Assembly: GCA_009694265.1 (NCBI GenBank)
Contig: SHVM01000002.1
Coordinates: forward strand, 1 to 64,000
Reading direction: 5' to 3'
From: Pseudolabrys sp.
GTDB lineage: Bacteria > Pseudomonadota > Alphaproteobacteria > Rhizobiales > Xanthobacteraceae
DNA length: 64,000 bases
The notes beneath the pieces are model-generated. The model saw only the letters and a program-made list of their open reading frames with translations. It did not search any database and was not told the DNA's origin. The translations under genes and the position numbers were made by a program. Positions 1 to 64,000 of the stretch are shown here, piece after piece. Position 1 is the stretch's first letter, and the number at the start of each line of letters is the position of its first letter.

Positions 1-85
1 GCGCAGCTTTGCCCTGTGCCATCGACACTTCAATCTGACGAAGCAGCGTCACAATCTGCTCTGCACCAAACCTCTTCTTCGGCAT
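1..85 (-). CDS. IS3-family transposase OrfA, N-terminal fragment
   Basis: The minus-strand frame from ATG at 85 begins MPKKRFGAEQIVTLLRQIEV and stays open to the window edge, giving 28 residues. This resembles the helix-turn-helix N-terminus of the small OrfA protein of IS3-family elements, which binds the element ends and normally needs a programmed frameshift into OrfB to make full transposase. A strong ribosome site (GGAAAGGAG) lies just upstream of the ATG. Only the first third or so is visible, so integrity cannot be judged. Confidence 0.8.
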   Translation of the reverse strand, partial: MPKKRFGAEQIVTLLRQIEVSMAQGKAA

Positions 86-148
86 GACCAAGCTCCTTTC
101 CAAGCTATTCTCTCACAACGCTTGGTCCAAAAAAGCCAGGTCAGGTCA
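1..148 (-). mobile_element. Left end of an IS3-like insertion sequence (partial)
   Basis: The window opens inside an insertion sequence that extends beyond position 1. Its transposase gene starts at 85 and reads leftward. Read on the minus strand, the probable terminus begins TGACCTGACCTGG at 148, and the resident gene's stop codon follows directly at 149-151. The family call rests on the transposase N-terminus. The exact terminus, the inverted-repeat partner and the target duplication cannot be checked because the other end is outside the window. Confidence 0.7.
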
Positions 149-289
149 TTAGGTTCCCGTCTCGGTCGAGCGCGGTTTGAAGCCGGTCCCGCCGCAGCGC
201 TGACATTTCACTTTCTTGTCGCCCAGCTTGATCAGCCCTTTGCCTTCGCAATTAGCGCATTTTTCTTTTTTCTTACCGAGCTTCTGCAT
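149..289 (-). CDS. Small zinc-ribbon protein (46 aa)
   Basis: A 46-residue lysine-rich protein carries two CxxC pairs, CANC at residues 11-14 and CQRC at 29-32, each followed by glycines (CANCEGKG and CQRCGGTG). This resembles half of the DnaJ cysteine-rich domain, and a structural zinc ribbon is the likely fold. A good ribosome site (GGAG, 5 nt before the ATG) supports translation. It lies 30 bp after the DUF6636-like gene on the same strand and may be cotranscribed with it. Its stop codon abuts the insertion-sequence end, so the native C-terminus may have been cut. Function is unknown. Confidence 0.7.
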   Translation of the reverse strand: MQKLGKKKEKCANCEGKGLIKLGDKKVKCQRCGGTGFKPRSTETGT

Positions 290-319
290 GGTTTCTCCAA
301 ATCCAAGACCGAATTAAAT

Positions 320-760
320 TTATTGTAGTTTGATGTCTTTCGCGCCCATGAAAAAGCCCTTGCCGTCGGCGCGCTTGCAGGTCACCCCGGCCGCGGCTGA
401 ATCGCAGGTGAACGGGCCATGCGACCAGCCCAAGCCATGCGCGAAAACATTATCGGCACCGCAGCAACTTGGATCGCCGACATTATTGAACCGGCGAACG
501 TTTTTCGGCGTCAGCACCACGCGCACGTATTTCGACTCGCTGCGATCACACGACAGTTCCGGGCCGCCATCGAAAGGCTTATAGACCGGCGCGCCGCCCT
601 TCGGTGTGAAGGTACACTCGATGGTTTTCGAGGGCATGACGAAATTGATCTGGCCGTTTGCGCCGGCGGGAAAAACCGCGGGCGTCTGCGCGAACGCCAT
701 GCCGTTGGCCACGGCAAGCATGAAACAGCATGAGGTCAAGCCAGTCAGCAAGGTTTTCAT
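320..760 (-). CDS. Secreted cysteine-rich DUF6636-like protein
   Basis: The 146-residue protein begins with a signal peptide ending around AFAQ (residue 25). The mature part has six cysteines (49, 71, 99, 100, 119, 128), an even number that suits disulfides in the periplasm or outside the cell. The tail, with GPFTCDS, GVTCKR and GxGFF, resembles DUF6636 domains, whose function is unknown. The ribosome site AGAGG fits the ATG at 760. The zinc-ribbon gene follows 30 bp downstream and a VKOR-type disulfide enzyme lies upstream on the same strand. Confidence 0.7.
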   Translation of the reverse strand: MKTLLTGLTSCCFMLAVANGMAFAQTPAVFPAGANGQINFVMPSKTIECTFTPKGGAPVYKPFDGGPELSCDRSESKYVRVVLTPKNVRRFNNVGDPSCCGADNVFAHGLGWSHGPFTCDSAAAGVTCKRADGKGFFMGAKDIKLQ

Positions 761-892
761 GTAAATCCTCTTTGAAAAAATGACTTCGCGCGGGGATGCT
801 ACACCGTTTCATGCCCAAGGCGCCATGCGGGGACGGCCGTTCAGCCTGAATATGATCCCGGATTTCGCTTCGTTCCATCCGGGCTACGCTTG

Positions 893-1330
893 CTAGGATC
901 GCGCAGTGCTCGCTCTAACATGCGAGAGCGCCGCGACGAAGAGCAGAAGGGTCGTGACCGCGGAGACGAGACAATAAATGCAGAAGGCGTGGATGAAGGC
1001 GATCTGCAAGTAGCCAAAATAGATCGAGAAGCACACACCCAAGGCGGCGTAGGCCAGCGCGCCGTAACGCAGCCCGCGCGAGAATGGATCGAATGCCAAC
1101 AGCGCCGCCAAGCCGAACATGTAAAGGTAATAGACGACGCCGAAATACCCCACCGGCAGTTTGTAGATGCGCGCATAGGGGCTGTTGGCGACCTCGTTGC
1201 AGCCATTGATCGGCGGCGGGCACCACAGCTCCAAGCCGTTATAGAGCTGGTAGACATCATAGAATGCGACACTGGTCCCCAGCAGCGCGAGCGCGAGCAT
1301 GATAATGGGAGCGTAGAAACCTTTTTTCAT
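893..1330 (-). CDS. Vitamin K epoxide reductase (VKOR) family membrane protein
   Basis: This 145-residue protein has four or five membrane segments. It shows the loop cysteine pair C37/C44 (WCPPPINGC) and the active-site motif CIYC at 117-120 in the last hydrophobic segment. Bacterial VKOR homologues reoxidise a DsbA-like thioredoxin using quinone, replacing DsbB, so a role in periplasmic disulfide formation is likely. The ATG at 1330 was chosen over an in-frame TTG seven codons upstream because the protein then starts MKKGF ahead of the first membrane helix. No DsbA-like gene is adjacent. Confidence 0.85.
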   Translation of the reverse strand: MKKGFYAPIIMLALALLGTSVAFYDVYQLYNGLELWCPPPINGCNEVANSPYARIYKLPVGYFGVVYYLYMFGLAALLAFDPFSRGLRYGALAYAALGVCFSIYFGYLQIAFIHAFCIYCLVSAVTTLLLFVAALSHVRASTARS

Positions 1331-1351
1331 GATTGACCCATTTGCGGGCAA

Positions 1352-1641
1352 AATAGGTCGAATTTACTTTTCTCTTCGAAAGCCAATGTGAATGCTGGCA
1401 ATAAACCAGACGCCGCGCTTTGCGATGCATCAAACGAACGCGCTTCCCCTGCTCCCCTTGGAGTAGAGGGAAGCGGGAATGGCTCATCGTTGTCGGCGCC
1501 AAACTTTCATTTGTCATCACTGGGCTTGTCCCGTTGATCCCGCTTAGGATGGCAATGCGAGTCCTTAAGCGAGATGCCCGGGTCAAGCCCGGGCATGACA
1601 ACAAATGGAGTTATCAGCGAAAGTAAAACCAGGACAGCACC
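1352..1641. repeat. Intergenic region with an interspersed palindromic element (core 1513-1599)
   Basis: The space between the VKOR and parB genes has no supported gene. At 1513-1599 lies an element that opens with GTCATCAC and closes with a strong hairpin (GATGCCCGGGTCAAGCCC then GGGCATGAC). The same architecture recurs at 2627-2701, and its closing hairpin recurs at 57222-57252, so this is a dispersed repeat family. Such hairpins could act as transcription ends or mRNA-stabilising structures, but function is inferred only from shape and position. Confidence 0.65.
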
Positions 1642-1695
1642 CTACTTCCCCTACTTCCCCTACTTCCCCTACTTCCCCTACTTCCCCAACTTCCT
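1642..1695. repeat. 9-bp tandem repeat overlapping the parB stop codon
   Basis: Five perfect copies of CTACTTCCC (1642-1686) are followed by a degenerate sixth unit, CAACTTCCT (1687-1695). On the minus strand each unit reads GGGAAGTAG, that is Gly-Lys-stop. The array therefore repeats the last two codons and the stop codon of parB in frame. It looks like slipped-strand expansion of the gene's own 3' end. Confidence 0.9.
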
Positions 1696-2556
1696 AATCA
1701 CCCCATCCAGCTGATCCAAATCGCGATACTTGATATGCAGCGTGCCGCCCTGGCCGCGGTGATCGACGCTCACCGCCAGCCCCAAAGCATCGGATAATTT
1801 TTTCTCCAGCGCCTTGGTGTCGGGGTCCTTGGCGCCGCTGGTATAGCCCTTGGCCGTGTTGCGCAGATCGCGCGCCTGCATGGTGCCGTCCTTGCGCGCG
1901 GCCGCTTCGACCTGGCGCACGTTCAAGCCACGCTTGATGATTTCCTGCGCGACTTCAAGCGCGTTCGGCTGGCCGACCAGCTGGCGCGCGTGACCGGCCG
2001 AAAGCTGGCCGGATGAAATGAGCGCCTTCACCGGCTCCGACAGCTTCAAGAGCCGCACGAGATTGGCCACATGCGAACGGCTCTTGCCGACGATCTGCGC
2101 GACGTCATCCTGGCTGCGATCGAATTTTTCCATCAACGCCTGATAGCCGGCCGCTTCTTCGATCGGATTCAAATCGGCGCGCTGCACATTTTCGATGATG
2201 GCGAATTCGAGCGCCTGCGCGTCGGTCGCTTCCACAATGGCAATCGGCACGTCGTGCAGGCCGGCGCGCTGCGCGGCGCGCCATCGCCGCTCGCCGGCGA
2301 TGATTTCGAAATGATCGGCCTTAGCCCGCGCGGGCCGCACCACGATCGGCTGGATGATGCCGTGCTCTTTGATCGAGGCGGCGAGTTCGTTGAGTTCAGC
2401 TTCGGTGAAATTGCGGCGCGGGTTGTGCGGATTGGCGGTGAGGTTTTCGACCGGCGCGCGCCGCGGTTTGCGCGCGCTGTCTACCGAGGGCGACTCTTCG
2501 CTCACCTCGCCCATCAGCGAGGCCAGGCCGCGTCCCAATCGCGAGTGATCCACCAT
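1678..2556 (-). CDS. parB: Chromosome partitioning protein ParB
   Basis: This 292-residue ParB binds parS, loads and slides on DNA as a CTP-dependent clamp, and stimulates ParA to move sister origins apart. The N-terminal CTPase domain carries GERRWRA at residues 88-94 and ENVQRADLNPIEEA near 122-135. A helix-turn-helix lies at about 150-175 and a dimerisation domain at the C-terminus. It sits 157 bp downstream of parA, separated by a palindromic repeat. A perfect parS is about 3.7 kb away at 6245-6260. Its stop codon lies in a 9-bp tandem repeat. Confidence 0.97.
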   Translation of the reverse strand: MVDHSRLGRGLASLMGEVSEESPSVDSARKPRRAPVENLTANPHNPRRNFTEAELNELAASIKEHGIIQPIVVRPARAKADHFEIIAGERRWRAAQRAGLHDVPIAIVEATDAQALEFAIIENVQRADLNPIEEAAGYQALMEKFDRSQDDVAQIVGKSRSHVANLVRLLKLSEPVKALISSGQLSAGHARQLVGQPNALEVAQEIIKRGLNVRQVEAAARKDGTMQARDLRNTAKGYTSGAKDPDTKALEKKLSDALGLAVSVDHRGQGGTLHIKYRDLDQLDGVIRKLGK

Positions 2557-2626
2557 CGCCGCCGCTCCCGAATGTCTCGCTACGCTTGCCTCTTAAGTGT
2601 TTTCGTTTCGCTGCGTTATTTTCTTT

Positions 2627-2701
2627 GTCATTGCCGGACTTAATCCGGCAATCCATCTTCTTTCAAAAAAGATGGATGCGCGGGTCAAGCCCGCGCATGA
2701 C
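2627..2701. repeat. Triple-hairpin palindromic element between parA and parB
   Basis: Three hairpins lie in succession: ATTGCCGG with CCGGCAAT, CATCTT with AAGATG, and TGCGCGGG with CCCGCGCA. The whole is bounded by GTCAT and ATGAC. It belongs to the same dispersed family as 1513-1599. Lying inside a presumed parA-parB operon, it could uncouple expression of the two genes by partial termination or by mRNA stabilisation, although this has not been shown. Confidence 0.75.
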
Positions 2702-2713
2702 GGTTGTGATCGC

Positions 2714-3580
2714 CTACCCCGCCTTCAATTCCTTCTCACGCTGAATGATCTCGGTGGCGAGGCGCAAGTAAGCTTCACTGCCGACGCATTTCAAATCATA
2801 GACCAGCACCGGCTTGCCGTAGGACGGCGCTTCCGAAATGCGCACGTTACGCGGGATCATCGTCTCGTAAACCTTGCGGCCCATGAACTGACGCACGTCG
2901 GCGACAACCTGGTTGGCGAGATTGTTGCGTGAGTCGTACATGGTGAGCACGATGCCGTGGATGGTAAGATTCGGATTGAGCGTGGTCTTGACCTGCTCGA
3001 CGGTCTTGAGCAATTGCGACAATCCTTCGAGCGCGAAGAATTCGCATTGCAGCGGAACGAGAATTGAATCCGCCGCGGCCATGGCGTTGACCGTGATCAG
3101 ATTGAGCGACGGCGGGCAGTCGACCAGCACATAGGTGAAGTCGTAGCTGCGCGTGCCGGTGTTGAGATTGGCGAGCGCGCTGCGCAAACGGAACGCGCGG
3201 TCGCGCGACTGGCCGATTTCGAGTTCCAAACCTGAGAGGTCCATGGTCGAGGGCGCGATGAAAAGTTGCGGCACCGCCGTCGGGATCACCGCATCGCGCA
3301 TCGGCGCCGCGCCCGTGAGCACGTCATAGGTCGAAGTGCGGCGCGCCTTGCGCTCAATGCCGAGCCCGGTCGAGGCGTTGCCCTGCGGGTCGAGATCGAC
3401 GATCAGCACGTGCTCGCCGATGGCGGCCAAGGCGGTGCCGAGATTGATCGCCGTGGTGGTCTTGCCAACGCCGCCCTTCTGGTTGGCGATCGCCAGCACC
3501 CGCGGGCGGCCGGCCGGGGCCTTGGCATCCAGTTTGGCGAAGGGGACGAGCTGCGGGTCGGATGTCGGGGTATCAGTCAT
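2714..3580 (-). CDS. parA: Chromosome partitioning ATPase ParA
   Basis: This 288-residue ParA/Soj-type ATPase has the deviant Walker motif KGGVGKTT at residues 35-42, the Walker A' DLDPQGNAST segment, and the Walker B stretch VLVDCPPSL. It binds the nucleoid as an ATP dimer and is released when ParB-parS complexes stimulate hydrolysis, pulling replicated origins poleward. It follows rsmG (77 bp gap) on the same strand, the standard mnmG-rsmG-parA-parB order of alphaproteobacteria. The start at 3580 gives an N-terminal tail of about 27 residues before the fold. Confidence 0.97.
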   Translation of the reverse strand: MTDTPTSDPQLVPFAKLDAKAPAGRPRVLAIANQKGGVGKTTTAINLGTALAAIGEHVLIVDLDPQGNASTGLGIERKARRTSTYDVLTGAAPMRDAVIPTAVPQLFIAPSTMDLSGLELEIGQSRDRAFRLRSALANLNTGTRSYDFTYVLVDCPPSLNLITVNAMAAADSILVPLQCEFFALEGLSQLLKTVEQVKTTLNPNLTIHGIVLTMYDSRNNLANQVVADVRQFMGRKVYETMIPRNVRISEAPSYGKPVLVYDLKCVGSEAYLRLATEIIQREKELKAG

Positions 3581-3657
3581 GACGGCGTTTCTATCGGTTG
3601 TTCTGGACCTGGCAGCTCATGCACTCGGAGGCGAGGAATACGTCCTCACAGGCGAGC

Positions 3658-4326
3658 TTAGGGGCGTCTATGAGCCTTAAGACCGCGAATGAGGAGGATA
3701 TTGCCCTCCGGGCTGGTCTTGCTGGGCACTTTCGAGCTCTCAAGTGTCCAATATTTAGCGGCTTCGGTCAATTCAGCGTCTACATCTTGACCCTTGGGGA
3801 AGATTCCGAGCGCTCCCCGCTCGATCAGTGGAAAGCTCTGATCGCAAAGGGTTTTCAACGGGGATAACGCGCGCGCCGTCACGACATCCACGTTGTCCCC
3901 GTAGCTGTCCCCAAAATTCTCCGCCCTAATCTGGTGGACCACCGCCGGAATCCGCGTCACGCGCACCGCCTCGCGCAAAAAATTGGCTTTTTTGCCTACG
4001 CTTTCAATCAGATGGACCAGAGCGCCGGGCTTATCCGCCAGCGCGCAAGCGATCGGAATGCCGGGAAATCCGGCGCCGGATCCGTAATCCGCCCAGACCA
4101 ACGCATCCGGCGCATGATCGATGAGCTGGAGCGAGTCGGAGATGTGGCGAGACCACAGCAGAGGAAGCGTTGATTCTGCCACGAGGTTGATCTTCTTCTG
4201 CCAAAGCAACAGCAGAGCAACGAAGATCTCGAGACGTTCTTGTGTTTCACATGAAACAGGTGTGAGCGAAAACGCACGTTTTTTATCGGCGTCGCGCTCG
4301 AAATCGCCCTGCCCGCGCTTGCTCAC
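3658..4326 (-). CDS. rsmG: 16S rRNA (guanine-N7) methyltransferase RsmG (GidB)
   Basis: This 222-residue protein is a class I SAM-dependent methyltransferase that modifies G527 (E. coli numbering) of 16S rRNA. Loss of the enzyme gives low-level streptomycin resistance in many bacteria. The SAM-binding loop is seen as [11 protein letters not shown] near residues 81-91. Its ATG overlaps the mnmG stop by 4 bp, so translation is probably coupled. A near-perfect parS lies within its N-terminal codons at 4243-4258, so the coding sequence also appears to serve as a ParB-binding site. Confidence 0.96.
4243..4258. promoter_or_regulatory. Near-perfect parS site inside rsmG
   Basis: The 16-mer TGTTTCACATGAAACA differs at one central position from TGTTTCACGTGAAACA, the ParB-binding parS palindrome, which is present perfectly at 6245-6260. 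The half sites GTTTCAC/GTGAAAC recognised by the ParB helix-turn-helix are nearly intact. Its place within codons of rsmG, about 660 bp upstream of the parA start, fits the habit of parS sites to cluster around parAB. Binding strength is unknown. Confidence 0.75.
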
Positions 4327-6188
4327 GCGCTTTTCTTGGTGCGGCCGCGTTTCACATGCGCGACAAGCAGCGTCAGCGCCGCCGGCGTCATGCCATCGAT
4401 CTTGCTCGCATGTCCGATCGTGCGCGGCCGATGCGATTGCAGTTTTTGTTTTGCTTCGTTCGACAGTCCCGGCAACGCGGCGTAATCGAAATCGTCGGGC
4501 AAAGCGAAACTTTCATCGCGCCGGTACGACGCGACATCCGCCGCCTGGCGCGACAGATAAACATCGTACTTGGCATCGATCTCGATCTGCTCGGCGATTT
4601 TTGGCGCGAGGGTACCGAAGCGCGGCCAGATTTTCGCAAGATCCGATATCGCAATGTTGGGGTATGACAACATTTCAAACGCCGTGCGCCGGTGCCCGTC
4701 TTTGTTGAGCGTAATGCCGTGGCGCTCCGCTTCTTTCGGCGTGAGCGAAACTGAATTTGCAAATTCTCGCGCAGCATTTATGGCCGATGATTTTTCGCCA
4801 TAGGCGCGCGCACGTTCAGACCCGATGCAGCCGATTGCATTTCCCATATCGGTCAAACGCTGATCCGCATTGTCAGCGCGCAGCTTCAAACGATACTCCG
4901 CGCGCGACGTAAACATTCGGTACGGTTCGCTAACACCGCGCGTCACCAAATCGTCGATCATCACGCCGATATAGGCTTGCGCGCGATCAAAAATAATATC
5001 AGCCCCGCCGGAGGCTTTTGCCGCCGCGTTGAGACCTGCAAGAAGTCCCTGTGCCGCAGCCTCTTCGTAGCCGGTGGTGCCGTTGATCTGGCCCGCGAGA
5101 TAAAGGCCGTGCAGCCGTTTTGTCTCTAGCGTCGGATTGAGCTCGCGCGGATCGACGTAATCATATTCGATCGCATAACCTGGCCGCACGAAGCGCGCAT
5201 TTTCCAAACCGGGTATCGTCGCGACCAGCGCGTGCTGAACTTCTTCCGGCAGTGATGTGGAAATTCCATTCGGATAAACGGTGGTGTCGTCGAGACCTTC
5301 CGGCTCCAGAAATATCTGGTGTCCGTCGCGCTCGCCGAACTTCACGATCTTGTCTTCGATCGATGGACAATAGCGCGGACCGCGGCTGGCGATCTGGCCG
5401 GAATACATCGGCGAGCGATGCACATTGGCGCGGATGATTTCATGTGTTGCTGCAACGGTGCGCGTGATGCCGCATTCGATTTGGCGGTTTTGAATGCACT
5501 CGGTGAGCATTGAGAATGGCTCGGGCACGTCGTCGCCGGGCTGCATCTCAAGGCTTTGCCAATCGATGCTGCGGCCATCGAGACGCGGCGGCGTGCCAGT
5601 TTTTAAACGGCCAAGCGTGAAACCGAATTTTTCCAGCGTATTTGACAAACCAATTGCCGGCGCTTCGCCGGCGCGGCCGGCGGGAATTTGTTTTTCGCCG
5701 ATATGGATGAGGCCGCGCAAAAAAGTGCCGGTGGTCAAAACCACCGCGCCCGTTGCGATCTCACGGCCATCGATGAATTTCACCCCGCAAACGCGGGCGT
5801 TTTCGACTACCAGGTCATCGGCCTCAGCTTCAATGACCTCAAGGTTGGGCGTAGCTCGGATCGCTTCCTGCATCGCGGCCGCATAGAGCTTGCGGTCGGC
5901 CTGGGCGCGCGGACCCCTAACAGCAGGCCCTTTGCGACGATTGAGAACGCGGAATTGAATGCCGCCTTTGTCGGTGACATGGCCCATGAGGCCGTCCAGG
6001 GCATCGATTTCCCGCACCAGATGGCCCTTTCCGAGCCCACCGATGGCCGGATTGCAGGACATGGCGCCAATGGTCGCGAAGCGATGGGTCACCAGGGCCG
6101 TCCGCGCGCCCATACGGGCGCTAGCGGCCGCGGCCTCACAGCCGGCATGACCGCCGCCAATCACGACGACATCGAAATGCGTGCGCAT
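4323..6188 (-). CDS. mnmG: tRNA uridine-5-carboxymethylaminomethyl modification enzyme MnmG (GidA)
   Basis: This 621-residue FAD protein partners MnmE to build the cmnm5 group on wobble U34 of several tRNAs. The dinucleotide-binding motif [10 protein letters not shown] lies at residues 11-20. The family signatures [20 protein letters not shown] and [16 protein letters not shown] are both present, and the length is normal. It overlaps rsmG by 4 bp downstream. The parS-bearing gap separates it from mnmE upstream, which is on the same strand. Confidence 0.98.
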
Positions 6189-6442
6189 TTGCGCCTTGTA
6201 GCGGAGGGCCGCTGGCGGGTCAAAAACATCCCGTTTTTGCGGAATGTTTCACGTGAAACACTGTCAAATAGGTATCAAATTACTGTTGATCTGCTTGTTC
6301 TTAGGCTCGAACTGCGCATCCTCGGGGCAGAATATCCGCTGCTCGTGGCCGAGCCAAATTACTCTTCTGGGTGCGCTTCGTGGCAGAACACTTGGTCCGA
6401 CCTCTTTGACGCCATTCGGCCAGCTATTTGCCCAAAAACTGG
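6189..6442. other. mnmE-mnmG intergenic region containing parS
   Basis: This 254-bp gap holds the perfect parS site near its mnmG end and no convincing gene. It is less GC-rich than the flanking genes. Frames open on the plus strand here (for example from 6244) run into mnmE antisense and lack ribosome sites, so they were not called. The mnmG promoter would be expected in this stretch, but I could not identify -35/-10 boxes with confidence. Confidence 0.6.
6245..6260. promoter_or_regulatory. parS: parS centromere site, perfect palindrome
   Basis: The sequence TGTTTCACGTGAAACA is a perfect 16-bp palindrome and matches the parS consensus shared by Caulobacter, Bacillus and most ParABS systems. 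It lies in the mnmE-mnmG gap, 57 bp upstream of the mnmG start and within about 9 kb of the candidate replication origin. ParB encoded at 1678-2556 is expected to nucleate here and spread, and SMC to load from the complex. Confidence 0.93.
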
Positions 6443-7918
6443 CTACTTGCCAATGCAGAAGTCACGGAAGATCACGTCCAGGATATCCTCGACATCCACA
6501 CGGCCGGTCAGCCGCCCGAGCGCGCGAGCGGCGATACGCAGCTCCTCTGCCAGCAAATCCTCATGCCCCGCTACTTCGCGCGCCAGCGCCCGGCGCAGGG
6601 CCGCCAGGACCTCCTCGAGCGCGTAGCGATGACGCACGCGGGTGACCAGCGAGGATTCGGCACCGGCCAGGAAAGCCTCGGCGTGACGGGCCAACCGATC
6701 CAACAGCAGGTCAAATCCCTCACCTGTTGTGGCCGATAAATTGAACTCCAAGTCATTATTATAGGATATAGATTCATTTTTATTGCTTAACGGAGCATTA
6801 ACCAAGCTTCTCAAGGGTTTATTAGATCGTAAAGGTAATTCACTCTTATTGATATTATGCTTTTGATGTTCATTCTTTGATCTAACCTGTTGAATCAGAT
6901 CAATTTTGTTACGGATTAGCCAGGTCGCCGGTGCCGACAGGCTTTGCTCCACCAGCACAGTGCGATCCGGCAGTCCGGGGCCGCTGGCCTCGCCCGCATC
7001 CACCACCCACAGCACGAGGTCGGCGCCGTCCGCTCGCTCACGTGCGCGGCGCACGCCTTCCAGCTCGACCGGGTCGTCCGTTTCGCGAATGCCGGCGGTA
7101 TCGAGCAGAGTCACCGGCAGGCCGCCGAGATCGAGATGCACCTCGATCACGTCGCGGGTGGTCCCGGCATAGGGCGAGACAATCGCCGCCTCACGCTTGG
7201 CGATCCGGTTGAGCAGCGTCGACTTGCCGGCATTGGGCGGGCCTGCAATCGCCACCACCAGGCCTTCGCGCAGCCGCTCGCCACGGCCGCCATCGGCCAG
7301 CGCGGCCGCGATCTCGTCCGCCAGTTCGCGCGCGATTGTCAGCGCCGGCTGAACTAGATTTTCCGGCACGTCGCCCTCGTCGGAAAAATCGATCCTCGCT
7401 TCGACCAGCGCCAGCGCCTGGATCAGCCTTTGTCGCCAGGTCTCCGCGCGGCCCCCAAGCAAGCCCTTCATCTGGCGGAACGCCTGCCGGCGCTGGCCTT
7501 GCGTCTCAGCAGCCACCAGGTCGGCGAGGCCTTCGACCGCGGTCAGATCGAGCTTGCCATTCTCGAAGGCGCGGCGGGTGAACTCGCCGGCCTCGGCCGG
7601 ACGCAGGCCCTCGATGCGCCCGAGCGCCGTTAGCACCGCGCCAATCACCGCGCGGCCGCCGTGCAGCTGCAGCTCGGCTGTGTCCTCGCCGGTCTCGCTG
7701 TGCGGCGCGGGAAACCACAGGATGAGCGCCTCGTCGATGATCTCGTTTGTTAGCGGGTCGCGAATGCGGGCCAGCGCAGCCTGGCGCGGCTCGGGACTTT
7801 TGCCGGTGAGAGCCTGCAACGCCGCGCCCGCGCGCGGGCCGGAAATGCGGATGACGGCAATGGCCGCTGGCGGGCGGCCGGAACTGAGGGCGAAGATCGT
7901 GGGGCGGGTGGGGGGCAT
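6443..7918 (-). CDS. mnmE: tRNA modification GTPase MnmE (TrmE)
   Basis: This 491-residue protein has the N-terminal folate-binding domain, a helical domain and an inserted G domain. G1 is GPPNAGKS (226-233), G3 is DTAGIRE (273-279) and G4 is NKID (337-340). The C-terminal CIGK carries the essential cysteine. It works with MnmG on U34 of tRNA. Oddly, residues about 343-390, between NKID and SATTG, form a lysine/asparagine/serine-rich stretch encoded by markedly AT-rich DNA (6749-6892). This segment is usually short in the family. The active motifs are intact, so the protein is probably functional. Confidence 0.96.
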   Translation of the reverse strand: MPPTRPTIFALSSGRPPAAIAVIRISGPRAGAALQALTGKSPEPRQAALARIRDPLTNEIIDEALILWFPAPHSETGEDTAELQLHGGRAVIGAVLTALGRIEGLRPAEAGEFTRRAFENGKLDLTAVEGLADLVAAETQGQRRQAFRQMKGLLGGRAETWRQRLIQALALVEARIDFSDEGDVPENLVQPALTIARELADEIAAALADGGRGERLREGLVVAIAGPPNAGKSTLLNRIAKREAAIVSPYAGTTRDVIEVHLDLGGLPVTLLDTAGIRETDDPVELEGVRRARERADGADLVLWVVDAGEASGPGLPDRTVLVEQSLSAPATWLIRNKIDLIQQVRSKNEHQKHNINKSELPLRSNKPLRSLVNAPLSNKNESISYNNDLEFNLSATTGEGFDLLLDRLARHAEAFLAGAESSLVTRVRHRYALEEVLAALRRALAREVAGHEDLLAEELRIAARALGRLTGRVDVEDILDVIFRDFCIGK

Positions 7919-7954
7919 TGCGGGGGTATATATGCCGATGACAAGTCAGAGCGC

Positions 7955-8371
7955 CTACACGCAATCCATCTCGATGTCGAACAGTCCCGGCCACGAGTGG
8001 ATGAACATGAAAATCCGCGACGGCGCGTCTTTCGGGAAATAGCGGTCATAGGCGGCGTTGAAGGTTGCGAAGTGCGCTGGTCCCGGCACGCAATAGACAT
8101 TGCACTTGATCACCTGCGAGAGCGACGAGCCGGCGGCCTCCAGGCAATGCTTGAGCTGGCCCAATATAAGCTCGCATTGCCGCTCGAAGGCGACCTGCTT
8201 GATCTCGCCGGTTTCCGGATCGAACGGCGGCAGGCCCGACAGATAGACGAAGCCGTTGGCAATGGTGACCGGGTGCGCCACGCCGCCTTTTCTATAGCGC
8301 TCCAGATAAGTCGAAAACGGCTCACCCGCATGCGTTTGATCATGAGTGTTCCTCTTAAGTGAGACCGCCAT
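7955..8371 (-). CDS. RidA/YjgF/YER057c/UK114 family protein
   Basis: From the ATG at 8371 this is a 138-residue protein of the RidA family. Archetypes hydrolyse reactive enamine/imine intermediates made by PLP enzymes, but many subgroups have other or unknown roles. The recognisable core runs from GFVYLSGLPPFDPETGEI to VYCVPGPAHFATFNAAYDRYF. The conserved arginine of true RidA near CNVYC is not evident, so deaminase activity is uncertain. The start is doubtful: the only good ribosome site nearby (AGAGGA) precedes an ATG at about 8343 that is in another frame. Confidence 0.8.
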   Translation of the reverse strand: MAVSLKRNTHDQTHAGEPFSTYLERYRKGGVAHPVTIANGFVYLSGLPPFDPETGEIKQVAFERQCELILGQLKHCLEAAGSSLSQVIKCNVYCVPGPAHFATFNAAYDRYFPKDAPSRIFMFIHSWPGLFDIEMDCV

Positions 8372-8660
8372 TCTAGCACGCGGCTTTGGCTGTTCGACTA
8401 TCGTGTCCCGGGCGCAGCGCAGCGTGAGCAATAAGCGCGTTTACGCGCATCTTCGACGCGCTATGGCGAACGGTGCGCTGCAGACCCGAGACCCAGCTTG
8501 AGCAAGAAGCTGGACCCCAGATCAGCGTCGCACCACTCCGCTTCGCTACGTGCTGCGCCGCTTCGGGGGAACACCGATTTCCAACTCTCCGCAGTCATTC
8601 CGGGGCACGCGAAGCCGAACCCGGAATGACGGCAAGATGATTCCGCGTTAGGTTGCGGCA
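8372..8660. repeat. Repeat-filled intergenic region, palindrome at 8594-8630
   Basis: No gene is supported in this 289-bp gap between divergent genes. At 8594-8630 the inverted repeat GTCATTCCGG with CCGGAATGAC encloses a short spacer. The same arms recur at 19991-20029. The preceding stretch, about 8480-8580, contains further short inverted segments such as CAGCTT/AAGCTGG, suggesting a composite dispersed element. Promoters for the RidA-like gene and the DUF255 gene must also lie here but were not resolved. Confidence 0.6.
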
Positions 8661-10694
8661 ATGTCCGCACCTCAAAACACCACCCACACCAACCGCCTCG
8701 CATCCGCGACCTCGCCCTATCTGCTGCAGCACAAGCACAATCCGGTGGACTGGTGGCAGTGGGGGCCGGACGCCTTGGCCGAGGCCAAGCGTTCAAACCG
8801 GCCGATCATGCTGTCGGTCGGCTATGCCGCCTGCCACTGGTGCCATGTTATGGCGCATGAAAGTTTCGAGGACGAGGCGACCGCGCAGGTGATGAACGAG
8901 CTGTTCGTCAACATCAAAGTCGATCGCGAGGAACGCCCCGACATCGACCAGATCTACATGAGCGCGCTGCATGCATTGGGCGAGCAGGGCGGCTGGCCGC
9001 TCACCATGTTTCTGACGCCCGAGGCCGAGCCGGTATGGGGCGGCACATATTTTCCCAAAGACACACGCTACGGCAGGCCGGCCTTCACCGATATTCTGCG
9101 CGAAGTGTCGCGCATGTTCCGCGAGGAGCCCGGCAAGATCGAGCAGAACCGCGCAGCGCTTTTGGCGCGGCTGGCCGACAAGGCGCGGCCCAAGGGCAAG
9201 GCGACCATCGGGCTGAAGGAGCTCGATGCTGCGGCGGCACAGCTCGGCAATATGTTCGACAAGGTTCACGGCGGCTTGCGCGGCGCGCCGAAATTTCCGC
9301 AGCCGGGCATTCTCGAAATGCTCTGGCGCGCGGGAATCAGAACGGGCGACGCAAAGTTCTTCGACACCGTCGCGCATTCATTGGAGCGCATGAGCGAGGG
9401 CGGCATCTACGATCATCTCGGCGGCGGCTTCTCGCGCTATTCGGTCGACGAGCGCTGGCTGGTGCCGCATTTCGAAAAGATGCTGTACGACAATGCGCAA
9501 CTTTTGGAATTGCTGGTGCTGGCGTTTCAGCGCAGTGGCACGCCGCTGTTCCGGACGCGCGCTGCTGAGACGATCGCGTGGCTGAGCCGCGAGATGACCA
9601 CGGGCGAGGGCGCGTTTGCCGCTTCGCTCGATGCCGATAGCGAGGACGAGGAGGGCAAGTTCTATGTCTGGTCGAAAAACGAGATCGTCGAGCTGATCGG
9701 GCCGGAGGCCGGTGAATTCTTTGCGCGCCATTACGATGTGAGCGACGGGGGAAATTTTGAGGGCCACAATATTCTCAACCGGCTCGCGGGCATTGCACGC
9801 AGCGAGGCCGACGAGGCGCGGCTGGCGAGCTTGCGCGCCATTCTGCTGGAGGCGCGCGCCAGCCGCGTGCGGCCGGGGCTCGACGACAAGGTGCTGGCCG
9901 ACTGGAACGGGCTGACCATCGCGGCGCTGGTCAACGCCGGCATTATCTTCGGCGAGCCGTCGTGGATCGCGATGGCGCGGCGCGCCTTCGATTTCATCAC
10001 CAAAACGATGACCAAGGGCGACCGGCTGGGACATTCCTGGCGCAGCGGCAAACTGCTGTTTCCGGGGCTGGCGTCGGACTTCGCCGCCATGATCCGCGCG
10101 GCGCTCGCGCTGCATGAGGCGACTGGCGACCGCGCGCTGCTCGAGCAGGCGCTACTCTGGCAGCACGCGATGGATGCGCATTACGCCGATCCCGACACCG
10201 GCGGCTATTACTGGAGCGCCGACGACGCCACTGATCTCTTGTTGCGGCCGCATTCCACGTCCGATGATGCAACGCCCAATCCCAACGCGGTGGCGGCGCA
10301 AAATCTGGTGCGACTGGCCGTGCTGGCCGGCGACGACAAATGGCGTGCGCGAGCCGACCGGTTGTTCGACGGCATTCTGTCGGCGGCCGAGCGCAATCTG
10401 TTCGGCCATGTGGCGCTGCTCAATGCGCTCGACCTGCGCCTGCGCGGCGCCGAGATCGTGGTGACCGGCTCGAATTCCGATGCGCTGTTGCAAGCGGCGC
10501 TCAAGCTGCCGTTCATTGGCCGCATCGTGCTGCGCGCGCCCACGCCTGCTGCGCTGCCCATTTCGCATCCGGCGCGCGACAAAATCACAGCGGCGCCCCA
10601 AGGCGCCGCTTTCGTCTGCGTGGGAGAGCGATGCTCGTTGCCGGTTGCGGCACCGATTCAACTTGCCAGCGCAGTCGCGGCGATGCGACTATAA
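8661..10694 (+). CDS. Thioredoxin-fold DUF255 protein (YyaL/SSP411 family)
   Basis: This 677-residue protein begins with a DUF255 thioredoxin-like domain (about residues 10-170) carrying CHWC at 58-61, then a long alpha/alpha-barrel region resembling glycoside-type toroids. The family (YyaL, human SPATA20) is widely conserved but poorly characterised. Typical motifs [17 protein letters not shown] and [11 protein letters not shown] are intact and length is normal. The stop lies 17 bp before the start of the hydrolase gene at 10712, suggesting cotranscription. The substrate is unknown. Confidence 0.9.
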
Positions 10695-10711
10695 CGTTTG
10701 CGCGCGGGGCC

Positions 10712-11719
10712 ATGCCGCAGGAAATTCAATATTGCACGTCGCCGGACGGCGTTCGTCTGGCCTATGCCACCCTCGGCAAAGGTCCGCCGATCGTGCGCGC
10801 ATTGCATTGGTTCTCCCACCTTGAACACGATCTGAAAAGCCCGGTGTTGAGTCACTTGGTGCTTGGGCTTTCGAAGGGGCATCGGTTGCTGCGTTATGAC
10901 GGACGCGGCAACGGCCTGTCGCAACGAGATGTCGACGACATATCCTTTGAACGCTGGGTGTCCGATTTGGAAACCGTGGCCAACGCCACCGGCTACGATC
11001 GATTTATTCTGGTTGGCATCTCACAAGGGGCCTCGGTCGCCATCGCCTATGCCGCGCGCCATCCGGAGCGGGTGTCGCATCTGATCATCTATGGCGGCTA
11101 TGCCCGCGGTCTGTTGCAACGCGACGGCGGCTTGGAAAAACAGCAGCAGGCCCTGGGCCTTTCGCGCGCTTTGGTGCGCGAAGGCTGGGGCAGCGAGGAA
11201 GAAAGTCACCGGCAATTTTTCACCTCGCAGTTTATCCCGGACGGCAATGCCGAACAGCAGCATTCGCTCAACGAGCTGGAACGCGTCAGCGCCGCGCCGG
11301 CCATGGCCGAGCGCACTCTGGTCGAGCTCGCCAATGTCAATGTCGCCGATCTGCTGTCAAAGGTGAAGGCGCCGACGCTGGTGCTGCATGTGCGCGGCGA
11401 CGTGCGCGTGCCGTTCGCGCTCGGTCAGGAAATCGCCGCCGGAATTCCGGGGGCTAAATTCGTGCCGCTGGAGGGCCGCAATCACATGTTCTTGCCGAAT
11501 GAGCCGGCACATCGCGAATTCCACAATGCGGTGGCGGTTTTTCTCGGCGGCAAGCCGACGCGTGGCGCGCTGCCGGGCACCGCCACACTCTGGCAGCGTC
11601 TGGAATCGGCAATCGGCAGCGTCGAGCGCAACTGGTTCATCAAGCTGGTCGTGATTTTCGCGGCACTCACCGGTGTGGCGATTTTCTTCCTGGAAATATG
11701 GCGCTTACTGCACCACTGA
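10712..11719 (+). CDS. Alpha/beta hydrolase with C-terminal membrane anchor
   Basis: From ATG at 10712 this is a 335-residue alpha/beta hydrolase. The nucleophile elbow GISQG, a candidate acid in VRGD and the histidine in GRNHMF make up a full catalytic triad. The segment YDGRGNGLS with the following SFERWVSDLE resembles hydrolase domains often fused to adenylate/guanylate cyclases or LuxR regulators, but here it stands alone. The last 25 residues form a single membrane helix (WFIKLVVIFAALTGVAIFF) that would tether it to the inner membrane with a short tail. The substrate is unknown. Confidence 0.82.
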   Translation: MPQEIQYCTSPDGVRLAYATLGKGPPIVRALHWFSHLEHDLKSPVLSHLVLGLSKGHRLLRYDGRGNGLSQRDVDDISFERWVSDLETVANATGYDRFILVGISQGASVAIAYAARHPERVSHLIIYGGYARGLLQRDGGLEKQQQALGLSRALVREGWGSEEESHRQFFTSQFIPDGNAEQQHSLNELERVSAAPAMAERTLVELANVNVADLLSKVKAPTLVLHVRGDVRVPFALGQEIAAGIPGAKFVPLEGRNHMFLPNEPAHREFHNAVAVFLGGKPTRGALPGTATLWQRLESAIGSVERNWFIKLVVIFAALTGVAIFFLEIWRLLHH

Positions 11720-11737
11720 GTTTGTTGGTACTCATGG

Positions 11738-11764
11738 AAACGGCCGGGACGAACCCGGCCGTTT
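11738..11764. terminator. Bidirectional intrinsic terminator between the hydrolase gene and rho
   Basis: A perfect 11-bp stem AAACGGCCGGG/CCCGGCCGTTT with a 5-nt loop lies between two converging genes, 18 bp after the hydrolase stop and 27 bp before the rho stop in its own direction. The flanking A and T runs make it usable on both strands. Confidence 0.8.
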
Positions 11765-11791
11765 GCATTTCGAGCCCGGTGTTTCCCCGGC

Positions 11792-13057
11792 TCAGGTATT
11801 CATACTCTCGAAGAACTCGTCGTTGTTCTTGGTGTTGCGCAGCTTGTCGAGTAGAAAGTCGATGGCGTCCATGGTGCCCATCGGGTTCAAGATTCGGCGC
11901 AGCACATACATCTTCTTGAGCACGGCCGGATCCACCAGCAATTCTTCCTTGCGGGTGCCGGAGCGCGTGATGTCGATGGCCGGGAAGGTGCGCTTGTCGG
12001 CAACCTTGCGGTCGAGGATGAGCTCGGAATTGCCGGTGCCCTTGAACTCTTCGAAAATCACTTCGTCCATGCGGCTGCCGGTATCGATCAGCGCGGTGGC
12101 GATGATGGTGAGCGAGCCGCCTTCCTCGATGTTGCGCGCGGCGCCAAAGAAGCGTTTCGGCCGTTGCAGCGCGTTGGCATCGACGCCGCCGGTCAGCACC
12201 TTGCCGGACGACGGCACCACGGTGTTGTAGGCGCGCCCGAGCCGCGTGATCGAATCGAGCAGGATCACCACGTCGCGCGAATGTTCGACCAGGCGCTTGG
12301 CTTTCTCGATCACCATTTCGGCGACCTGCACATGGCGCGAGGCCGGCTCGTCGAAGGTCGAGGAGATCACCTCGCCCTTGACCGAGCGCTGCATGTCGGT
12401 GACTTCCTCCGGCCGCTCGTCGATCAGCAGAACGATCAAATAGCATTCCGGGTGATTGGCGGTGATGGCGTGCGCGATGTTCTGCAGTAGCACGGTTTTG
12501 CCGGTGCGCGGCGGCGAAACGATGAGCGCGCGCTGGCCCTTGCCGATCGGCGAAACGATGTCGATGACGCGGGCCGAGAGATCCTTCTTGGTCGGATCTT
12601 CGTGCTCCATCTTCAAACGTTCATCCGGATAAAGCGGCGTCAGGTTGTCGAAATTTATTTTGTGGCGCGCCTTCTCGGGGTCCTCGAAATTAATAGTGTT
12701 TACCTTGAGCAGCGCGAAGTAGCGTTCGCCTTCTTTCGGGCTACGGATATGGCCTTCGACGGTGTCGCCGGTGCGCAGGCCGAAGCGGCGGATTTGCGAG
12801 GGCGAGACATAGATGTCGTCGGGGCCGGAGAGATAATTCGATTCCGGCGAGCGCAAAAAGCCGAAGCCGTCGGAGAGAACTTCGACCACGCCTTCGCCGA
12901 TAATGTCGATCTCGGCGGTTGCGAGCTGTTTGAGGATGGCGAACATCAGCTCCTGCTTGCGCAGGGTGCTGGCGTTTTCGACCTGGTGTTCTTCAGCAAA
13001 GGCGGTGAGTTCGGCCGGAGTCTTGGCCTTGAGGTCTTGGAGTTTCATTTCCCGCAT
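11792..13057 (-). CDS. rho: Transcription termination factor Rho
   Basis: This 421-residue hexameric RNA-dependent ATPase ends transcripts at C-rich untranslated sites. The N-terminal RHO_N domain and cold-shock-like RNA-binding domain ([26 protein letters not shown]) are followed by the Walker A motif [10 protein letters not shown] at about 182-191, and the Q-loop and R-loop regions are intact. The start MREMKLQDL fits relatives, and an AAGGA site lies 13 nt upstream of the first ATG. The second ATG three codons in is an alternative. It is in the hemE-hemJ-rho run on the same strand. Confidence 0.97.
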
Positions 13058-13326
13058 GGGGGGTTTACGTCCTTGGGAGAGTAACCGGTGGAGTCCAAAA
13101 AATAAAAAGACTCAAAACCGAGTGACTTAAGGGAGAGAGATCGCAGGTCTGGGGTGGCGAGGGAGTTTTTGGAAAAACGCCCGGGACCCGATGTTGTCGC
13201 CGGCCCTTAATCTCGGGAGCCGGAACGCGACTGCATCCGCCTGCGTTCGGTGGGAAAGACAAACATATGCGGAACATGCGATTTGCGCAAGGGCGGCGCG
13301 CCGCTGTGCACGAATTAATGCTTATT
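13058..13326. other. rho leader / hemJ-rho intergenic region
   Basis: This 269-bp gap on the rho 5' side contains no gene I can support. Near rho a weak inverted repeat, GAGTC (13091-13095) with GACTC (13109-13113), encloses an A/T-rich loop. Rho leaders are often autoregulated by Rho itself. The long untranslated leader would allow that here, but this is inference. Confidence 0.4.
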
Positions 13327-13749
13327 TTAGAAGGGTTTGAGCACCGCCAGCAGCACAATCGCGATCATCAAGACCGTCGGTATCTCGTTGACGATACGAT
13401 AGAATTTCTGAGTGTGCCGGTTGCGGTCGAAGCTGAATTCGACCACCCAATGGCTCAACAAGACGTGGGCGGCCGACAAGGCTATGACCAGCGCGAACTT
13501 GATGTGAAACCAGGTGGCGCCGATCCACTGGCCCTGCAACACCAGGACGATGCCGAAGATCCAGGTCAGCGCCATCGCCGGGTTCATGATGAAGTTGAGC
13601 AGCCGGCGTTCCATCGCCTTGAAGGTCTCCGAGGCGTCGGAGCCGGGTTTTGCCGCTGCGTGATAGACGAACAGCCGCGGCAGATAGAGCAGGCCGGCCA
13701 TCCATGCAATGACCGCGATGATGTGTAAGGCTTTCAGCCAGAGGTACAT
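13327..13749 (-). CDS. hemJ: Protoporphyrinogen IX oxidase HemJ
   Basis: This 140-residue membrane protein belongs to the HemJ (UPF0093) family, the heme-containing oxidase that converts protoporphyrinogen IX to protoporphyrin IX in bacteria lacking HemG and HemY. It has about four helices. The conserved histidine in LKALHIIAVIAWMAGL near residue 9 and the arginine/lysine positions of YLPRLFVYH and HIKFALV are seen. Its neighbour hemE encodes an earlier heme step, and hemJ next to hemE and rho is common in alphaproteobacteria. Confidence 0.93.
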   Translation of the reverse strand: MYLWLKALHIIAVIAWMAGLLYLPRLFVYHAAAKPGSDASETFKAMERRLLNFIMNPAMALTWIFGIVLVLQGQWIGATWFHIKFALVIALSAAHVLLSHWVVEFSFDRNRHTQKFYRIVNEIPTVLMIAIVLLAVLKPF

Positions 13750-13770
13750 GGTGTAGTCCCGTCGTGGGGC

Positions 13771-13867
13771 GATCCTTCGAGACGCGGTCCTTCGGCCCGC
13801 TCCTCAGGATGAGGCCTCATGGTTAGGAGCGCAGCAACGCTGCGCGTCTCGAACCATGACTCAGGAT
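13771..13867. repeat. Dispersed palindromic repeat between hemE and hemJ
   Basis: The segment carries CCTTCGAGACGC, CTCCTCAGGATGAGG and a second arm CGTCTCGAACCATGA with internal hairpins (GCGCAGCAACGCTGCGC). CCTTCGAGACGC and CTCCTCAGGA recur between dnaK and dnaJ (51891-51937), placing them in one family. It occupies nearly the whole hemE-hemJ gap, so hemJ is likely either read through it or served by a promoter within it. Confidence 0.65.
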
Positions 13868-13886
13868 ACGTTCGGCGGCAATCTGA

Positions 13887-14912
13887 TCAACCCCGCACTC
13901 TTTTCAGCATCCGCTCAACATGCGCGATTGGCGTGTCGGGAAGAATACCATGGCCGAGATTGAAAATGAGCGGGCCGTTCGACAGCGCCGCCATCACATC
14001 ATCGACTTCGCGGTCGAGCGCGGCGCCACCGGCGAGCAAGGCGAGCGGATCGACATTGCCTTGCACCGTAACGCGCGGCTGAAGAATGTCATGCGCGAGG
14101 CTGCGCAGAAATGTCCAGTCGAGCCCGATCCCATCGACGCCAGTCGCGATCGCATAGGGTAGCGCCATAGCGCCGGCCCCACGTGGAAAGCCGATAATTT
14201 TTGCGCCTGGCACCTGACGCCGCACGCCGGCCACGATTTTCTCGGTCGGCTGAATGCACCAGCGATCGAATTGTTCCGGCGACAGCACGCCCGCCCAGGT
14301 GTCGAAGATCTGCACCACTTCGGCGCCGGCCTTGAGCTGGCCGGCCAGATATTCGATCGAGCCTTGCACCAACAGGTCGATCAACGTTGAAAAATTTTCC
14401 GGATCGCGCAGCGCAAACAGTCGCGCCGGCGCCTGGTCGGGCGTCGCCTCGCCGGCCACCATATAGGTCGCCACCGTCCAGGGCGCGCCGCAAAATCCGA
14501 TCAATGCCGTCTTGCTATCGAGCGCGGATTTGACACGGGCCACCGTCTCATAAACAGGCGCCAGGATTTTTCCATCGATGGTCTCGCGCAAACTCGCCAG
14601 CGCCGCGGCATCGGTGAGCGGTTCGAGTTTGGGCCCCTCGCCAGCCAAAAATTCAACCTTTCGACCAAGTGCTAGCGGCACAATTAAAATGTCGGAAAAT
14701 AAAATAGCGGCATCGAAACCGAACCGACACACGGGTTGCAGCGTCACCTCGGCTGCAAGTTTCGGATTAAAACAGAGATCGAGAAAGCCGCCTGCTTTCT
14801 CCCGCACCGCACGATATTCCGGTAAATACCGCCCGGCCTGCCGCATCATCCAGACCGGCGGCACAGCTTCCCGTTCTCGTGCAAGCACACGAAGTAGTGG
14901 TTTTATCCCCAT
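13887..14912 (-). CDS. hemE: Uroporphyrinogen decarboxylase HemE
   Basis: From ATG at 14912 this is a 341-residue enzyme that decarboxylates the four acetate side chains of uroporphyrinogen III to give coproporphyrinogen III. Signatures [17 protein letters not shown] (near the N-terminus) and [14 protein letters not shown] are intact. An upstream in-frame ATG at 14993 would add 27 residues, but that stretch is AT-rich, unlike coding sequence here, and overlaps the candidate replication origin. The shorter form matches the usual family length. hemE is the known left neighbour of origins in Caulobacter and Rickettsia. Confidence 0.96.
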
Positions 14913-15292
14913 GCTCTCAGCTTTCCGGACTTCTTTTCTAAAAACTCTAATTAGATTCTTTGTAGTGTTTATTAGGTCGTTGATTGGACTCATGACTTGC
15001 GATCGTGTTTCTGTCCACTGGATGGCAATCCCGGATTCAGATGTGGGCTTAAACCAGCATCTAATCGTTCACCGCGGAAAGCGTAGTTTTATGGGGCTTT
15101 TATAGCGTTATCCCCTACTGTCCCCAGAGCGCTGTCCACATCCCCACATCAAGACCTGATAGACGCCCGTAAGATTGTCCCGCGGGCCAGCCATGTGGAC
15201 GGAAATTGCACTCGCTCTCCGTGTTAGCTTGCGTGGCGGTTAAAGCCGTGGCCTGCTCCCTTGTATCCACAATCCATCCTGCAGCTATACAG
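14913..15292. other. oriC: Putative chromosomal replication origin (oriC)
   Basis: This 380-bp non-coding gap lies between hemE and the DUF299 gene, the pair that flanks the origin in Caulobacter and Rickettsia. Its hemE end (about 14931-14985) is distinctly AT-rich for this genome and could be an unwinding element. DnaA-box-like 9-mers include TTATCCCCA (14903-14911) and GTATCCACA (15263-15271), each one base from TTATCCACA, plus CTGTCCACA (15132-15140) and TTATCCCCT (15108-15116), two bases off. Genes to the left mainly read left and those to the right mainly read right. parABS is close by. No box is a perfect match. Confidence 0.7.
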
Positions 15293-16126
15293 ATGTCGAA
15301 CACCGGTTATTTTCATCTCCATCTGGTTTCCGACGCCACCGGCGAGACCCTGATTATGGTCGCGCGTGCTGCTGCGGCGCAATACGCCAATGTGTCTCCG
15401 GTCGAGCATCTCTACCCGATGGTGCGCTCGAAGAAGCAACTCGATCACGCGCTGGCCGAAATTACCGAGGCGCCCGGCCTCGTGCTTTATACCTTGCTTG
15501 AAGAAGACCTGATTCAACTGTTGGAAGATAAATGCCGCGAGCTCGGCCTGCCCTGCATGTCGGTGCTGGGTCCGGTGCTGCGGCTGTTTCAGTCTTATCT
15601 CGGCGCCGAGACCATCCACCGCGTCGGCGCCCAGCACGTGCTCAATGCGGAATATTTCCAGCGCATCGACGCGCTCAACTACACGATGTTTCATGACGAC
15701 GGCCAGCATATCGAAGGGCTGGAGGAGGCCGATGTGGTGCTGATCGGCGTCTCGCGCACATCGAAAACGCCGACTTCGATCTATCTCGCCAATCGCGGCG
15801 TCAAAACGGGCAACGTGCCGCTGGTGCCGGGCGTGCCGCTGGCGCCGCAAGTCGAGGCGCTGACGCGGCCGCTGGTGATCGGGCTTTATGCGAGCCCCGA
15901 GCGCATCGTGCAAATCCGCGAGAACCGGCTGCTCGGCCTCAATGCCCATCGCGACGACGATCAATATATCGACAAGACCGCGGTCGCCGAGGAGGTGGCT
16001 TATTCGCGGAGGCTTTGCGCCAAACATAACTGGCCGAGCATCGACGTGACGCGGCGCTCGATCGAGGAAACCGCCGCCGGCGTCATGAAGCTGTTGACCG
16101 AGCGCCGCCGCGCGCCGGGGAAATAG
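15293..16126 (+). CDS. Pyruvate, phosphate dikinase regulatory protein (DUF299/PPSRP)
   Basis: From ATG at 15293 this 277-residue protein belongs to the DUF299 family, bifunctional ADP-dependent kinases and phosphorylases that inactivate and reactivate pyruvate phosphate dikinase or PEP synthase. The unusual P-loop GVSRTSKT lies at residues 152-159. The N-terminus [14 protein letters not shown] is typical, which fixes the start well inside a longer open frame that begins in the origin region. The target dikinase gene is not in the window. This gene corresponds to the conserved origin neighbour called RP001 in Rickettsia. Confidence 0.93.
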
Positions 16127-16128
16127 CC

Positions 16129-16737
16129 ATGCCGCTCTGGCTCGCCCGTCAGCCGCTGGTGCTCGCCTCGAAAAGCGACGTGCGCGGTAAGATTCTTGGC
16201 GCCGCGGGTCTGCGCTTCGAGACCAGGCCGGCGCAGATCGACGAGCGCGCGGTTGAAGCCAAAGCAGGCGCGTCCGATGCCGCCGCCGCGGCGAGCCTTC
16301 TGGCGCGCGCCAAGGCCGATGCCGTGGCGGCCTCGCAGCCCGGCCGTGTGGTGCTCGGCGCCGATCAGACACTGGCGCTGGGGGCTGAGCGCTTCAGCAA
16401 ACCGGCGAACCGCGCCGCGGCGATTGAGCAGTTGCGCACGCTTCGCGGCAAAACCCATGCGCTGCATTCGGCGCTCGCGCTGGTGCGCGACGGCGTCGAG
16501 CTGTTTTCCTATGCCGACACCGCGCGGCTGACCATGCGCGATGTCTCCGACCGTTTCGTCGACGATTATCTCGACATGGCGGGGGATGCCGCGCTGAGCA
16601 GCGTCGGCGGCTATCAGCTCGAAGGCGTCGGCATTCATCTGTTCGAGCGGGTCGAGGGCGACTATTTCACCATTCTCGGCCTGCCGCTGTTGCCGCTGCT
16701 GGCGTTTTTGCGGCAGAACAAGTTCGTCGATGGTTGA
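16129..16737 (+). CDS. maf: Maf-family nucleotide pyrophosphatase
   Basis: This 202-residue Maf/YceF-type protein hydrolyses non-canonical or methylated nucleoside triphosphates to the monophosphates. The N-terminal signature reads [12 protein letters not shown] where LASxSPRR is usual, and the catalytic stretch [10 protein letters not shown] and the [10 protein letters not shown] segment are present. It begins 2 bp after the DUF299 stop and overlaps coaE by 8 bp, so the four genes from the DUF299 gene to dnaQ look like one operon. Confidence 0.92.
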
Positions 16738-17338
16738 AAAAATGTTTGTGCTTGGCCTGACCGGCTCGATCGGCATGGGAAAATCCACCACGGCGAAAAT
16801 GTTCGCCGCGGAAGGCGTGCCCGTGCAGGATGCCGATGCCGTCGTGCACCGGCTCTATGAAGGCGAGGCGACGGGCGAGATCGAGGCCGCGTTTCCAGGC
16901 AGCACCGCGAACGGCAGGGTGAACCGTGAAAAGCTGTCGCGCGTGCTCGGCGACCCGGCCGCCATCAAAAAGCTCGAGCAAATCGTGCATCCATTGGTGG
17001 CTCGGGCGCGCGATAAGTTCCTGGCGGAGGCCGAGCGCGGCGGCGCCAAGGTGGCGGTGCTCGATATTCCGCTGCTGTTCGAGACCGGCGGGGAAGCTCG
17101 CTGCGACGCGGTGGCCGTGGTATCGGCGCCCGCCGATATGCAGCGCGCGCGCGCCTTCGAGCGTTCCGGCATGACCGATGGCAAGCTTGCCGCCATCATG
17201 GCCAAGCAGATGCCGGACGCAGAAAAGCGCCGGCGCGCCGATTTTGTGGTGGATACGTCGAAAGGATTCGACGCTGCTCGCGCCCAGGTGCGTGAAATTC
17301 TCGCCCGCATTGCTACAATGCCGAATCGAAAGAAATAG
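16730..17338 (+). CDS. coaE: Dephospho-CoA kinase CoaE
   Basis: This 202-residue kinase catalyses the last step of coenzyme A synthesis, phosphorylating the 3'-hydroxyl of dephospho-CoA. The P-loop [13 protein letters not shown] sits at residues 8-20, followed by the substrate-site [10 protein letters not shown]. The start at 16730 overlaps maf by 8 bp. An internal ATG at 16742 ([11 protein letters not shown]) is an equally plausible start. The gene order maf-coaE-dnaQ is characteristic of origin-proximal alphaproteobacterial DNA. Confidence 0.96.
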
Positions 17339-17344
17339 CGGCAC

Positions 17345-18034
17345 ATGCGCGAAATCGTCCTCGACACCGAAACCACCGGCCTCGATCCCGGCCAGGGCCA
17401 CCGCCTGGTCGAGCTCGGCTGCATCGAGCTGCTCAACCGGATTCCGACCGGCGCGGTGTTTCACAGCTATCTCAATCCGGAACGCGACATGCCGGCGGAA
17501 GCCTTCGCCATTCACGGGCTGGCGACGGATTTCTTGAAAGATAAGCCGCGTTTTTCCGACATCGCCGATGACTTTCTTGCCTTCATCGGCGACGCGCCGC
17601 TGGTGATCCACAATGCCGGCTTCGACCACGGCTTTCTCAATGCCGAGCTCAAGCGGATCGCGCGCGCGCTGATCGCGCGCGAGCGGCTGGTCGACACGCT
17701 TCTGCTGGCGCGCCGCAAGCATCCGGCCGGACCCAACCGGCTCGACGATCTCTGCGCGCGCTACGCAATCGACAATTCGCGCCGTACCAAGCATGGCGCG
17801 CTGCTCGATGCCGAGATCCTGGCCGAGGTCTATCTGGAGCTGATTGGCGCGCGTCAGGCGCAGCTTGGTCTCGCCGAAAGCGTCGAGCGCCGCGCCAAGG
17901 GAAACGACGGCGTCGTGATGCGGCGCGAACGCAGCGTGGCGCTGGAGCCGCGCATCTGCAATGCCGATCGCGCGGCGCACCGTAAATTCGTGGCGACGCT
18001 GGGCGAGAATGCCGTATGGCGGGATTATTTGTAG
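17345..18034 (+). CDS. dnaQ: DNA polymerase III epsilon subunit, 3'-5' exonuclease
   Basis: This 229-residue DEDDh exonuclease is the proofreading subunit of the replicative polymerase. ExoI motif [10 protein letters not shown] (residues 6-15), Exo[12 protein letters not shown] and Exo[17 protein letters not shown] supply the acidic residues and the general-base histidine. It begins 6 bp after coaE and ends convergent with secB. The C-terminal tail beyond residue about 175 is the segment that contacts the alpha subunit and is poorly conserved. Confidence 0.95.
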
Positions 18035-18041
18035 GAAGGGG

Positions 18042-18521
18042 TTAGCTTTGCGCGGGCGGCGCTTCGGCCTGCGCTTGCGCCAATTTCTGGCGGTACAGCC
18101 CGACGAAATCCACCGGATCGAGCAGCAGCGGCGGGAAGCCGCCATTGCGCACGGCATTAGCAATGATCTCGCGCGCGAACGGAAACAACAGGCGCGGGCA
18201 TTCAATCAGCACGACTGCATTCAGGCTTTCCGGCGGCACGTTACGGATGCGGAACACGCCGGCGAATGTCAGCTCGAAGTGGAACATCAAGCTGCCTTTA
18301 AGCTCCGCCTTGCCTTCGAGTTTGAGCATCACCTCGATGTCGGTGTCGGTCATCGGCGCGGCGGCGACGTTGATCTGGATGCCAATCTGCGGCGGCTCCT
18401 GGCCGGGGGCCAAGGACTGCGGCGAATTCGGATTCTCGAACGAGAAATCCTTGATGTATTGCACCACCACATTGAGTTGCGGCTGCAGCTCCTCGGACGG
18501 GCCGCCATTGGTCATCGACAT
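18042..18521 (-). CDS. secB: Protein-export chaperone SecB
   Basis: This 159-residue homotetrameric chaperone holds preproteins unfolded for SecA. The family core [20 protein letters not shown] and the C-terminal [17 protein letters not shown] are intact. The ATG at 18521 was chosen because AAGGAGAATTC lies directly upstream. A longer form from 18551 would put the ribosome site inside the gene. fxsA lies 61 bp upstream on the same strand and dnaQ converges from the left. Confidence 0.95.
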
Positions 18522-18582
18522 GAATTCTCCTTTTCGGCGGTTGGCTAACATGGCGTCCTAAGTGGAACAAGGACGCGGTTTT

Positions 18583-19044
18583 TTAGCGGTTACGGTCGTC
18601 TTCGCGTTGGTCGGGCAGCACGGGCCCGGGCACGCGGCGCCATTGCTCGGGCGGCAGGTCCACCACGCCGTCGCCGCGCGGTTGCGGCGGCCCGCGGAAA
18701 AGCAGCGCACCGAGCCCCCGGCGCAGCGGCGCGATGAGTAGCAAAAGCCCCGCGACATCGGTTATAAAGCCTGGAATTAACAGGAGAATCCCGGCCAAAA
18801 GGGTGAGGGCCCCGTGGCCGTCGGCCTGCAGCGAGCTCATGCTGCCTTCGTTGAGTGCGACACGGGCACGGGCGATATGACTGCCGCCGGCATGGCGCAG
18901 CACCAGACCGCCGGCGAGCGAGGTCGCCAGCAGCAGGCTCAAGGCCCACACAAAGCCGATGGTGGCCGCCACCGCGATGAATACCGCCAGTTCCACCAGT
19001 GGCAGCGCCACAATTGCCAATAGCAGCCATTTTGCCACATTCAT
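18583..19044 (-). CDS. fxsA: FxsA family membrane protein
   Basis: From ATG at 19044 this 153-residue protein has an N-terminal hydrophobic region with two or three membrane helices (MNVAKWLLLAIVALPLVELAVFIAV onward) and the family signature LLIPGFITDVAGLLLLIAP near residues 75-93. FxsA was named in E. coli as a suppressor of F exclusion of phage T7; its general role is unclear. The C-terminal arginine-rich tail is cytoplasmic and low in complexity. A much longer open frame upstream has no family similarity and is not used. Confidence 0.9.
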   Translation of the reverse strand: MNVAKWLLLAIVALPLVELAVFIAVAATIGFVWALSLLLATSLAGGLVLRHAGGSHIARARVALNEGSMSSLQADGHGALTLLAGILLLIPGFITDVAGLLLLIAPLRRGLGALLFRGPPQPRGDGVVDLPPEQWRRVPGPVLPDQREDDRNR

Positions 19045-19225
19045 CGGCCTGTCTCTTGTCGGCTTATGTTGGCGTCCGCGTCCTGATCGTCTAAGCTTTA
19101 TCCGTGAGGCACGATTGAGCCGGGATGCTGGTGCGAGGCCTATGGAACGGCGCGGCCGCCAGCATACATAGTCCTGGTGGAACCGGCCGCTACGCCGTGT
19201 AGGGGCCGAACGCTGATCTGCCGTT

Positions 19226-19954
19226 ATGGTAGCCGAAAGCATGCGAGACGTGTTCGACATCTACACCATCATATTCCTGGCGCTCGCGGCGTTCATCTTC
19301 CTGCGATTGCGCAGCGTGCTGGGTCAGCGCACCGGGCGGGAACGCCCGCCTTACGATCCCTATGCCGCGCGCGAACCGGCGCGGCCAGCGGCCGAGAAAG
19401 TCGTCGCGCTGCCCAATCGCACGCCGGAAGCTGTTGCACAGAAGCCGGCCGCGCCCGCCGAGCCGGTCGAGCGCTGGAAAGACGTGGCCGAGCCCGGCTC
19501 CGCCGTCGCCAGCGGCCTCGATGCGATCGCCGCCGCCGCTCCCGATTTTGACGCCAAGCATTTTCTGACCGGCGCGCGCGCGGCTTACGAGATGATCGTC
19601 AACGCCTATGCCGAAGGCGACCGCCGCACGCTGAAGAATCTGCTGTCGCGCGAAGTCTATGACGGCCTCGAGGCCGCCATAACCGAGCGCGAAAAACGCG
19701 GCGACACGGTGGAGAGCCGCTTTGTGTCGATCGACAATGCCGAAATCGCCGCCGCCGAAGTGCGCGCCCGCAATGCGCAGGTGACCGTGCGCTTCCAATC
19801 CAAGCTGGTGTCGGTGACGCGCGACAAGAGCGGCAACGTCATCGACGGCAATGCCGAGAAGGTCACCGACGTCACCGACGTGTGGACCTTCGCCCGGGAT
19901 GCATCGTCGCGCGATCCGAACTGGAAATTGGTCGCCACCGAAGCCGGGCAATAA
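19226..19954 (+). CDS. Tim44/TimA-domain inner-membrane protein
   Basis: This 242-residue protein has one N-terminal membrane helix (about residues 9-28), a proline/alanine-rich linker to about 75, and a C-terminal Tim44-like domain (roughly 100-240). Mitochondrial Tim44 anchors Hsp70 at the import channel; alphaproteobacterial TimA proteins are thought to be its ancestors, with unclear function. Divergent secB/fxsA and downstream mltA and smr form a conserved neighbourhood. The second ATG at 19241 is an alternative start. Confidence 0.88.
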   Translation: MVAESMRDVFDIYTIIFLALAAFIFLRLRSVLGQRTGRERPPYDPYAAREPARPAAEKVVALPNRTPEAVAQKPAAPAEPVERWKDVAEPGSAVASGLDAIAAAAPDFDAKHFLTGARAAYEMIVNAYAEGDRRTLKNLLSREVYDGLEAAITEREKRGDTVESRFVSIDNAEIAAAEVRARNAQVTVRFQSKLVSVTRDKSGNVIDGNAEKVTDVTDVWTFARDASSRDPNWKLVATEAGQ

Positions 19955-19990
19955 GCGGATGGCGCCGCCGCATTCACGGTCTCCCATTTT

Positions 19991-20029
19991 GTCATTCCGG
20001 GGCGAGCGTCAGCGCGAACCCGGAATGAC
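19991..20029. repeat. Palindromic repeat overlapping the mltA start codon
   Basis: GTCATTCCGG (19991-20000) and CCGGAATGAC (20020-20029) form the arms of the same dispersed palindrome found at 8594-8630. The ATG of mltA (20025-20027) lies inside the right arm, so the repeat appears to provide the initiation codon and could hide it in an RNA hairpin. Confidence 0.75.
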
Positions 20030-21212
20030 GATAATTTTTGTGGCGCTTGGCCTCGGTCTGATGGCGGCGCTCAGCGCATCGGCACCGGCGAAGGAGAGCA
20101 TGAAGCTCCGCAACGCACAGGTCGAAAACCTCAATTTCGCGTCCCTCGAAGGCTGGAAAGACGACGACCACACCGCCGCCTTCGGCGCATATCTGAAAAG
20201 CTGCAGCGCCATCCTCAACGGCACCAAAGCCATGCGGGCGGCGCGGCCGGTCTATGGCGCGCTGTTCAAGGTGTGCGAACGCGCGATCGCCGCGGGCAAG
20301 CTCGACCGCGAGCAGGCGCGCATTTTCTTTGAGGACAATTTCAACCCGGTGCGGCTTGCGCCGCCCGGCCAGACCGAGGGTTTTTACACCGGCTACTATG
20401 AGACCGAGGTGATCGGCTCGCGTCATCCGAGCGACGAATTTAATGTGCCGATCTATACCGCGCCGGCGAGCACGGTGAAGAACAAGAAAAGCAAGGTATT
20501 TGCCGATCTCGACCGCACCAAGATCGAAGACGGCGCGCTGGCGGGAAAGAATCTGGAAATCTGCTGGGTGAGAAATCCGATCGACCTGTTCTTCGCGCAG
20601 ATCCAGGGCTCTACCCGGGTGAAACTCGATAACGGCAGCCTGCTGCGGCTCAATTATATCGCCAGCAACGGCCAGCCTTACACGCCGGTCGGCAAATTCC
20701 TGATCGATCGCGGCATCATCTCGAAAGAAGATATGTCGATGGACCGCATTCGCGATTGGATGCAAGCCAATCCGAACGAGGGCAAGGAGCTGCGCCGCAA
20801 GAATCGCTCCTTTGTATTCTTCCGCGAAACCGGCCTTGCCGAACACGATGAATGCATTGGCGCGCAAGGCATCCCGCTCACCGCCGGACGCTCGCTGGCG
20901 GTCGACAAGAAAATCCACGTCTACGGCACGCCGATCTGGATCGATGCCGATTTGCCGATCATGAGTGAGACGCCGGACACCAAATTCCGCCGCCTGCTGG
21001 TGGCGCAGGATACCGGCTCGGCCATTATCGGGCCGGCGCGCGCCGATATCTATTTTGGCTCCGGCGAGGAGATTGGCCGTGTGGCCGGCCGCATCAAGCA
21101 GAACGGGAAATTCGTCATGCTGGTGCCGCGCAGCGTGGCGGTGAAGGGCAGTATCGACATTCCGATTCCGAAGCCGCGGCCGAAAGACATCGTCGCCGAC
21201 GCCCGTCCTTGA
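20025..21212 (+). CDS. mltA: MltA-family lytic murein transglycosylase
   Basis: From ATG at 20025 this 395-residue protein has a short signal-like hydrophobic stretch (MTIIFVALGLGLMAALSASA), the MltA domain (GQTEGFYTGYYETEVIGSR onward) and a C-terminal 3D domain with the conserved aspartates of QDTGSAIIGPARADIYFGSG. It cleaves the MurNAc-GlcNAc bond to 1,6-anhydro products. Unlike E. coli MltA it lacks a lipobox cysteine, so it is probably soluble in the periplasm. The start is uncertain because the ATG is embedded in a palindromic repeat; an in-frame ATG at 19959 is the alternative. Confidence 0.92.
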   Translation: MTIIFVALGLGLMAALSASAPAKESMKLRNAQVENLNFASLEGWKDDDHTAAFGAYLKSCSAILNGTKAMRAARPVYGALFKVCERAIAAGKLDREQARIFFEDNFNPVRLAPPGQTEGFYTGYYETEVIGSRHPSDEFNVPIYTAPASTVKNKKSKVFADLDRTKIEDGALAGKNLEICWVRNPIDLFFAQIQGSTRVKLDNGSLLRLNYIASNGQPYTPVGKFLIDRGIISKEDMSMDRIRDWMQANPNEGKELRRKNRSFVFFRETGLAEHDECIGAQGIPLTAGRSLAVDKKIHVYGTPIWIDADLPIMSETPDTKFRRLLVAQDTGSAIIGPARADIYFGSGEEIGRVAGRIKQNGKFVMLVPRSVAVKGSIDIPIPKPRPKDIVADARP

Positions 21213-21222
21213 GACCTGACCC

Positions 21223-21807
21223 ATGAGCCGTGACGGTAAACGGCGCCGCGGTCTTAGTTACGAAGAGCGCGTGCTGTGGACGACCGTGACCAAGGCGATC
21301 AAGCCGCTGCGCGGCTCGTCACCTCTCCCATTGGGAGAGGTCGACGCGCGAAGCGCGTCGGGTGAGGGGTTAAAACCTAACGAGAGTCCTAAACCCTCTC
21401 ACCCCGGCCCTCTCCCCAAAGGGGAGAGGGGGCGTACCGAGGTTGCCGCAAAAGCTTCAAAGTCGGCGCCGCAACCAACAGCCCTTGGCCGCCGCATGAA
21501 GCAACGCGTTGCGCGCGGCAAGGAGAAAATCGACGCCCGCCTCGATCTGCACGGCTTCACGCAAAGCGAGGCGCATGGCGCGCTGTTGCGGTTTTTGCGC
21601 AGTGCCAATGCGCGCGACGCGCGTCTGGTGCTGGTGATTACCGGCAAAGGGCGGGGCGGCGAGATCGGTGTGCTGCGCCGCCAGGTGCCGCAATGGCTCG
21701 GGCTGCCGGAATTCCGCGATCTCGTCATCGGCTTTGAAGACGCGCATGCCGCCCATGGCGGCGAAGGCGCGCTTTATGTGCGCGTGCGCAGAGCGAAAAG
21801 CCGCTGA
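21223..21807 (+). CDS. Smr/MutS2-domain protein with an inserted repeat
   Basis: The 194-residue protein carries a C-terminal Smr domain: DLHGFTQSEAHGAL, the LVITGKG motif and the closing HGGEGALYVRVRR. Smr domains are nicking or RNA endonucleases in some proteins. Residues about 34-70 are read from a dispersed palindromic element (SSPLPLGEVDARSASGEG then PGPLPKGERG), so this part is translated repeat, not ancestral protein. The frame stays open through it and both flanks match the family, so the gene is probably intact with an added disordered loop. The gene starts 10 bp after mltA. Confidence 0.9.
   Translation: MSRDGKRRRGLSYEERVLWTTVTKAIKPLRGSSPLPLGEVDARSASGEGLKPNESPKPSHPGPLPKGERGRTEVAAKASKSAPQPTALGRRMKQRVARGKEKIDARLDLHGFTQSEAHGALLRFLRSANARDARLVLVITGKGRGGEIGVLRRQVPQWLGLPEFRDLVIGFEDAHAAHGGEGALYVRVRRAKSR
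21321..21431. repeat. Palindromic repeat inside the smr coding sequence
   Basis: Nested inverted repeats include CCTCTCCCATTGGGAGAGG, GACGCGCGAAGCGCGTC and CCCTCTCCCC with GGGGAGAGGG. This is the shape of the dispersed element also seen at 25662-25780. Here it lies wholly within the smr reading frame without breaking it. Confidence 0.85.
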
Positions 21808-21826
21808 CGCGCCGGCCGGCGGCAGA

Positions 21827-23002
21827 TCAAAATGGAATTTGCAAACCGACGCGCGGGATCGCTGTCACGGCCCAGCCGAGCGCCAGGTCCCGCCTTGCGC
21901 TTGCGCTACGCGCGAAGGAAGGCGCGGGGGCGCCGGCACGCGCCTGCAATTGCGCCATGGCATGCATCAACAAGATCATGCAGACAGCCGCGCTCGAGAA
22001 CCACCGGGCATAATCATAGACAAAGATGAAGATCACGATGTAACCGGCCGCGATGCCGGCCAAGCCAAGCCCGATCGCCATGCGGTGCGCGGGCGCGCCG
22101 ATCCCCGCATAGAGCGAGCCAATGAAGCGGATCAACGGCCAATGCAGCGCGAACAGCGCGGCAAACACCGGCAGGCGCGGCAGGTTCTTTGGCAGCGACG
22201 CGATCGTCTTTGCCAATTCCCCGGCGGGCGAGGTGTACCAAATTGTGATGTTGACGAAGGTCAGCGGATCGAGCGCGCGCGCCCGCATGTAATTCAACAA
22301 CTCATCGGGCGGCACCGACGCATTGCCGAAGGCGGCTGAGGCCAGCATTGCGGCGCAGGGCGGCACCGCTGCCAGCACGCTATAGACGAGATCGATGCGC
22401 GACAGCGGCCGCAGGAAATGAAAGCGGATCGTCGCGATGACGGCGATGGTCGGCAGATAGAGCAGAAAGTGCAGGTGATGGATGAGCACGAGCGCGGTGC
22501 AGCCGGCGCTCACGATCAGCGGGAAGAGCCGGTTGACCGGGATTAACAGCACCACGATGGCGAACAGGCAGCCATAGATGTCGAAGAATCCGAATGTGTG
22601 AAAGAAATTCTTGAAGAAGAACGGCGAGCCGAAAGTGAAGATGAAAAGGGCGAGGCGGTCACCGGCTAATCCGAAGGTTCGCTTGAACAGCGCAACGAAC
22701 AGCACCATCGTCACCAGCCATACCGATAGCGCGATGATGAAAACGCTGGCTATCCGCATTTTGTCGTCGAACAGCGCGAGGATGGTCCCGAGTAGTGCGC
22801 GCTTCATGAATCCGAAATGGTAGGTCGCCAGCAGATACGAATATTGAATGACCGGATAATCGGTATTGTATTTGTAGATCACCAATGCCGCCATCAGCGC
22901 GGCATTCACCGCGAGCATGATGGCCCAAGGCTTCTGGCGAAACGCCGGCGCGAGGCCGTCGGGCATTCGTGCAGGCGATGTTGGATCGCTGAGGGATTTC
23001 AT
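21827..23002 (-). CDS. Polytopic membrane protein of unknown function
   Basis: I do not recognise this 391-residue protein. It is very hydrophobic with about ten predicted membrane helices, aromatic-rich loops (FGSPFFFKNFFHTFGFFDIYG) and a short cytoplasmic N-terminus. The topology recalls glycan-polymerising or glycosyltransferase-like membrane proteins, but no motif supports that. The C-terminal 40 residues are Ala/Arg-rich and soluble. It lies between smr and hslU on the hslVU strand, 43 bp beyond hslU, and may be read from that operon. Confidence 0.65.
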   Translation of the reverse strand: MKSLSDPTSPARMPDGLAPAFRQKPWAIMLAVNAALMAALVIYKYNTDYPVIQYSYLLATYHFGFMKRALLGTILALFDDKMRIASVFIIALSVWLVTMVLFVALFKRTFGLAGDRLALFIFTFGSPFFFKNFFHTFGFFDIYGCLFAIVVLLIPVNRLFPLIVSAGCTALVLIHHLHFLLYLPTIAVIATIRFHFLRPLSRIDLVYSVLAAVPPCAAMLASAAFGNASVPPDELLNYMRARALDPLTFVNITIWYTSPAGELAKTIASLPKNLPRLPVFAALFALHWPLIRFIGSLYAGIGAPAHRMAIGLGLAGIAAGYIVIFIFVYDYARWFSSAAVCMILLMHAMAQLQARAGAPAPSFARSASARRDLALGWAVTAIPRVGLQIPF

Positions 23003-23045
23003 GGGATGCGCGGATGAATAATTCGACGATCCTATCCGAGGCCGG

Positions 23046-24353
23046 CTACAAGATAAACCGGCTCAGATCCGTGTTCTTGGCAAGATCGCCGATATGTTTT
23101 TCGACGTAAGCAGCGTCGATCTTGACCGTCTCGCCGGAGCGGTCGGTGGCGGCAAACGAAATTTCGTCGAGCACGCGCTCCATCACCGTCTGCAAGCGGC
23201 GCGCGCCGATATTCTCGATCGAGGAATTTACCGCGACCGCGATGTCGGCGATGGCGTCGATGGCATCTTCGCTGAAATCCAGCGTGACGCCTTCAGTCGC
23301 AAGCAGCGCGACATATTGCTTGATCAGCGAGGCTTCCGGTTCGGTCAGGATACGGCGCATGTCGTCGCGCGTGAGCGCGTTCAATTCGACGCGGATCGGC
23401 AATCGGCCTTGCAGCTCGGGCAACAGGTCGGACGGCTTGGAGATGTGGAACGCGCCCGACGCGATGAACAGAATATGATCGGTCTTCACCGGACCGTGTT
23501 TGGTGTTGACGGTGGTGCCCTCGATCAGCGGCAGCAGATCGCGCTGCACGCCTTCTCGCGACACATCGGCGCCCATGCGGCCTTCGCGTCCGGCGATCTT
23601 GTCGATCTCGTCGAGGAAGACGATGCCGTTCTGTTCGACCGCCTTGATCGATTCCTGAACGAGCTGCTCGCTGTCCAATAACTTGTCGGATTCCTCGTTG
23701 ACCAGGATGTTGTGGGATTCCAGCACGGTGACTTTGCGCGTCTTAGTGCGGCCGCCGCCGAGCTTGCCGAAAATATCACCAATATTGATGGCGCCCATCT
23801 GCGCGCCCGGCATGCCGGGAATTTCAAACATCGGCATGCCGGCGCCGCCGCCTTGCACTTCGATTTCGATTTCCTTGTCGTTGATCTCGCCGGCGCGCAG
23901 CTTCTTGCGGAAGCTTTCGCGCGTGCCGGGGCTTGAAGCGGGCCCGACCAGCGCGTCAACCACGCGCTCCTCGGCCGCCTGTTCGGCGCGCGCTTGCACG
24001 TCTTTTCGCTTGCGTTCGCGGGTGAGTGCGATGGAAATCTCCACCAGGTCGCGGATGATCTGCTCGACGTCGCGGCCGACATAGCCGACTTCGGTGAATT
24101 TGGTGGCTTCCACCTTGAGGAATGGCGCGCCCGCCAGCTTGGCGAGACGGCGCGAGATTTCGGTCTTGCCGACGCCGGTCGGCCCGATCATCAGGATGTT
24201 TTTCGGCAGCACTTCTTCGCGCAATTTGTCGTCGAGCTGCAGCCGCCGCCAGCGGTTGCGCAAAGCGATGGCGACCGCGCGCTTGGCGTCGTTCTGGCCG
24301 ACGATGAAGCGGTCGAGTTCGGAAACGATTTCGCGCGGGGAGAAGTCGGTCAA
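23046..24353 (-). CDS. hslU: HslU, ATPase subunit of the HslVU protease
   Basis: This 435-residue AAA+ unfoldase caps the HslV peptidase. Walker A is GPTGVGKTE (near residue 57), Walker B is [14 protein letters not shown] (near 245), and the variable I domain lies between. The C-terminal [27 protein letters not shown] ends with LSRFIL, the tail that inserts into HslV. It is separated from hslV by 13 bp, in the usual hslV-hslU order. Confidence 0.97.
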
Positions 24354-24366
24354 CGGATGGTCTCGC

Positions 24367-24927
24367 TTACGATTTCAAGGATTCGATGGTGACATTGCGG
24401 TTGGTGTAGACGCAGATGTCGGCGGCGATATCGAGCGACTTGCGCACGATTTGCTCGGCGTCGAGCGCGCCATCGAGCAGCGCGCGCGCGGAGGCCAGCG
24501 CATAATTGCCGCCGGAACCGATGCCGGCCACGCCCACTTCCGGCTCCAGCACATCGCCGGTGCCGGTCAGCACCAGCGTGACGTTGCTGTCGGCGACGAT
24601 CATCATGGCCTCGAGCCGGCGCAGATAGCGGTCGGTGCGCCAGTCTTTGGCGAGCTCGACCGAGGCGCGCAGCAGTTGGCCGGGGTACTGCTCGAGCTTG
24701 CTTTCCAGCCGCTCGAACAAGGTAAATGCGTCGGCGGTGGCGCCGGCAAAGCCGCCGATCACGTCGCCTTTACCCAGCCTGCGTACTTTTTTGGCATTGG
24801 ATTTGACGATGGTTTGGCCGATCGAAACCTGGCCGTCGCCGCCAATGACCACGGTGCCGCCCTTGCGGACGGTGAGGATGGTGGTGCCGTGCCAAACCGG
24901 ACTTGGCGGAATTTCGTTGGATGACAT
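24367..24927 (-). CDS. hslV: HslV, peptidase subunit of the HslVU protease
   Basis: This 186-residue proteasome-like threonine peptidase is activated by HslU. The catalytic threonine follows the short propeptide in HGTTILTV, so the first 12 or so residues are removed. The signatures [22 protein letters not shown] and [17 protein letters not shown] (here ALASARALL) are intact. The start at 24927 gives the normal length; an upstream in-frame codon at 24945 adds six residues. It diverges from hisB across 135 bp. Confidence 0.97.
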
Positions 24928-25062
24928 ACGCCTGAACCCCTGCAATCAGGCTCATCTAGGCATGGCGCGGCAGCTTTGCAAAGCATTCGCAACGCCGGTG
25001 GCGAATCCCGGAAACCCCTGTTAAAAGTCGCGCGGATCAAGGGAATTTGTCAGGAATTAGCG

Positions 25063-25653
25063 ATGCGCAAAGCCGCCGTGACGCGCAAGACCAAGGAAAC
25101 CGAGGTCGTGGTCGAAGTCGATCTCGACGGGGCCGGCCGTGCGCAGGTTGCGACCGGCATCGGCTTCCTCGATCACATGCTCGATTTGCTGGCGCGGCAT
25201 TCGCGCATCGACATCACGGTCAAGGCCAAGGGCGACCTGCATATCGACCACCACCACACGACCGAGGATGTCGGCATCGCGCTCGGCCAGGCGGTGAAAC
25301 AGGCGCTCGGCGACATGAAGGGCATCACCCGCTATGCCGATGTGTACGTGCCGATGGACGAAGCCTTGACGCGCGTGGCGATCGATATTTCCGGGCGGCC
25401 GTTCCTGGTGTTCAAGGCGGAGTTCGTGCGCGACAAGGTCGGCACGTTCGACACCGAGCTGGTGCAGGAATGGTTTCAAGCGTTTGCGATGAATTCCGGC
25501 ATCACGCTGCATGCCGAGACTTTATATGGCAGCAACGATCACCATATTGCCGAGTCCTGCTTCAAGGGCCTGGCGCGCGCGCTGCGGGCGGCGGTGACCA
25601 TCGATCCGCGCGCCAAGGACGAGGTGCCGTCCACCAAGGGTTCGCTCGGCTAA
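25063..25653 (+). CDS. hisB: Imidazoleglycerol-phosphate dehydratase HisB
   Basis: This 196-residue enzyme dehydrates imidazoleglycerol phosphate, the sixth step of histidine synthesis. The Mn-binding repeats [14 protein letters not shown] and [12 protein letters not shown] are present. The start at 25063 fits the family and follows an AGGAA ribosome site. It is the monofunctional form, without the phosphatase half found in E. coli. The operon continues after a palindromic repeat with a DUF2628 gene, hisH, hisA, hisF and hisE. Confidence 0.97.
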
Positions 25654-25661
25654 CTTCTATA

Positions 25662-25780
25662 CCTCCCCCGCTTGCGGGGGGGAGGTCGGCGCGCGAAGCG
25701 CGACGGGTGGGGGTCAGCGTCGAGGTTGACCCACCCCGGATCGCTACGCGATCCGACCCACCCCTTTCAGGGGAGGGATA
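25662..25780. repeat. Compound palindromic repeat between hisB and the DUF2628 gene
   Basis: The element contains CCTCCCCCGC/GCGGGGGGAGG, GGCGCGCGAAGCGCGAC, TCGCTACGCGA and a closing CCCCTTTCAGGGG hairpin. It shares architecture with the copy inside smr (21321-21431), and its CCTTTCAGG hairpin loop recurs at 58217-58251. It fills most of the gap inside the histidine operon. Confidence 0.8.
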
Positions 25781-25812
25781 AGAAGCAAGGACGTTGCGTT
25801 ACAGGAATTGAA

Positions 25813-26319
25813 ATGCCCACTTTCACCGTTCACGCACCGCCGCCGCGCAAAAGCGAAACTGCGTCCACACCGGAGCGCTTCGTGTTCGTGCGTGACGGAT
25901 TCTATTTCTGGGCCTTCGTTTTAGCGCCGCTCTGGCTGTTGCTGCACCGGCTGTGGCTGGCGCTGCTCGGCTATCTCGTTGTGAATGTCGCGCTTAATAC
26001 CGGTCTTACTTTGATCGGTGCGCCGGTGACGGTGAAATTCTTCGTGAATCTGATGCTTGCACTGTTGATCGGCTTCGAGGCGGCAACGCTCTGGCGCTGG
26101 ACGCTGACGCGCCGCCGCAGGAAATTGCTCGGCTTCGTGGTCGCCGACAAATCCGAAATGGCGGAGCGGCGATTCTACGCAGAATGGGCCAAACGCGCGG
26201 ATGCGCCGGCCGCGACGCTCACGCTGCCGGAGCCGAACTATGCTACGCCGGTGCGGCGCGGGGCGCCCAAGCCGTCCGACATCATCGGTCTGTTCCCGGA
26301 GCCGGGGGCGCCGCGATGA
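25813..26319 (+). CDS. DUF2628 membrane protein
   Basis: This 168-residue protein matches the DUF2628 type found inside alphaproteobacterial his operons. After a charged N-terminus with [32 protein letters not shown], two or three membrane helices follow to about residue 98. A cytoplasmic tail holds an FYAEWAKR segment and a proline-rich end. Function is unknown. Its TGA overlaps the hisH ATG (ATGA), so translation is coupled to hisH. Confidence 0.88.
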
Positions 26320-26966
26320 GCGTCGCCATTGTCGACTACGGCTCGGGCAATTTGCACTCGGCGGCGAAAGCCTTCGAGCGCGCCGCGCGGGAAAGCGGAT
26401 ACGATCAGCCGATTGTGGTGACCAGCGATCCGGCCGCGGTGGCCGCTGCCTCCCGCGTGGTGCTGCCGGGCGTCGGCGCCTTCGCCGATTGCCGGCGCGG
26501 GCTCGACGATATTCCCGGCATGATCGATGCGCTCGAACAAAGCGTGCGCAAGCGCGGCAGGCCGTTCTTCGGCATTTGCGTCGGAATGCAATTGATGGCC
26601 GAGCGCGGCCGCGAATATCAGGTGACGCCGGGACTGGGCTGGATCGCCGGCGAGGTCGATCGCATCGCGCCGTCCGATTCCAATTTGAAAATTCCGCACA
26701 TGGGCTGGAACACGCTGAACGTGAATAAGCCGCACCCGCTGCTCGACGGCATCGCGACCGGTGCGAACGGTTTGCACGCTTATTTCGTGCATTCCTACGC
26801 GCTTAAACCAACGCAGCGTGGCGATCTGGTGGCGCAAGCCGATTATGGCGGGCCGCTCACGGCGATCGTTGGACGCGACAACATGGTCGGCACACAATTT
26901 CACCCGGAGAAGAGCCAGCGGCTTGGGCTAGCGCTGATCGCGAATTTTTTAAAGTGGTCGCCGTGA
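26316..26966 (+). CDS. hisH: Imidazole glycerol phosphate synthase glutaminase subunit HisH
   Basis: This 216-residue class I glutamine amidotransferase supplies ammonia to HisF. The nucleophile lies in [15 protein letters not shown] and the His-Glu pair in [10 protein letters not shown]. The oxyanion strand is [10 protein letters not shown]. The ATG overlaps the DUF2628 stop, and the hisH stop overlaps the hisA GTG, so three consecutive genes are translationally linked. Confidence 0.97.
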
Positions 26967-27703
26967 TTCTGTTTCCCGCCATCGACCTGAAGGAAGGCCT
27001 CGCCGTGCGACTGGAGCAGGGCGACATGGCGCGCGCCACCGTGTTTCATCGCGACCCGGCGGCGCAGGCGCAAGCCTTCGAGACGCAGGGCTTTCAATAT
27101 CTGCACATCGTCGATCTCGACGGCGCGTTTGCCGGCAAGCCGGTGAACGCGGCGGCGGTCGAACGCATCCTCGAAAGCATCGGCATTCCAGTGCAGCTCG
27201 GCGGCGGCGTGCGCGACATGGCGACGGTGGAAGCCTGGCTCGGCAAGGGCGTCGACCGCGTCATCATCGGCACCGCGGCGGTGCGCAATCCGGTGCTGGT
27301 CATGGACGCGGCGAAGAAATTTCCCGGCCAGGTCGCGGTCGGGCTCGACGCGCGCGATGGCCGCGTGGCGGTGCAGGGCTGGGCGGAAATCTCCGAACTG
27401 TCGGCGCTCGATATCGCGCGCCGCTTCGAGGACGCCGGCGTTGCCGCTATCATCTATACAGATGTGTCACGCGACGGCATGCTGAAGGGCATCAACTGGG
27501 AAGCCACCATCGCGCTGGCGGACAGCATTTCAATTCCGGTGATCGCGTCGGGCGGGCTGGCCTCGATCGGCGACATCAAGGCGCTGCTCAGTCCGCGTGC
27601 GAAAAAACTCGCAGGCGCCATCGCCGGCCGCGCGCTCTATGACGGGCGGCTCGATGCGGCGGAAGCGCTCAAGCTTATTCGCGACACAGGAGCAGCGGCA
27701 TAG
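26963..27703 (+). CDS. hisA: Phosphoribosylformimino-5-aminoimidazole carboxamide ribotide isomerase HisA
   Basis: This 246-residue TIM-barrel isomerase opens the ribose ring of ProFAR. Catalytic aspartates are in FPAIDLKEG (residue about 8) and [10 protein letters not shown]. The phosphate sites GGGVRD and [10 protein letters not shown] are intact. The GTG at 26963 overlaps the hisH stop (GTGA) and gives the usual [10 protein letters not shown] start. A second in-frame GTG at 26954 would add three residues. Confidence 0.96.
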
Positions 27704-27705
27704 CC

Positions 27706-28482
27706 ATGTTCAAAGTCCGCGTCATCCCCTGCCTCGACGTGAAAGACGGCCGCGTGGTCAAGGGCGTCAATTTCGTCAATCTGCGCGACGTCGGCGATCC
27801 GGTCGAGACGGCCATCGCCTATGACGCGGCCGGCGCTGACGAGTTGACGTTTCTCGACATTACGGCCAGCCATGAGAACCGCGACACGATCTACGATGTG
27901 GTGACGCGCACGGCGGAGGCTTGCTTCATGCCGCTCACGGTCGGCGGCGGCGTGCGCACCGTCGATGATATTCGCAAGCTGCTGACGTGTGGCGCCGACA
28001 AGGTGTCGATCAATACCGCGGCGGTGAGCCGGCGCGCTTTCGTCAAGGAAGCGGCGGAAAAATTCGGCGACCAATGCATCGTGGTGGCGATCGACGCCAA
28101 GAAAGTGTCGAAACCGGGCGAGAAGGATCGCTGGGAAATCTTCACGCACGGCGGCCGCAACCCGATCGGCATCGATGCGGTCGAATACGCCAGGGAAGTC
28201 GTCGCACTCGGCGCCGGCGAAATCCTGCTCACCTCGATGGACCGCGACGGCACCAAACAGGGCTATGACATCCCGCTCACCCGGGCGATTGCGGATGCCA
28301 TAACGGTGCCGGTGATTGCGTCCGGCGGGGTCGGCACTCTCGAGCACATGGTGGAGGGCATTCGCGACGGCCATGCCACCGCGGTGCTTGCGGCCTCGAT
28401 CTTCCATTTCGGCGAGCACAGCGTGCGGGACGCCAAGGCCTATATGGCGAAAGCGGGTTTGGCTGTAAGGCTCGATCCGTGA
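27706..28482 (+). CDS. hisF: Imidazole glycerol phosphate synthase cyclase subunit HisF
   Basis: This 258-residue TIM barrel condenses PRFAR with ammonia from HisH to give imidazole glycerol phosphate and AICAR. The catalytic aspartates lie in [13 protein letters not shown] (residue 11) and VVAIDAKKV (about 130). The phosphate loops VGGGVR and ASGGVG are seen. It begins 2 bp after hisA, and hisE follows 13 bp downstream. Confidence 0.98.
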
Positions 28483-28495
28483 GCATAACAATGCT

Positions 28496-28825
28496 ATGGA
28501 CCCGCGCATGAGCAAGTTCACATTGGCCGATCTGGAAAAACGCGTGCATGAGCGCGCCAAGGCGAGCGCGAAGGATTCCTATACGCGTGCGCTGATCGAC
28601 AAGGGCGTCGACCATTGCGTCAAGAAACTGGGCGAGGAGGCCATCGAAACCGCAATAGCTGCCTTGCAGGATGACAAGGGGCGCCTGATCGCTGAAGCCG
28701 CCGACCTGCTCTATCATCTGCTGGTCGTGCTGGAAGCGCGCGGCGTCACGCTGGCGCAAGTCGAGGCCGAGCTGGAAAAGCGCAGCGCGCAAAGCGGCCA
28801 CCAAGAAAAAGCTTCGCGCATTTAA
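28496..28825 (+). CDS. hisE: Phosphoribosyl-ATP pyrophosphatase HisE
   Basis: This 109-residue all-alpha MazG-like enzyme performs the second step of histidine synthesis, releasing pyrophosphate from phosphoribosyl-ATP. Conserved acidic helices are [14 protein letters not shown] and [16 protein letters not shown]. The ATG at 28508 ([10 protein letters not shown]) is an alternative start. The HisI hydrolase activity is not fused, as is usual in this group. coaA begins 11 bp later. Confidence 0.96.
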
Positions 28826-28836
28826 GGAACGGCAGC

Positions 28837-29790
28837 ATGGAGCTGCGCACCGACGACACGCTCTCGCCCTACCGCACGTTCACGCGCGCGGAATGGGCGG
28901 CGTTGCGCGAGGACACGCCGATGACACTGACCTCGGAAGAGGTCACGCGTCTGCGCTCGCTGCACGACCGGCTCGACATCAAGGAAGTCGAGGAAATTTA
29001 TCTGTCGCTGTCGCGGCTGCTCTCGCTTTATGTGGCGGCGACGCAGCGGCTGTTCCGCGCGCAGGAACGCTTCCTCGGCACCGGGGATATGAAGATGCCG
29101 TTCATCATCGGTGTCGCCGGCTCGGTGGCGGTGGGAAAATCCACCACCGCGCGCGTGCTGCAAGCCTTGCTGGCGCGCTGGCCGAACGTGCCGAAGGTCG
29201 ATCTCATCACCACCGACGGGTTTCTTTTTCCGAACGCGATTCTTGAGCGCGAAGGCCTGATGGAGAAGAAAGGCTTCCCGGAAAGCTACGATCTGCCGGC
29301 GCTGCTGCGCTTTCTCACCGACGTGAAAGCCGGCCGCCATCCGGCCAGGGCGCCGGTCTATTCGCATCTCACCTACGACGTGACGCCGAACCGATGGGTG
29401 GAAGTGGACCGGCCGGACATTCTTATCGTCGAGGGCCTGAACGTGTTGCAGACCGGGCGCCTGCCGAAGGACGGCAAGGCGATCCCATTCGTCTCCGACT
29501 TTTTCGATTTCTCGGTCTATCTCGACGCCGACGAGGTGGTGCTCAAGTCCTGGTACGTGGACCGGTTTTTAACGCTGCGCGGCACCGCGTTCCGCGATCC
29601 GAAATCCTATTTCCATCGCTATTCGAGTCTGTCGGATGACGAAGCGGTCGAGACCGCATCGTCGATCTGGGAGCGTATCAATTTTCTTAATCTGCACGAA
29701 AATATTTTGCCGACGCGCCAGCGCGCCGATCTTATTTTGAAGAAAAACGAAAGCCACCTGGTCGACGACGTTTCGCTGCGCAGGTTGTGA
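28837..29790 (+). CDS. coaA: Type I pantothenate kinase CoaA
   Basis: This 317-residue P-loop kinase phosphorylates pantothenate, the first and feedback-controlled step of CoA synthesis. Walker A is [17 protein letters not shown] near residues 91-107, and the signatures [11 protein letters not shown] and EGLNVLQT follow. The length and the N-terminal [10 protein letters not shown] are typical. It closes the histidine operon and converges on the acyltransferase gene 6 bp away. Confidence 0.97.
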
Positions 29791-29796
29791 ACTTTT

Positions 29797-30756
29797 TTAC
29801 GCCGCCCTGCGGCTCAGGTTGAAGTGCTCGATGTAGCGTTTCTTGATCGCCGATACCGGCAGCACGATCAGCACGTCGGTGGTGCCGAATTCGTGATCCA
29901 CCACCGCGCCGTCGCCGATGTAAGCGCCCAGCCGCAGATAGCCTTTGATCAACGGCGGCAGCACGCGCAGCGCTTCTTTCGGATCGATGGCTTCCTTCGA
30001 GATGCGGTTCATCTCGACATAGCGTTCGGGCAGCGCTTGTGCGCGCCACGTTTCCGGCGCCCGCGCATAGTGATGCAGGAACGACAGCGGCAGCGCGAGT
30101 TGCTTAGGGTCGGTGCCGTCGAGACTGGCGCAGCCGATCATCACGTCGAGGCGATTCTGCGACACATAGGCCCAGATGCCGTGCCACAGCAGTTCGACCG
30201 TGCGCTTGTTGCGATAAGGCGCCAGCACGCAAGAGCGGCCGAGTTCGAGGAATTGCAATTTGTCGTGAAGCGCGATCAATCCGCCGATGTCGAATTCGCC
30301 CGCGGTGTAGAAGCCGCCATATTCCTCGGCCAGCGGCTGACGCAGCAGCCGGTAGGTGCCGACCACGACCGGTCGATTGGCCTGCTGGCCGTCGGCCGCG
30401 GCATGATCGAGCACCAGCAGGTGGTCGCAGATCGCGTCATAGCTATCGATGTCGCGGCGCGCGAACAGCCGGCCGGGATTGGGGATGGCCGAACCCTCCT
30501 GGTAGAAAACCCGATAGCGCAATTTCTGCGCCTGCCGCACTTCGGCGGCGGTCTGCGCCAGCCGCACTTCCAGTGAGCCGATGCGCCCCAAGCTTTGCGA
30601 TGGCCGGTGTGCGCGCGCCGCCCAGGTTTGCAATCCGCCATAGGCCTGCAGCGTGGAAATCAGATTGGGAACACCGGGGCTGGCAGGCGCCGGGCGGAAC
30701 CGCTCGAGCAAGCCGCGCGGTAGATCGAGATTAGTTCGGCTATCGCGGCTAGCCAT
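29797..30756 (-). CDS. GNAT-fold N-acyltransferase, OlsB-like
   Basis: This 319-residue protein has a GNAT_5-type fold (about residues 65-300) with VRLAQTAAEVRQAQKLRYRVFYQE at the start and ELGRSCVLAPYRNKRTVELLWHGI as the acyl-CoA/ACP-binding core. Relatives include OlsB, which links 3-hydroxyacyl chains to ornithine to make lyso-ornithine lipid, and hemolysin-like acyltransferases. No OlsA O-acyltransferase gene is adjacent, so the ornithine-lipid assignment is probable, not certain. The first 60 residues are variable. Confidence 0.75.
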   Translation of the reverse strand: MASRDSRTNLDLPRGLLERFRPAPASPGVPNLISTLQAYGGLQTWAARAHRPSQSLGRIGSLEVRLAQTAAEVRQAQKLRYRVFYQEGSAIPNPGRLFARRDIDSYDAICDHLLVLDHAAADGQQANRPVVVGTYRLLRQPLAEEYGGFYTAGEFDIGGLIALHDKLQFLELGRSCVLAPYRNKRTVELLWHGIWAYVSQNRLDVMIGCASLDGTDPKQLALPLSFLHHYARAPETWRAQALPERYVEMNRISKEAIDPKEALRVLPPLIKGYLRLGAYIGDGAVVDHEFGTTDVLIVLPVSAIKKRYIEHFNLSRRAA

Positions 30757-30892
30757 GGGTATTTGGGTCCTTTTGACGCGAATTTGGAGAGATTGGCCGA
30801 AATTTCAGCGTGAGCCCGAATCAGCGATCAAGTTCCGCCAATCCTACAACATGGGCCGGACACGAATTTATGACAATGTGGGGAAGCTTTGA

Positions 30893-33187
30893 TTAAGCCG
30901 CAAGCGGGGCCCGGCGCGCTACGTTCTCCAGCGCCTCGCGCAAGCGCTCGCGATCCAGCGGTTTAACCAGCAGGGCGTCCATGCCGGCGGCCAGGCAAGC
31001 TTCGCGATCTTCCGCATAGGCATTGGCGGTGAGCGCCACTATCGGTGTCGGCTTGCCGTCTGTTTCGATATTGGTTTGAGCCTCGGCGGCGCGAATGCGG
31101 CGGGCGGCTTCCAGCCCATCCATGATCGGCATCTGCACGTCCATCAAAATCAAATCATAGGGCACGCTGGCAGCGCGCGAGGCTGCCCACGATTCCACCG
31201 CCGCTTCGCCATTGCCGGCGATGGTCGGGCGATGGCCGAGCCGCACCAGCAGCGCGCGCGCCAGCAACGCGTTGATCTCATTGTCCTCGGCCACCAGGAT
31301 CGACAATCCTTTGCTCTTGTCTTTGCCGCTTGCCTCAGCCGCGCTGGCCGTTTCATTGCTTTCGTCGACGGCTTCCGCGACCGAATGTTCAAATTCATTT
31401 TCGGCGCGCATTCTCGCCGCCAGCGACACGGCGCGCACCGGCTTGATCAGATAACCGTTGAAGCCCGCGGCCTTGAGCGCCGGCATTTCATGACGTTCGC
31501 TCGGCCGCATCAGCACGATGCGGCGCGCCACTTTGAGCTGGTTAAGATCGCCATTGGCGATCATCTTCTGGGCCAGCGGAAAATCGACCAGCAGCGCATC
31601 CCAGCACCGCTCCGGCAGCAGCGCGGACGCGATTTGCACGTCGATCACCGCGCAGATTTTGGCGCCCCAGCGGCCAAGCCGCCGCGCCAGCAGCGACGCC
31701 TCGATTTCCGCCGCCGCCACGATCATCACCGCCGCGTCATGCAGAACCGGCGCGGCGAATTCGGATTGGTCCACTTCCGCCGGCGCCGGTTGCAGCGGCA
31801 CGGTGAAACTGAAAGTCGCGCCGTTACCTGGCTCGCTTGCCACCGCGATGCGGCCGTCCATGCGCTCGACGATGCGCTTGGAGATGGCGAGGCCGAGCCC
31901 CGTACCGCCGAATTTGCGCGTCGACGAGCCGTCGGCCTGCTCGAAATCGAGGAAGATGCGCTGCTGATCGCCGGTCTTTAATCCGATGCCGGAATCGCGC
32001 ACCTGGAAACAGATCTCGTTGTCGCGCTCGCCCGGCTCGACGATCACGGCGACGCCGCCACGTTCGGTGAACTTGATGGCGTTGCCGGCGAGGTTGAGCA
32101 GCACCTGGCGCAGGCGGGCGGCATCGCCCACGATGTTCGCGGGTAAGCGTTCGTCCACGAAGGACGCAATCTCGATGCCTTTGGCTTGCGCGCGAGGCGC
32201 CAGCAGCTCGACGGCTTCCTCGACCAGCGAGGCGAGCATGAAGGGGCGCGCTTCCAGATCGAGCTTGCCGGCCTCGATCTTGGAGAAATCGAGAACCTCT
32301 TCGATCAATGAGAGCAGCGTTTCGCCCGAGGTCTTGCCCGCCTTGGCATAGGTCACTTGTTCGGGCGTCAACGGCGTGTCGAGCAACAGATCCGCCATGC
32401 CGAGGATGCCGTTGAGCGGCGTGCGGATTTCATGACTGACCATGGCAAGGAAGCGCGACTTGGCGCGGTTGGCGGTTTCCGACTGGTCGCGGGCAATGCC
32501 AAGCGCGCGCACGGCTTCGACCCGGTCGGTGACGTCGCGGCCGACGCCTTGCACTTCGCTGCCGCTCTCGGTGCGCACCGCGACTTCGCGCCAGGCGATC
32601 CAGCGCGCGGTCGAGCCGCAATTCGTATTATTTTCGATCTTCTGGTCATACACGCGGGTGCCGTCGGCCAGCACGCTCAGCGCGCCAGAATCCAGTATGG
32701 GCAATTCCATGACCTTGCCGATCAGGGCTTCGCGAGTTTTTCCGGCGAGTGCGCAGAAGGCGTCGTTGGCATAGGTGACGCGCTGGCCGGCATCGCGGCG
32801 CACGATCAGGTCGCCTTGCGCTTCCAGCAGGCTACGCGCGCGCTCTTCCGCCTCGCGCAGTTCCCAATTGCGGTCGGATAATTCCTCGAAACGCATTTCG
32901 AGCACGCGCATCTTAAATTTGTTCACGCGTCGGCGCATCAGCAGGAAGGCGATGAAGGCGCAGGCGGCGGCAAACAGCGCGCCGGCACCGATGGCATAGG
33001 CGTGCGGGTCGTAAGTCCCGCTTTGCAAGCGGATGCCAGCGATGAAGCCGAGACTGGCCGATACGATCGACAAGGTGATCACGACCGTGCGGCCGAACAG
33101 CACCAGCGACCGCGTGTTGCGCGAGGCGGCCCTGATGGCGGAAACGTTTTTTGATGCTGATTTTAATTGCATGGGCCCAGTTGCCAT
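30893..33187 (-). CDS. Hybrid sensor histidine kinase with PAS and two receiver-like domains
   Basis: From ATG at 33187 the 764-residue protein has two membrane helices (about 30-53 and 64-85), a PAS domain (118-223), a HisKA domain with [12 protein letters not shown] (His252), an ATPase with NLAGNAIKF (Asn368), DSGIGL and GTGLGL, a first receiver-like domain (484-593) and a true receiver (628-758). The latter has phospho-acceptor Asp683 in LILMDVQMP and Lys742. The first receiver lacks the acidic pair and is probably degenerate. No response regulator gene is adjacent, so it likely feeds a phosphorelay elsewhere. The start is uncertain between 33172 and 33208. Confidence 0.9.
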
Positions 33188-33284
33188 TTGGCATTGGGAA
33201 TCTTGCAATTTTATTCCACGCCGCGGGCCTTAGGCCGGTGCGCGCGAACATGGTGAATAAGGAGTTAAGGCAGGGAGACAGCGG

Positions 33285-33773
33285 TTAGCGGCGTTCGGCG
33301 AATTCGCGGGCGCCGGCGCCGGTCATCGCCGCGTTTTTGGCGGAGGTTTGCCAGATCACCGCGAACAAAGCGGCGGCATCCTGTTCGGTGTAATGCGCTG
33401 ACCGCACATAGATTTTGGTGTCGGCCGTCGAGCGCGACAGCGCCACAATGAGATCGGGCTTAGGCGCCACCGGATCGATGCGGATGATGTTGATGGCGGC
33501 GGCGCCCTTGCAGGTGGCGCCCTCATCGCCGTCATCGAGCAGCACGAAATTGGCCGCTGCCGGATCGTCCACGATCTGCAGGCGCAGGTTAGGGCTTGGC
33601 GCCATGTTGTCGATGCGGACGGTGTAGTTGGCGGAGGCGTTGCCGGAGATCCGATAGCCGGCATGGCCGGCGATGAAGCAGGGGTTCGCGCTGGACGCAA
33701 AGAACGAGCTGGCGGTTGCCGCCGGTATGGCAACAATCAGAACCATCAGAGAAACAATGTGCGTGCGCGTCAT
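33285..33773 (-). CDS. Secreted hypothetical protein (162 aa)
   Basis: I do not recognise this 162-residue protein. It begins with a signal peptide (MTRTHIVSLMVLIVAIPAATA) followed by a compact domain with two cysteines (in NPCFIAG and ATCKGAA) that could pair. The strand-rich middle (NYTVRIDNM, LRLQIVDD, NFVLLDDGDEG) suggests a beta fold. The ATG at 33773 was chosen for the signal peptide; 19 upstream in-frame codons are not needed. It lies between the kinase and gshB on the same strand. Confidence 0.7.
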   Translation of the reverse strand: MTRTHIVSLMVLIVAIPAATASSFFASSANPCFIAGHAGYRISGNASANYTVRIDNMAPSPNLRLQIVDDPAAANFVLLDDGDEGATCKGAAAINIIRIDPVAPKPDLIVALSRSTADTKIYVRSAHYTEQDAAALFAVIWQTSAKNAAMTGAGAREFAERR

Positions 33774-34058
33774 GTTCGGCCCCCCGGCCGGCGCAGCCAA
33801 ATCGGCGCGCTGCGGCAAGGCTAGGAGCAACCGATTACCGGTTTATTAAATTGCCACCAATCGCGCGCCACGCGGGCGGCGACCTCGCGGCTGCCCTCAG
33901 ACGGCGGCGGCAGGATCAAATCGAGGCTGAGGACGTTGGCGACGAGCTGGAAGAGTTGATCTGGCAGGTGCAGCACCTGGGGTCGCGCCAGCCACGAATC
34001 GCCTACGCGTTCGACGGCTTTGGCCGGGCGCTGGCCGACTGGGCGAATTAGCGCCCGG
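33774..34058. other. Intergenic stretch downstream of gshB with no supported gene
   Basis: Both strands keep open frames across this 285-bp region, as high-GC DNA often does. The minus frame ending at 33821 (…VARDWWQFNKPVIGCS) looks protein-like at its end but has no ATG and no ribosome site after the gshB stop. It could be the remains of a gene or a non-ATG small protein. I do not call it. Confidence 0.35.
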
Positions 34059-35003
34059 TTACGCCTTCCGCTTCGCCTCGATCTTGTCCCAGACCATCGC
34101 CGCCGCGTTGGGGCCACCGAGGTTCTTCACCGCGCGAATGCCGGTCGGCGAAGTGACGTTGATCTCGGTCAGCCAGTCGCCAATCACATCGATGCCGGCC
34201 AGCAACAGGCCGCGCTCGCGCAAAGCCGGTCCGAGCCGCTTACAAATTTCGCGCTCGCGCTTGGTCAATTCGGTTTCCGCCGGCGCGCCGCCGCGCACCA
34301 TGTTGGAGCGCAGGTCATCGGCGGCCGGAATGCGGTTGACCGCGCCGGCGAACTCGCCGTCCACCAGCAGGATGCGCTTGTCGCCCTGTTTCACGGCCGG
34401 CAGGAATTTCTGCACCACCCATTGCTCGCGGAAGGTGACCGAGAACATGTCGAACAGCGAACCGAAATTGAGGTCGTCTTTGGTGACGCGGAATACCGCG
34501 CCGCCGCCGTGGCCATAGAGCGGCTTCATCACGATGTCGCTGTGCTCGGCGCGGAACGCCTTGATCTCGGCCAGATCGCGCGAAACAAGCGTCGGCGGCA
34601 TCAGGTCGGGAAACAAGGTGACGAAAATCTTCTCCGGCGCGTTGCGCACATGCGCGGGGTCGTTGACTACCAGGGTCTTGGGGTGGATGCACTCAAGCAA
34701 ATGCGTGGTGGTCACATAGGCCAGATCAAAGGGCGGGTCCTGACGCAGCAGCACCACGTCGAATTGGGCCAATTCCACGCGCCGCGGCTCACGAAGCGTG
34801 AAATGGTCGCCCGCCTGGTCGCGCACGGTCAGGCTCTCGACGCTGGCGAAGACGTGCCCGTTGAGCAAAGCCAGCCGGTCGGGGGTGTAGTAGGCGAGCT
34901 GGTGGCCGCGCTGTTGCGCCTCCAGCAGCAGCGCGAAGGTTGAGTCGCCCTTGATGTTGATCCGCTGGATCGGATCCATCTGTACCGCGACTTTTAGGCT
35001 CAT
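34059..35003 (-). CDS. gshB: Glutathione synthetase GshB
   Basis: This 314-residue ATP-grasp ligase joins gamma-glutamylcysteine and glycine. The N-terminal [22 protein letters not shown] binds substrate. The ATP-grasp core includes [14 protein letters not shown], and the C-terminal [21 protein letters not shown] holds metal ligands. Length is typical. It diverges from the chemoreceptor gene at 35133. Confidence 0.97.
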
Positions 35004-35132
35004 GAACGACCTTTATTGCGAGGCGAATTTACGGAGTTTTCAGGCGAACGGGCGATTAAGGCAAATAAACCGTTAACATCTTACCGCCATTATAGCCGCT
35101 CGGGGACCTGTCTGACATGGGTGGGGGCGCTT

Positions 35133-36812
35133 GTGACTTTGCCGAAGCTTTCGATCGCCGCCAAGCTTTATGCGATCTTCGCATTGATGGCCATCACTAC
35201 GGTCGCCTTGTCGGCGGTCGCGGTATCGAATGCGCGCGACCATGCGGCGCTGACCGACGAATTCGAGTCCGCAAACGCCGGGAGCAGGAATGTCGAACGC
35301 ATCAACGGCCTGATTTACGCCGTGATGATGGAATCACGCGGCATCTATTTATCCCACGACCGGGACGCCGCGGCTAAATTCGCCGAGGCTCTGCTCAAGG
35401 CCAACGATCAGATCGGCGCCGTGATCGCCGATTGGCAAGGCAGCGTGCGCAGCGCCGACGCCAGCACTTTCAGCTAGTTCGCGGTTCGTATTGCGGAATT
35501 TCAGAATTTTGCACCCGAGCTCGTGCGCTTCGCCGAGGAATCCGGGCCGCAAGCCGCGCGTGAATGGGCGGAAAAGAATTATCCTGCCGATGTGCGCGAC
35601 GCGCTCAGCCAGGATCTGGAAAAGCTGAGCCTGCTTAACAGCACTCGCGCCGCGCGTATTTACACCCGTCTTGACCAAAGGATCGAACAAACCGGCATTC
35701 TGCTGAGCGTGCTCGCCGTATTCGCGGCCATGCTGGCGACCGCGGGCGCAATGGTGATCTCGCGCAGCGTGGCGAGGCCGCTCGCCGAAATTACCCGCGT
35801 GACCGAACAGGTCGCCGCCGGCGAAGCCGGAGTTTCGATTCCGTTCAGCGCCCGCAGCGACGAGATCGGTGTGCTGGCGCGATCAATCGGCGTGTTCAAT
35901 CAAGCCATGCGTCATAATGAAGAGCTTAATCGAACCGTCGTCGACGATGCCGATAAGCGCGCGCTCCGTCAGGAACAGATGTCCGGCGAGATCTCGCGCT
36001 TCTCGGCCGACGTGGAAGCAACGCTTTCCGAACTCGGCCGCATTTCCGATCAGATGCTGGCGGCGTCGGGCCAGCTCGCCTGCGCCGCCGACGACGCTTC
36101 GGCAAAGACCGCACGCGCGGAAGCGGCATCCTCGGAAGCCTCCTCCAACGTGCGCGACATCGCGTCGGCGGCCGACGAACTGTCGGCGTCGGTCAACGAG
36201 ATCGACCGGCAGGTCGCGCAGTCCAACGCCATCGCCACCAAGGCCGTGAACGAAGCGGGCCGCACCAATCTGGCGGTCAAGGAACTGGACGAAGCAGCCG
36301 CGCGCATCGGCGATGTGGTCAAGCTCATTACCGGTATCGCCGAGCAGACCAATCTGCTCGCGCTCAACGCCACCATCGAGGCGGCGCGCGCCGGCGAGTC
36401 CGGGCGCGGCTTCGCCGTGGTCGCCGGCGAGGTGAAGGCGCTTGCGGGCCAGACCAGCCGGGCGACCGAAGAAATCGGCGCGCAGATTGCCGGCATGCAG
36501 CGCGCCACCATGCGCTCGATCGAGGCGATCACCACGATCGAGCATACCATCCGCGAAATTGGCATTATCAGCAGCGCCATCGCAGCCGCCGTCACCGAGC
36601 AAGGCGCTGCCACAAGTGAAATCGCGCGCAGCGCGGAGACCGCGGCCAGTCGTACGGTCGACACCGCCAAAGAGGTCAATCTGGTGGGCTCCGCCACGCA
36701 GGACACCCGCAATAGTGCCAGCGCGGTGAAAAGCGTGGCCGACGATCTCGGTAACGTCGCCGGCCGCATCCGCGGCCAGGTTGACCTGTTCTTCGAGCGC
36801 CTGAGCGCTTAA
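35133..36812 (+). pseudogene. Methyl-accepting chemotaxis protein gene split by an in-frame amber codon
   Basis: One continuous frame encodes a chemoreceptor but holds TAG at 35475-35477. Before it are an N-terminal membrane helix (KLYAIFALMAITTVALSAVAV) and the first part of a helical sensor. After it come a second helix ([21 protein letters not shown]), a HAMP domain and the full signalling domain with the hairpin tip [28 protein letters not shown]. No frameshift is present; changing one base would restore about 559 codons. Start codon is uncertain (GTG at 35133 or 35121). A shortened product beginning after the stop would still have one membrane helix plus the output domain. Confidence 0.85.
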
Positions 36813-37226
36813 TCAACTCGACTCGAACGCGGACAGGATGTGGCGCGGCAATTTTCCGGGTGCGACCAGAATCGCGTCGAAACGCATATCGCGAATGGTA
36901 GGCATGGGGTTAGCCGCCAGCCGGATTTCCGCGGCCGCCGCGATCCGCTGCTTTTGCCGCTCGGTGACCGCTTCAGCCGCGTCGTTCAGTGTCGCGCGCG
37001 CTTTCACTTCGACGAATATTAATGTGTGACGCCGCGCCGCGATGACATCGATTTCGCCGAGCGGGCTTTTCCAGCGCCGCGCCAATATGCGGTAGCCGTG
37101 AGCGATCAGCCAGGCCGCCGCCCGGCTCTCGGCTGAAATGCCAAGTCCGAAGGCTGCGACCAGCTCTGGTCTCGGTGCAGGTTTTGGCGCCGGCTTGTTG
37201 CGCGGCTGCGCTTTACGCCGCGCCAT
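36813..37226 (-). CDS. yraN: YraN family protein (UPF0102)
   Basis: From ATG at 37226 this 137-residue protein has the restriction-endonuclease-like UPF0102 fold with [21 protein letters not shown], the D-ExK nuclease-type triad. Its biological role is unknown, though it commonly follows rsmI. The first 22 residues are basic and proline-rich. It overlaps rsmI by 14 bp upstream and ends abutting the chemoreceptor stop. Confidence 0.93.
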
Positions 37227-38202
37227 CGCCGCCCTCCTTTTCGAGTTCGAGCGCGCGCCGGTAAACTTCGCGGCGCGGGCGGCCGGTGGCGAGCGCCACT
37301 TCTCCGACCGCGTCCTTGACCGAAACGCGCGCCAGCGCACGGCGCAGCAATTCGTCGAGATCGTCGGCATTGCCATCGTTGTCGGCGGGCGGCGCCACCA
37401 CGATGACGATCTCGCCGCGCGTCTCGTGGCCTGCCGCGTAATCGTGCGCGAGACCGGCCAGATCGCCGCGGCGGATTTCCTCATGCAGCTTGGTGAGCTC
37501 GCGGCAGATCGCGGCGGCACGCGGTCCCAATCCCGCGGCGAGATCGGCGAGCGATGAGGCCAGCCGCGGCCCGCTCTCGAACAGCACGAGCGTTGCCGGT
37601 ATAGCGGCAATCTCGGCGATGCGCTTTTGCCGCCCGGACTGCTTCACCGGCAGAAATCCCTCGAAGAAAAAACGGTCCGTTGGCAGGCCCGCAACGCTGA
37701 GCGCTCCCAGCACCGCGGAGGCTCCCGGCAGCGCAGTGACGGGGTGCCCTGCCTCGCAGGCCGCGCGCACCAGTTTGTAGCCAGGGTCCGAAATCAGCGG
37801 CGTGCCGGCGTCCGACACCAGCGCAACCGCCTGGCCCTCAGCGAGCCGGGCAAGAATCTTCGGCCGTGCCTCGTCAGCATTATGCTCGTGATAGGGCATA
37901 AGCGGGATTTTGATGCCGTAACGCCCGGTGAGCTTGCGGGTGACCCTGGTATCCTCGCAGGCGATGCAATCGGCGGCTGCCAGCAGCTCGAGCGCGCGCA
38001 AACTGATGTCGCCCAGGTTTCCGATCGGGGTGGCGACCAGATAGAGGCCGCCCGCAGGCTTGCCGGCCTCGATCGCGGCGCCGAACGGCGAATACAGGCG
38101 TAGCCGCCTGTCCGCTTCAGTATTTTTGTCCTTGGCCATGCACGGTACTGTAGAGGCTGCACCCGTGGCCGTCATCGGGGACGAATTCTCTTTATTTTTC
38201 AT
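37213..38202 (-). CDS. rsmI: 16S rRNA 2'-O-ribose C1402 methyltransferase RsmI
   Basis: This tetrapyrrole-methylase-fold enzyme adds a 2'-O-methyl group to C1402 in the ribosomal P site. Motifs [50 protein letters not shown] and [11 protein letters not shown] are intact. The start is uncertain: ATG at 38202 gives 329 residues with a non-conserved head, and ATG at 38139 gives 308. The divergent lipoprotein gene begins at 38280, and yraN overlaps its end. Confidence 0.94.
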
Positions 38203-38279
38203 TGCCTTAATTTTTCCGGGACAAAATCGGCGATAAAAGATAGGACTGACATAATTCGCCTTCGCGTGGGGAGCGGCCA

Positions 38280-39497
38280 TTGCTGGGAACGTCGCTGGAC
38301 GAAGTAGCGATACTGACGCGCGGCCTGCGCCGCGCGCGGTGCGCGCTGTCCGTTGCCGCGGCGGCTCTCGCTCTGGCGGCCTGCGCCAACACCTTCGATC
38401 AATTGGGCGGCGGCACGCCGGTCCAGCAAGGGACCGAGCAGCCGCCCGCTGCCATGATCGGCACCGGGCAGATCCGCGTCGGTTTGATTCTGCCGCTGTC
38501 GGCGCCGGGCAATGCCGGCGTGGCCGCGCTGTCGATGAAGAACGCCGCCGAAATGGCGCTTGCCGAATTTAAGGAACCGAACATCCAGCTGCTGGTGAAG
38601 GACGACACCGGCACGCCGCAGGGCGCGCAACAGGCCGCCCAGCAGGCGCTCGACGAAGGCGCCGAAATCATCGTCGGCCCGCTGTTCGCGCAATCGGTGA
38701 GCGCGGTCGGCAGTGTGGCGCGCACCCGCAATATTCCGGTGATTGCGTTCTCCACCGACTCCAGCGTCGCCGCGCGCGGTGTCTATCTGTTGAGCTTCCT
38801 GCCGGAGTCGGATGTGCGGCGCATCGTCGATTACGCCATCTCCCGGGGCAAGCGCTCATTCGCGGCCCTGCTGCCGGATAACGCCTATGGCGCGGTGGTG
38901 GAGGCGGCGTTCCAGCAGGAGGTGGCGCGGCGCGGCGGGCGCGTACTGGCCATCGAAAAATATCCCCTCGATCCGGGCAAGATGGCCGAGCCGATCCGGC
39001 GCGTGGCGCAGGCGGCAAGCCGGGTCGACAGCATTTTCATTCCCGATGGCGCCGACGCGGTGCCGCAAGTCGTAGCAAGTCTCGCTTCCGCCGGCGTCAA
39101 TCTCAAGCGCGTGCAATTGCTCGGCACCGGATTATGGGACGAGGCGCGCATCTTCCAGACCGCGGCGCTCGACGGCGGCTGGTATGCCGCGCCGGAATCG
39201 ACCGGCTTCCGCAATTTCTCAACCCGCTACCGCGCCCGCTTTGGGCAGGATCCGGTGCGCACGGCGACGCTGACCTATGATGCGGTGGCGCTGGTCGCAG
39301 CCCTGGTGAAGACGCAAGGCCCGCAGCGCTTCAGCGAGCAGACCCTCACCGCCTCTTCGGGCTTTGCCGGCATCGACGGCATATTCCGCTTCCGCGCCGA
39401 CGGCACCAATGAGCGCGGGCTTTCGGTGTTGCGGGTCGCGCCGACGGGCGGCCAGGTGATTGGCCAGGCGCCGCGCTCGTTCGCGCCGGGGACCTGA
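38280..39497 (+). CDS. Penicillin-binding protein activator-like lipoprotein (LpoA/LppC type)
   Basis: This 405-residue lipoprotein starts at TTG, preceded by GGGGAG. The signal sequence ends in the lipobox LALAAC at about residue 35, so it is lipid-anchored. The body is a type I periplasmic-binding fold (RVGLILPLSAPGNAGVAALSM to the C-terminus) shared with LpoA C-domains and amino-acid receptors. Pairing with rsmI-yraN matches the E. coli rsmI-lpoA-yraN neighbourhood, which supports a role in activating a peptidoglycan synthase. No ATG gives a sensible signal peptide. Confidence 0.87.
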   Translation: MLGTSLDEVAILTRGLRRARCALSVAAAALALAACANTFDQLGGGTPVQQGTEQPPAAMIGTGQIRVGLILPLSAPGNAGVAALSMKNAAEMALAEFKEPNIQLLVKDDTGTPQGAQQAAQQALDEGAEIIVGPLFAQSVSAVGSVARTRNIPVIAFSTDSSVAARGVYLLSFLPESDVRRIVDYAISRGKRSFAALLPDNAYGAVVEAAFQQEVARRGGRVLAIEKYPLDPGKMAEPIRRVAQAASRVDSIFIPDGADAVPQVVASLASAGVNLKRVQLLGTGLWDEARIFQTAALDGGWYAAPESTGFRNFSTRYRARFGQDPVRTATLTYDAVALVAALVKTQGPQRFSEQTLTASSGFAGIDGIFRFRADGTNERGLSVLRVAPTGGQVIGQAPRSFAPGT

Positions 39498-39505
39498 TTT
39501 TAAAG

Positions 39506-40666
39506 TCACGCCGCCAGATCGGCGACCACCGCATCGAGCAACGGAAATCCAGATTGCGTGACGCGCAGGCGGCCGTCCAGCGTGGTCTCCACCGCGCCAC
39601 CTTGGCGCAAGAATGAAACGCGCTCCGGATCAAGGTTACGGCCAGCAAGCTGCGTGAAGCGCTCGGGCTCAATGCCTTCGGCGAGCCGCAGTCCCATCAG
39701 CAGGAATTCGTCGGCCACTTCGCCCGGCTGGAGTTTCTCGTCGACGGTGAGGCCGGTGCCGTGCGCCTCAACGCGCTCGAGCCACGCCTCCGGCCGCTTG
39801 TCGGTTTCGGTCGCGTAGCGGCGGCCGTCGATGTTGAGCCGCCCGTGCGCGCCCGGTCCGATGCCGGCATATTCATGGCCGCGCCAATAAACCAGATTGT
39901 GCCGGCATTCGGCGCCCGGCCGCGCGTGATTGGAAATCTCGTATGCCGGCAGGCCTGCGCCGGCGCAGATCAATTGCGTTAGATCGTAAAGATCGCGGCC
40001 TAGATTGTCGTCGGGGATGGCGATTTTTCCGGCCTTGTGCAGACCGAAGAACGGCGTGCCCGGCTCGATGGTCAATTGATAAAGCGATAAATGCTCGGCC
40101 GCTTCGGCAATCGCGCGCTTGAGCTCGATGCTCCAAGTGTCGAGCGTCTGGCGCGGGCGCGCATAGATGAGATCGAACGAATAACGCTCGAAGATTGAAC
40201 GCGCGACCGCGACCGCGTCGAGCGCTTCCTGCGCGGTATGCAGACGGCCCAGCTCCTTGAGCGCGGCATCGTCGAGAGCCTGCACGCCGAGCGAAACGCG
40301 ATTGACGCCGGCTGAGCGATAGCCGCGGAAGCGCGCGGCTTCGACGCTGGTCGGGTTTGCTTCCAGCGTAACCTCGACGTCGCTCGCGACGCTCCAGTGC
40401 TTGCCGATGGCATCGAGAATGGTTTGCACCGAGGACGGATGCATCAGTGAGGGCGTGCCGCCGCCGAAGAAGATCGTCGACACCGTGCGGCCCGGCACGC
40501 GCGCGGCGGTGACGGCGATTTCGGACTCAAACGCGCGCACGAAGCGCGCCTCGTCGACGCCGCCATGGCGCACATGGCTGTTGAAATCGCAATAGGGGCA
40601 CTTCGACAGGCAGAACGGCCAGTGCACATAGACTGCGAACTGCGGTGGCATGGAAGTGAAGGTCAT
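39506..40666 (-). CDS. hemW: Heme chaperone HemW (radical SAM)
   Basis: This 386-residue HemN-like protein holds the radical SAM cluster motif CLSKCPYC near residues 19-26, followed by FFGGGTPSL. HemW relatives bind heme and hand it to respiratory enzymes rather than decarboxylating coproporphyrinogen. The short C-terminus lacking HemN extra domains favours HemW. ATG at 40666 (MTFTSMPPQ) is preferred; an in-frame codon at 40690 would add eight residues. rdgB lies upstream on the same strand. Confidence 0.94.
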   Translation of the reverse strand: MTFTSMPPQFAVYVHWPFCLSKCPYCDFNSHVRHGGVDEARFVRAFESEIAVTAARVPGRTVSTIFFGGGTPSLMHPSSVQTILDAIGKHWSVASDVEVTLEANPTSVEAARFRGYRSAGVNRVSLGVQALDDAALKELGRLHTAQEALDAVAVARSIFERYSFDLIYARPRQTLDTWSIELKRAIAEAAEHLSLYQLTIEPGTPFFGLHKAGKIAIPDDNLGRDLYDLTQLICAGAGLPAYEISNHARPGAECRHNLVYWRGHEYAGIGPGAHGRLNIDGRRYATETDKRPEAWLERVEAHGTGLTVDEKLQPGEVADEFLLMGLRLAEGIEPERFTQLAGRNLDPERVSFLRQGGAVETTLDGRLRVTQSGFPLLDAVVADLAA

Positions 40667-40768
40667 GTTAACCATTATACGCTCCGCCATCCTTGGGCCA
40701 CCAGCATCAATTCAATTTCCGTGGCGGATAATTGATTACAATTTTAACGATCTCGCGCAGCGCACCAA

Positions 40769-41398
40769 TTAGCGCAAGCAAGCATCCGCCAGTTTGACGA
40801 AGGCGCGGGCGCGATGCGACAGGCCGTTACCTTTCGGCGGCAAGCCGTGCTTCTCGTCTGCGCTCATCTGGCCGAAAGTGCGATCAAATCCATCGGGCAG
40901 GAACAACGGATCGTAACCAAAGCCCGCATTGCCGCGCGGCGGCCACACCGCGACGCCATCGACGCGGCCTTCGAACTCTTCCACATGGCCGTCCGGCCAG
41001 GCCAGACACAGCGCCGCGATAAAATGCGCGCGCCGTTGCGAAGGCTGCTTGGCGCCGCGCTCGATCAGCAGCGTCTGGATGCGGTTCATGGCGAAGCGGA
41101 AATCTTTGTCAGGGCCGGCCCAGCGCGCCGAGTGAATGCCGGGATCGCCACCGAGCGCATCGAAGACCAAACCTGAATCGTCGGAAAATGCTACGCATCC
41201 GGTGGCAAGCGCCGCGGCCATCGCCTTGATGCGCGCATTCTCGGCGAATGTTTTGCCGGTCTCAACGGGCTCGGCATGCTTAAGTTCGGCTGCCGATTGC
41301 GCGGCGATGCCATAGGGCGCGAGCAAGGCGCGCATTTCCGTGAGCTTGCCCGGATTATGGGTGGCAATCACCACGGGACCTGTGAGTTTTCGGCTCAC
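40769..41398 (-). CDS. rdgB: XTP/dITP pyrophosphatase RdgB
   Basis: This 209-residue Ham1-family enzyme hydrolyses XTP, dITP and ITP to monophosphates, keeping deaminated purines out of nucleic acids. Motifs [31 protein letters not shown] and the closing [11 protein letters not shown] are intact. Its ATG overlaps the rph stop by 4 bp, the standard rph-rdgB-hemW order. Confidence 0.97.
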
Positions 41399-42108
41399 CC
41401 CACCGCCATTTTTTGCAAACCCACCAGCTTCTCGATGCCCTTGCGCGCCAGCGCGAGCAACGTCAGGAACTGCTCCTCGCTGAACGGATCTTTTTCCGCG
41501 GTGGCCTGGACTTCAACAATATTGCCGGAGCCGGTCATGACGAAATTGGCGTCGGTGTCGGCTTCCGAGTCCTCGGCATAGTCCAGGTCAAGCACCGCGG
41601 TGCCTTTGAACACGCCGCAGGACACAGCGGCGATGTGATCGCGCAGCACGGGCGCTTTGAGCATGTCGCGCGACTTCATCCAGGCCAGGCAATCGGACAG
41701 CGCCATCCAGGCGCCGGTGATCGAGGCAGTGCGGGTGCCGCCGTCGGCCTGGATCACGTCGCAGTCGATGGTGATCTGACGCTCGCCGAGCGCCTGCAGG
41801 TCGATCACGGAGCGCAGCGAGCGTCCGATCAGTCGTTGGATCTCGACCGTGCGGCCGCCTTGCTTGCCGGCCGTGGCTTCGCGGCGGGTGCGCTCGGAGG
41901 TAGCGCGCGGCAGCATGCCGTATTCGGCGGTGACCCAGCCGCGCCCTTGACCCTTGAGCCAAGGCGGCAGCCGTTCCTCCAGGCTGGCGGTGACCAGCAC
42001 ATGGGTATCGCCGAACTTCACGAAACAGGAGCCTTCGGCATATTTGACCACGCCGCGTTCGAGGGATACGGCGCGCAACTCATCGACTTGTCGGCGGCTC
42101 GGCCGCAT
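41395..42108 (-). CDS. rph: Ribonuclease PH
   Basis: This 237-residue phosphorolytic 3'-5' exoribonuclease trims tRNA 3' ends. RPSRR at the N-terminus, the phosphate-binding [20 protein letters not shown] and the conserved [18 protein letters not shown] (here DTDANF) are seen. Length is normal. In related genomes rph and hrcA are usually adjacent and divergent; here six copper-related genes lie between them. Confidence 0.97.
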
Positions 42109-42194
42109 CGGGCGCTCCTGTTCGCGGTGAAACTGATGTCCGCTTTCGTTTCAGAGCTTTTACGGAGCGGCTGGAGCCACGGCAAGGCCCAGCC

Positions 42195-42503
42195 TCATTT
42201 GGCCTTCTGGATTGTCGTCACGATGAACTGGCCGTTCACGTGTTCGGCGTCGAATTTCACCTTATCACCGGGCTTAACCGCCGTGAGCATGGCGGGGTCC
42301 TGAGCGCGAAAGACCATTGTCATCCCGTCTTCCATATCGAATTTCTTTATCGGGCCGTGCCTGATCGTGATCTTGCTGGCCGAAGCGTCGATCTTGGTCA
42401 CCTGACCGTCGATGAGCCCGGATTGTGCCCAAACAGTCCGCGGCATCGACACCATCAGCAGCGCGGTGGTGGCAACACCAAGAACGAACTTTTTCATACG
42501 CAT
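42195..42503 (-). CDS. CusF-like periplasmic copper-binding protein
   Basis: This 102-residue protein has a signal peptide (MRMKKFVLGVATTALLMVSM… ending VWAQ) and a small OB-fold CusF-type domain. Conserved features are KITIRHGPIKKFDMEDGMTMVF, supplying the His, the aromatic-adjacent position and the Met pair used for Cu(I). CusF proteins pass copper to an efflux pump or oxidase. A strong AAGGAG precedes the ATG. It is the last gene of the copper set and lies 34 bp after the cupredoxin gene. No CusAB pump is encoded nearby. Confidence 0.85.
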   Translation of the reverse strand: MRMKKFVLGVATTALLMVSMPRTVWAQSGLIDGQVTKIDASASKITIRHGPIKKFDMEDGMTMVFRAQDPAMLTAVKPGDKVKFDAEHVNGQFIVTTIQKAK

Positions 42504-42537
42504 CAACTGTCTCCTTACAACCTGATCGCGTCGGATT

Positions 42538-43020
42538 TCATTTCACGATGATCTTGCCGTGCATCCCGGCTTCGCGATGGCCTGGAATCAGGCAAGCAAA
42601 TTCAAATGAGCCGGACTTGGTGAAGCGCCAAAGGACTTCGCCGGCCTTTTCGGGCGCTAGGCGTTTCGCGTTGGGGTCGTCGTGCTCCATTTCCGGATAT
42701 TTCTTCATCAACTCCGCGTGCTTGAGATTTTCCTTGACAGTAGCCAGCACGAATTCGTGGTCGAGGGCGCCGGTGTTGCGCAGCAAGAATTTGATTTGCT
42801 CGCCTTTGCGGACCTGAATCGTTTCTGGGGCGAATCCCATCTTCCCGTCTGCTTCGTGCATGGCGATCTGGATGGTCCGGGAAGGTTTTTTGGGATTGCC
42901 GGGTTGTCCGGCCGAGAAGCCTCCATGGCTGTGTCCGGGCGTTCCGGAGCCGGCGAAGGCCGCTCCGGATATCAAAGCGCCAGCGAGTGTGACGAGTGCA
43001 AACGAGAAGATAGTCCGCAT
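42538..43020 (-). CDS. Cupredoxin-domain periplasmic protein
   Basis: This 160-residue protein has a signal peptide ending GAAFAG, a His/Gly-rich segment, then a plastocyanin-like domain. The type 1 copper ligands are visible as His in GALDHEFVL and CLIPGHREAGMHG (Cys, His, Met). CopI-type cupredoxins with this layout protect periplasmic enzymes from copper. AGGAG lies at a good distance before the ATG. It follows the multicopper oxidase gene by 15 bp. Confidence 0.87.
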   Translation of the reverse strand: MRTIFSFALVTLAGALISGAAFAGSGTPGHSHGGFSAGQPGNPKKPSRTIQIAMHEADGKMGFAPETIQVRKGEQIKFLLRNTGALDHEFVLATVKENLKHAELMKKYPEMEHDDPNAKRLAPEKAGEVLWRFTKSGSFEFACLIPGHREAGMHGKIIVK

Positions 43021-43035
43021 GTGTTGTGCTCCTGA

Positions 43036-44424
43036 TCAGTGTTGTCCGTTGTGGCTGTTCATTCGCGGCTTAACGACCGTGACCTCGATGGTCCGTTTAC
43101 CCGGAGCCGTATCGCTCTTGCGGCTCGGCGCGTCGCGAGTCAGATCGCTGACCTCATAGGCAACCGTGCCGGCCGGGTGCTTAAACCAACCTGGGTCCTT
43201 GTAATCGTTGCGGTCGAGGCCATCGCGAACCTTGACGACCGAGAACATGCCGCCCATTTCGAGCGGTCCGAACTGCCCGAAGCCGGTCATCATTGGCAGC
43301 GTGTTGTCGGGCATCGGCATTTCCATGGAACCCATCTCGGCCATGCCGGCGGAGCCCATCTGCATGTAGTCGGGCACCAGCCTGCGGATCGGTTTGACGA
43401 GGTCGCGCTGCTCGGCGCCGATAAACGTTTTCACCTCGTGGCCCATGGCGTTCATGGTGTGATGCGACTTGTGGCAATGGATGGCCCAGTCGCCGGGCTC
43501 GTCAGCAACGAATTCATAGGCCCGCATGGCACCAACCGGTATATCGGTCGTCACTTCCGGCCAACGAGCACTCTGCGGTACCCAGCCGCCGTCGGTGCAC
43601 GACACCTCGAAATGATAGCCGTGCATGTGGATTGGGTGGTTGGTCATGGTGAGGTTACCCACCCGCACCCTTACACGATCGCCTTTGCGAACGACCAGAT
43701 GATCGATGCCGGGAAATGCGCGGCTGTTCCAAGTCCACAGATTGAAGTCGGCCATGGTCATCACCTTCGGCACGTAACTGCCCGGGTCGATATCGTAAGA
43801 GTTCAGAAGAAAAACGAAGTCGCGATCGACGCGCATGAACTTGGGGTCGCGCGGATGCACGACGAAAAATCCCATCATCCCCATCGCCATCTGCACCATT
43901 TCGTCGGCATGCGGGTGGTACATGAACGTCCCGCTCTTCTTCAGCGCAAACTCATAGACGAAGGTTTTTCCAGGCTTGATGTGCGGCTGCGTCAAACCGC
44001 CGACGCCGTCCATGCCATTGGGCAGCAGCATTCCGTGCCAATGGATCGTGGTGTGTTCGGGAAGTTTGTTAGTGACGAAGATGCGCAGCTTGTCGCCCTC
44101 GACGCACTCGATGGTCGGCCCTGGCGATTGGCCGTTGTAGCCCCACAGATGCGCTTTCATGCCCGGTGCGATCTCTCTCTCCACCGGCTCAGCGACGAGA
44201 TGGAATTCTTTCCAGTCGCCGTTCATTCGCCACGGCAACGTCCAGCCGTTAAGGGTGACGACCGGCTGGTAGTCGGGGCCGCTTGAGGGAAACAGCGGCG
44301 GCTGCATGGCCGGTGAGGTGGCGAAGGCCGCCTCCGGAATGCCAGCGGCCTGCACGCGGCTGCTGACGGCGGCGGCTCCAGCGAGAATGGCCGAACCGCC
44401 GATGAGATTGCGTCGCGAGATCAT
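43036..44424 (-). CDS. copA: Multicopper oxidase, CopA type
   Basis: This 462-residue protein carries a twin-arginine signal (ISRRNLIGGSAILAGAAAV). The oxidase motifs are TTIHWHGMLLPNG, FMYHPHADEMVQM, HPIHMHGYHFEV and DWAIHCHKSHHTMNAMGH, covering type 1, 2 and 3 copper ligands. A methionine-rich stretch (MQMGSAGMAEMGSMEMPMPD) near residue 375 is typical of copper resistance oxidases. It likely oxidises Cu(I) in the periplasm. The start at 44424 follows GGGAGA. The TolC-like gene lies 20 bp upstream. Confidence 0.93.
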   Translation of the reverse strand: MISRRNLIGGSAILAGAAAVSSRVQAAGIPEAAFATSPAMQPPLFPSSGPDYQPVVTLNGWTLPWRMNGDWKEFHLVAEPVEREIAPGMKAHLWGYNGQSPGPTIECVEGDKLRIFVTNKLPEHTTIHWHGMLLPNGMDGVGGLTQPHIKPGKTFVYEFALKKSGTFMYHPHADEMVQMAMGMMGFFVVHPRDPKFMRVDRDFVFLLNSYDIDPGSYVPKVMTMADFNLWTWNSRAFPGIDHLVVRKGDRVRVRVGNLTMTNHPIHMHGYHFEVSCTDGGWVPQSARWPEVTTDIPVGAMRAYEFVADEPGDWAIHCHKSHHTMNAMGHEVKTFIGAEQRDLVKPIRRLVPDYMQMGSAGMAEMGSMEMPMPDNTLPMMTGFGQFGPLEMGGMFSVVKVRDGLDRNDYKDPGWFKHPAGTVAYEVSDLTRDAPSRKSDTAPGKRTIEVTVVKPRMNSHNGQH

Positions 44425-44444
44425 GGTCGTTCTCCCAATCAATT

Positions 44445-45878
44445 TCAGTGGCCCGAGGCGTTGCCCGTCGCGGGCTTTGTCATGGCCGATGTTTCTTCGC
44501 TACTCGCCGCGGCGCCGCCACCGATGATCGCAACCGACAGATCAGTGCTGGCGAGCCAGAAGTTGCGCTGCGCTTCGATAGCTGACGTATTTGCCGCGAT
44601 CCGCTGCCGCGACTCGGCCAGCAAGGCGAACACGTCGACCTGCATGGCGCCGTAACGGAGCATCATTTCGTCCGAAATGATCTTGCGCAGCGGCAACACT
44701 TCGCGCTGGTAGTGGGCCGCGATGTCGTAGCTGGACCGATAGCTGCGATACGCGTCGCGCGCCTGCGAGCGTATATTGATCGCTTTTTCCGCCAAACGGT
44801 TGACCGCCTGCATGTAGGTCTGTTCGGCCGCGCGAAGTCTTGTCTCGCCGAAATCGAACAGCGGCACCTGCAATTCGACTTCGACGCCGCGTTGACGGTC
44901 GCTGGCAGCGTCGGCTGGCCGCGTGGTTTTATCGATGCCGCCGAGTTCGAGCACGTTGATGAATCGTGTCGCTTGTGAAAGTCCGAGCGATTTGGCGAGC
45001 GTTTCGATCTCAATTCGCGCAATTTGAATATCGATGCGCCGGAGCAGCGCGTCGCGTTCGACCGTCGGCCACGACCGCTGGCGCGAGGGCAGCGCAGGCA
45101 GCGCGGCCGGCAGTTTGAATGCTAGATCGTTGCCCCACAGACCCATCACCTGGATCAGTCGCTCGCGCGCGCTGGCCGCGCGCTGGTGCGCGCTGGCGAG
45201 CTGCGCCGTGACCTCGGCATAGAACACTTGTTCGCGCGCCTGATTGAGTTTGTTGAGTGCACCACTCTCGCCAAGGCGGGTGGCGAGCTTGGCTGCGTTG
45301 GCCGCGGCGGTTTGCGCCTCGGCCAGCAGGCCGGCGAGCTGCCGGCTGGCAACCGCGCGGTAGTAAGAATGGCGCGCCTCGGCGGCGACGCGCGTGGTCT
45401 CTCCGGCGGCGCGCAATTGCGCTTGGTGAAAACGGTCCTGTGCAATCTCGGCGCGCGCGGGCAGCGTCGCCAGGCTAAGAATATTGGCGACGATCTTGCG
45501 CTCGATCTCGATGTCGGCCGCACTCGCGATCCGGGAAATCGATATCTTAGGATTGGGCGGAAGACTTTCCGCGACCATGGCGGCCTCGGCAATTCCGAGC
45601 TCGTTATAGGCCGCTTGCAGGCCGCGATTGTTGAGGAGCGCGATCTGCACCGCCGTGTCGGCGGTCAGGGGCCGCTTGAGCAAGTGCTGGACCCTCGCTT
45701 GCGCCGAAGCCGCATCGTCCCGCGTACGTATGGCGATCACGTCCTTGTGGAGCTCTTGGTCGGCGACGTTGGCGGCCACGTTCATCCCGCCGTCTGGTGA
45801 AAAAGTCTGACAGGCTGAAAGCATCAGCGCGCCGGCGAGGACGGCAACGGCGCGGGTGAGGGATGGGGTGTGCATCAT
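44445..45878 (-). CDS. TolC-family outer-membrane efflux lipoprotein
   Basis: This 477-residue protein has a lipoprotein signal with lipobox LMLSAC, followed by two outer-membrane efflux domains of long coiled helices (for example YNELGIAEAAMVAESLPPNPKIS and TYMQAVNRLAEKAINIRSQARDAYRSYR). Within a copper gene set this is likely the exit duct, like CusC. No inner-membrane pump or adaptor gene is near, so its pump partner must be elsewhere or it acts differently. It overlaps the small lipoprotein gene by 4 bp. Confidence 0.88.
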   Translation of the reverse strand: MMHTPSLTRAVAVLAGALMLSACQTFSPDGGMNVAANVADQELHKDVIAIRTRDDAASAQARVQHLLKRPLTADTAVQIALLNNRGLQAAYNELGIAEAAMVAESLPPNPKISISRIASAADIEIERKIVANILSLATLPARAEIAQDRFHQAQLRAAGETTRVAAEARHSYYRAVASRQLAGLLAEAQTAAANAAKLATRLGESGALNKLNQAREQVFYAEVTAQLASAHQRAASARERLIQVMGLWGNDLAFKLPAALPALPSRQRSWPTVERDALLRRIDIQIARIEIETLAKSLGLSQATRFINVLELGGIDKTTRPADAASDRQRGVEVELQVPLFDFGETRLRAAEQTYMQAVNRLAEKAINIRSQARDAYRSYRSSYDIAAHYQREVLPLRKIISDEMMLRYGAMQVDVFALLAESRQRIAANTSAIEAQRNFWLASTDLSVAIIGGGAAASSEETSAMTKPATGNASGH

Positions 45879-46162
45879 TGCCCATCCTTCTTCGGTGCCG
45901 GCGCAACGCGATCATTGCGCTCGCGCCACGGCAACGGTTCGACAGGACGCTGGCTGGAATAATCGCCGAGTACCGGGCGGTAGGCAGCCGGCGGGACGCG
46001 AAAGTCCGGATCGGACACTTTATCGCCGTCGAATGGGCGTGGCGGAGTTGCCGCGCAGCCCTCGATTAAAAAAGCGACTGCCAGAACGGCGGGCAGCCTA
46101 TATCGCCACAGAATCGAACGCAGCATTGCAGCGGCTGGCCGCAGCCAGAATTGTTTGGACAT
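45875..46162 (-). CDS. Small putative lipoprotein in the copper set
   Basis: This 95-residue protein has a hydrophobic N-terminus ending in the lipobox-like IEGC at about residue 36, then a charged, proline-rich mature region of about 60 residues (PPRPFDGDKVSDPDFRVPPAAYRP…). No family is recognised. Coupled by a 4-bp overlap to the TolC-like gene, it is probably part of the same envelope machinery. The ATG at 46162 has GAGGGA upstream. Confidence 0.7.
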   Translation of the reverse strand: MSKQFWLRPAAAMLRSILWRYRLPAVLAVAFLIEGCAATPPRPFDGDKVSDPDFRVPPAAYRPVLGDYSSQRPVEPLPWRERNDRVAPAPKKDGQ

Positions 46163-46230
46163 GACGATCCCTCATCCATCGGTTCGATGATGAGCGCGCG
46201 CAGCAAATCAAGCCGCGGTAGCGCAACGGT

Positions 46231-46626
46231 TCAAAGCGACAGAAGGGATCTCGGAGGGCGATCGATACGGTCGGAACTGCGGCCAAAAAGGCTCTCGCTG
46301 GCGGCCGCTACCGTGCCAGAGGCCAGCATTGGCTCCAGGGCAAAGACATCGAAAGCCGGCGCAATGGCGTTGACGCCAAATAGCCCGCAGCACTTGGCGG
46401 GCTGTCCCTGGTCTTCGCCGCCGGTGCTGGAATGCCGATGGCTCGATCCGTCTTGATGGACATGAGCCTGGCTTGCCTGGTGGTGGTCGTCGGTCAGGCA
46501 ATGCGCGGCCGTTATGGCATCGGTGAAGGTCAGGGCGGCCGCCGGCGTCACGACGCAAAGCGCGTATAGGGCGACAAGGAACCACGCCGCTCGCCTACGC
46601 CCTGTCCTGGTTAACGCCTTCAACAT
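46231..46626 (-). CDS. Histidine-rich exported hypothetical protein
   Basis: From ATG at 46626 this 131-residue protein has a signal/anchor helix ([20 protein letters not shown]) and a histidine-rich segment ([20 protein letters not shown]) followed by a CC pair in AKCCGLFG. It is the first gene of the copper operon and likely binds metal, perhaps as a periplasmic copper buffer or sensor-like factor. It resembles DUF2946-type small proteins only in general layout. It faces hrcA across about 150 bp. Confidence 0.65.
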
Positions 46627-46773
46627 AGCGGGGACCGTTGTAACGCACGCATTTTGCCGGTGGCAACCGGCCGGATGACAGCGAAAATTGCCATTATGGC
46701 CCGATGCTGGCAAGACCGCCTTGATCAATTAGCTGCGAATGGTCAATTCTCCACAATACAGAAGGAATTGGCA

Positions 46774-47859
46774 TTGGCTTCCCACGACGTCCCGATCGGC
46801 TCTTCGCAGGTCAGTCTCGCGGCGCTCAACGAGCGCTCGCGCGAGATTTTCCGCTCAATCGTCGAGAGCTATCTTACCACCGGCGAGCCGGTCGGCTCAC
46901 GCAATCTGTCGCGCATTCTGCCGATTTCGCTGTCACCGGCCTCGGTGCGCAATGTGATGTCGGACCTTGAGCAGCTCGGCCTGATCTATGCCCCGCATAC
47001 CTCGGCCGGCAGGCTGCCGACAGAACTGGGCTTGCGTTTCTTTGTCGACGCATTGATGCAGGTCGGGGATTTGACCGAGGGCGATCGCCGCTCGATCGAG
47101 GCGCAGGTGGCCAGCGCCAGCACCAGCAAGTCGGTGGAAGCCGTGCTCACTGAAGCCTCGCAGATGCTGTCGGGCTTGACCCGTTCGGCCGGCGTCGTGC
47201 TCACCGCGAAAAACAATGTGCGGCTCAAGCACATCGAATTCGTGCGGCTGGAGCCGGAACGCGCGCTGGCGGTGCTGGTCGCCGAAGACGGCCAGGTGGA
47301 GAACCGCGTTCTCAACGTGCCGTCGGGCCTGCCGACATCGGCGCTCACCGAAGCCGGTAATTTCCTCAACGCCCATATCCGCGGCAAGTCCCTGGCCGAA
47401 CTTCGCGCCGAGATCGAAACCTCGCTGTCGCAGGGCCAGGCCGAGCTCGATCAACTGACGCAGAAAATTATTTCCGCCGGGCTGGCGAGCTGGTCGGGCG
47501 GCGAAAGCAACGATCGCCAGCTGATCGTGCGCGGCCATGCCAATCTGCTGGACGACCTGCACGCGCTCGCCGATCTGGAGCGGGTGCGCTCGCTGTTCGA
47601 TGCGCTGGAGACCAAACGCGGGGTGATCGACCTGCTCGGCCGCGCCGAGCGCGCCGATGGCGTGCGCATCTTCATCGGCTCGGAGAACAAGCTGTTCTCG
47701 CTCTCCGGGTCTTCCACCATCGTCGCGCCCTATCGCGACGCCGAAGGCCGTATTGTCGGTGTTATCGGCGTGATCGGCCCGACCCGGCTGAATTATGCCC
47801 GAGTCATCCCGATGGTCGATTACACGGCCCGCATGGTGAGCCGGCTGCTGGCGACATAG
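46774..47859 (+). CDS. hrcA: Heat-inducible transcription repressor HrcA
   Basis: From TTG at 46774 this 361-residue repressor has an N-terminal winged helix ([30 protein letters not shown]) and a GAF-like domain with insertion. HrcA binds CIRCE operators, usually ahead of groESL. None was found in this window. The TTG start is chosen because AGAAGGA lies at proper distance upstream; no ATG fits. grpE follows 85 bp downstream. Confidence 0.92.
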
Positions 47860-47944
47860 AAATAGCGCTTGGAGCCGGCGCTTGATTTTTTACCCGTGAA
47901 CCCTGATATCCCGGGCATCCGATGAGTTTTGAGGATTTGAGCAC

Positions 47945-48568
47945 ATGACGGACAGGCCCGCCGCGCACGATACGGCTGCCAAATATGAGGGCGTATTGCC
48001 CGAGGGCGAAGCGGCCTCAGCGCCTGAAATGGTGCCGGCCGAGCAGGTGACCGCCGCCTTGGAAGCGGCCGCCGAATTCAAAGACAAGCTGCTGCGCACG
48101 CTGGCCGAGATGGAAAACCTGCGCAAGCGGACCGAGCGCGAGGTCGCCGACGCGCGGCAGTATGGCATTGCCGGTTTTGCCCGCGACGTGGTGGGCGCGG
48201 TCGACAACATGCATCGCGCGCTGACAACTATCGATGCCGAATTGCGCGAGCTGGGCGACGCCAAAGTGATCGCGATGATCGAGGGCGTCGAGCTGACCGA
48301 GCGCGAATTGCTCAAGGCTATCGAGAAACACGGCGTGAAGAAATTTTCTCCCGAGGGCGAAAAGTTCGATCCGAACGTGCATCAGGCGATGTATGAGGTG
48401 CAGGATTCCGATTTTCCGCCCGGCCATATCGCGCAAGTCATCCAGGCCGGCTACATGCTGGGCGACCGGGTGCTGCGCCCGGCCCTGGTCGCGGTGGTGA
48501 AGGCGCCGTCGAAATCGCCGCAGTCTTCCGCCAACGACAATCCGCAGCCGGACAGCGCCGCGGAATAA
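47945..48568 (+). CDS. grpE: Nucleotide exchange factor GrpE
   Basis: This 207-residue dimeric co-chaperone releases ADP from DnaK. The long helical head (EFKDKLLRTLAEMENLRKRTEREVADAR) and the C-terminal beta wing (KKFSPEGEKFDPNVHQAMYEVQDSDFPPGHIAQVIQAGYMLGDRVLRPALV) are typical. It lies between hrcA and dnaK, though a minus-strand gene separates it from dnaK here. Confidence 0.97.
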   Translation: MTDRPAAHDTAAKYEGVLPEGEAASAPEMVPAEQVTAALEAAAEFKDKLLRTLAEMENLRKRTEREVADARQYGIAGFARDVVGAVDNMHRALTTIDAELRELGDAKVIAMIEGVELTERELLKAIEKHGVKKFSPEGEKFDPNVHQAMYEVQDSDFPPGHIAQVIQAGYMLGDRVLRPALVAVVKAPSKSPQSSANDNPQPDSAAE

Positions 48569-48571
48569 GAT

Positions 48572-49525
48572 TTAGCGCAACTCGACGCCGTCGCGCACGG
48601 CGCGGAAACGGGTGAACAGCGTATCCCAATCGTCCTTGCGGCCCACGCCGACGACACGCAGAAAGCCGCCGGAACCGAAACGCACCCATTGCGCCAGCGA
48701 AATCGGTTCGCCGCTGAGTCCCTTGGCCTGCGCCCTGATCTCGATGCCCTGCAAACCGCCGATCCGCATCGGCTCCAATAACGTCACCGTGAGATCGTGC
48801 AGCGGCGCCGACGACAGCAATTCGCGGGCGAATTTGCCGCGCTCGCTCGCCTCGTTCGGCGCCCCGCGTCCAACCGAAACGATCACATAGGGCTGCGTAC
48901 CGATGTCGTCGCTTGGTCCCTCGGTCAGGATCAATCCGCCCGCCGGCAATGCCTGCATCACCCGGAAGCCGGCGAATTCGTTGAGTTTGAACGGCAACAA
49001 TGCGAGCTGTTCCTCGATCGGCGTTGCCCGGAACGTCACGCTGGCCAGCATCTTGCGAATCACCGTATCGGAATAAACGGCGCGCGCCGCCTCCGGCACC
49101 TCCACATTGATCAGCATTGCGATATTTTTGGCGCCACCGGCCGCGGTTGCCAGCAGAAACCACTTATGCAGCGCGATGCCCTTATCTTTGCCCTGCCCGC
49201 TGATGAGAAACCCGATGCCGCTGGCGAACGGAAAACTTTCCCGTTTCATATCGGCCATGCCGGGCTGCAGCTTGGCGAAGGCCGAGCGCTCGATTTCTTT
49301 ATAAGCCGGCGGCGGCAAATCGAGGATGGTGATGGCGACCTTACGCTCGGCATCCTCGAAACCGGGGAAGCGATTGCTCAGGACGAGGTTGCCCTGTAGC
49401 TCCAGCCCGATCCGCATCCCCGGCGGGAACACCGGCTCGGCGCTCAGCGCGGGACTTAAAATTAACAATCCGGCGCCCAGCACGAGCACGGCTGCGTGCA
49501 AAGCGACCAACAAACGGCGGGGCAT
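48572..49525 (-). CDS. Secreted hypothetical protein (317 aa)
   Basis: I do not recognise this 317-residue protein. ATG at 49525 gives a signal peptide (MPRRLLVALHAAVLVLGAGLLIL…ALSAEP). The mature part is a strand-rich domain with repeated patterns such as MRIGLELQGNLVLSNRFPGFEDAERKVAITILDLPP and GIEIRAQAKGLSGEPISLAQWVRFGSGGFLRVVGVGRKDDW. It contains no cysteine or obvious catalytic motif. It is read opposite to grpE and dnaK and ends 3 bp from the grpE stop. Confidence 0.75.
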   Translation of the reverse strand: MPRRLLVALHAAVLVLGAGLLILSPALSAEPVFPPGMRIGLELQGNLVLSNRFPGFEDAERKVAITILDLPPPAYKEIERSAFAKLQPGMADMKRESFPFASGIGFLISGQGKDKGIALHKWFLLATAAGGAKNIAMLINVEVPEAARAVYSDTVIRKMLASVTFRATPIEEQLALLPFKLNEFAGFRVMQALPAGGLILTEGPSDDIGTQPYVIVSVGRGAPNEASERGKFARELLSSAPLHDLTVTLLEPMRIGGLQGIEIRAQAKGLSGEPISLAQWVRFGSGGFLRVVGVGRKDDWDTLFTRFRAVRDGVELR

Positions 49526-49667
49526 GGGTTCGAACTGCTTTCCAAACGAGATTAAGGGTCTGGACTGCCTAACCGGCCTCGTCCGGTGCGGCAATGGTCA
49601 GATTAACTTTCATCCGGCCATGCGGTCCCGGCCCGGGAGGGCTACTCGCGAATTCGTGACAGCCTGA

Positions 49668-49695
49668 CTTGCGGGCCGGGGGCGCCTTCTTATAT
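49668..49695 (+). promoter_or_regulatory. RpoH (sigma-32) type heat-shock promoter of dnaK
   Basis: CTTG at 49668-49671 and CTTATATGAG beginning at 49689 are 17 bases apart. This matches the alphaproteobacterial heat-shock promoter pattern CTTG-N16-18-CYTATnTnnG at every fixed position. It lies about 170 bp upstream of the dnaK ATG, in the right orientation. Confidence 0.8.
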
Positions 49696-49790
49696 GAGCC
49701 ACTGAGCCGCAATACTGCTGTAAAACGTGTATCCAGGGGGCTGGATCAGGGGGTCTGCGGATGAGCCGCCGGTATTCCCACTCGGGCGCC

Positions 49791-49824
49791 AAGTGACCTT
49801 CGGGTTCAAGTGACCTTCGGGTTC
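49791..49824. repeat. 17-bp direct duplication in the dnaK leader
   Basis: AAGTGACCTTCGGGTTC occurs twice head to tail at 49791-49807 and 49808-49824, just upstream of the dnaK ribosome site. It would double a short leader segment and is likely a recent local duplication. Confidence 0.9.
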
Positions 49825-49865
49825 AAGAGGCCCGGCCAGCCCGCCGCAAATTGAGAGGAATTACC

Positions 49866-51797
<1,932 letters not shown>

Positions 51798-51819
51798 AGA
51801 TTGGGAGCCACAGCATGGC

Positions 51820-51937
51820 CCTCATCCTGAGGAGGCCGAAGGCCGTCTCGAAGGATGAGGGCCAGCGTGTTTGCGGCGAGGGAATCGGGGCCTCGTCCTT
51901 CGAGACGCGATCTTGCAGATCGCTCCTCAGGACGAGG
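51820..51937. repeat. Two palindromic repeats between dnaK and dnaJ
   Basis: CCTCATCCT (51820-51828) pairs with AGGATGAGG (51852-51860), and CCTCGTCCTTCGAGACGC (51891 on) pairs with a right arm ending CTCAGGACGAGG at 51937. Arms match the element at 13771-13867. They fill the 149-bp dnaK-dnaJ gap and could reduce dnaJ expression relative to dnaK. Confidence 0.8.
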
Positions 51938-51946
51938 AAATAGGGC

Positions 51947-53104
51947 ATGTCCAAGCGCGACTACTACGAAGTTCTGGGCGTTGGCCGCACCGTCACCGAC
52001 GCCGAGCTCAAGGCCGCATACCGCAAGCTCGCCATGCAGCACCATCCGGATCGCAATCCGGGCGACGCCGACTGCGAACACAAATTCAAAGAGCTCAACG
52101 AGGCCTATGACGTGCTCAAGGACGGCGACAAGCGCGCCGCCTATGACCGTTTCGGCCATGCCGCCTTCGAGCAAGGCGGCGGTGGCGCCGGTGCGCACGG
52201 TTTCGGCGCCGATTTTGCCCACACTTTTTCCGACATTTTCGAAGATCTGTTCGGCATGGGCGGCGGCAGGCGCTCCGGCGGGCGTGGCCAAGGCCGCGAG
52301 CGTGGCTCGGACCTGCGCTACAACATGGAAATCAGCCTGGAAGAAGCCTTCGCCGGCAAAACCGCGCAGATGCGCATTCCGACCTCGGTCACCTGCGAAG
52401 TCTGCTCGGGCTCCGGCGCCAAGGCCGGCACCAAGCCGAAGCCCTGCGCGACTTGCGGCGGCGCCGGCAAGATCAGACACGCCCAGGGTTTCTTTACCCT
52501 CGAGCGGACCTGTCCGGCCTGCAACGGCCGCGGCCAGGTGATCGACGATCCCTGTCCGTCTTGCGCCGGTGCCGGACGGGTCACGCATGAGCGCCAACTG
52601 TCGGTCAATATCCCGGCCGGCGTCGAGGACGGCACCCGCATCCGGCTTGCCGGCGAAGGCGAGGCCGGCATACGCGGCGGCCCACCGGGCGATCTTTATA
52701 TTTTCCTGTCGCTGGCGGCGCACGAGTTATTCCAGCGCGACGGCGCCGACCTGCATTGCCGGGTGCCGATCTCCATGGCGACCGCGGCGCTGGGCGGCGA
52801 ATTCGAGGTGCCGGCCATCGATGGCAGCAAGGTGCGGGTCAAGGTTCCCGCCGGGACCCAAACCGGCCGCCGTTTCCGGCTGTCGGCCAAGGGCATGCCG
52901 GTGCTGCGCGCGAAACAAACCGGCGACATGTACGTTCAAGTAGCGGTGGAAACGCCGCAGAAACTGACCAAACGCCAGCGCGAGCTGCTGGCCGAGTTCG
53001 AAAAGCTGTCGTCGGAGGAGACCCAGCCGGAATCGGTCGGATTCTTCAGTCGAGTCAAAGAGTTTATCAACGGCCTGGGAAATCGCGGCGGTCATTCAGA
53101 GTAG
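51947..53104 (+). CDS. dnaJ: Co-chaperone DnaJ
   Basis: This 385-residue type I Hsp40 has a J domain with HHPDRNPGD (near residues 32-40), a Gly/Phe region, and a zinc domain with [24 protein letters not shown] and CPSCAGAG. C-terminal substrate-binding domains follow. It activates DnaK ATPase. A repeat-filled gap of 149 bp separates it from dnaK. Confidence 0.98.
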
Positions 53105-53185
53105 CCATCTTGACCCCCTGTCCGCCGCCCTATACCCGTAAAGGTCGCGGCGAAGCCTGCCGCATGCACGCGTGACCCAGCATAA

Positions 53186-53788
53186 ATGCCTTCACACACG
53201 ACTGTCCGCGTTGAAAAGAAGCCTCTGCGTCTCGATGACGAGATGCAGTTCATTCGTTCCTGGTTCGAAAAGCCGCTATCCACCGGCGCGGTGATGCCGT
53301 CGAGCAAGGCGCTCGCGCGCACCATGGCAAACTACGTCGACCCGCAATCGAGCGGTCCGGTGATCGAACTCGGGCCTGGTACCGGCCCGGTGACCGAGGC
53401 GCTGGTCAAGCGCGGTATCGACCCCAAGCGTTTGGTCCTGGTCGAATTCAATCCTGACTTCTGCCGCCTGCTGCGCAAACGCTATCCGGCAGCCACGGTG
53501 GTGCAAGGCGATGCCTATCGGCTGCGCCGCCTGCTGGCGACATCCGCGCTTGAGCCGGCCGCCGCGGTGGTGTCGGGTCTGCCGCTGGTCACCAAGCCGC
53601 TGCGCACGCGGCTGCGCCTGATCTCCGATGCCATGGGGTTGCTGGCGCCGGGCGCGCCCTTCATCCAGTTCACTTATGCGATGGTGCCGCCGATCCCGAA
53701 AGTGCTGTCCGGGATCAAGGCCGAAGCCTCCGAGACGATCTGGATGAACCTGCCGCCGGCACGCGTGTGGGTCTATCGCGGCCGCTGA
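53186..53788 (+). CDS. Phospholipid N-methyltransferase, PmtA-like
   Basis: This 200-residue class I SAM methyltransferase has ELGPGTGPVTEALVKRG as the SAM loop near residues 61-77. The N-terminal FIRSWFEKPLSTGAVMPSSKALARTMA is typical of Sinorhizobium/Rhodobacter-type PmtA, which converts phosphatidylethanolamine to phosphatidylcholine in three steps. Related rRNA adenine methylases share the fold, but the N-terminus and FIQFTYAMVPPI favour the lipid enzyme. Exact substrate is inferred. Confidence 0.8.
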   Translation: MPSHTTVRVEKKPLRLDDEMQFIRSWFEKPLSTGAVMPSSKALARTMANYVDPQSSGPVIELGPGTGPVTEALVKRGIDPKRLVLVEFNPDFCRLLRKRYPAATVVQGDAYRLRRLLATSALEPAAAVVSGLPLVTKPLRTRLRLISDAMGLLAPGAPFIQFTYAMVPPIPKVLSGIKAEASETIWMNLPPARVWVYRGR

Positions 53789-53833
53789 CCTCCGCTTTGT
53801 GATATTGGTGGCCGGCGTTCAACGGAGCCGCCG

Positions 53834-54415
53834 ATGCCCGCGCCCAAGATCCTTGTCCTGCCAGGCTCGACCCGGACCGGTTCGCATAACGTCAAGCTGG
53901 CGGCGCTGGCGGCGAAAGAGCTGACGCTGATCGACGCCGACGTCACGCGCATTTCGCTCGCCGACTATCCGCTGCCGCTTTATGAAGGCGATCTGGAATC
54001 CAAAGGCGGCCCGCCGGCCAATGCGCTGCGGCTCAAGCAGATGATCATGGCGCATCACGGCATATTCATCGCCAGCCCCGAATACAACGCCTCGGTCACG
54101 CCGCTGCTCAAGAATGCCATCGATTGGGTGTCTCGTGTGCGCGAACGCGGCGATCCGACCTATGCCGCCTTCAAGGGCCGGGTATTCGCGATTTCATCGG
54201 CATCGCCGGAAGCGGCCGGCGGGTTGCGCTCGCTGATGGCGCTGCGCCAGATTCTCGAACTTGGCTGCGGCGCGCTGGTGATCCCCGAGCAGGTCGCGAT
54301 CCAGCAGGCCGATCACGCCTTTGACGAGATGGACAATATTGCCGACATCCGCATCGCCAATCTGTTTCGCGCGCAGCTCGCGCGCCTGGTGGATATGGCG
54401 CGGCTGCTAGCTTAA
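53834..54415 (+). CDS. NADPH-dependent FMN reductase family protein
   Basis: This 193-residue flavodoxin-fold protein has the FMN phosphate loop [14 protein letters not shown] (residues 10-23) and the flavin-contact [21 protein letters not shown]. Family members reduce FMN, azo dyes, chromate or quinones using NADPH. The specific substrate cannot be read from sequence. pyrF begins 11 bp downstream, so the genes may be cotranscribed. Confidence 0.88.
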
Positions 54416-54426
54416 GGAAAAGGCCG

Positions 54427-55128
54427 ATGTCCCTGGACGCGCGCGAACGCCTGATCGTCGCTCTCGATGTGCCCACGGTGGGCGCCGCCGAGGCCATGGT
54501 GTCGCGGCTGGGCGAAGCGGTTTCGTTCTACAAGATCGGCTATCAGCTTGCCTTCGCCGGCGGCTTGCCGTTCGCCGCCGGGCTGATCGCGGCCGGCAAG
54601 CAAGTGTTCCTCGATCTCAAACTGCACGACATCGGCAATGCGGTGAGCAAGGGCGTCGAAAGCGTGGCGCAGATTGGCGCGACCTTTCTCACCGTGCATG
54701 CTTTTCCGCAGACCATGAAGGCGGCGGTGGAGGGCAAGCGCGGATCGAGGCTACGCATCCTCGCCGTCACCGTGCTTACTTCCTATGACGATTCCGATCT
54801 CGCCGCCGCCGGTTACGATATGAGTGTTGGCGAACTCGCCGCCGCGCGCGCCGCCCAAGCGCGTGACACCGGCGTCGATGGGCTGGTCTGCTCGGCGGAG
54901 GAGGCGGCGAATTTACGAAAAATTGTGAGCGCCGGCATGGTGCTGGTGACGCCGGGCATCCGTCCCGCAGGGAGCGCCACCGGCGACCAGAAGCGCATCA
55001 TGACGCCGGCCAAGGCGATTGCTGCCGGCGCCAACTACCTGGTGGTCGGACGCCCGATCGTGGAAGCCGACGATCCGAAGGCCGCCGCCGACGCGATTGT
55101 TGCCGAGATTGAAAACGCAAGAATTTAG
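54427..55128 (+). CDS. pyrF: Orotidine 5'-phosphate decarboxylase PyrF
   Basis: This 233-residue TIM barrel performs the last step of UMP synthesis. The catalytic Asp-Lys-Asp cluster is in [14 protein letters not shown], the phosphate end in [18 protein letters not shown], and the family stretch [20 protein letters not shown] is present. The start ATG at 54427 follows AAGGAAAAGGCCG. A DUF1330 gene lies 12 bp downstream. Confidence 0.97.
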
Positions 55129-55140
55129 TAGGGGGAAGAA

Positions 55141-55443
55141 ATGGCGAAAGGCTACTGGATCGGCCGCGTCGATGTGGCGAACGAAGAGGGCTACAAGCCC
55201 TATGCCGCGGCCAATGGCGCGATCTTCAGGAAATTCGGCGCTCGCTTCGTTATCCGCGCGGGCAGGTTCGAATGCCCCGAAGGTACCGCGCGTTCGCGCA
55301 ATGTGGTGATCGAATTTCCGGACTATGCAACCGCGCTCGCCTGCTACCGCTCGGTCGAATATCAGCAGAATTTGAAGGTGCGGCTGCCGCATTCGACCGC
55401 CGATATCCTCATCATCGAGGGCTATGACGGCCCGCAGCCGTAG
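55141..55443 (+). CDS. DUF1330 protein
   Basis: This 100-residue protein matches the DUF1330 dimeric ferredoxin-like family ([14 protein letters not shown]…, [17 protein letters not shown]-like segment, [21 protein letters not shown]). The fold is known, but the physiological role is not. GGGGGAAGAA lies just before the ATG. It sits between pyrF and dapB in one direction. Confidence 0.92.
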
Positions 55444-55522
55444 AGCCGTTCGGGTTCATGCTCTAGTCGCCTTTTGCCGGGCGGCGCGCTATACCCTCGC
55501 CGTTCGATCCGGGAGAAAGACC

Positions 55523-56338
55523 ATGGCCGAGATGCGGCTCGTGGTCGCCGGTGCCGGCGGGCGGATGGGCCGCACGCTGGTCAAGGCGATCGCCGACAGC
55601 AAGGGATTTGCGCTCGTTGGTGCGCTGGAGGACGCGCGCTCGCCGCTGATCGGCTGGGACGCAGGCGCGCTGGCGGGCCTGGGTGAGAATGGCATCAAGC
55701 TCGTGGGCGACGCCGGCGCTCTCATGGAAAAGGCCGACGGCATCGTGGATTTCACCGCGCCGGCCGCCACGCTGGCCTTTGCGGCGCTGGCGGCGAAGAG
55801 CCACAAGGTCCATATCATCGGCACCACGGGTTTAAGCGCTATCGACGAGGCCAAGATCAAGGACGCGGGCAAGCACGCGGTGATCGTCAAGTCCGGCAAT
55901 ATGAGCCTTGGCGTCAATCTGCTGGCGGCGCTGGCCAAGCGCGTGGCCAAGACGCTCGACAATTCGTTCGACATTGAAATCCTGGAAATGCATCACAATC
56001 AGAAGGTCGACGCGCCGTCCGGCACCGCGCTGCTGCTCGGCCGCGCGGCGGCGGAAGGCCGCGGCATCGAGCTCGACAAGTATTCCGTGAAGAGCCGCGA
56101 CGGTCATACCGGCGCCCGCAAGCCGGGCGACATCGGCTTTGCGGCCTTGCGTGGCGGCAGCGTGGTCGGCGAGCACAGCGTGATATTCGCGGGGCCGGCC
56201 GAGCGTGTCGAACTCGTGCACAAGGCCGAGGATCGCATGATTTTCGCGCGCGGCGCGCTGCATGCGGCGCTGTGGGCGCGCAGCCAGAAGCCGGGGCTTT
56301 ATTCGATGGCCGACGTGCTTGGGCTCGGCAGTATTTAA
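55523..56338 (+). CDS. dapB: 4-hydroxy-tetrahydrodipicolinate reductase DapB
   Basis: This 271-residue enzyme reduces the DapA product on the lysine/diaminopimelate route, feeding peptidoglycan synthesis. The Rossmann motif [14 protein letters not shown] is at residues 9-22, and the substrate loop [19 protein letters not shown] is intact. ATG at 55523 follows GGGAGAAAG. Other dap genes are not in the window. Confidence 0.97.
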
Positions 56339-56350
56339 AGGGGCTGAATC

Positions 56351-56578
56351 ATGCCATCCGGCGCGAAAAGCAAAACCGCTAGGAGCAGCGTACATCTACT
56401 GATCGGCATGGCCGTATTCGCGCTGATCGTCGCCGTTGTCGCGGTGCCGGTGATCGCGGAGGCGACCGGAGTTTCGCAGAACCATGTCACCTATGTGGTC
56501 GCCGCCATCTGCTTTGTCTTCGCGATCGTGGCCTCGCGTTGGGCAAGGTCGCTGAACGAGAAAAAATCTGCGGAGTGA
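56351..56578 (+). CDS. Small two-helix membrane protein
   Basis: This 75-residue protein has a basic N-terminus and two membrane helices, about residues 16-36 and 47-64, joined by [12 protein letters not shown]. No family is recognised. It lies between dapB (12 bp) and gpmA (5 bp) in the same direction and is likely cotranscribed with both. Confidence 0.68.
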
Positions 56579-56583
56579 ACGGT

Positions 56584-57213
56584 ATGGCGGAGGCGGAACG
56601 GCTGCTGGTGCTGGTGCGTCACGGCCAGAGCGACTGGAATCTGAAGAATCTGTTCACCGGCTGGCGCGATGTCGACCTGACCGACAAGGGCGTGGCGGAG
56701 GCGCGCGAGGCCGGCCGCAAGCTCAAGGGCCAAGGCATCAAGTTCGACGTCGCCTTCACATCCGTGCTCAAACGCGCGACGCGCACGCTCGATTTGATGC
56801 TGGAGGAGTTGGGCCAGACAAAAATTCCCGTCATCAAGGATCAGGCGCTCAACGAGCGTCACTACGGCGATCTGGTAGGCTTGAACAAGGACGACGCGCG
56901 CAAGAAATGGGGCGAGCAGCAGGTGCACATCTGGCGCCGCTCTTATGACGTGGCGCCGCCGGGCGGCGAGAGCTTGCGCGATACAGCCGCGCGCGTGCTA
57001 CCCTATTACATCCAGGAAATTCTGCCGCGCGTGATGCGCGGTGAGCATGTGCTGGTATCGGCGCATGGCAATTCGCTGCGCGCACTGCTCATGGTGCTCG
57101 ACAAGCATTCGACCGAGAGCATCACCAAGTTGAATTTGGATACCGGCGTGCCGATGATCTACCGGCTCAACGCCGATTCGACGGTTAAATCGAAACTGGA
57201 TCTGGCGGCGTAG
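56584..57213 (+). CDS. gpmA: 2,3-bisphosphoglycerate-dependent phosphoglycerate mutase GpmA
   Basis: This 209-residue histidine-phosphatase-fold enzyme interconverts 2- and 3-phosphoglycerate. The phospho-histidine is in [10 protein letters not shown] (residue 13 or so), with [14 protein letters not shown] and [12 protein letters not shown] as the other active-site motifs. It is slightly shorter than the E. coli enzyme, as is usual in alphaproteobacteria. ATG at 56584 gives a standard start. Confidence 0.96.
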
Positions 57214-57221
57214 TCCGTTTC

Positions 57222-57252
57222 TGTCATGCCCGGGTCAAGGCCGGGCATGACA
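57222..57252. terminator. Terminator-like palindrome between gpmA and the ada-like gene
   Basis: TGTCATGCCCGG and CCGGGCATGACA form a perfect 12-bp stem around a 7-nt loop, between converging genes. The sequence belongs to the same dispersed family as 1513-1599. It could end transcription from both sides. Confidence 0.75.
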
Positions 57253-57263
57253 GCGTTTTACGC

Positions 57264-58166
57264 TTAAGCCGCCGCCATTCCCGCTTCCCAACCCAGCATC
57301 GCGCGTTTGCGGGTGATGCCCCAGTGATAGCCGGTGATGTCGCCGTTCTTGCCGATAACGCGGTGGCACGGCACCACGAAACAGATCGGATTTTTGCCCA
57401 CGGCAGCGCCGACCGCGCGCGCGGCCTTCGGCGATCCGGCGCGTGCCGCGAGATCGGAATAGGTGGTGAGCCCGCCCATCGGAATGGTGAGCAGTTTTTC
57501 CCACACGCGCACTTCGAAATCGGTGCCGATGAGCACCACGCGCAGCGGCTGTTCGGGACGCCACATCGCCGTATCGAAAATGCGCCGCGCGGTGGCGGCG
57601 GTGGCGGCGAAGTCTTCCACATAACGCGCCTTCGGCCAGCGCCTGCGCATGTCGTTGAGCGCCGAGCGCTCCTTGCCGACGTCGGCGAGCGCGAGACCCG
57701 CCAAGCCGCGCGGCGTGATCATGACCAGCGCCATGCCGAACGGGCAGGGATGAAATCCATAGGTAATGGTGAGGCCTTCGCCGCCGGCCTTCCACTCGCC
57801 CGGCGACATCGCCTCGTGGGTGACGAACAGATCGTGCAAGCGCCCGGGCCCGGACAGGCCGACTTCGTAGGACGTTTCCAGCACGCTCGCCGAGGAGCGC
57901 AACAATTCGCGCGCGTGGTTGAGCGTGAGCGCTTGCAAGAACGCTTTCGGTGTGAGCCCGCACCAGCGGCGGAACAGATGATGCAGATCGGTGGGGGAAA
58001 CGCCGGCCGCTTCCGCGATGGTGTCGATCTCGGGCTGCGCGCGCCAATGGCCGCGGATATGGGCGATGGCGCGGCGCACGATGTCGTAGTCGGCTGCCGC
58101 GGTGGCGAGCGGTGCGATGTTGGGAAATCTGTCGGCCAAGGCCGTTTGTTCCTGGGTCATATTCAT
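57264..58166 (-). CDS. Ada-like AraC regulator / O6-methylguanine-DNA methyltransferase
   Basis: This 300-residue protein joins an N-terminal AraC helix-turn-helix (about residues 25-125) to a C-terminal methyltransferase domain with the acceptor motif VVPCHRVIG and GGLTTYSDLAARAGSPKAARAVGAA. It removes alkyl groups from DNA in one suicidal step. The zinc/methylphosphotriester N-domain of full Ada is missing, so its regulatory trigger is unclear. The start at 58166 is preceded by a strong hairpin at 58217-58251. Confidence 0.92.
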   Translation of the reverse strand: MNMTQEQTALADRFPNIAPLATAAADYDIVRRAIAHIRGHWRAQPEIDTIAEAAGVSPTDLHHLFRRWCGLTPKAFLQALTLNHARELLRSSASVLETSYEVGLSGPGRLHDLFVTHEAMSPGEWKAGGEGLTITYGFHPCPFGMALVMITPRGLAGLALADVGKERSALNDMRRRWPKARYVEDFAATAATARRIFDTAMWRPEQPLRVVLIGTDFEVRVWEKLLTIPMGGLTTYSDLAARAGSPKAARAVGAAVGKNPICFVVPCHRVIGKNGDITGYHWGITRKRAMLGWEAGMAAA

Positions 58167-58216
58167 ACCGGCAAACTAGGGCGGCCAATACCGGCAAGCC
58201 ACCCGATTCCTGCTTA

Positions 58217-58251
58217 CTTAATCCCTCCCCCTTTCAGGGGGAGGGATTAAG
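58217..58251. repeat. Perfect 15-bp hairpin between the DUF2244 and ada-like genes
   Basis: CTTAATCCCTCCCCC and GGGGGAGGGATTAAG pair without mismatch around a 5-nt loop (TTTCA). The CCTTTCAGG core recurs at 25761-25774. It may terminate transcription of the upstream DUF2244 gene or insulate the ada-like gene. Confidence 0.85.
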
Positions 58252-58292
58252 AGTCACGCCCCCCGCTTGGCTTCGCCGAGCGCGCGCCCTAG

Positions 58293-58748
58293 TTACTTGG
58301 CGAAATTCGCCTTTTCATCCGGCCCCAAAAAGCTCGCGATGGCCAGTTGCTTGCCGCGCGTCACCAGAAACAGCCGTTCGATGCCGTATTCCTCGTGGCT
58401 TATCTTGTCGAGCTTGACCCAGAGCGGATTGAGCACCCATTCGCGCGCGCGGCCGCGATGGCTGACCTTGCGCACGGTGAGCGCGGTCGGTGTGACCTTC
58501 ACCTCTTCGTAGGCGCCGGCGTGGCGATAGTTGAGCCGGAACGCCCAGTACAACAGAACCGCGTCGAGGCCGAAAAATCCGAACACCGGCCAGGCGTCGG
58601 CGATCAGGAACACCATGCCGGCGATAAAGCTCACCGCCCCAAACGCCGCCATCAGCACCAGAAAACCGGTGCGTTGAAGCGAACGGTGCGGCGTGATTAC
58701 CGCGGAAAAGATCGTGGGATCGAGGTTGCTGGCGTTGTCGGCGGTCAT
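58293..58748 (-). CDS. DUF2244 membrane protein
   Basis: From ATG at 58748 this 151-residue protein has two central membrane helices (GFLVLMAAFGAVSFIAGMVFLI and the next hydrophobic stretch with YWAFRLNYRHAG) and a C-terminal soluble beta domain with WVLNPLWVKL. It matches DUF2244, whose role is unknown though often near cytochrome-oxidase or nth genes. It diverges from nth across 21 bp. Confidence 0.88.
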   Translation of the reverse strand: MTADNASNLDPTIFSAVITPHRSLQRTGFLVLMAAFGAVSFIAGMVFLIADAWPVFGFFGLDAVLLYWAFRLNYRHAGAYEEVKVTPTALTVRKVSHRGRAREWVLNPLWVKLDKISHEEYGIERLFLVTRGKQLAIASFLGPDEKANFAK

Positions 58749-58769
58749 GCCGCTCACTATACCAAATTC

Positions 58770-59465
58770 ATGGCGAAAACGCGCAGGGGTAAAGCTGCAA
58801 AGCTGGCCGCCGGCGCGCTGTGGCAGATGACTCATGCACAGATCGAAGAGGCATTCCGCCGCTTCAAGCAAGCCAATGCCGAGCCGAAAGGTGAGCTTCT
58901 GCACAGCAATCCGTTCACGCTGCTGGTGGCGGTGGTGCTCTCAGCCCAAGCCACCGATGCCGGCGTCAACAAGGCGACGCCCGCGCTGTTCGCGCTGGCC
59001 GACACGCCCGCGAAGATGGCCGCGCTTGGCGAGGATCGCGTGCGCGACCTGGTCAAGACCATTGGCCTGTTCCGCACCAAGGCGAAGAACGTCGTGGCGC
59101 TGTCGCGCAAACTGATCGCCGAACATGGCGGGCAGGTGCCGCGCTCGCGCGAGGCGCTAGTGGAATTACCCGGCGTCGGCCGCAAGACTGCGAATGTCGT
59201 GCTCAACATGGCTTTCGGCGAGCCGACTATCGCGGTCGACACGCACATTTTCCGCGTCGGCAACCGCACCGGCATGGCGAGCGGAAAAGATCCGTTCGAG
59301 GTCGAGCAAAAATTGGAAGACGTGATCCCGGCACATTACAAACACCACGCCCATCATTGGTTGATCCTGCACGGGCGCTACACGTGCATTGCGCGCAAGC
59401 CATTGTGCGAGAAATGCATCATTGCCGATTTGTGCCAATGGCCGGGAAAGACAGTGGCCGCTTAG
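58770..59465 (+). CDS. nth: Endonuclease III
   Basis: This 231-residue glycosylase/AP lyase removes oxidised pyrimidines. The helix-hairpin-helix LPGVGRKTANVVLNMAFG holds the catalytic Lys, the catalytic Asp is in AVDTHIFRVGNR, and the four cysteines of CIARKPLCEKCIIADLC bind a 4Fe-4S cluster. ATG at 58770 was chosen; the gene overlaps the EI24 gene by 4 bp at its end. Confidence 0.97.
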   Translation: MAKTRRGKAAKLAAGALWQMTHAQIEEAFRRFKQANAEPKGELLHSNPFTLLVAVVLSAQATDAGVNKATPALFALADTPAKMAALGEDRVRDLVKTIGLFRTKAKNVVALSRKLIAEHGGQVPRSREALVELPGVGRKTANVVLNMAFGEPTIAVDTHIFRVGNRTGMASGKDPFEVEQKLEDVIPAHYKHHAHHWLILHGRYTCIARKPLCEKCIIADLCQWPGKTVAA

Positions 59466-60193
59466 CGCGCCGGCTCGATCAGTTCGACGCGCTTGCCCGT
59501 CATGCGCTTGTGGATGTGCACCATGAAGGCCATGGCGAAAACCGGCGTTGCCAGATTGAGCACGGGGATCGACACGAATACCGCGATCACCATGCCGGCG
59601 AGGAAAACGTAAGACGCGCGGTCCTTGCGCATCGACTTGGCCTCGGCGGGCGGGCGGAAGCGCATGGCGGCAAGCTCGAAATATTCGCGGCCGAGCAGAT
59701 AGGAATTCGCCAGGAACAAAATGATGACGCCGAGGCCGGCCAGCAGAAGGAACGGCAGCGCGCAGAGATAAACCGCCAGCGCCAGCAACGCGAATTTCAC
59801 GCCTTCGATCAGCGCGCGAAACAGCGGCAGCGCGCGGCCGGGCGGCTCGGCCGGATAATGCACCCGCTCCACCACATCGGCCACTTCGTCGACGAAAAAG
59901 CTGCCGACGAACGCGGTCACCGCCGGCATCAGGAACAAGGCGCCGGTGATGATGCCCAAGCTCGCCATGATCGAGAGCACCCAGGCCAGCGTCGCCCAGG
60001 CCGCATGCGGGGCCATGCCGGAGGACTGCTCCGCCCAGGTGGCGCCGTTTGCCGCCAGCGCCGCCAGCACGCGATGCAGGCCGATGCCGATAATGACGAT
60101 CAGCAGCAGCGCCAGGCCGACGGCTTTGAGCAGCACGCGGCGCAGCGGCTGGGTGAACATCTGCGCGAGGGCTTTGACGGCCGCATCGATCAT
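59462..60193 (-). CDS. EI24/CysZ-like membrane protein
   Basis: This 243-residue protein has about four to six membrane helices and matches the EI24 domain (DAAVKALAQMFTQPLRRVLLKAVG, HYPAEPPGRALPLFRALIEGVKFALLAL). CysZ members transport sulfate, but other EI24 proteins have unknown roles. No cysteine-synthesis gene is adjacent. ATG at 60193 (MIDAAVKALAQ) is preferred over 60229. Confidence 0.83.
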   Translation of the reverse strand: MIDAAVKALAQMFTQPLRRVLLKAVGLALLLIVIIGIGLHRVLAALAANGATWAEQSSGMAPHAAWATLAWVLSIMASLGIITGALFLMPAVTAFVGSFFVDEVADVVERVHYPAEPPGRALPLFRALIEGVKFALLALAVYLCALPFLLLAGLGVIILFLANSYLLGREYFELAAMRFRPPAEAKSMRKDRASYVFLAGMVIAVFVSIPVLNLATPVFAMAFMVHIHKRMTGKRVELIEPAR

Positions 60194-60241
60194 GCGGTCA
60201 GAGGTAATGACCCCAGCTGCAAGGGGCAAGGGTAAGTGCGT

Positions 60242-61066
60242 TTAAATCGCCGGCGACAGCGTCTCGGGCTCGAAAGTCTCAGCCGGCACCAGCGACACGA
60301 TTTCGTCGGCGTCGACGGCCGGCACGTCGGCCCAGGCCATCGCCTTGTAGTCGAAGCCTTTTACGAGGGTCGGCTTGACCACTTCGAAATAGGGCGAGAT
60401 GTCGAAATCACGCGGCGCGTAGAGCGAGGAATGGCGAATTTTCAGGATTTCCTGGCGCGCCGCCTCGCAGTCGCTTCGCGTTACTTTCGGCAGGATCGGA
60501 TAGCGCACGTTCTCGAAAGCTTGCGCAATCAGCGCCGAGCAGATGATGCGCGTCGGATGCCCGGAACCGAGCGACATCATGCGCCTGCGCCAGCGTTGCG
60601 GCACCGGCAGCGGGAACAGATAGCGCAGTAGGTCGATGATGTTTTTCAGATCGTAGTCGAAGCCGATGCGCTCGGCCGCGTAATCGCACACACGCGCGCG
60701 GTCGTCGTCGGTCAGTCCGGTCGGCCGGCAGATGCGCGAATGGAAGCGGGCATATTTTGACAGCGGCGCCGCCACTACGCCCTGGCCGATATTGGCCTCC
60801 ACCAGCACCAGCGGTTCGCCGTCGGCGGTCTCGCGGTCGCCGATCGGCCCGACATAGAGGGCGGCATGCGACCAGGTCGACTGCGTGAGATATTTGATGA
60901 CGCCGGAAATATGGTTGTTGCCTTCGACCAGCAGCACGTCGCCAGGCCGCAGCGTTGCGCGCAAGGCCTCAGCGTCGCTCGGCGTGAAAGGCTCGTAGCC
61001 CTGCACCGGCCTTTCAAGATAATGGGCAAGAAATCGCCCGACCCCGTCTGCCATCCAACTCATCAC
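60242..61066 (-). CDS. YiiX/YebB-like NlpC/P60-type cysteine hydrolase
   Basis: This 274-residue protein has a permuted papain-like fold (YiiX/YebB type). The histidine is in TWSHAALYVG and the likely catalytic cysteine in RIICSALIAQAFENV. LRPGDVLLVEGNNHISGVIKYLT at the N-side is family-typical. It has no clear signal peptide, so it is probably cytoplasmic or peripheral. Substrate unknown; related enzymes cleave peptide or lipid amide bonds. Confidence 0.85.
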   Translation of the reverse strand: MMSWMADGVGRFLAHYLERPVQGYEPFTPSDAEALRATLRPGDVLLVEGNNHISGVIKYLTQSTWSHAALYVGPIGDRETADGEPLVLVEANIGQGVVAAPLSKYARFHSRICRPTGLTDDDRARVCDYAAERIGFDYDLKNIIDLLRYLFPLPVPQRWRRRMMSLGSGHPTRIICSALIAQAFENVRYPILPKVTRSDCEAARQEILKIRHSSLYAPRDFDISPYFEVVKPTLVKGFDYKAMAWADVPAVDADEIVSLVPAETFEPETLSPAI

Positions 61067-61308
61067 ACGGCCCTTGGCGTCATTTCTTGACGCTCAAATT
61101 GACGCAACGTTCCCCGGGATGCAGTTTTTTTTCCATGTCTTGTTGCCGTGCAATTTAAAGAACACTCATTGCAAATTTGTTCATTGGCAGCGTATCAAAG
61201 TTAAGAACCGTTAGCCATGAAAGTCGCTGCGCCACGTGTATTCGCGCGCTTTGAGCGCATGCAAAGAAAGCATTCGGATACCATGTCAAGAAGAGGCCGC
61301 GCCCTGCG
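61067..61308. other. Intergenic region downstream of pheT
   Basis: This 242-bp gap is AT-rich compared with its flanks (for example ATGCAGTTTTTTTTCC near 61120 and TTTAAAGAACACTCATTGC). I see no gene or RNA I can support. A plus-strand open frame from 61217 overlaps pheT antisense and was not called. Confidence 0.4.
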
Positions 61309-63726
61309 TCAGGTGCGCAACACGCCGCCGGTTTTCTTGGCAACCTCGGCGACGATGCGCTGGCCGAGCGCATCGATTTCCGCATCGGTCATGGTCTTGT
61401 CGCGCGGCTGCATGGTCACGGCGATGGCGATCGACTTCTTGCCCGGCTCGATGCCTTTGCCCTCGTAGACATCGAACAAAGTCACATTGGCGATCAACTT
61501 TTTGTCGACACTCTGCGCGGCGCGCAGGATGTCGGCGGCCTTCACGGCGTTGCCGACGACGAACGCAAAATCGCGCTCGACCGGTTGGAACGCCGATAGC
61601 TCCAGCATGGACTTCGCGCGTGTCGCCTTGGCTTTGAATTCGGGAATATTTTCCAGGATCACTTCAAAGCCGACCAGCGGCCCTTCGGCCTTGAGCGCGG
61701 TGATGGCGCGCGGGTGTAATTCACCGAAAGCCCCAAGCACGTTCTGCGGGCCGATCTGGATGGTGCCGCTGCGGCCGGGGTGAAACCAGGCTGGTCCGCC
61801 AGGCACCACTTGCAGCGCCTGCATCGGGCAGCCGGCGGCGGCCAGCACGGCGAAGGCGTCGGCCTTGGCGTCGAAGGCGTCGACCGGCTTTGATGCATCG
61901 GACCAGTGACGGCCGACGCCGTTGCTCTTGGCGAGCGCGCGGCGCAGGCCGGTTGCCGCGGTGAGCTGATCCTCGGGCCGGTCGCCCTTGAAGATTTGCC
62001 CGACCTCGAACAGCGCTACGTCGGCGCTGCCGCGATCGGCATTGCGCTGCGCCGCCATCACCAGCCCGGCAATGAGGCTCGGCCGCATGTCGGACAGTTC
62101 CGCCGCGATCGGATTGGCCAGCGCCAGCTCAGGCTTGCCGCCGCCGAACAATTCGGCTTCGCGTTTGGATACGAATGACCAGGTGACTGCCTCGGTCATG
62201 CCGCACGTGGCGAGCGCGCGCTTGGCCTTGCGGGCGCGGTTCTGGATCGGCGTGAGCACGGGTTTGCGCGCATGCGCGCCGCGCGGGAATGGCGTCGAGG
62301 GTACGCGGTCGACGCCGACAATGCGTACCAGTTCCTCGACGATGTCGGCACGGCCATGCACATCCGGCCGCCAGGATGGCACCGCGACTTTCACGCGCTC
62401 GCTCTGACCGGCGGCGAAGAAGCCGAGTTTTTCGAGCACACGGCGCACATCGGCGAGCGGTAGCTTGAGGCCGGCCAGCCGTTGCAATTCGCTCAACGGG
62501 AAATCGATGATTTTTTCTTTGGGCGTCGGATCGCCGGCGAGCACGATCTCGGAAGCTTGGCCGCCGCACAGCTCGATTACCATTTGGGTGGCGAGTTCCA
62601 GCCCCGGCAGCATGAAATTAGGATCGACGCCGCGCTCGAAACGATAACGCGCGTCGGAATTGATGCCGAGCTTGCGCCCGGTCTGCGCGATGTTGAGGAT
62701 GTCCCACAGTGCCGATTCGATCAGCACGTCGGTGGTGGTCGCCGAGCATCCGGTCTGCTCGCCGCCCATGATGCCGGCGAGCGATTCGACACCTTTCTCG
62801 TCGGCGATCACGCAGGTGGCCTGATCGAGCGCATAGGTTTTTCCGTCAAGCGCCAGCAGCGTCTCGCCGGTCTTGGCGCGGCGCACGGTGAGGTGGCCGT
62901 GCACTTTGGCGGCGTCGAATACATGCAGCGGCCGGCCACGGTCGAAGGTGATGAAGTTGGTGATGTCGACCAGCGCGTTGATGGGCCTGAGGCCGATGGA
63001 GGTGAGCCGCTTCTTCAGCCAGTCGGGCGACGGACCGTTCTTGACGCCCTTCACCAGCCGCAGGCCGAAGGCCGGGCACAGCGACGGCGTCGCGCCGAAA
63101 TCGAGCGTGACTTTCACCGGGCAGGGGAATGTGCCCTTCACCGGCTTCGGCGCTTTGTCTTTGAAGTCGCCGATCAGCGTCGCACCCAGATCGCGGGCGA
63201 TGCCGTTGACGCCGGTGCAGTCCGCCCGGTTGGGCGTGAGGTTGATCTCAATCACCGGCTCGCTGACGCCGGCCCATTCAGCGTAGGATTTTCCGACCGG
63301 CGCGTCGGCCGGCAATTCGATGATGCCGTGATGCTCGTCGGAAATCATCAGTTCCGCCGCCGAGCACAACATGCCGCGGCTTTCGACGCCGCGGATGGTA
63401 CCCACTGTCAGAGTAATGTTCTTGCCGGGGATGAACGTGCCGGGTGCCGAGAACACGCCCTTCATGCCGGCGCGCGCATTGGGCGCGCCGCACACGACCT
63501 GGATGGGCTTGCCGTCGCCGGTATCGACCATGCAGACGCGCAACCGGTCGGCATTTGGGTGCTTCTCGGCGGAGATCACCGAGGCGATGACGAACGGCTT
63601 GAGCAGGCTGGCCTTGTCCTCGACGGTCTCGACCTCGAGCCCGATCATGGTGAGCTTGTCGACGATCTTGGCCAGCGGCGCGACCGTGTCGAGATGCTCT
63701 TTGAGCCAGGGCAGGGTGAATTTCAC
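61309..63726 (-). CDS. pheT: Phenylalanyl-tRNA synthetase beta subunit
   Basis: This 805-residue subunit carries the N-terminal tRNA-binding EMAP-like domain (about 40-150), B3/B4 editing domain, B5 domain and the C-terminal anticodon-binding FDX-ACB domain ending [15 protein letters not shown]. Characteristic [15 protein letters not shown] opens the protein. Its ATG overlaps the pheS stop (4 bp). Confidence 0.98.
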
Positions 63727-64000
63727 GGGCTCAATCCCCCCGCCAGCGTGGGGAAATCGAGCGGCCGGAATCCGTAATGCGCCAGCCAGCGCACGTCGGC
63801 CTCGAAGAAGGCGCGCAGGTCCGGCATGCCGTATTTCAGCATGGCGATGCGGTCGATGCCTAAGCCCCAGGCGAAGCCCTGATACTCATCGGGGTCGAGG
63901 CCACAATTGCGCAGCACATTCGGGTGCACCATGCCGCAGCCGAGAATTTCCAGCCAATCTTCGCCTTCGCCGAAGCGGATCTCGCCCTTGTCACGCTTGC
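63723..64000 (-). CDS. pheS: Phenylalanyl-tRNA synthetase alpha subunit, C-terminal part
   Basis: The minus-strand frame open from the window edge to 63723 gives the last 92 residues of PheS. These include [19 protein letters not shown], the [27 protein letters not shown] class II motif 3, and the tail [17 protein letters not shown]. It is 4 bp overlapped with pheT, the usual pheS-pheT operon. The rest lies outside the window. Confidence 0.96.

Follow-up and report, generated by a model that had tools for sequence, protein, structure and literature searches.

The smr gene of the window (the whole 64,000-nucleotide stretch of Pseudolabrys DNA analyzed here) carries a copy of a dispersed palindromic repeat within its reading frame, at the position where other Smr proteins of the genus have a native linker. 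The best-known coding palindromes are those of Rickettsia, and the initial annotation likened the smr palindrome to those elements. The likeness holds for its behavior but missed its type: judged by its sequence and architecture, the element consists of two TM/PIT intrastrand-triplex motifs, known from E. coli, in inverted arrangement, with one extra hairpin. The account that we consider probable is that a stop-free doublet of this kind entered the linker of Smr and was read through as a tolerated spacer, that the native linker was lost, and that the same happened separately in the lineage of a second genome, G028.

The palindromic element and its host gene

The smr frame is uninterrupted, and Pfam matches the Smr domain over residues 107-189 (E=4e-22), bearing out the early claims that the frame stays open and that the Smr part is intact. 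The features of the gene and the element are as follows, with the strand given where one is assigned.

21223..21807, + strand: smr open reading frame, 194 aa, with an N-terminal conserved segment (residues 1-31), the repeat-encoded linker and the Smr domain
21541..21789, + strand: Smr domain (Pfam PF01713), intact
21319..21433: element core (115 bp), covering codons 33-71 in a frame free of stops, SPLPLGEVDARSASGEGLKPNESPKPSHPGPLPKGERGR
21322..21340: hairpin H1, CCTCTCCC-ATT-GGGAGAGG
21343..21359: hairpin H2, GACGCGC-GAA-GCGCGTC, its stem strongly covarying among 166 copies
21361..21369: GGTGAGGGG arm, pairing with 21399-21403; within the 5' triplex-motif unit, the putative third-strand segment
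21370..21393: variable spacer separating the two units; the window and G028 Smr copies have different subfamilies of it
21394..21430, - strand: 3' unit, reverse strand CCCTCTCCCCTTTGGGGAGAGGGCCGGGGTGAGAGGG, nearly the E. coli triplex motif type B; includes H3 (21408-21430)
21434..21449: 3' tail GTACCGAGGTTGCCGC, common to the family consensus outside the core

This anatomy comes from an alignment of 166 copies of the repeat. The core runs in the order H1 (CCTCTCCC/GGGAGAGG), H2, GGTGAGGGG, variable spacer, CCCTCTCACCCC and H3 (CCCTCTCCCC/GGGGAGAGGG). H1 and H3 are nearly invariant, and the H2 stem varies: Watson-Crick pairing is found at its five variable pairs in 85-98% of copies, versus 34-64% expected from column composition. 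Base preference extends beyond the core on both sides, by 16 nt at the 3' end and by a few bases at the 5' end. Because the window copy fits this 3' tail, the total repeat (core plus tail) amounts to about 131 bp, from codon 33 to about residue 76. The palindrome had first been placed at residues 34-70 or so; its location inside smr was right, but the limits are codon 33 at the start and about position 21449 at the end. The nested inverted repeats described there are confirmed by folding 21310-21440 with DNA parameters, which gives nested hairpins at -41.4 kcal/mol (z=-6.4), better than 200 of 200 shuffles, none of which equaled it.

Intergenic copies commonly contain TAG in the frame used by Smr, at the H1 loop or in the spacer. 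Where these copies often read TAG, the Smr copies have ATTGGG, plus TTAAAA or TTACAG; the ATT loop of H1 in the window copy sidesteps the TAG that arises in the commoner loop, where ATA precedes GGG. A structure model gives residues 31-80 pLDDT values of 39-52 and the Smr domain mostly 78-95, and the repeat is predicted to occupy a disordered linker. The closest named relatives of the protein are in metagenome-assembled genomes labelled Rhizobiales, Hyphomicrobiales and Pseudolabrys.

The half-element at 21319-21369, like those of copies L107, L040, L050 and L051, gives a full-length match to the Rfam family whalefall-1 (RF01762) at 25-28 bits, below the curated threshold of 37. The matches fall on either strand, depending on the copy, and it may be worth re-examining whether this RNA family is a DNA repeat.

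Repeat class and distribution

By direct sequence comparison, the reverse strand of 21394-21430 is the triplex motif type B except for a few bases. A hairpin, CCCTCNCCC(C)/GGGGAGAGGG, is followed by a third segment of the GGGGTGAGGG type, and two such units stand inverted around a short spacer, the 5' unit having the extra hairpin. Plasmid and E. coli matches align to the 3' unit only. An inverted pair in E. coli (NC_000913, 3045989-3046087) consists of a hairpin, GGGGTGAGGG, a 28-nt spacer, CCCCTCACCC and a hairpin.

The claim that the palindrome is dispersed and also occurs in intergenic DNA was well founded. One other full-length copy lies in the window's genome, on another contig and between genes (83%, E=6e-26), and a weaker match to the core occurs in the window at 25678-25713. 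The repeat is present in 33 of 44 Pseudolabrys-type genomes of the genus at E<1e-5, several of them with at least 20 scored copies, and at the family level in 86 of 200 genomes at E<1e-10; most copies are intergenic. Copies are very few in the window's own genome; it is mainly the relatives that show the repeat nature of the element. An ordinary low-complexity linker can be ruled out, since the DNA is a dispersed repeat that close relatives lack at this site.

The window contains other palindromes. A second, related doublet with two inner hairpins is intergenic at 25655-25789; its parts are ACCTCCCCC...GGGGGAGGT, then CGGCGCGCGAAGCGCG, and GGATCGC...GCGATCC. A large palindrome (TCCTTCGAGACGCGGTCC...) occupies 13773-13853, and its first 42 nt recur at 51896-51937 (83%). 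A dispersed palindrome, ATGCCCGGGTCAAGCCCGGGCATGACA, is found in three copies, at 1574-1600, 2676-2702 and 57226-57252.

Smr across the genus

An alignment of Smr with its relatives was proposed early on as a check that only this lineage has the insert. Nearly all relatives do lack the segment, but G028, another species, carries the same insertion. It is the only one besides the window to do so among 42 genus smr loci, in the same orientation and frame and at a site one codon apart. All 27 of the other aligned genus orthologs have a Pro/Lys/Ala-rich linker at this position. A further 12 genus loci and 40 loci from named genomes had no other copy within smr, and two element-like matches in these added loci sit outside smr. 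The picture of a simple addition to the protein does not stand: the repeat has taken the place of the native linker, which measures about 45 aa in relatives, and has not merely lengthened it. The G028 linker has 51 aa, of which only about 6 are non-repeat, and total linker length with the repeat is near the genus range.

The site is empty in a close relative of G028. The Smr domain of G061 is 93% identical to that of G028 at the DNA level, the first 30 codons differ by one amino-acid change, and the G061 linker is an ordinary one of 45 aa. Given this closeness, the replacement in G028 would postdate its split from G061; for G061 to have regained an ordinary linker would be less simple. Between the G028 copy and dispersed copies of the G035 and G004 genomes, moreover, there are 4 differences, as against 11 between it and the Smr copy of the window, and the spacers of the two Smr copies are of different types. 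On these grounds, parallel insertions in the window's lineage and in G028 are favored, and we hold them to be quite likely.

A single ancestral insertion (or transfer by recombination between the window's species and G028), with loss in G061 and partial rewriting of the copies by conversion, would need no coincidence to account for the like site, orientation and frame. A four-protein tree, which did not include G061, leaves the placement of the two hosts unsettled and does not reject their sisterhood (AU p=0.82), and the QueG copies described below, with similar spacers but different H2 stems, suggest that piecemeal rewriting can occur. However, G061 and G028 are far more closely related than G028 and the window's species, and G061 has the ordinary linker; the G028 copy is nearest to dispersed copies, and the spacer subfamilies of the two Smr copies differ. 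Third-position divergence between the window and G028 is 4/39 in the repeat, as against 45/135 in the rest of smr, so small a value that an old shared insertion would require conversion or constraint. At one stage, a short native linker common to both was taken as proof of a single ancestral insertion, an argument withdrawn when the 3' tail turned out to be part of the repeat. A shared origin of the two insertions, by ancestry or by transfer, seems unlikely to us.

Selection on the gene and on the repeat

Outside the linker, G028 and G061 differ with dN 0.023 and dS 0.202, and in the rest of smr the window and G028 differ with dN 0.134 and dS 0.542, values that point to purifying selection on both conserved flanks. 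Inside the repeat, the window and G028 give dN 0.102 and dS 0.107 over 38 codons with few sites, so that no codon-level selection on the repeat peptide is visible in this comparison, and the proposal of a selected peptide finds no support. At the DNA level, 0 of 50 stem bases differ between the two copies, whereas 11 of the 65 remaining bases do (p=0.002), and the repeat in smr resembles, by its sequence, the other copies of its family.

The repeat-encoded linker or the mRNA hairpins could have gained a function, such as binding, length control, slowed translation or mRNA stability. The identical hairpin arms of the two Smr copies, a total linker length close to that of the genus and two independent acquisitions at one site would all fit such a gain. 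The lack of amino-acid constraint in the repeat and the missing segment in other species argue the other way, and because intergenic copies have equally uniform hairpin arms, arm uniformity is a property of the family; a gained function is accordingly improbable. Far less credible still is the reading that the element breaks the gene, with translation starting after the repeat, or that it marks an assembly join across a repeat. Met92 is a possible start downstream of the repeat, and repeats can cause misassembly, but both flanks are smr and mltA adjoins the gene, as it does at 29 of 30 loci of the genus. Furthermore, an independent genome shows the same arrangement, N-terminal smr codons change mainly at third positions, and G028 and G061 differ by a single amino acid in the first 30. 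The neutral spacer remains the preferred reading.

Copies in other genes

A survey of in-gene copies relied on coding scores of the flanks, from a simple codon model that can miss cases, and on reading of the spanning frames. Five cases emerged among 166 copies: Smr (window and G028), TilS (G023) and QueG (G004 and G033). This count leaves out L055, which has no NCBIfam family, and L130, which has weak FAD-subunit matches. Long open frames at L036, L108 and L132 were not counted either, since their composition and coding score mark them as probably antisense, and the SDR and FliQ-like cases L224, L241 and L156 are intergenic, with the conserved protein starting after the repeat. The suggested search for other proteins with the repeat signature was negative in the window's genome, although TilS and QueG of relatives do carry the repeat.

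In TilS of G023 the repeat lies between the N- and C-terminal parts, fused to a second repeat, and 18 of 18 aligned TilS orthologs have an empty site. The peptide of the second repeat, SKSDLSDFDHLECPNSGKPEFGW, is encoded just upstream of the element (L148/L185), and similar stretches are matched elsewhere in the genus. In QueG of G004 and G033 there is no ATG, GTG or TTG between the repeat and the conserved core, and by this start-codon argument the repeat is probably within the N-terminal coding part; in several other QueG orthologs a TTG start candidate precedes the conserved core. The copies at the queG position, L040 (G004) and L131 (G033), have similar spacers but H2 stems of GACATGC/GCATGTC and GGATCGC/GCGATCC, respectively, each complementary, as if the H2 hairpin had been exchanged as one unit. 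Two more QueG N-terminal frames, L279 (G029) and L281 (G010), contain other repeat-like sequence (DPYPQPLPTRGRG and DPHPQPLPTKGRS) at the same junction.

Two positions may be recurrent: the Smr linker, in two lineages, and the gst-queG junction, in two species with this repeat and in two more with the other repeat-like sequence, as judged by eye. Triplex-motif doublets might repeatedly enter the same gene positions and displace disordered linkers, with total length staying in range, and so be a recurrent donor of linker peptides. We offer this generalization as a speculation that is rather doubtful; if true, repeat DNA would be a recurrent source of linker peptides.

A proposed course of events

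In the proposed course of events, a dispersed inverted triplex-motif doublet of about 131 bp would have entered smr at the disordered linker that separates the N-terminal segment from the Smr domain. Its orientation and frame were free of stops, which would allow the ribosome to read through and both conserved parts of the protein to be kept, with an unstructured peptide encoded by the repeat as their link. Loss of the native linker, of about 45 aa, would have come at insertion or later and left total linker length almost the same. Such an event would have occurred a second time, separately, in the G028 lineage. If the protein is made, as we infer, the peptide would serve as a tolerated, neutral spacer, with the repeat kept as DNA and its hairpin arms identical.

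As to mobility, flanking direct repeats showed no excess over shuffled pairs, with element ends uncertain by a few bases. A Y1 transposase (PF01797) scores over the cut-off in 4 of 44 genomes and in none of the copy-rich G004, G013, G028 and G033; a RAYT was rejected as the mover, because the Y1 transposase family has no association with copy number.

In these genomes, a repeat class of very wide occurrence, which in E. coli is linked to intergenic DNA and genome instability, has entered conserved genes in a different bacterial order. The close filled and empty species pair, G028 and G061, makes the event testable, and the parallel replacement of one linker is a tractable case of repeat DNA turning into protein sequence. 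No earlier report of a TM/PIT-type doublet with an added hairpin in genes was found among the open-licence papers searched.

Relation to known palindromic elements

Br-REP1 and Br-REP2 of Bradyrhizobium are dispersed palindromes reported from intergenic regions (PMC5082802). They resemble the element in being dispersed palindromes of related Hyphomicrobiales, but their published consensus sequences differ from it. The enterobacterial, Neisserial and Yersinia MITEs ERIC/RU-1, NEMIS and YPAL are small, non-autonomous and hairpin-forming, with open frames fused to genes (PMC2229807). The smr element is likewise small and hairpin-forming, with an open frame fused to a gene; no target-site duplication signal was found beside it, its ends being uncertain by a few bases, and its architecture differs from theirs.

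The Rickettsia palindromic elements (RPE) are 105-146 bp with long stem-loops, either intergenic or fused in frame in conserved genes, and mostly tolerated (PMC2229807). The element here, with about 131 bp and stem-loops, is in frame in the conserved genes for Smr, TilS and, by start-codon inference, QueG. However, its hosts are Hyphomicrobiales (Pseudolabrys-type) rather than Rickettsia, its architecture is that of the triplex motif, and its in-gene share is small, 5 of 166 surveyed copies. By analogy the element works like an RPE, but it is not filed as one because the host differs and the likeness is drawn from size, stem-loops and behavior, not from sequence.

The closest known relative is TM(ECO), earlier called the PIT motif, which occurs in more than 260 genomes and whose MG1655 copies are reported to be always intergenic (Holder et al. 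2015, PMC4666352). The 3' unit of the element is nearly type B; some E. coli motifs are likewise inverted pairs, and the pair cited above has its parts in the same order. The element differs in the covarying H2 of its 5' unit and in its conserved 3' tail. It also lies inside protein genes (smr, tilS), in contrast to the always intergenic motif reported from MG1655 (PMC4666352), but intergenic location is descriptive for TM/PIT rather than defining.
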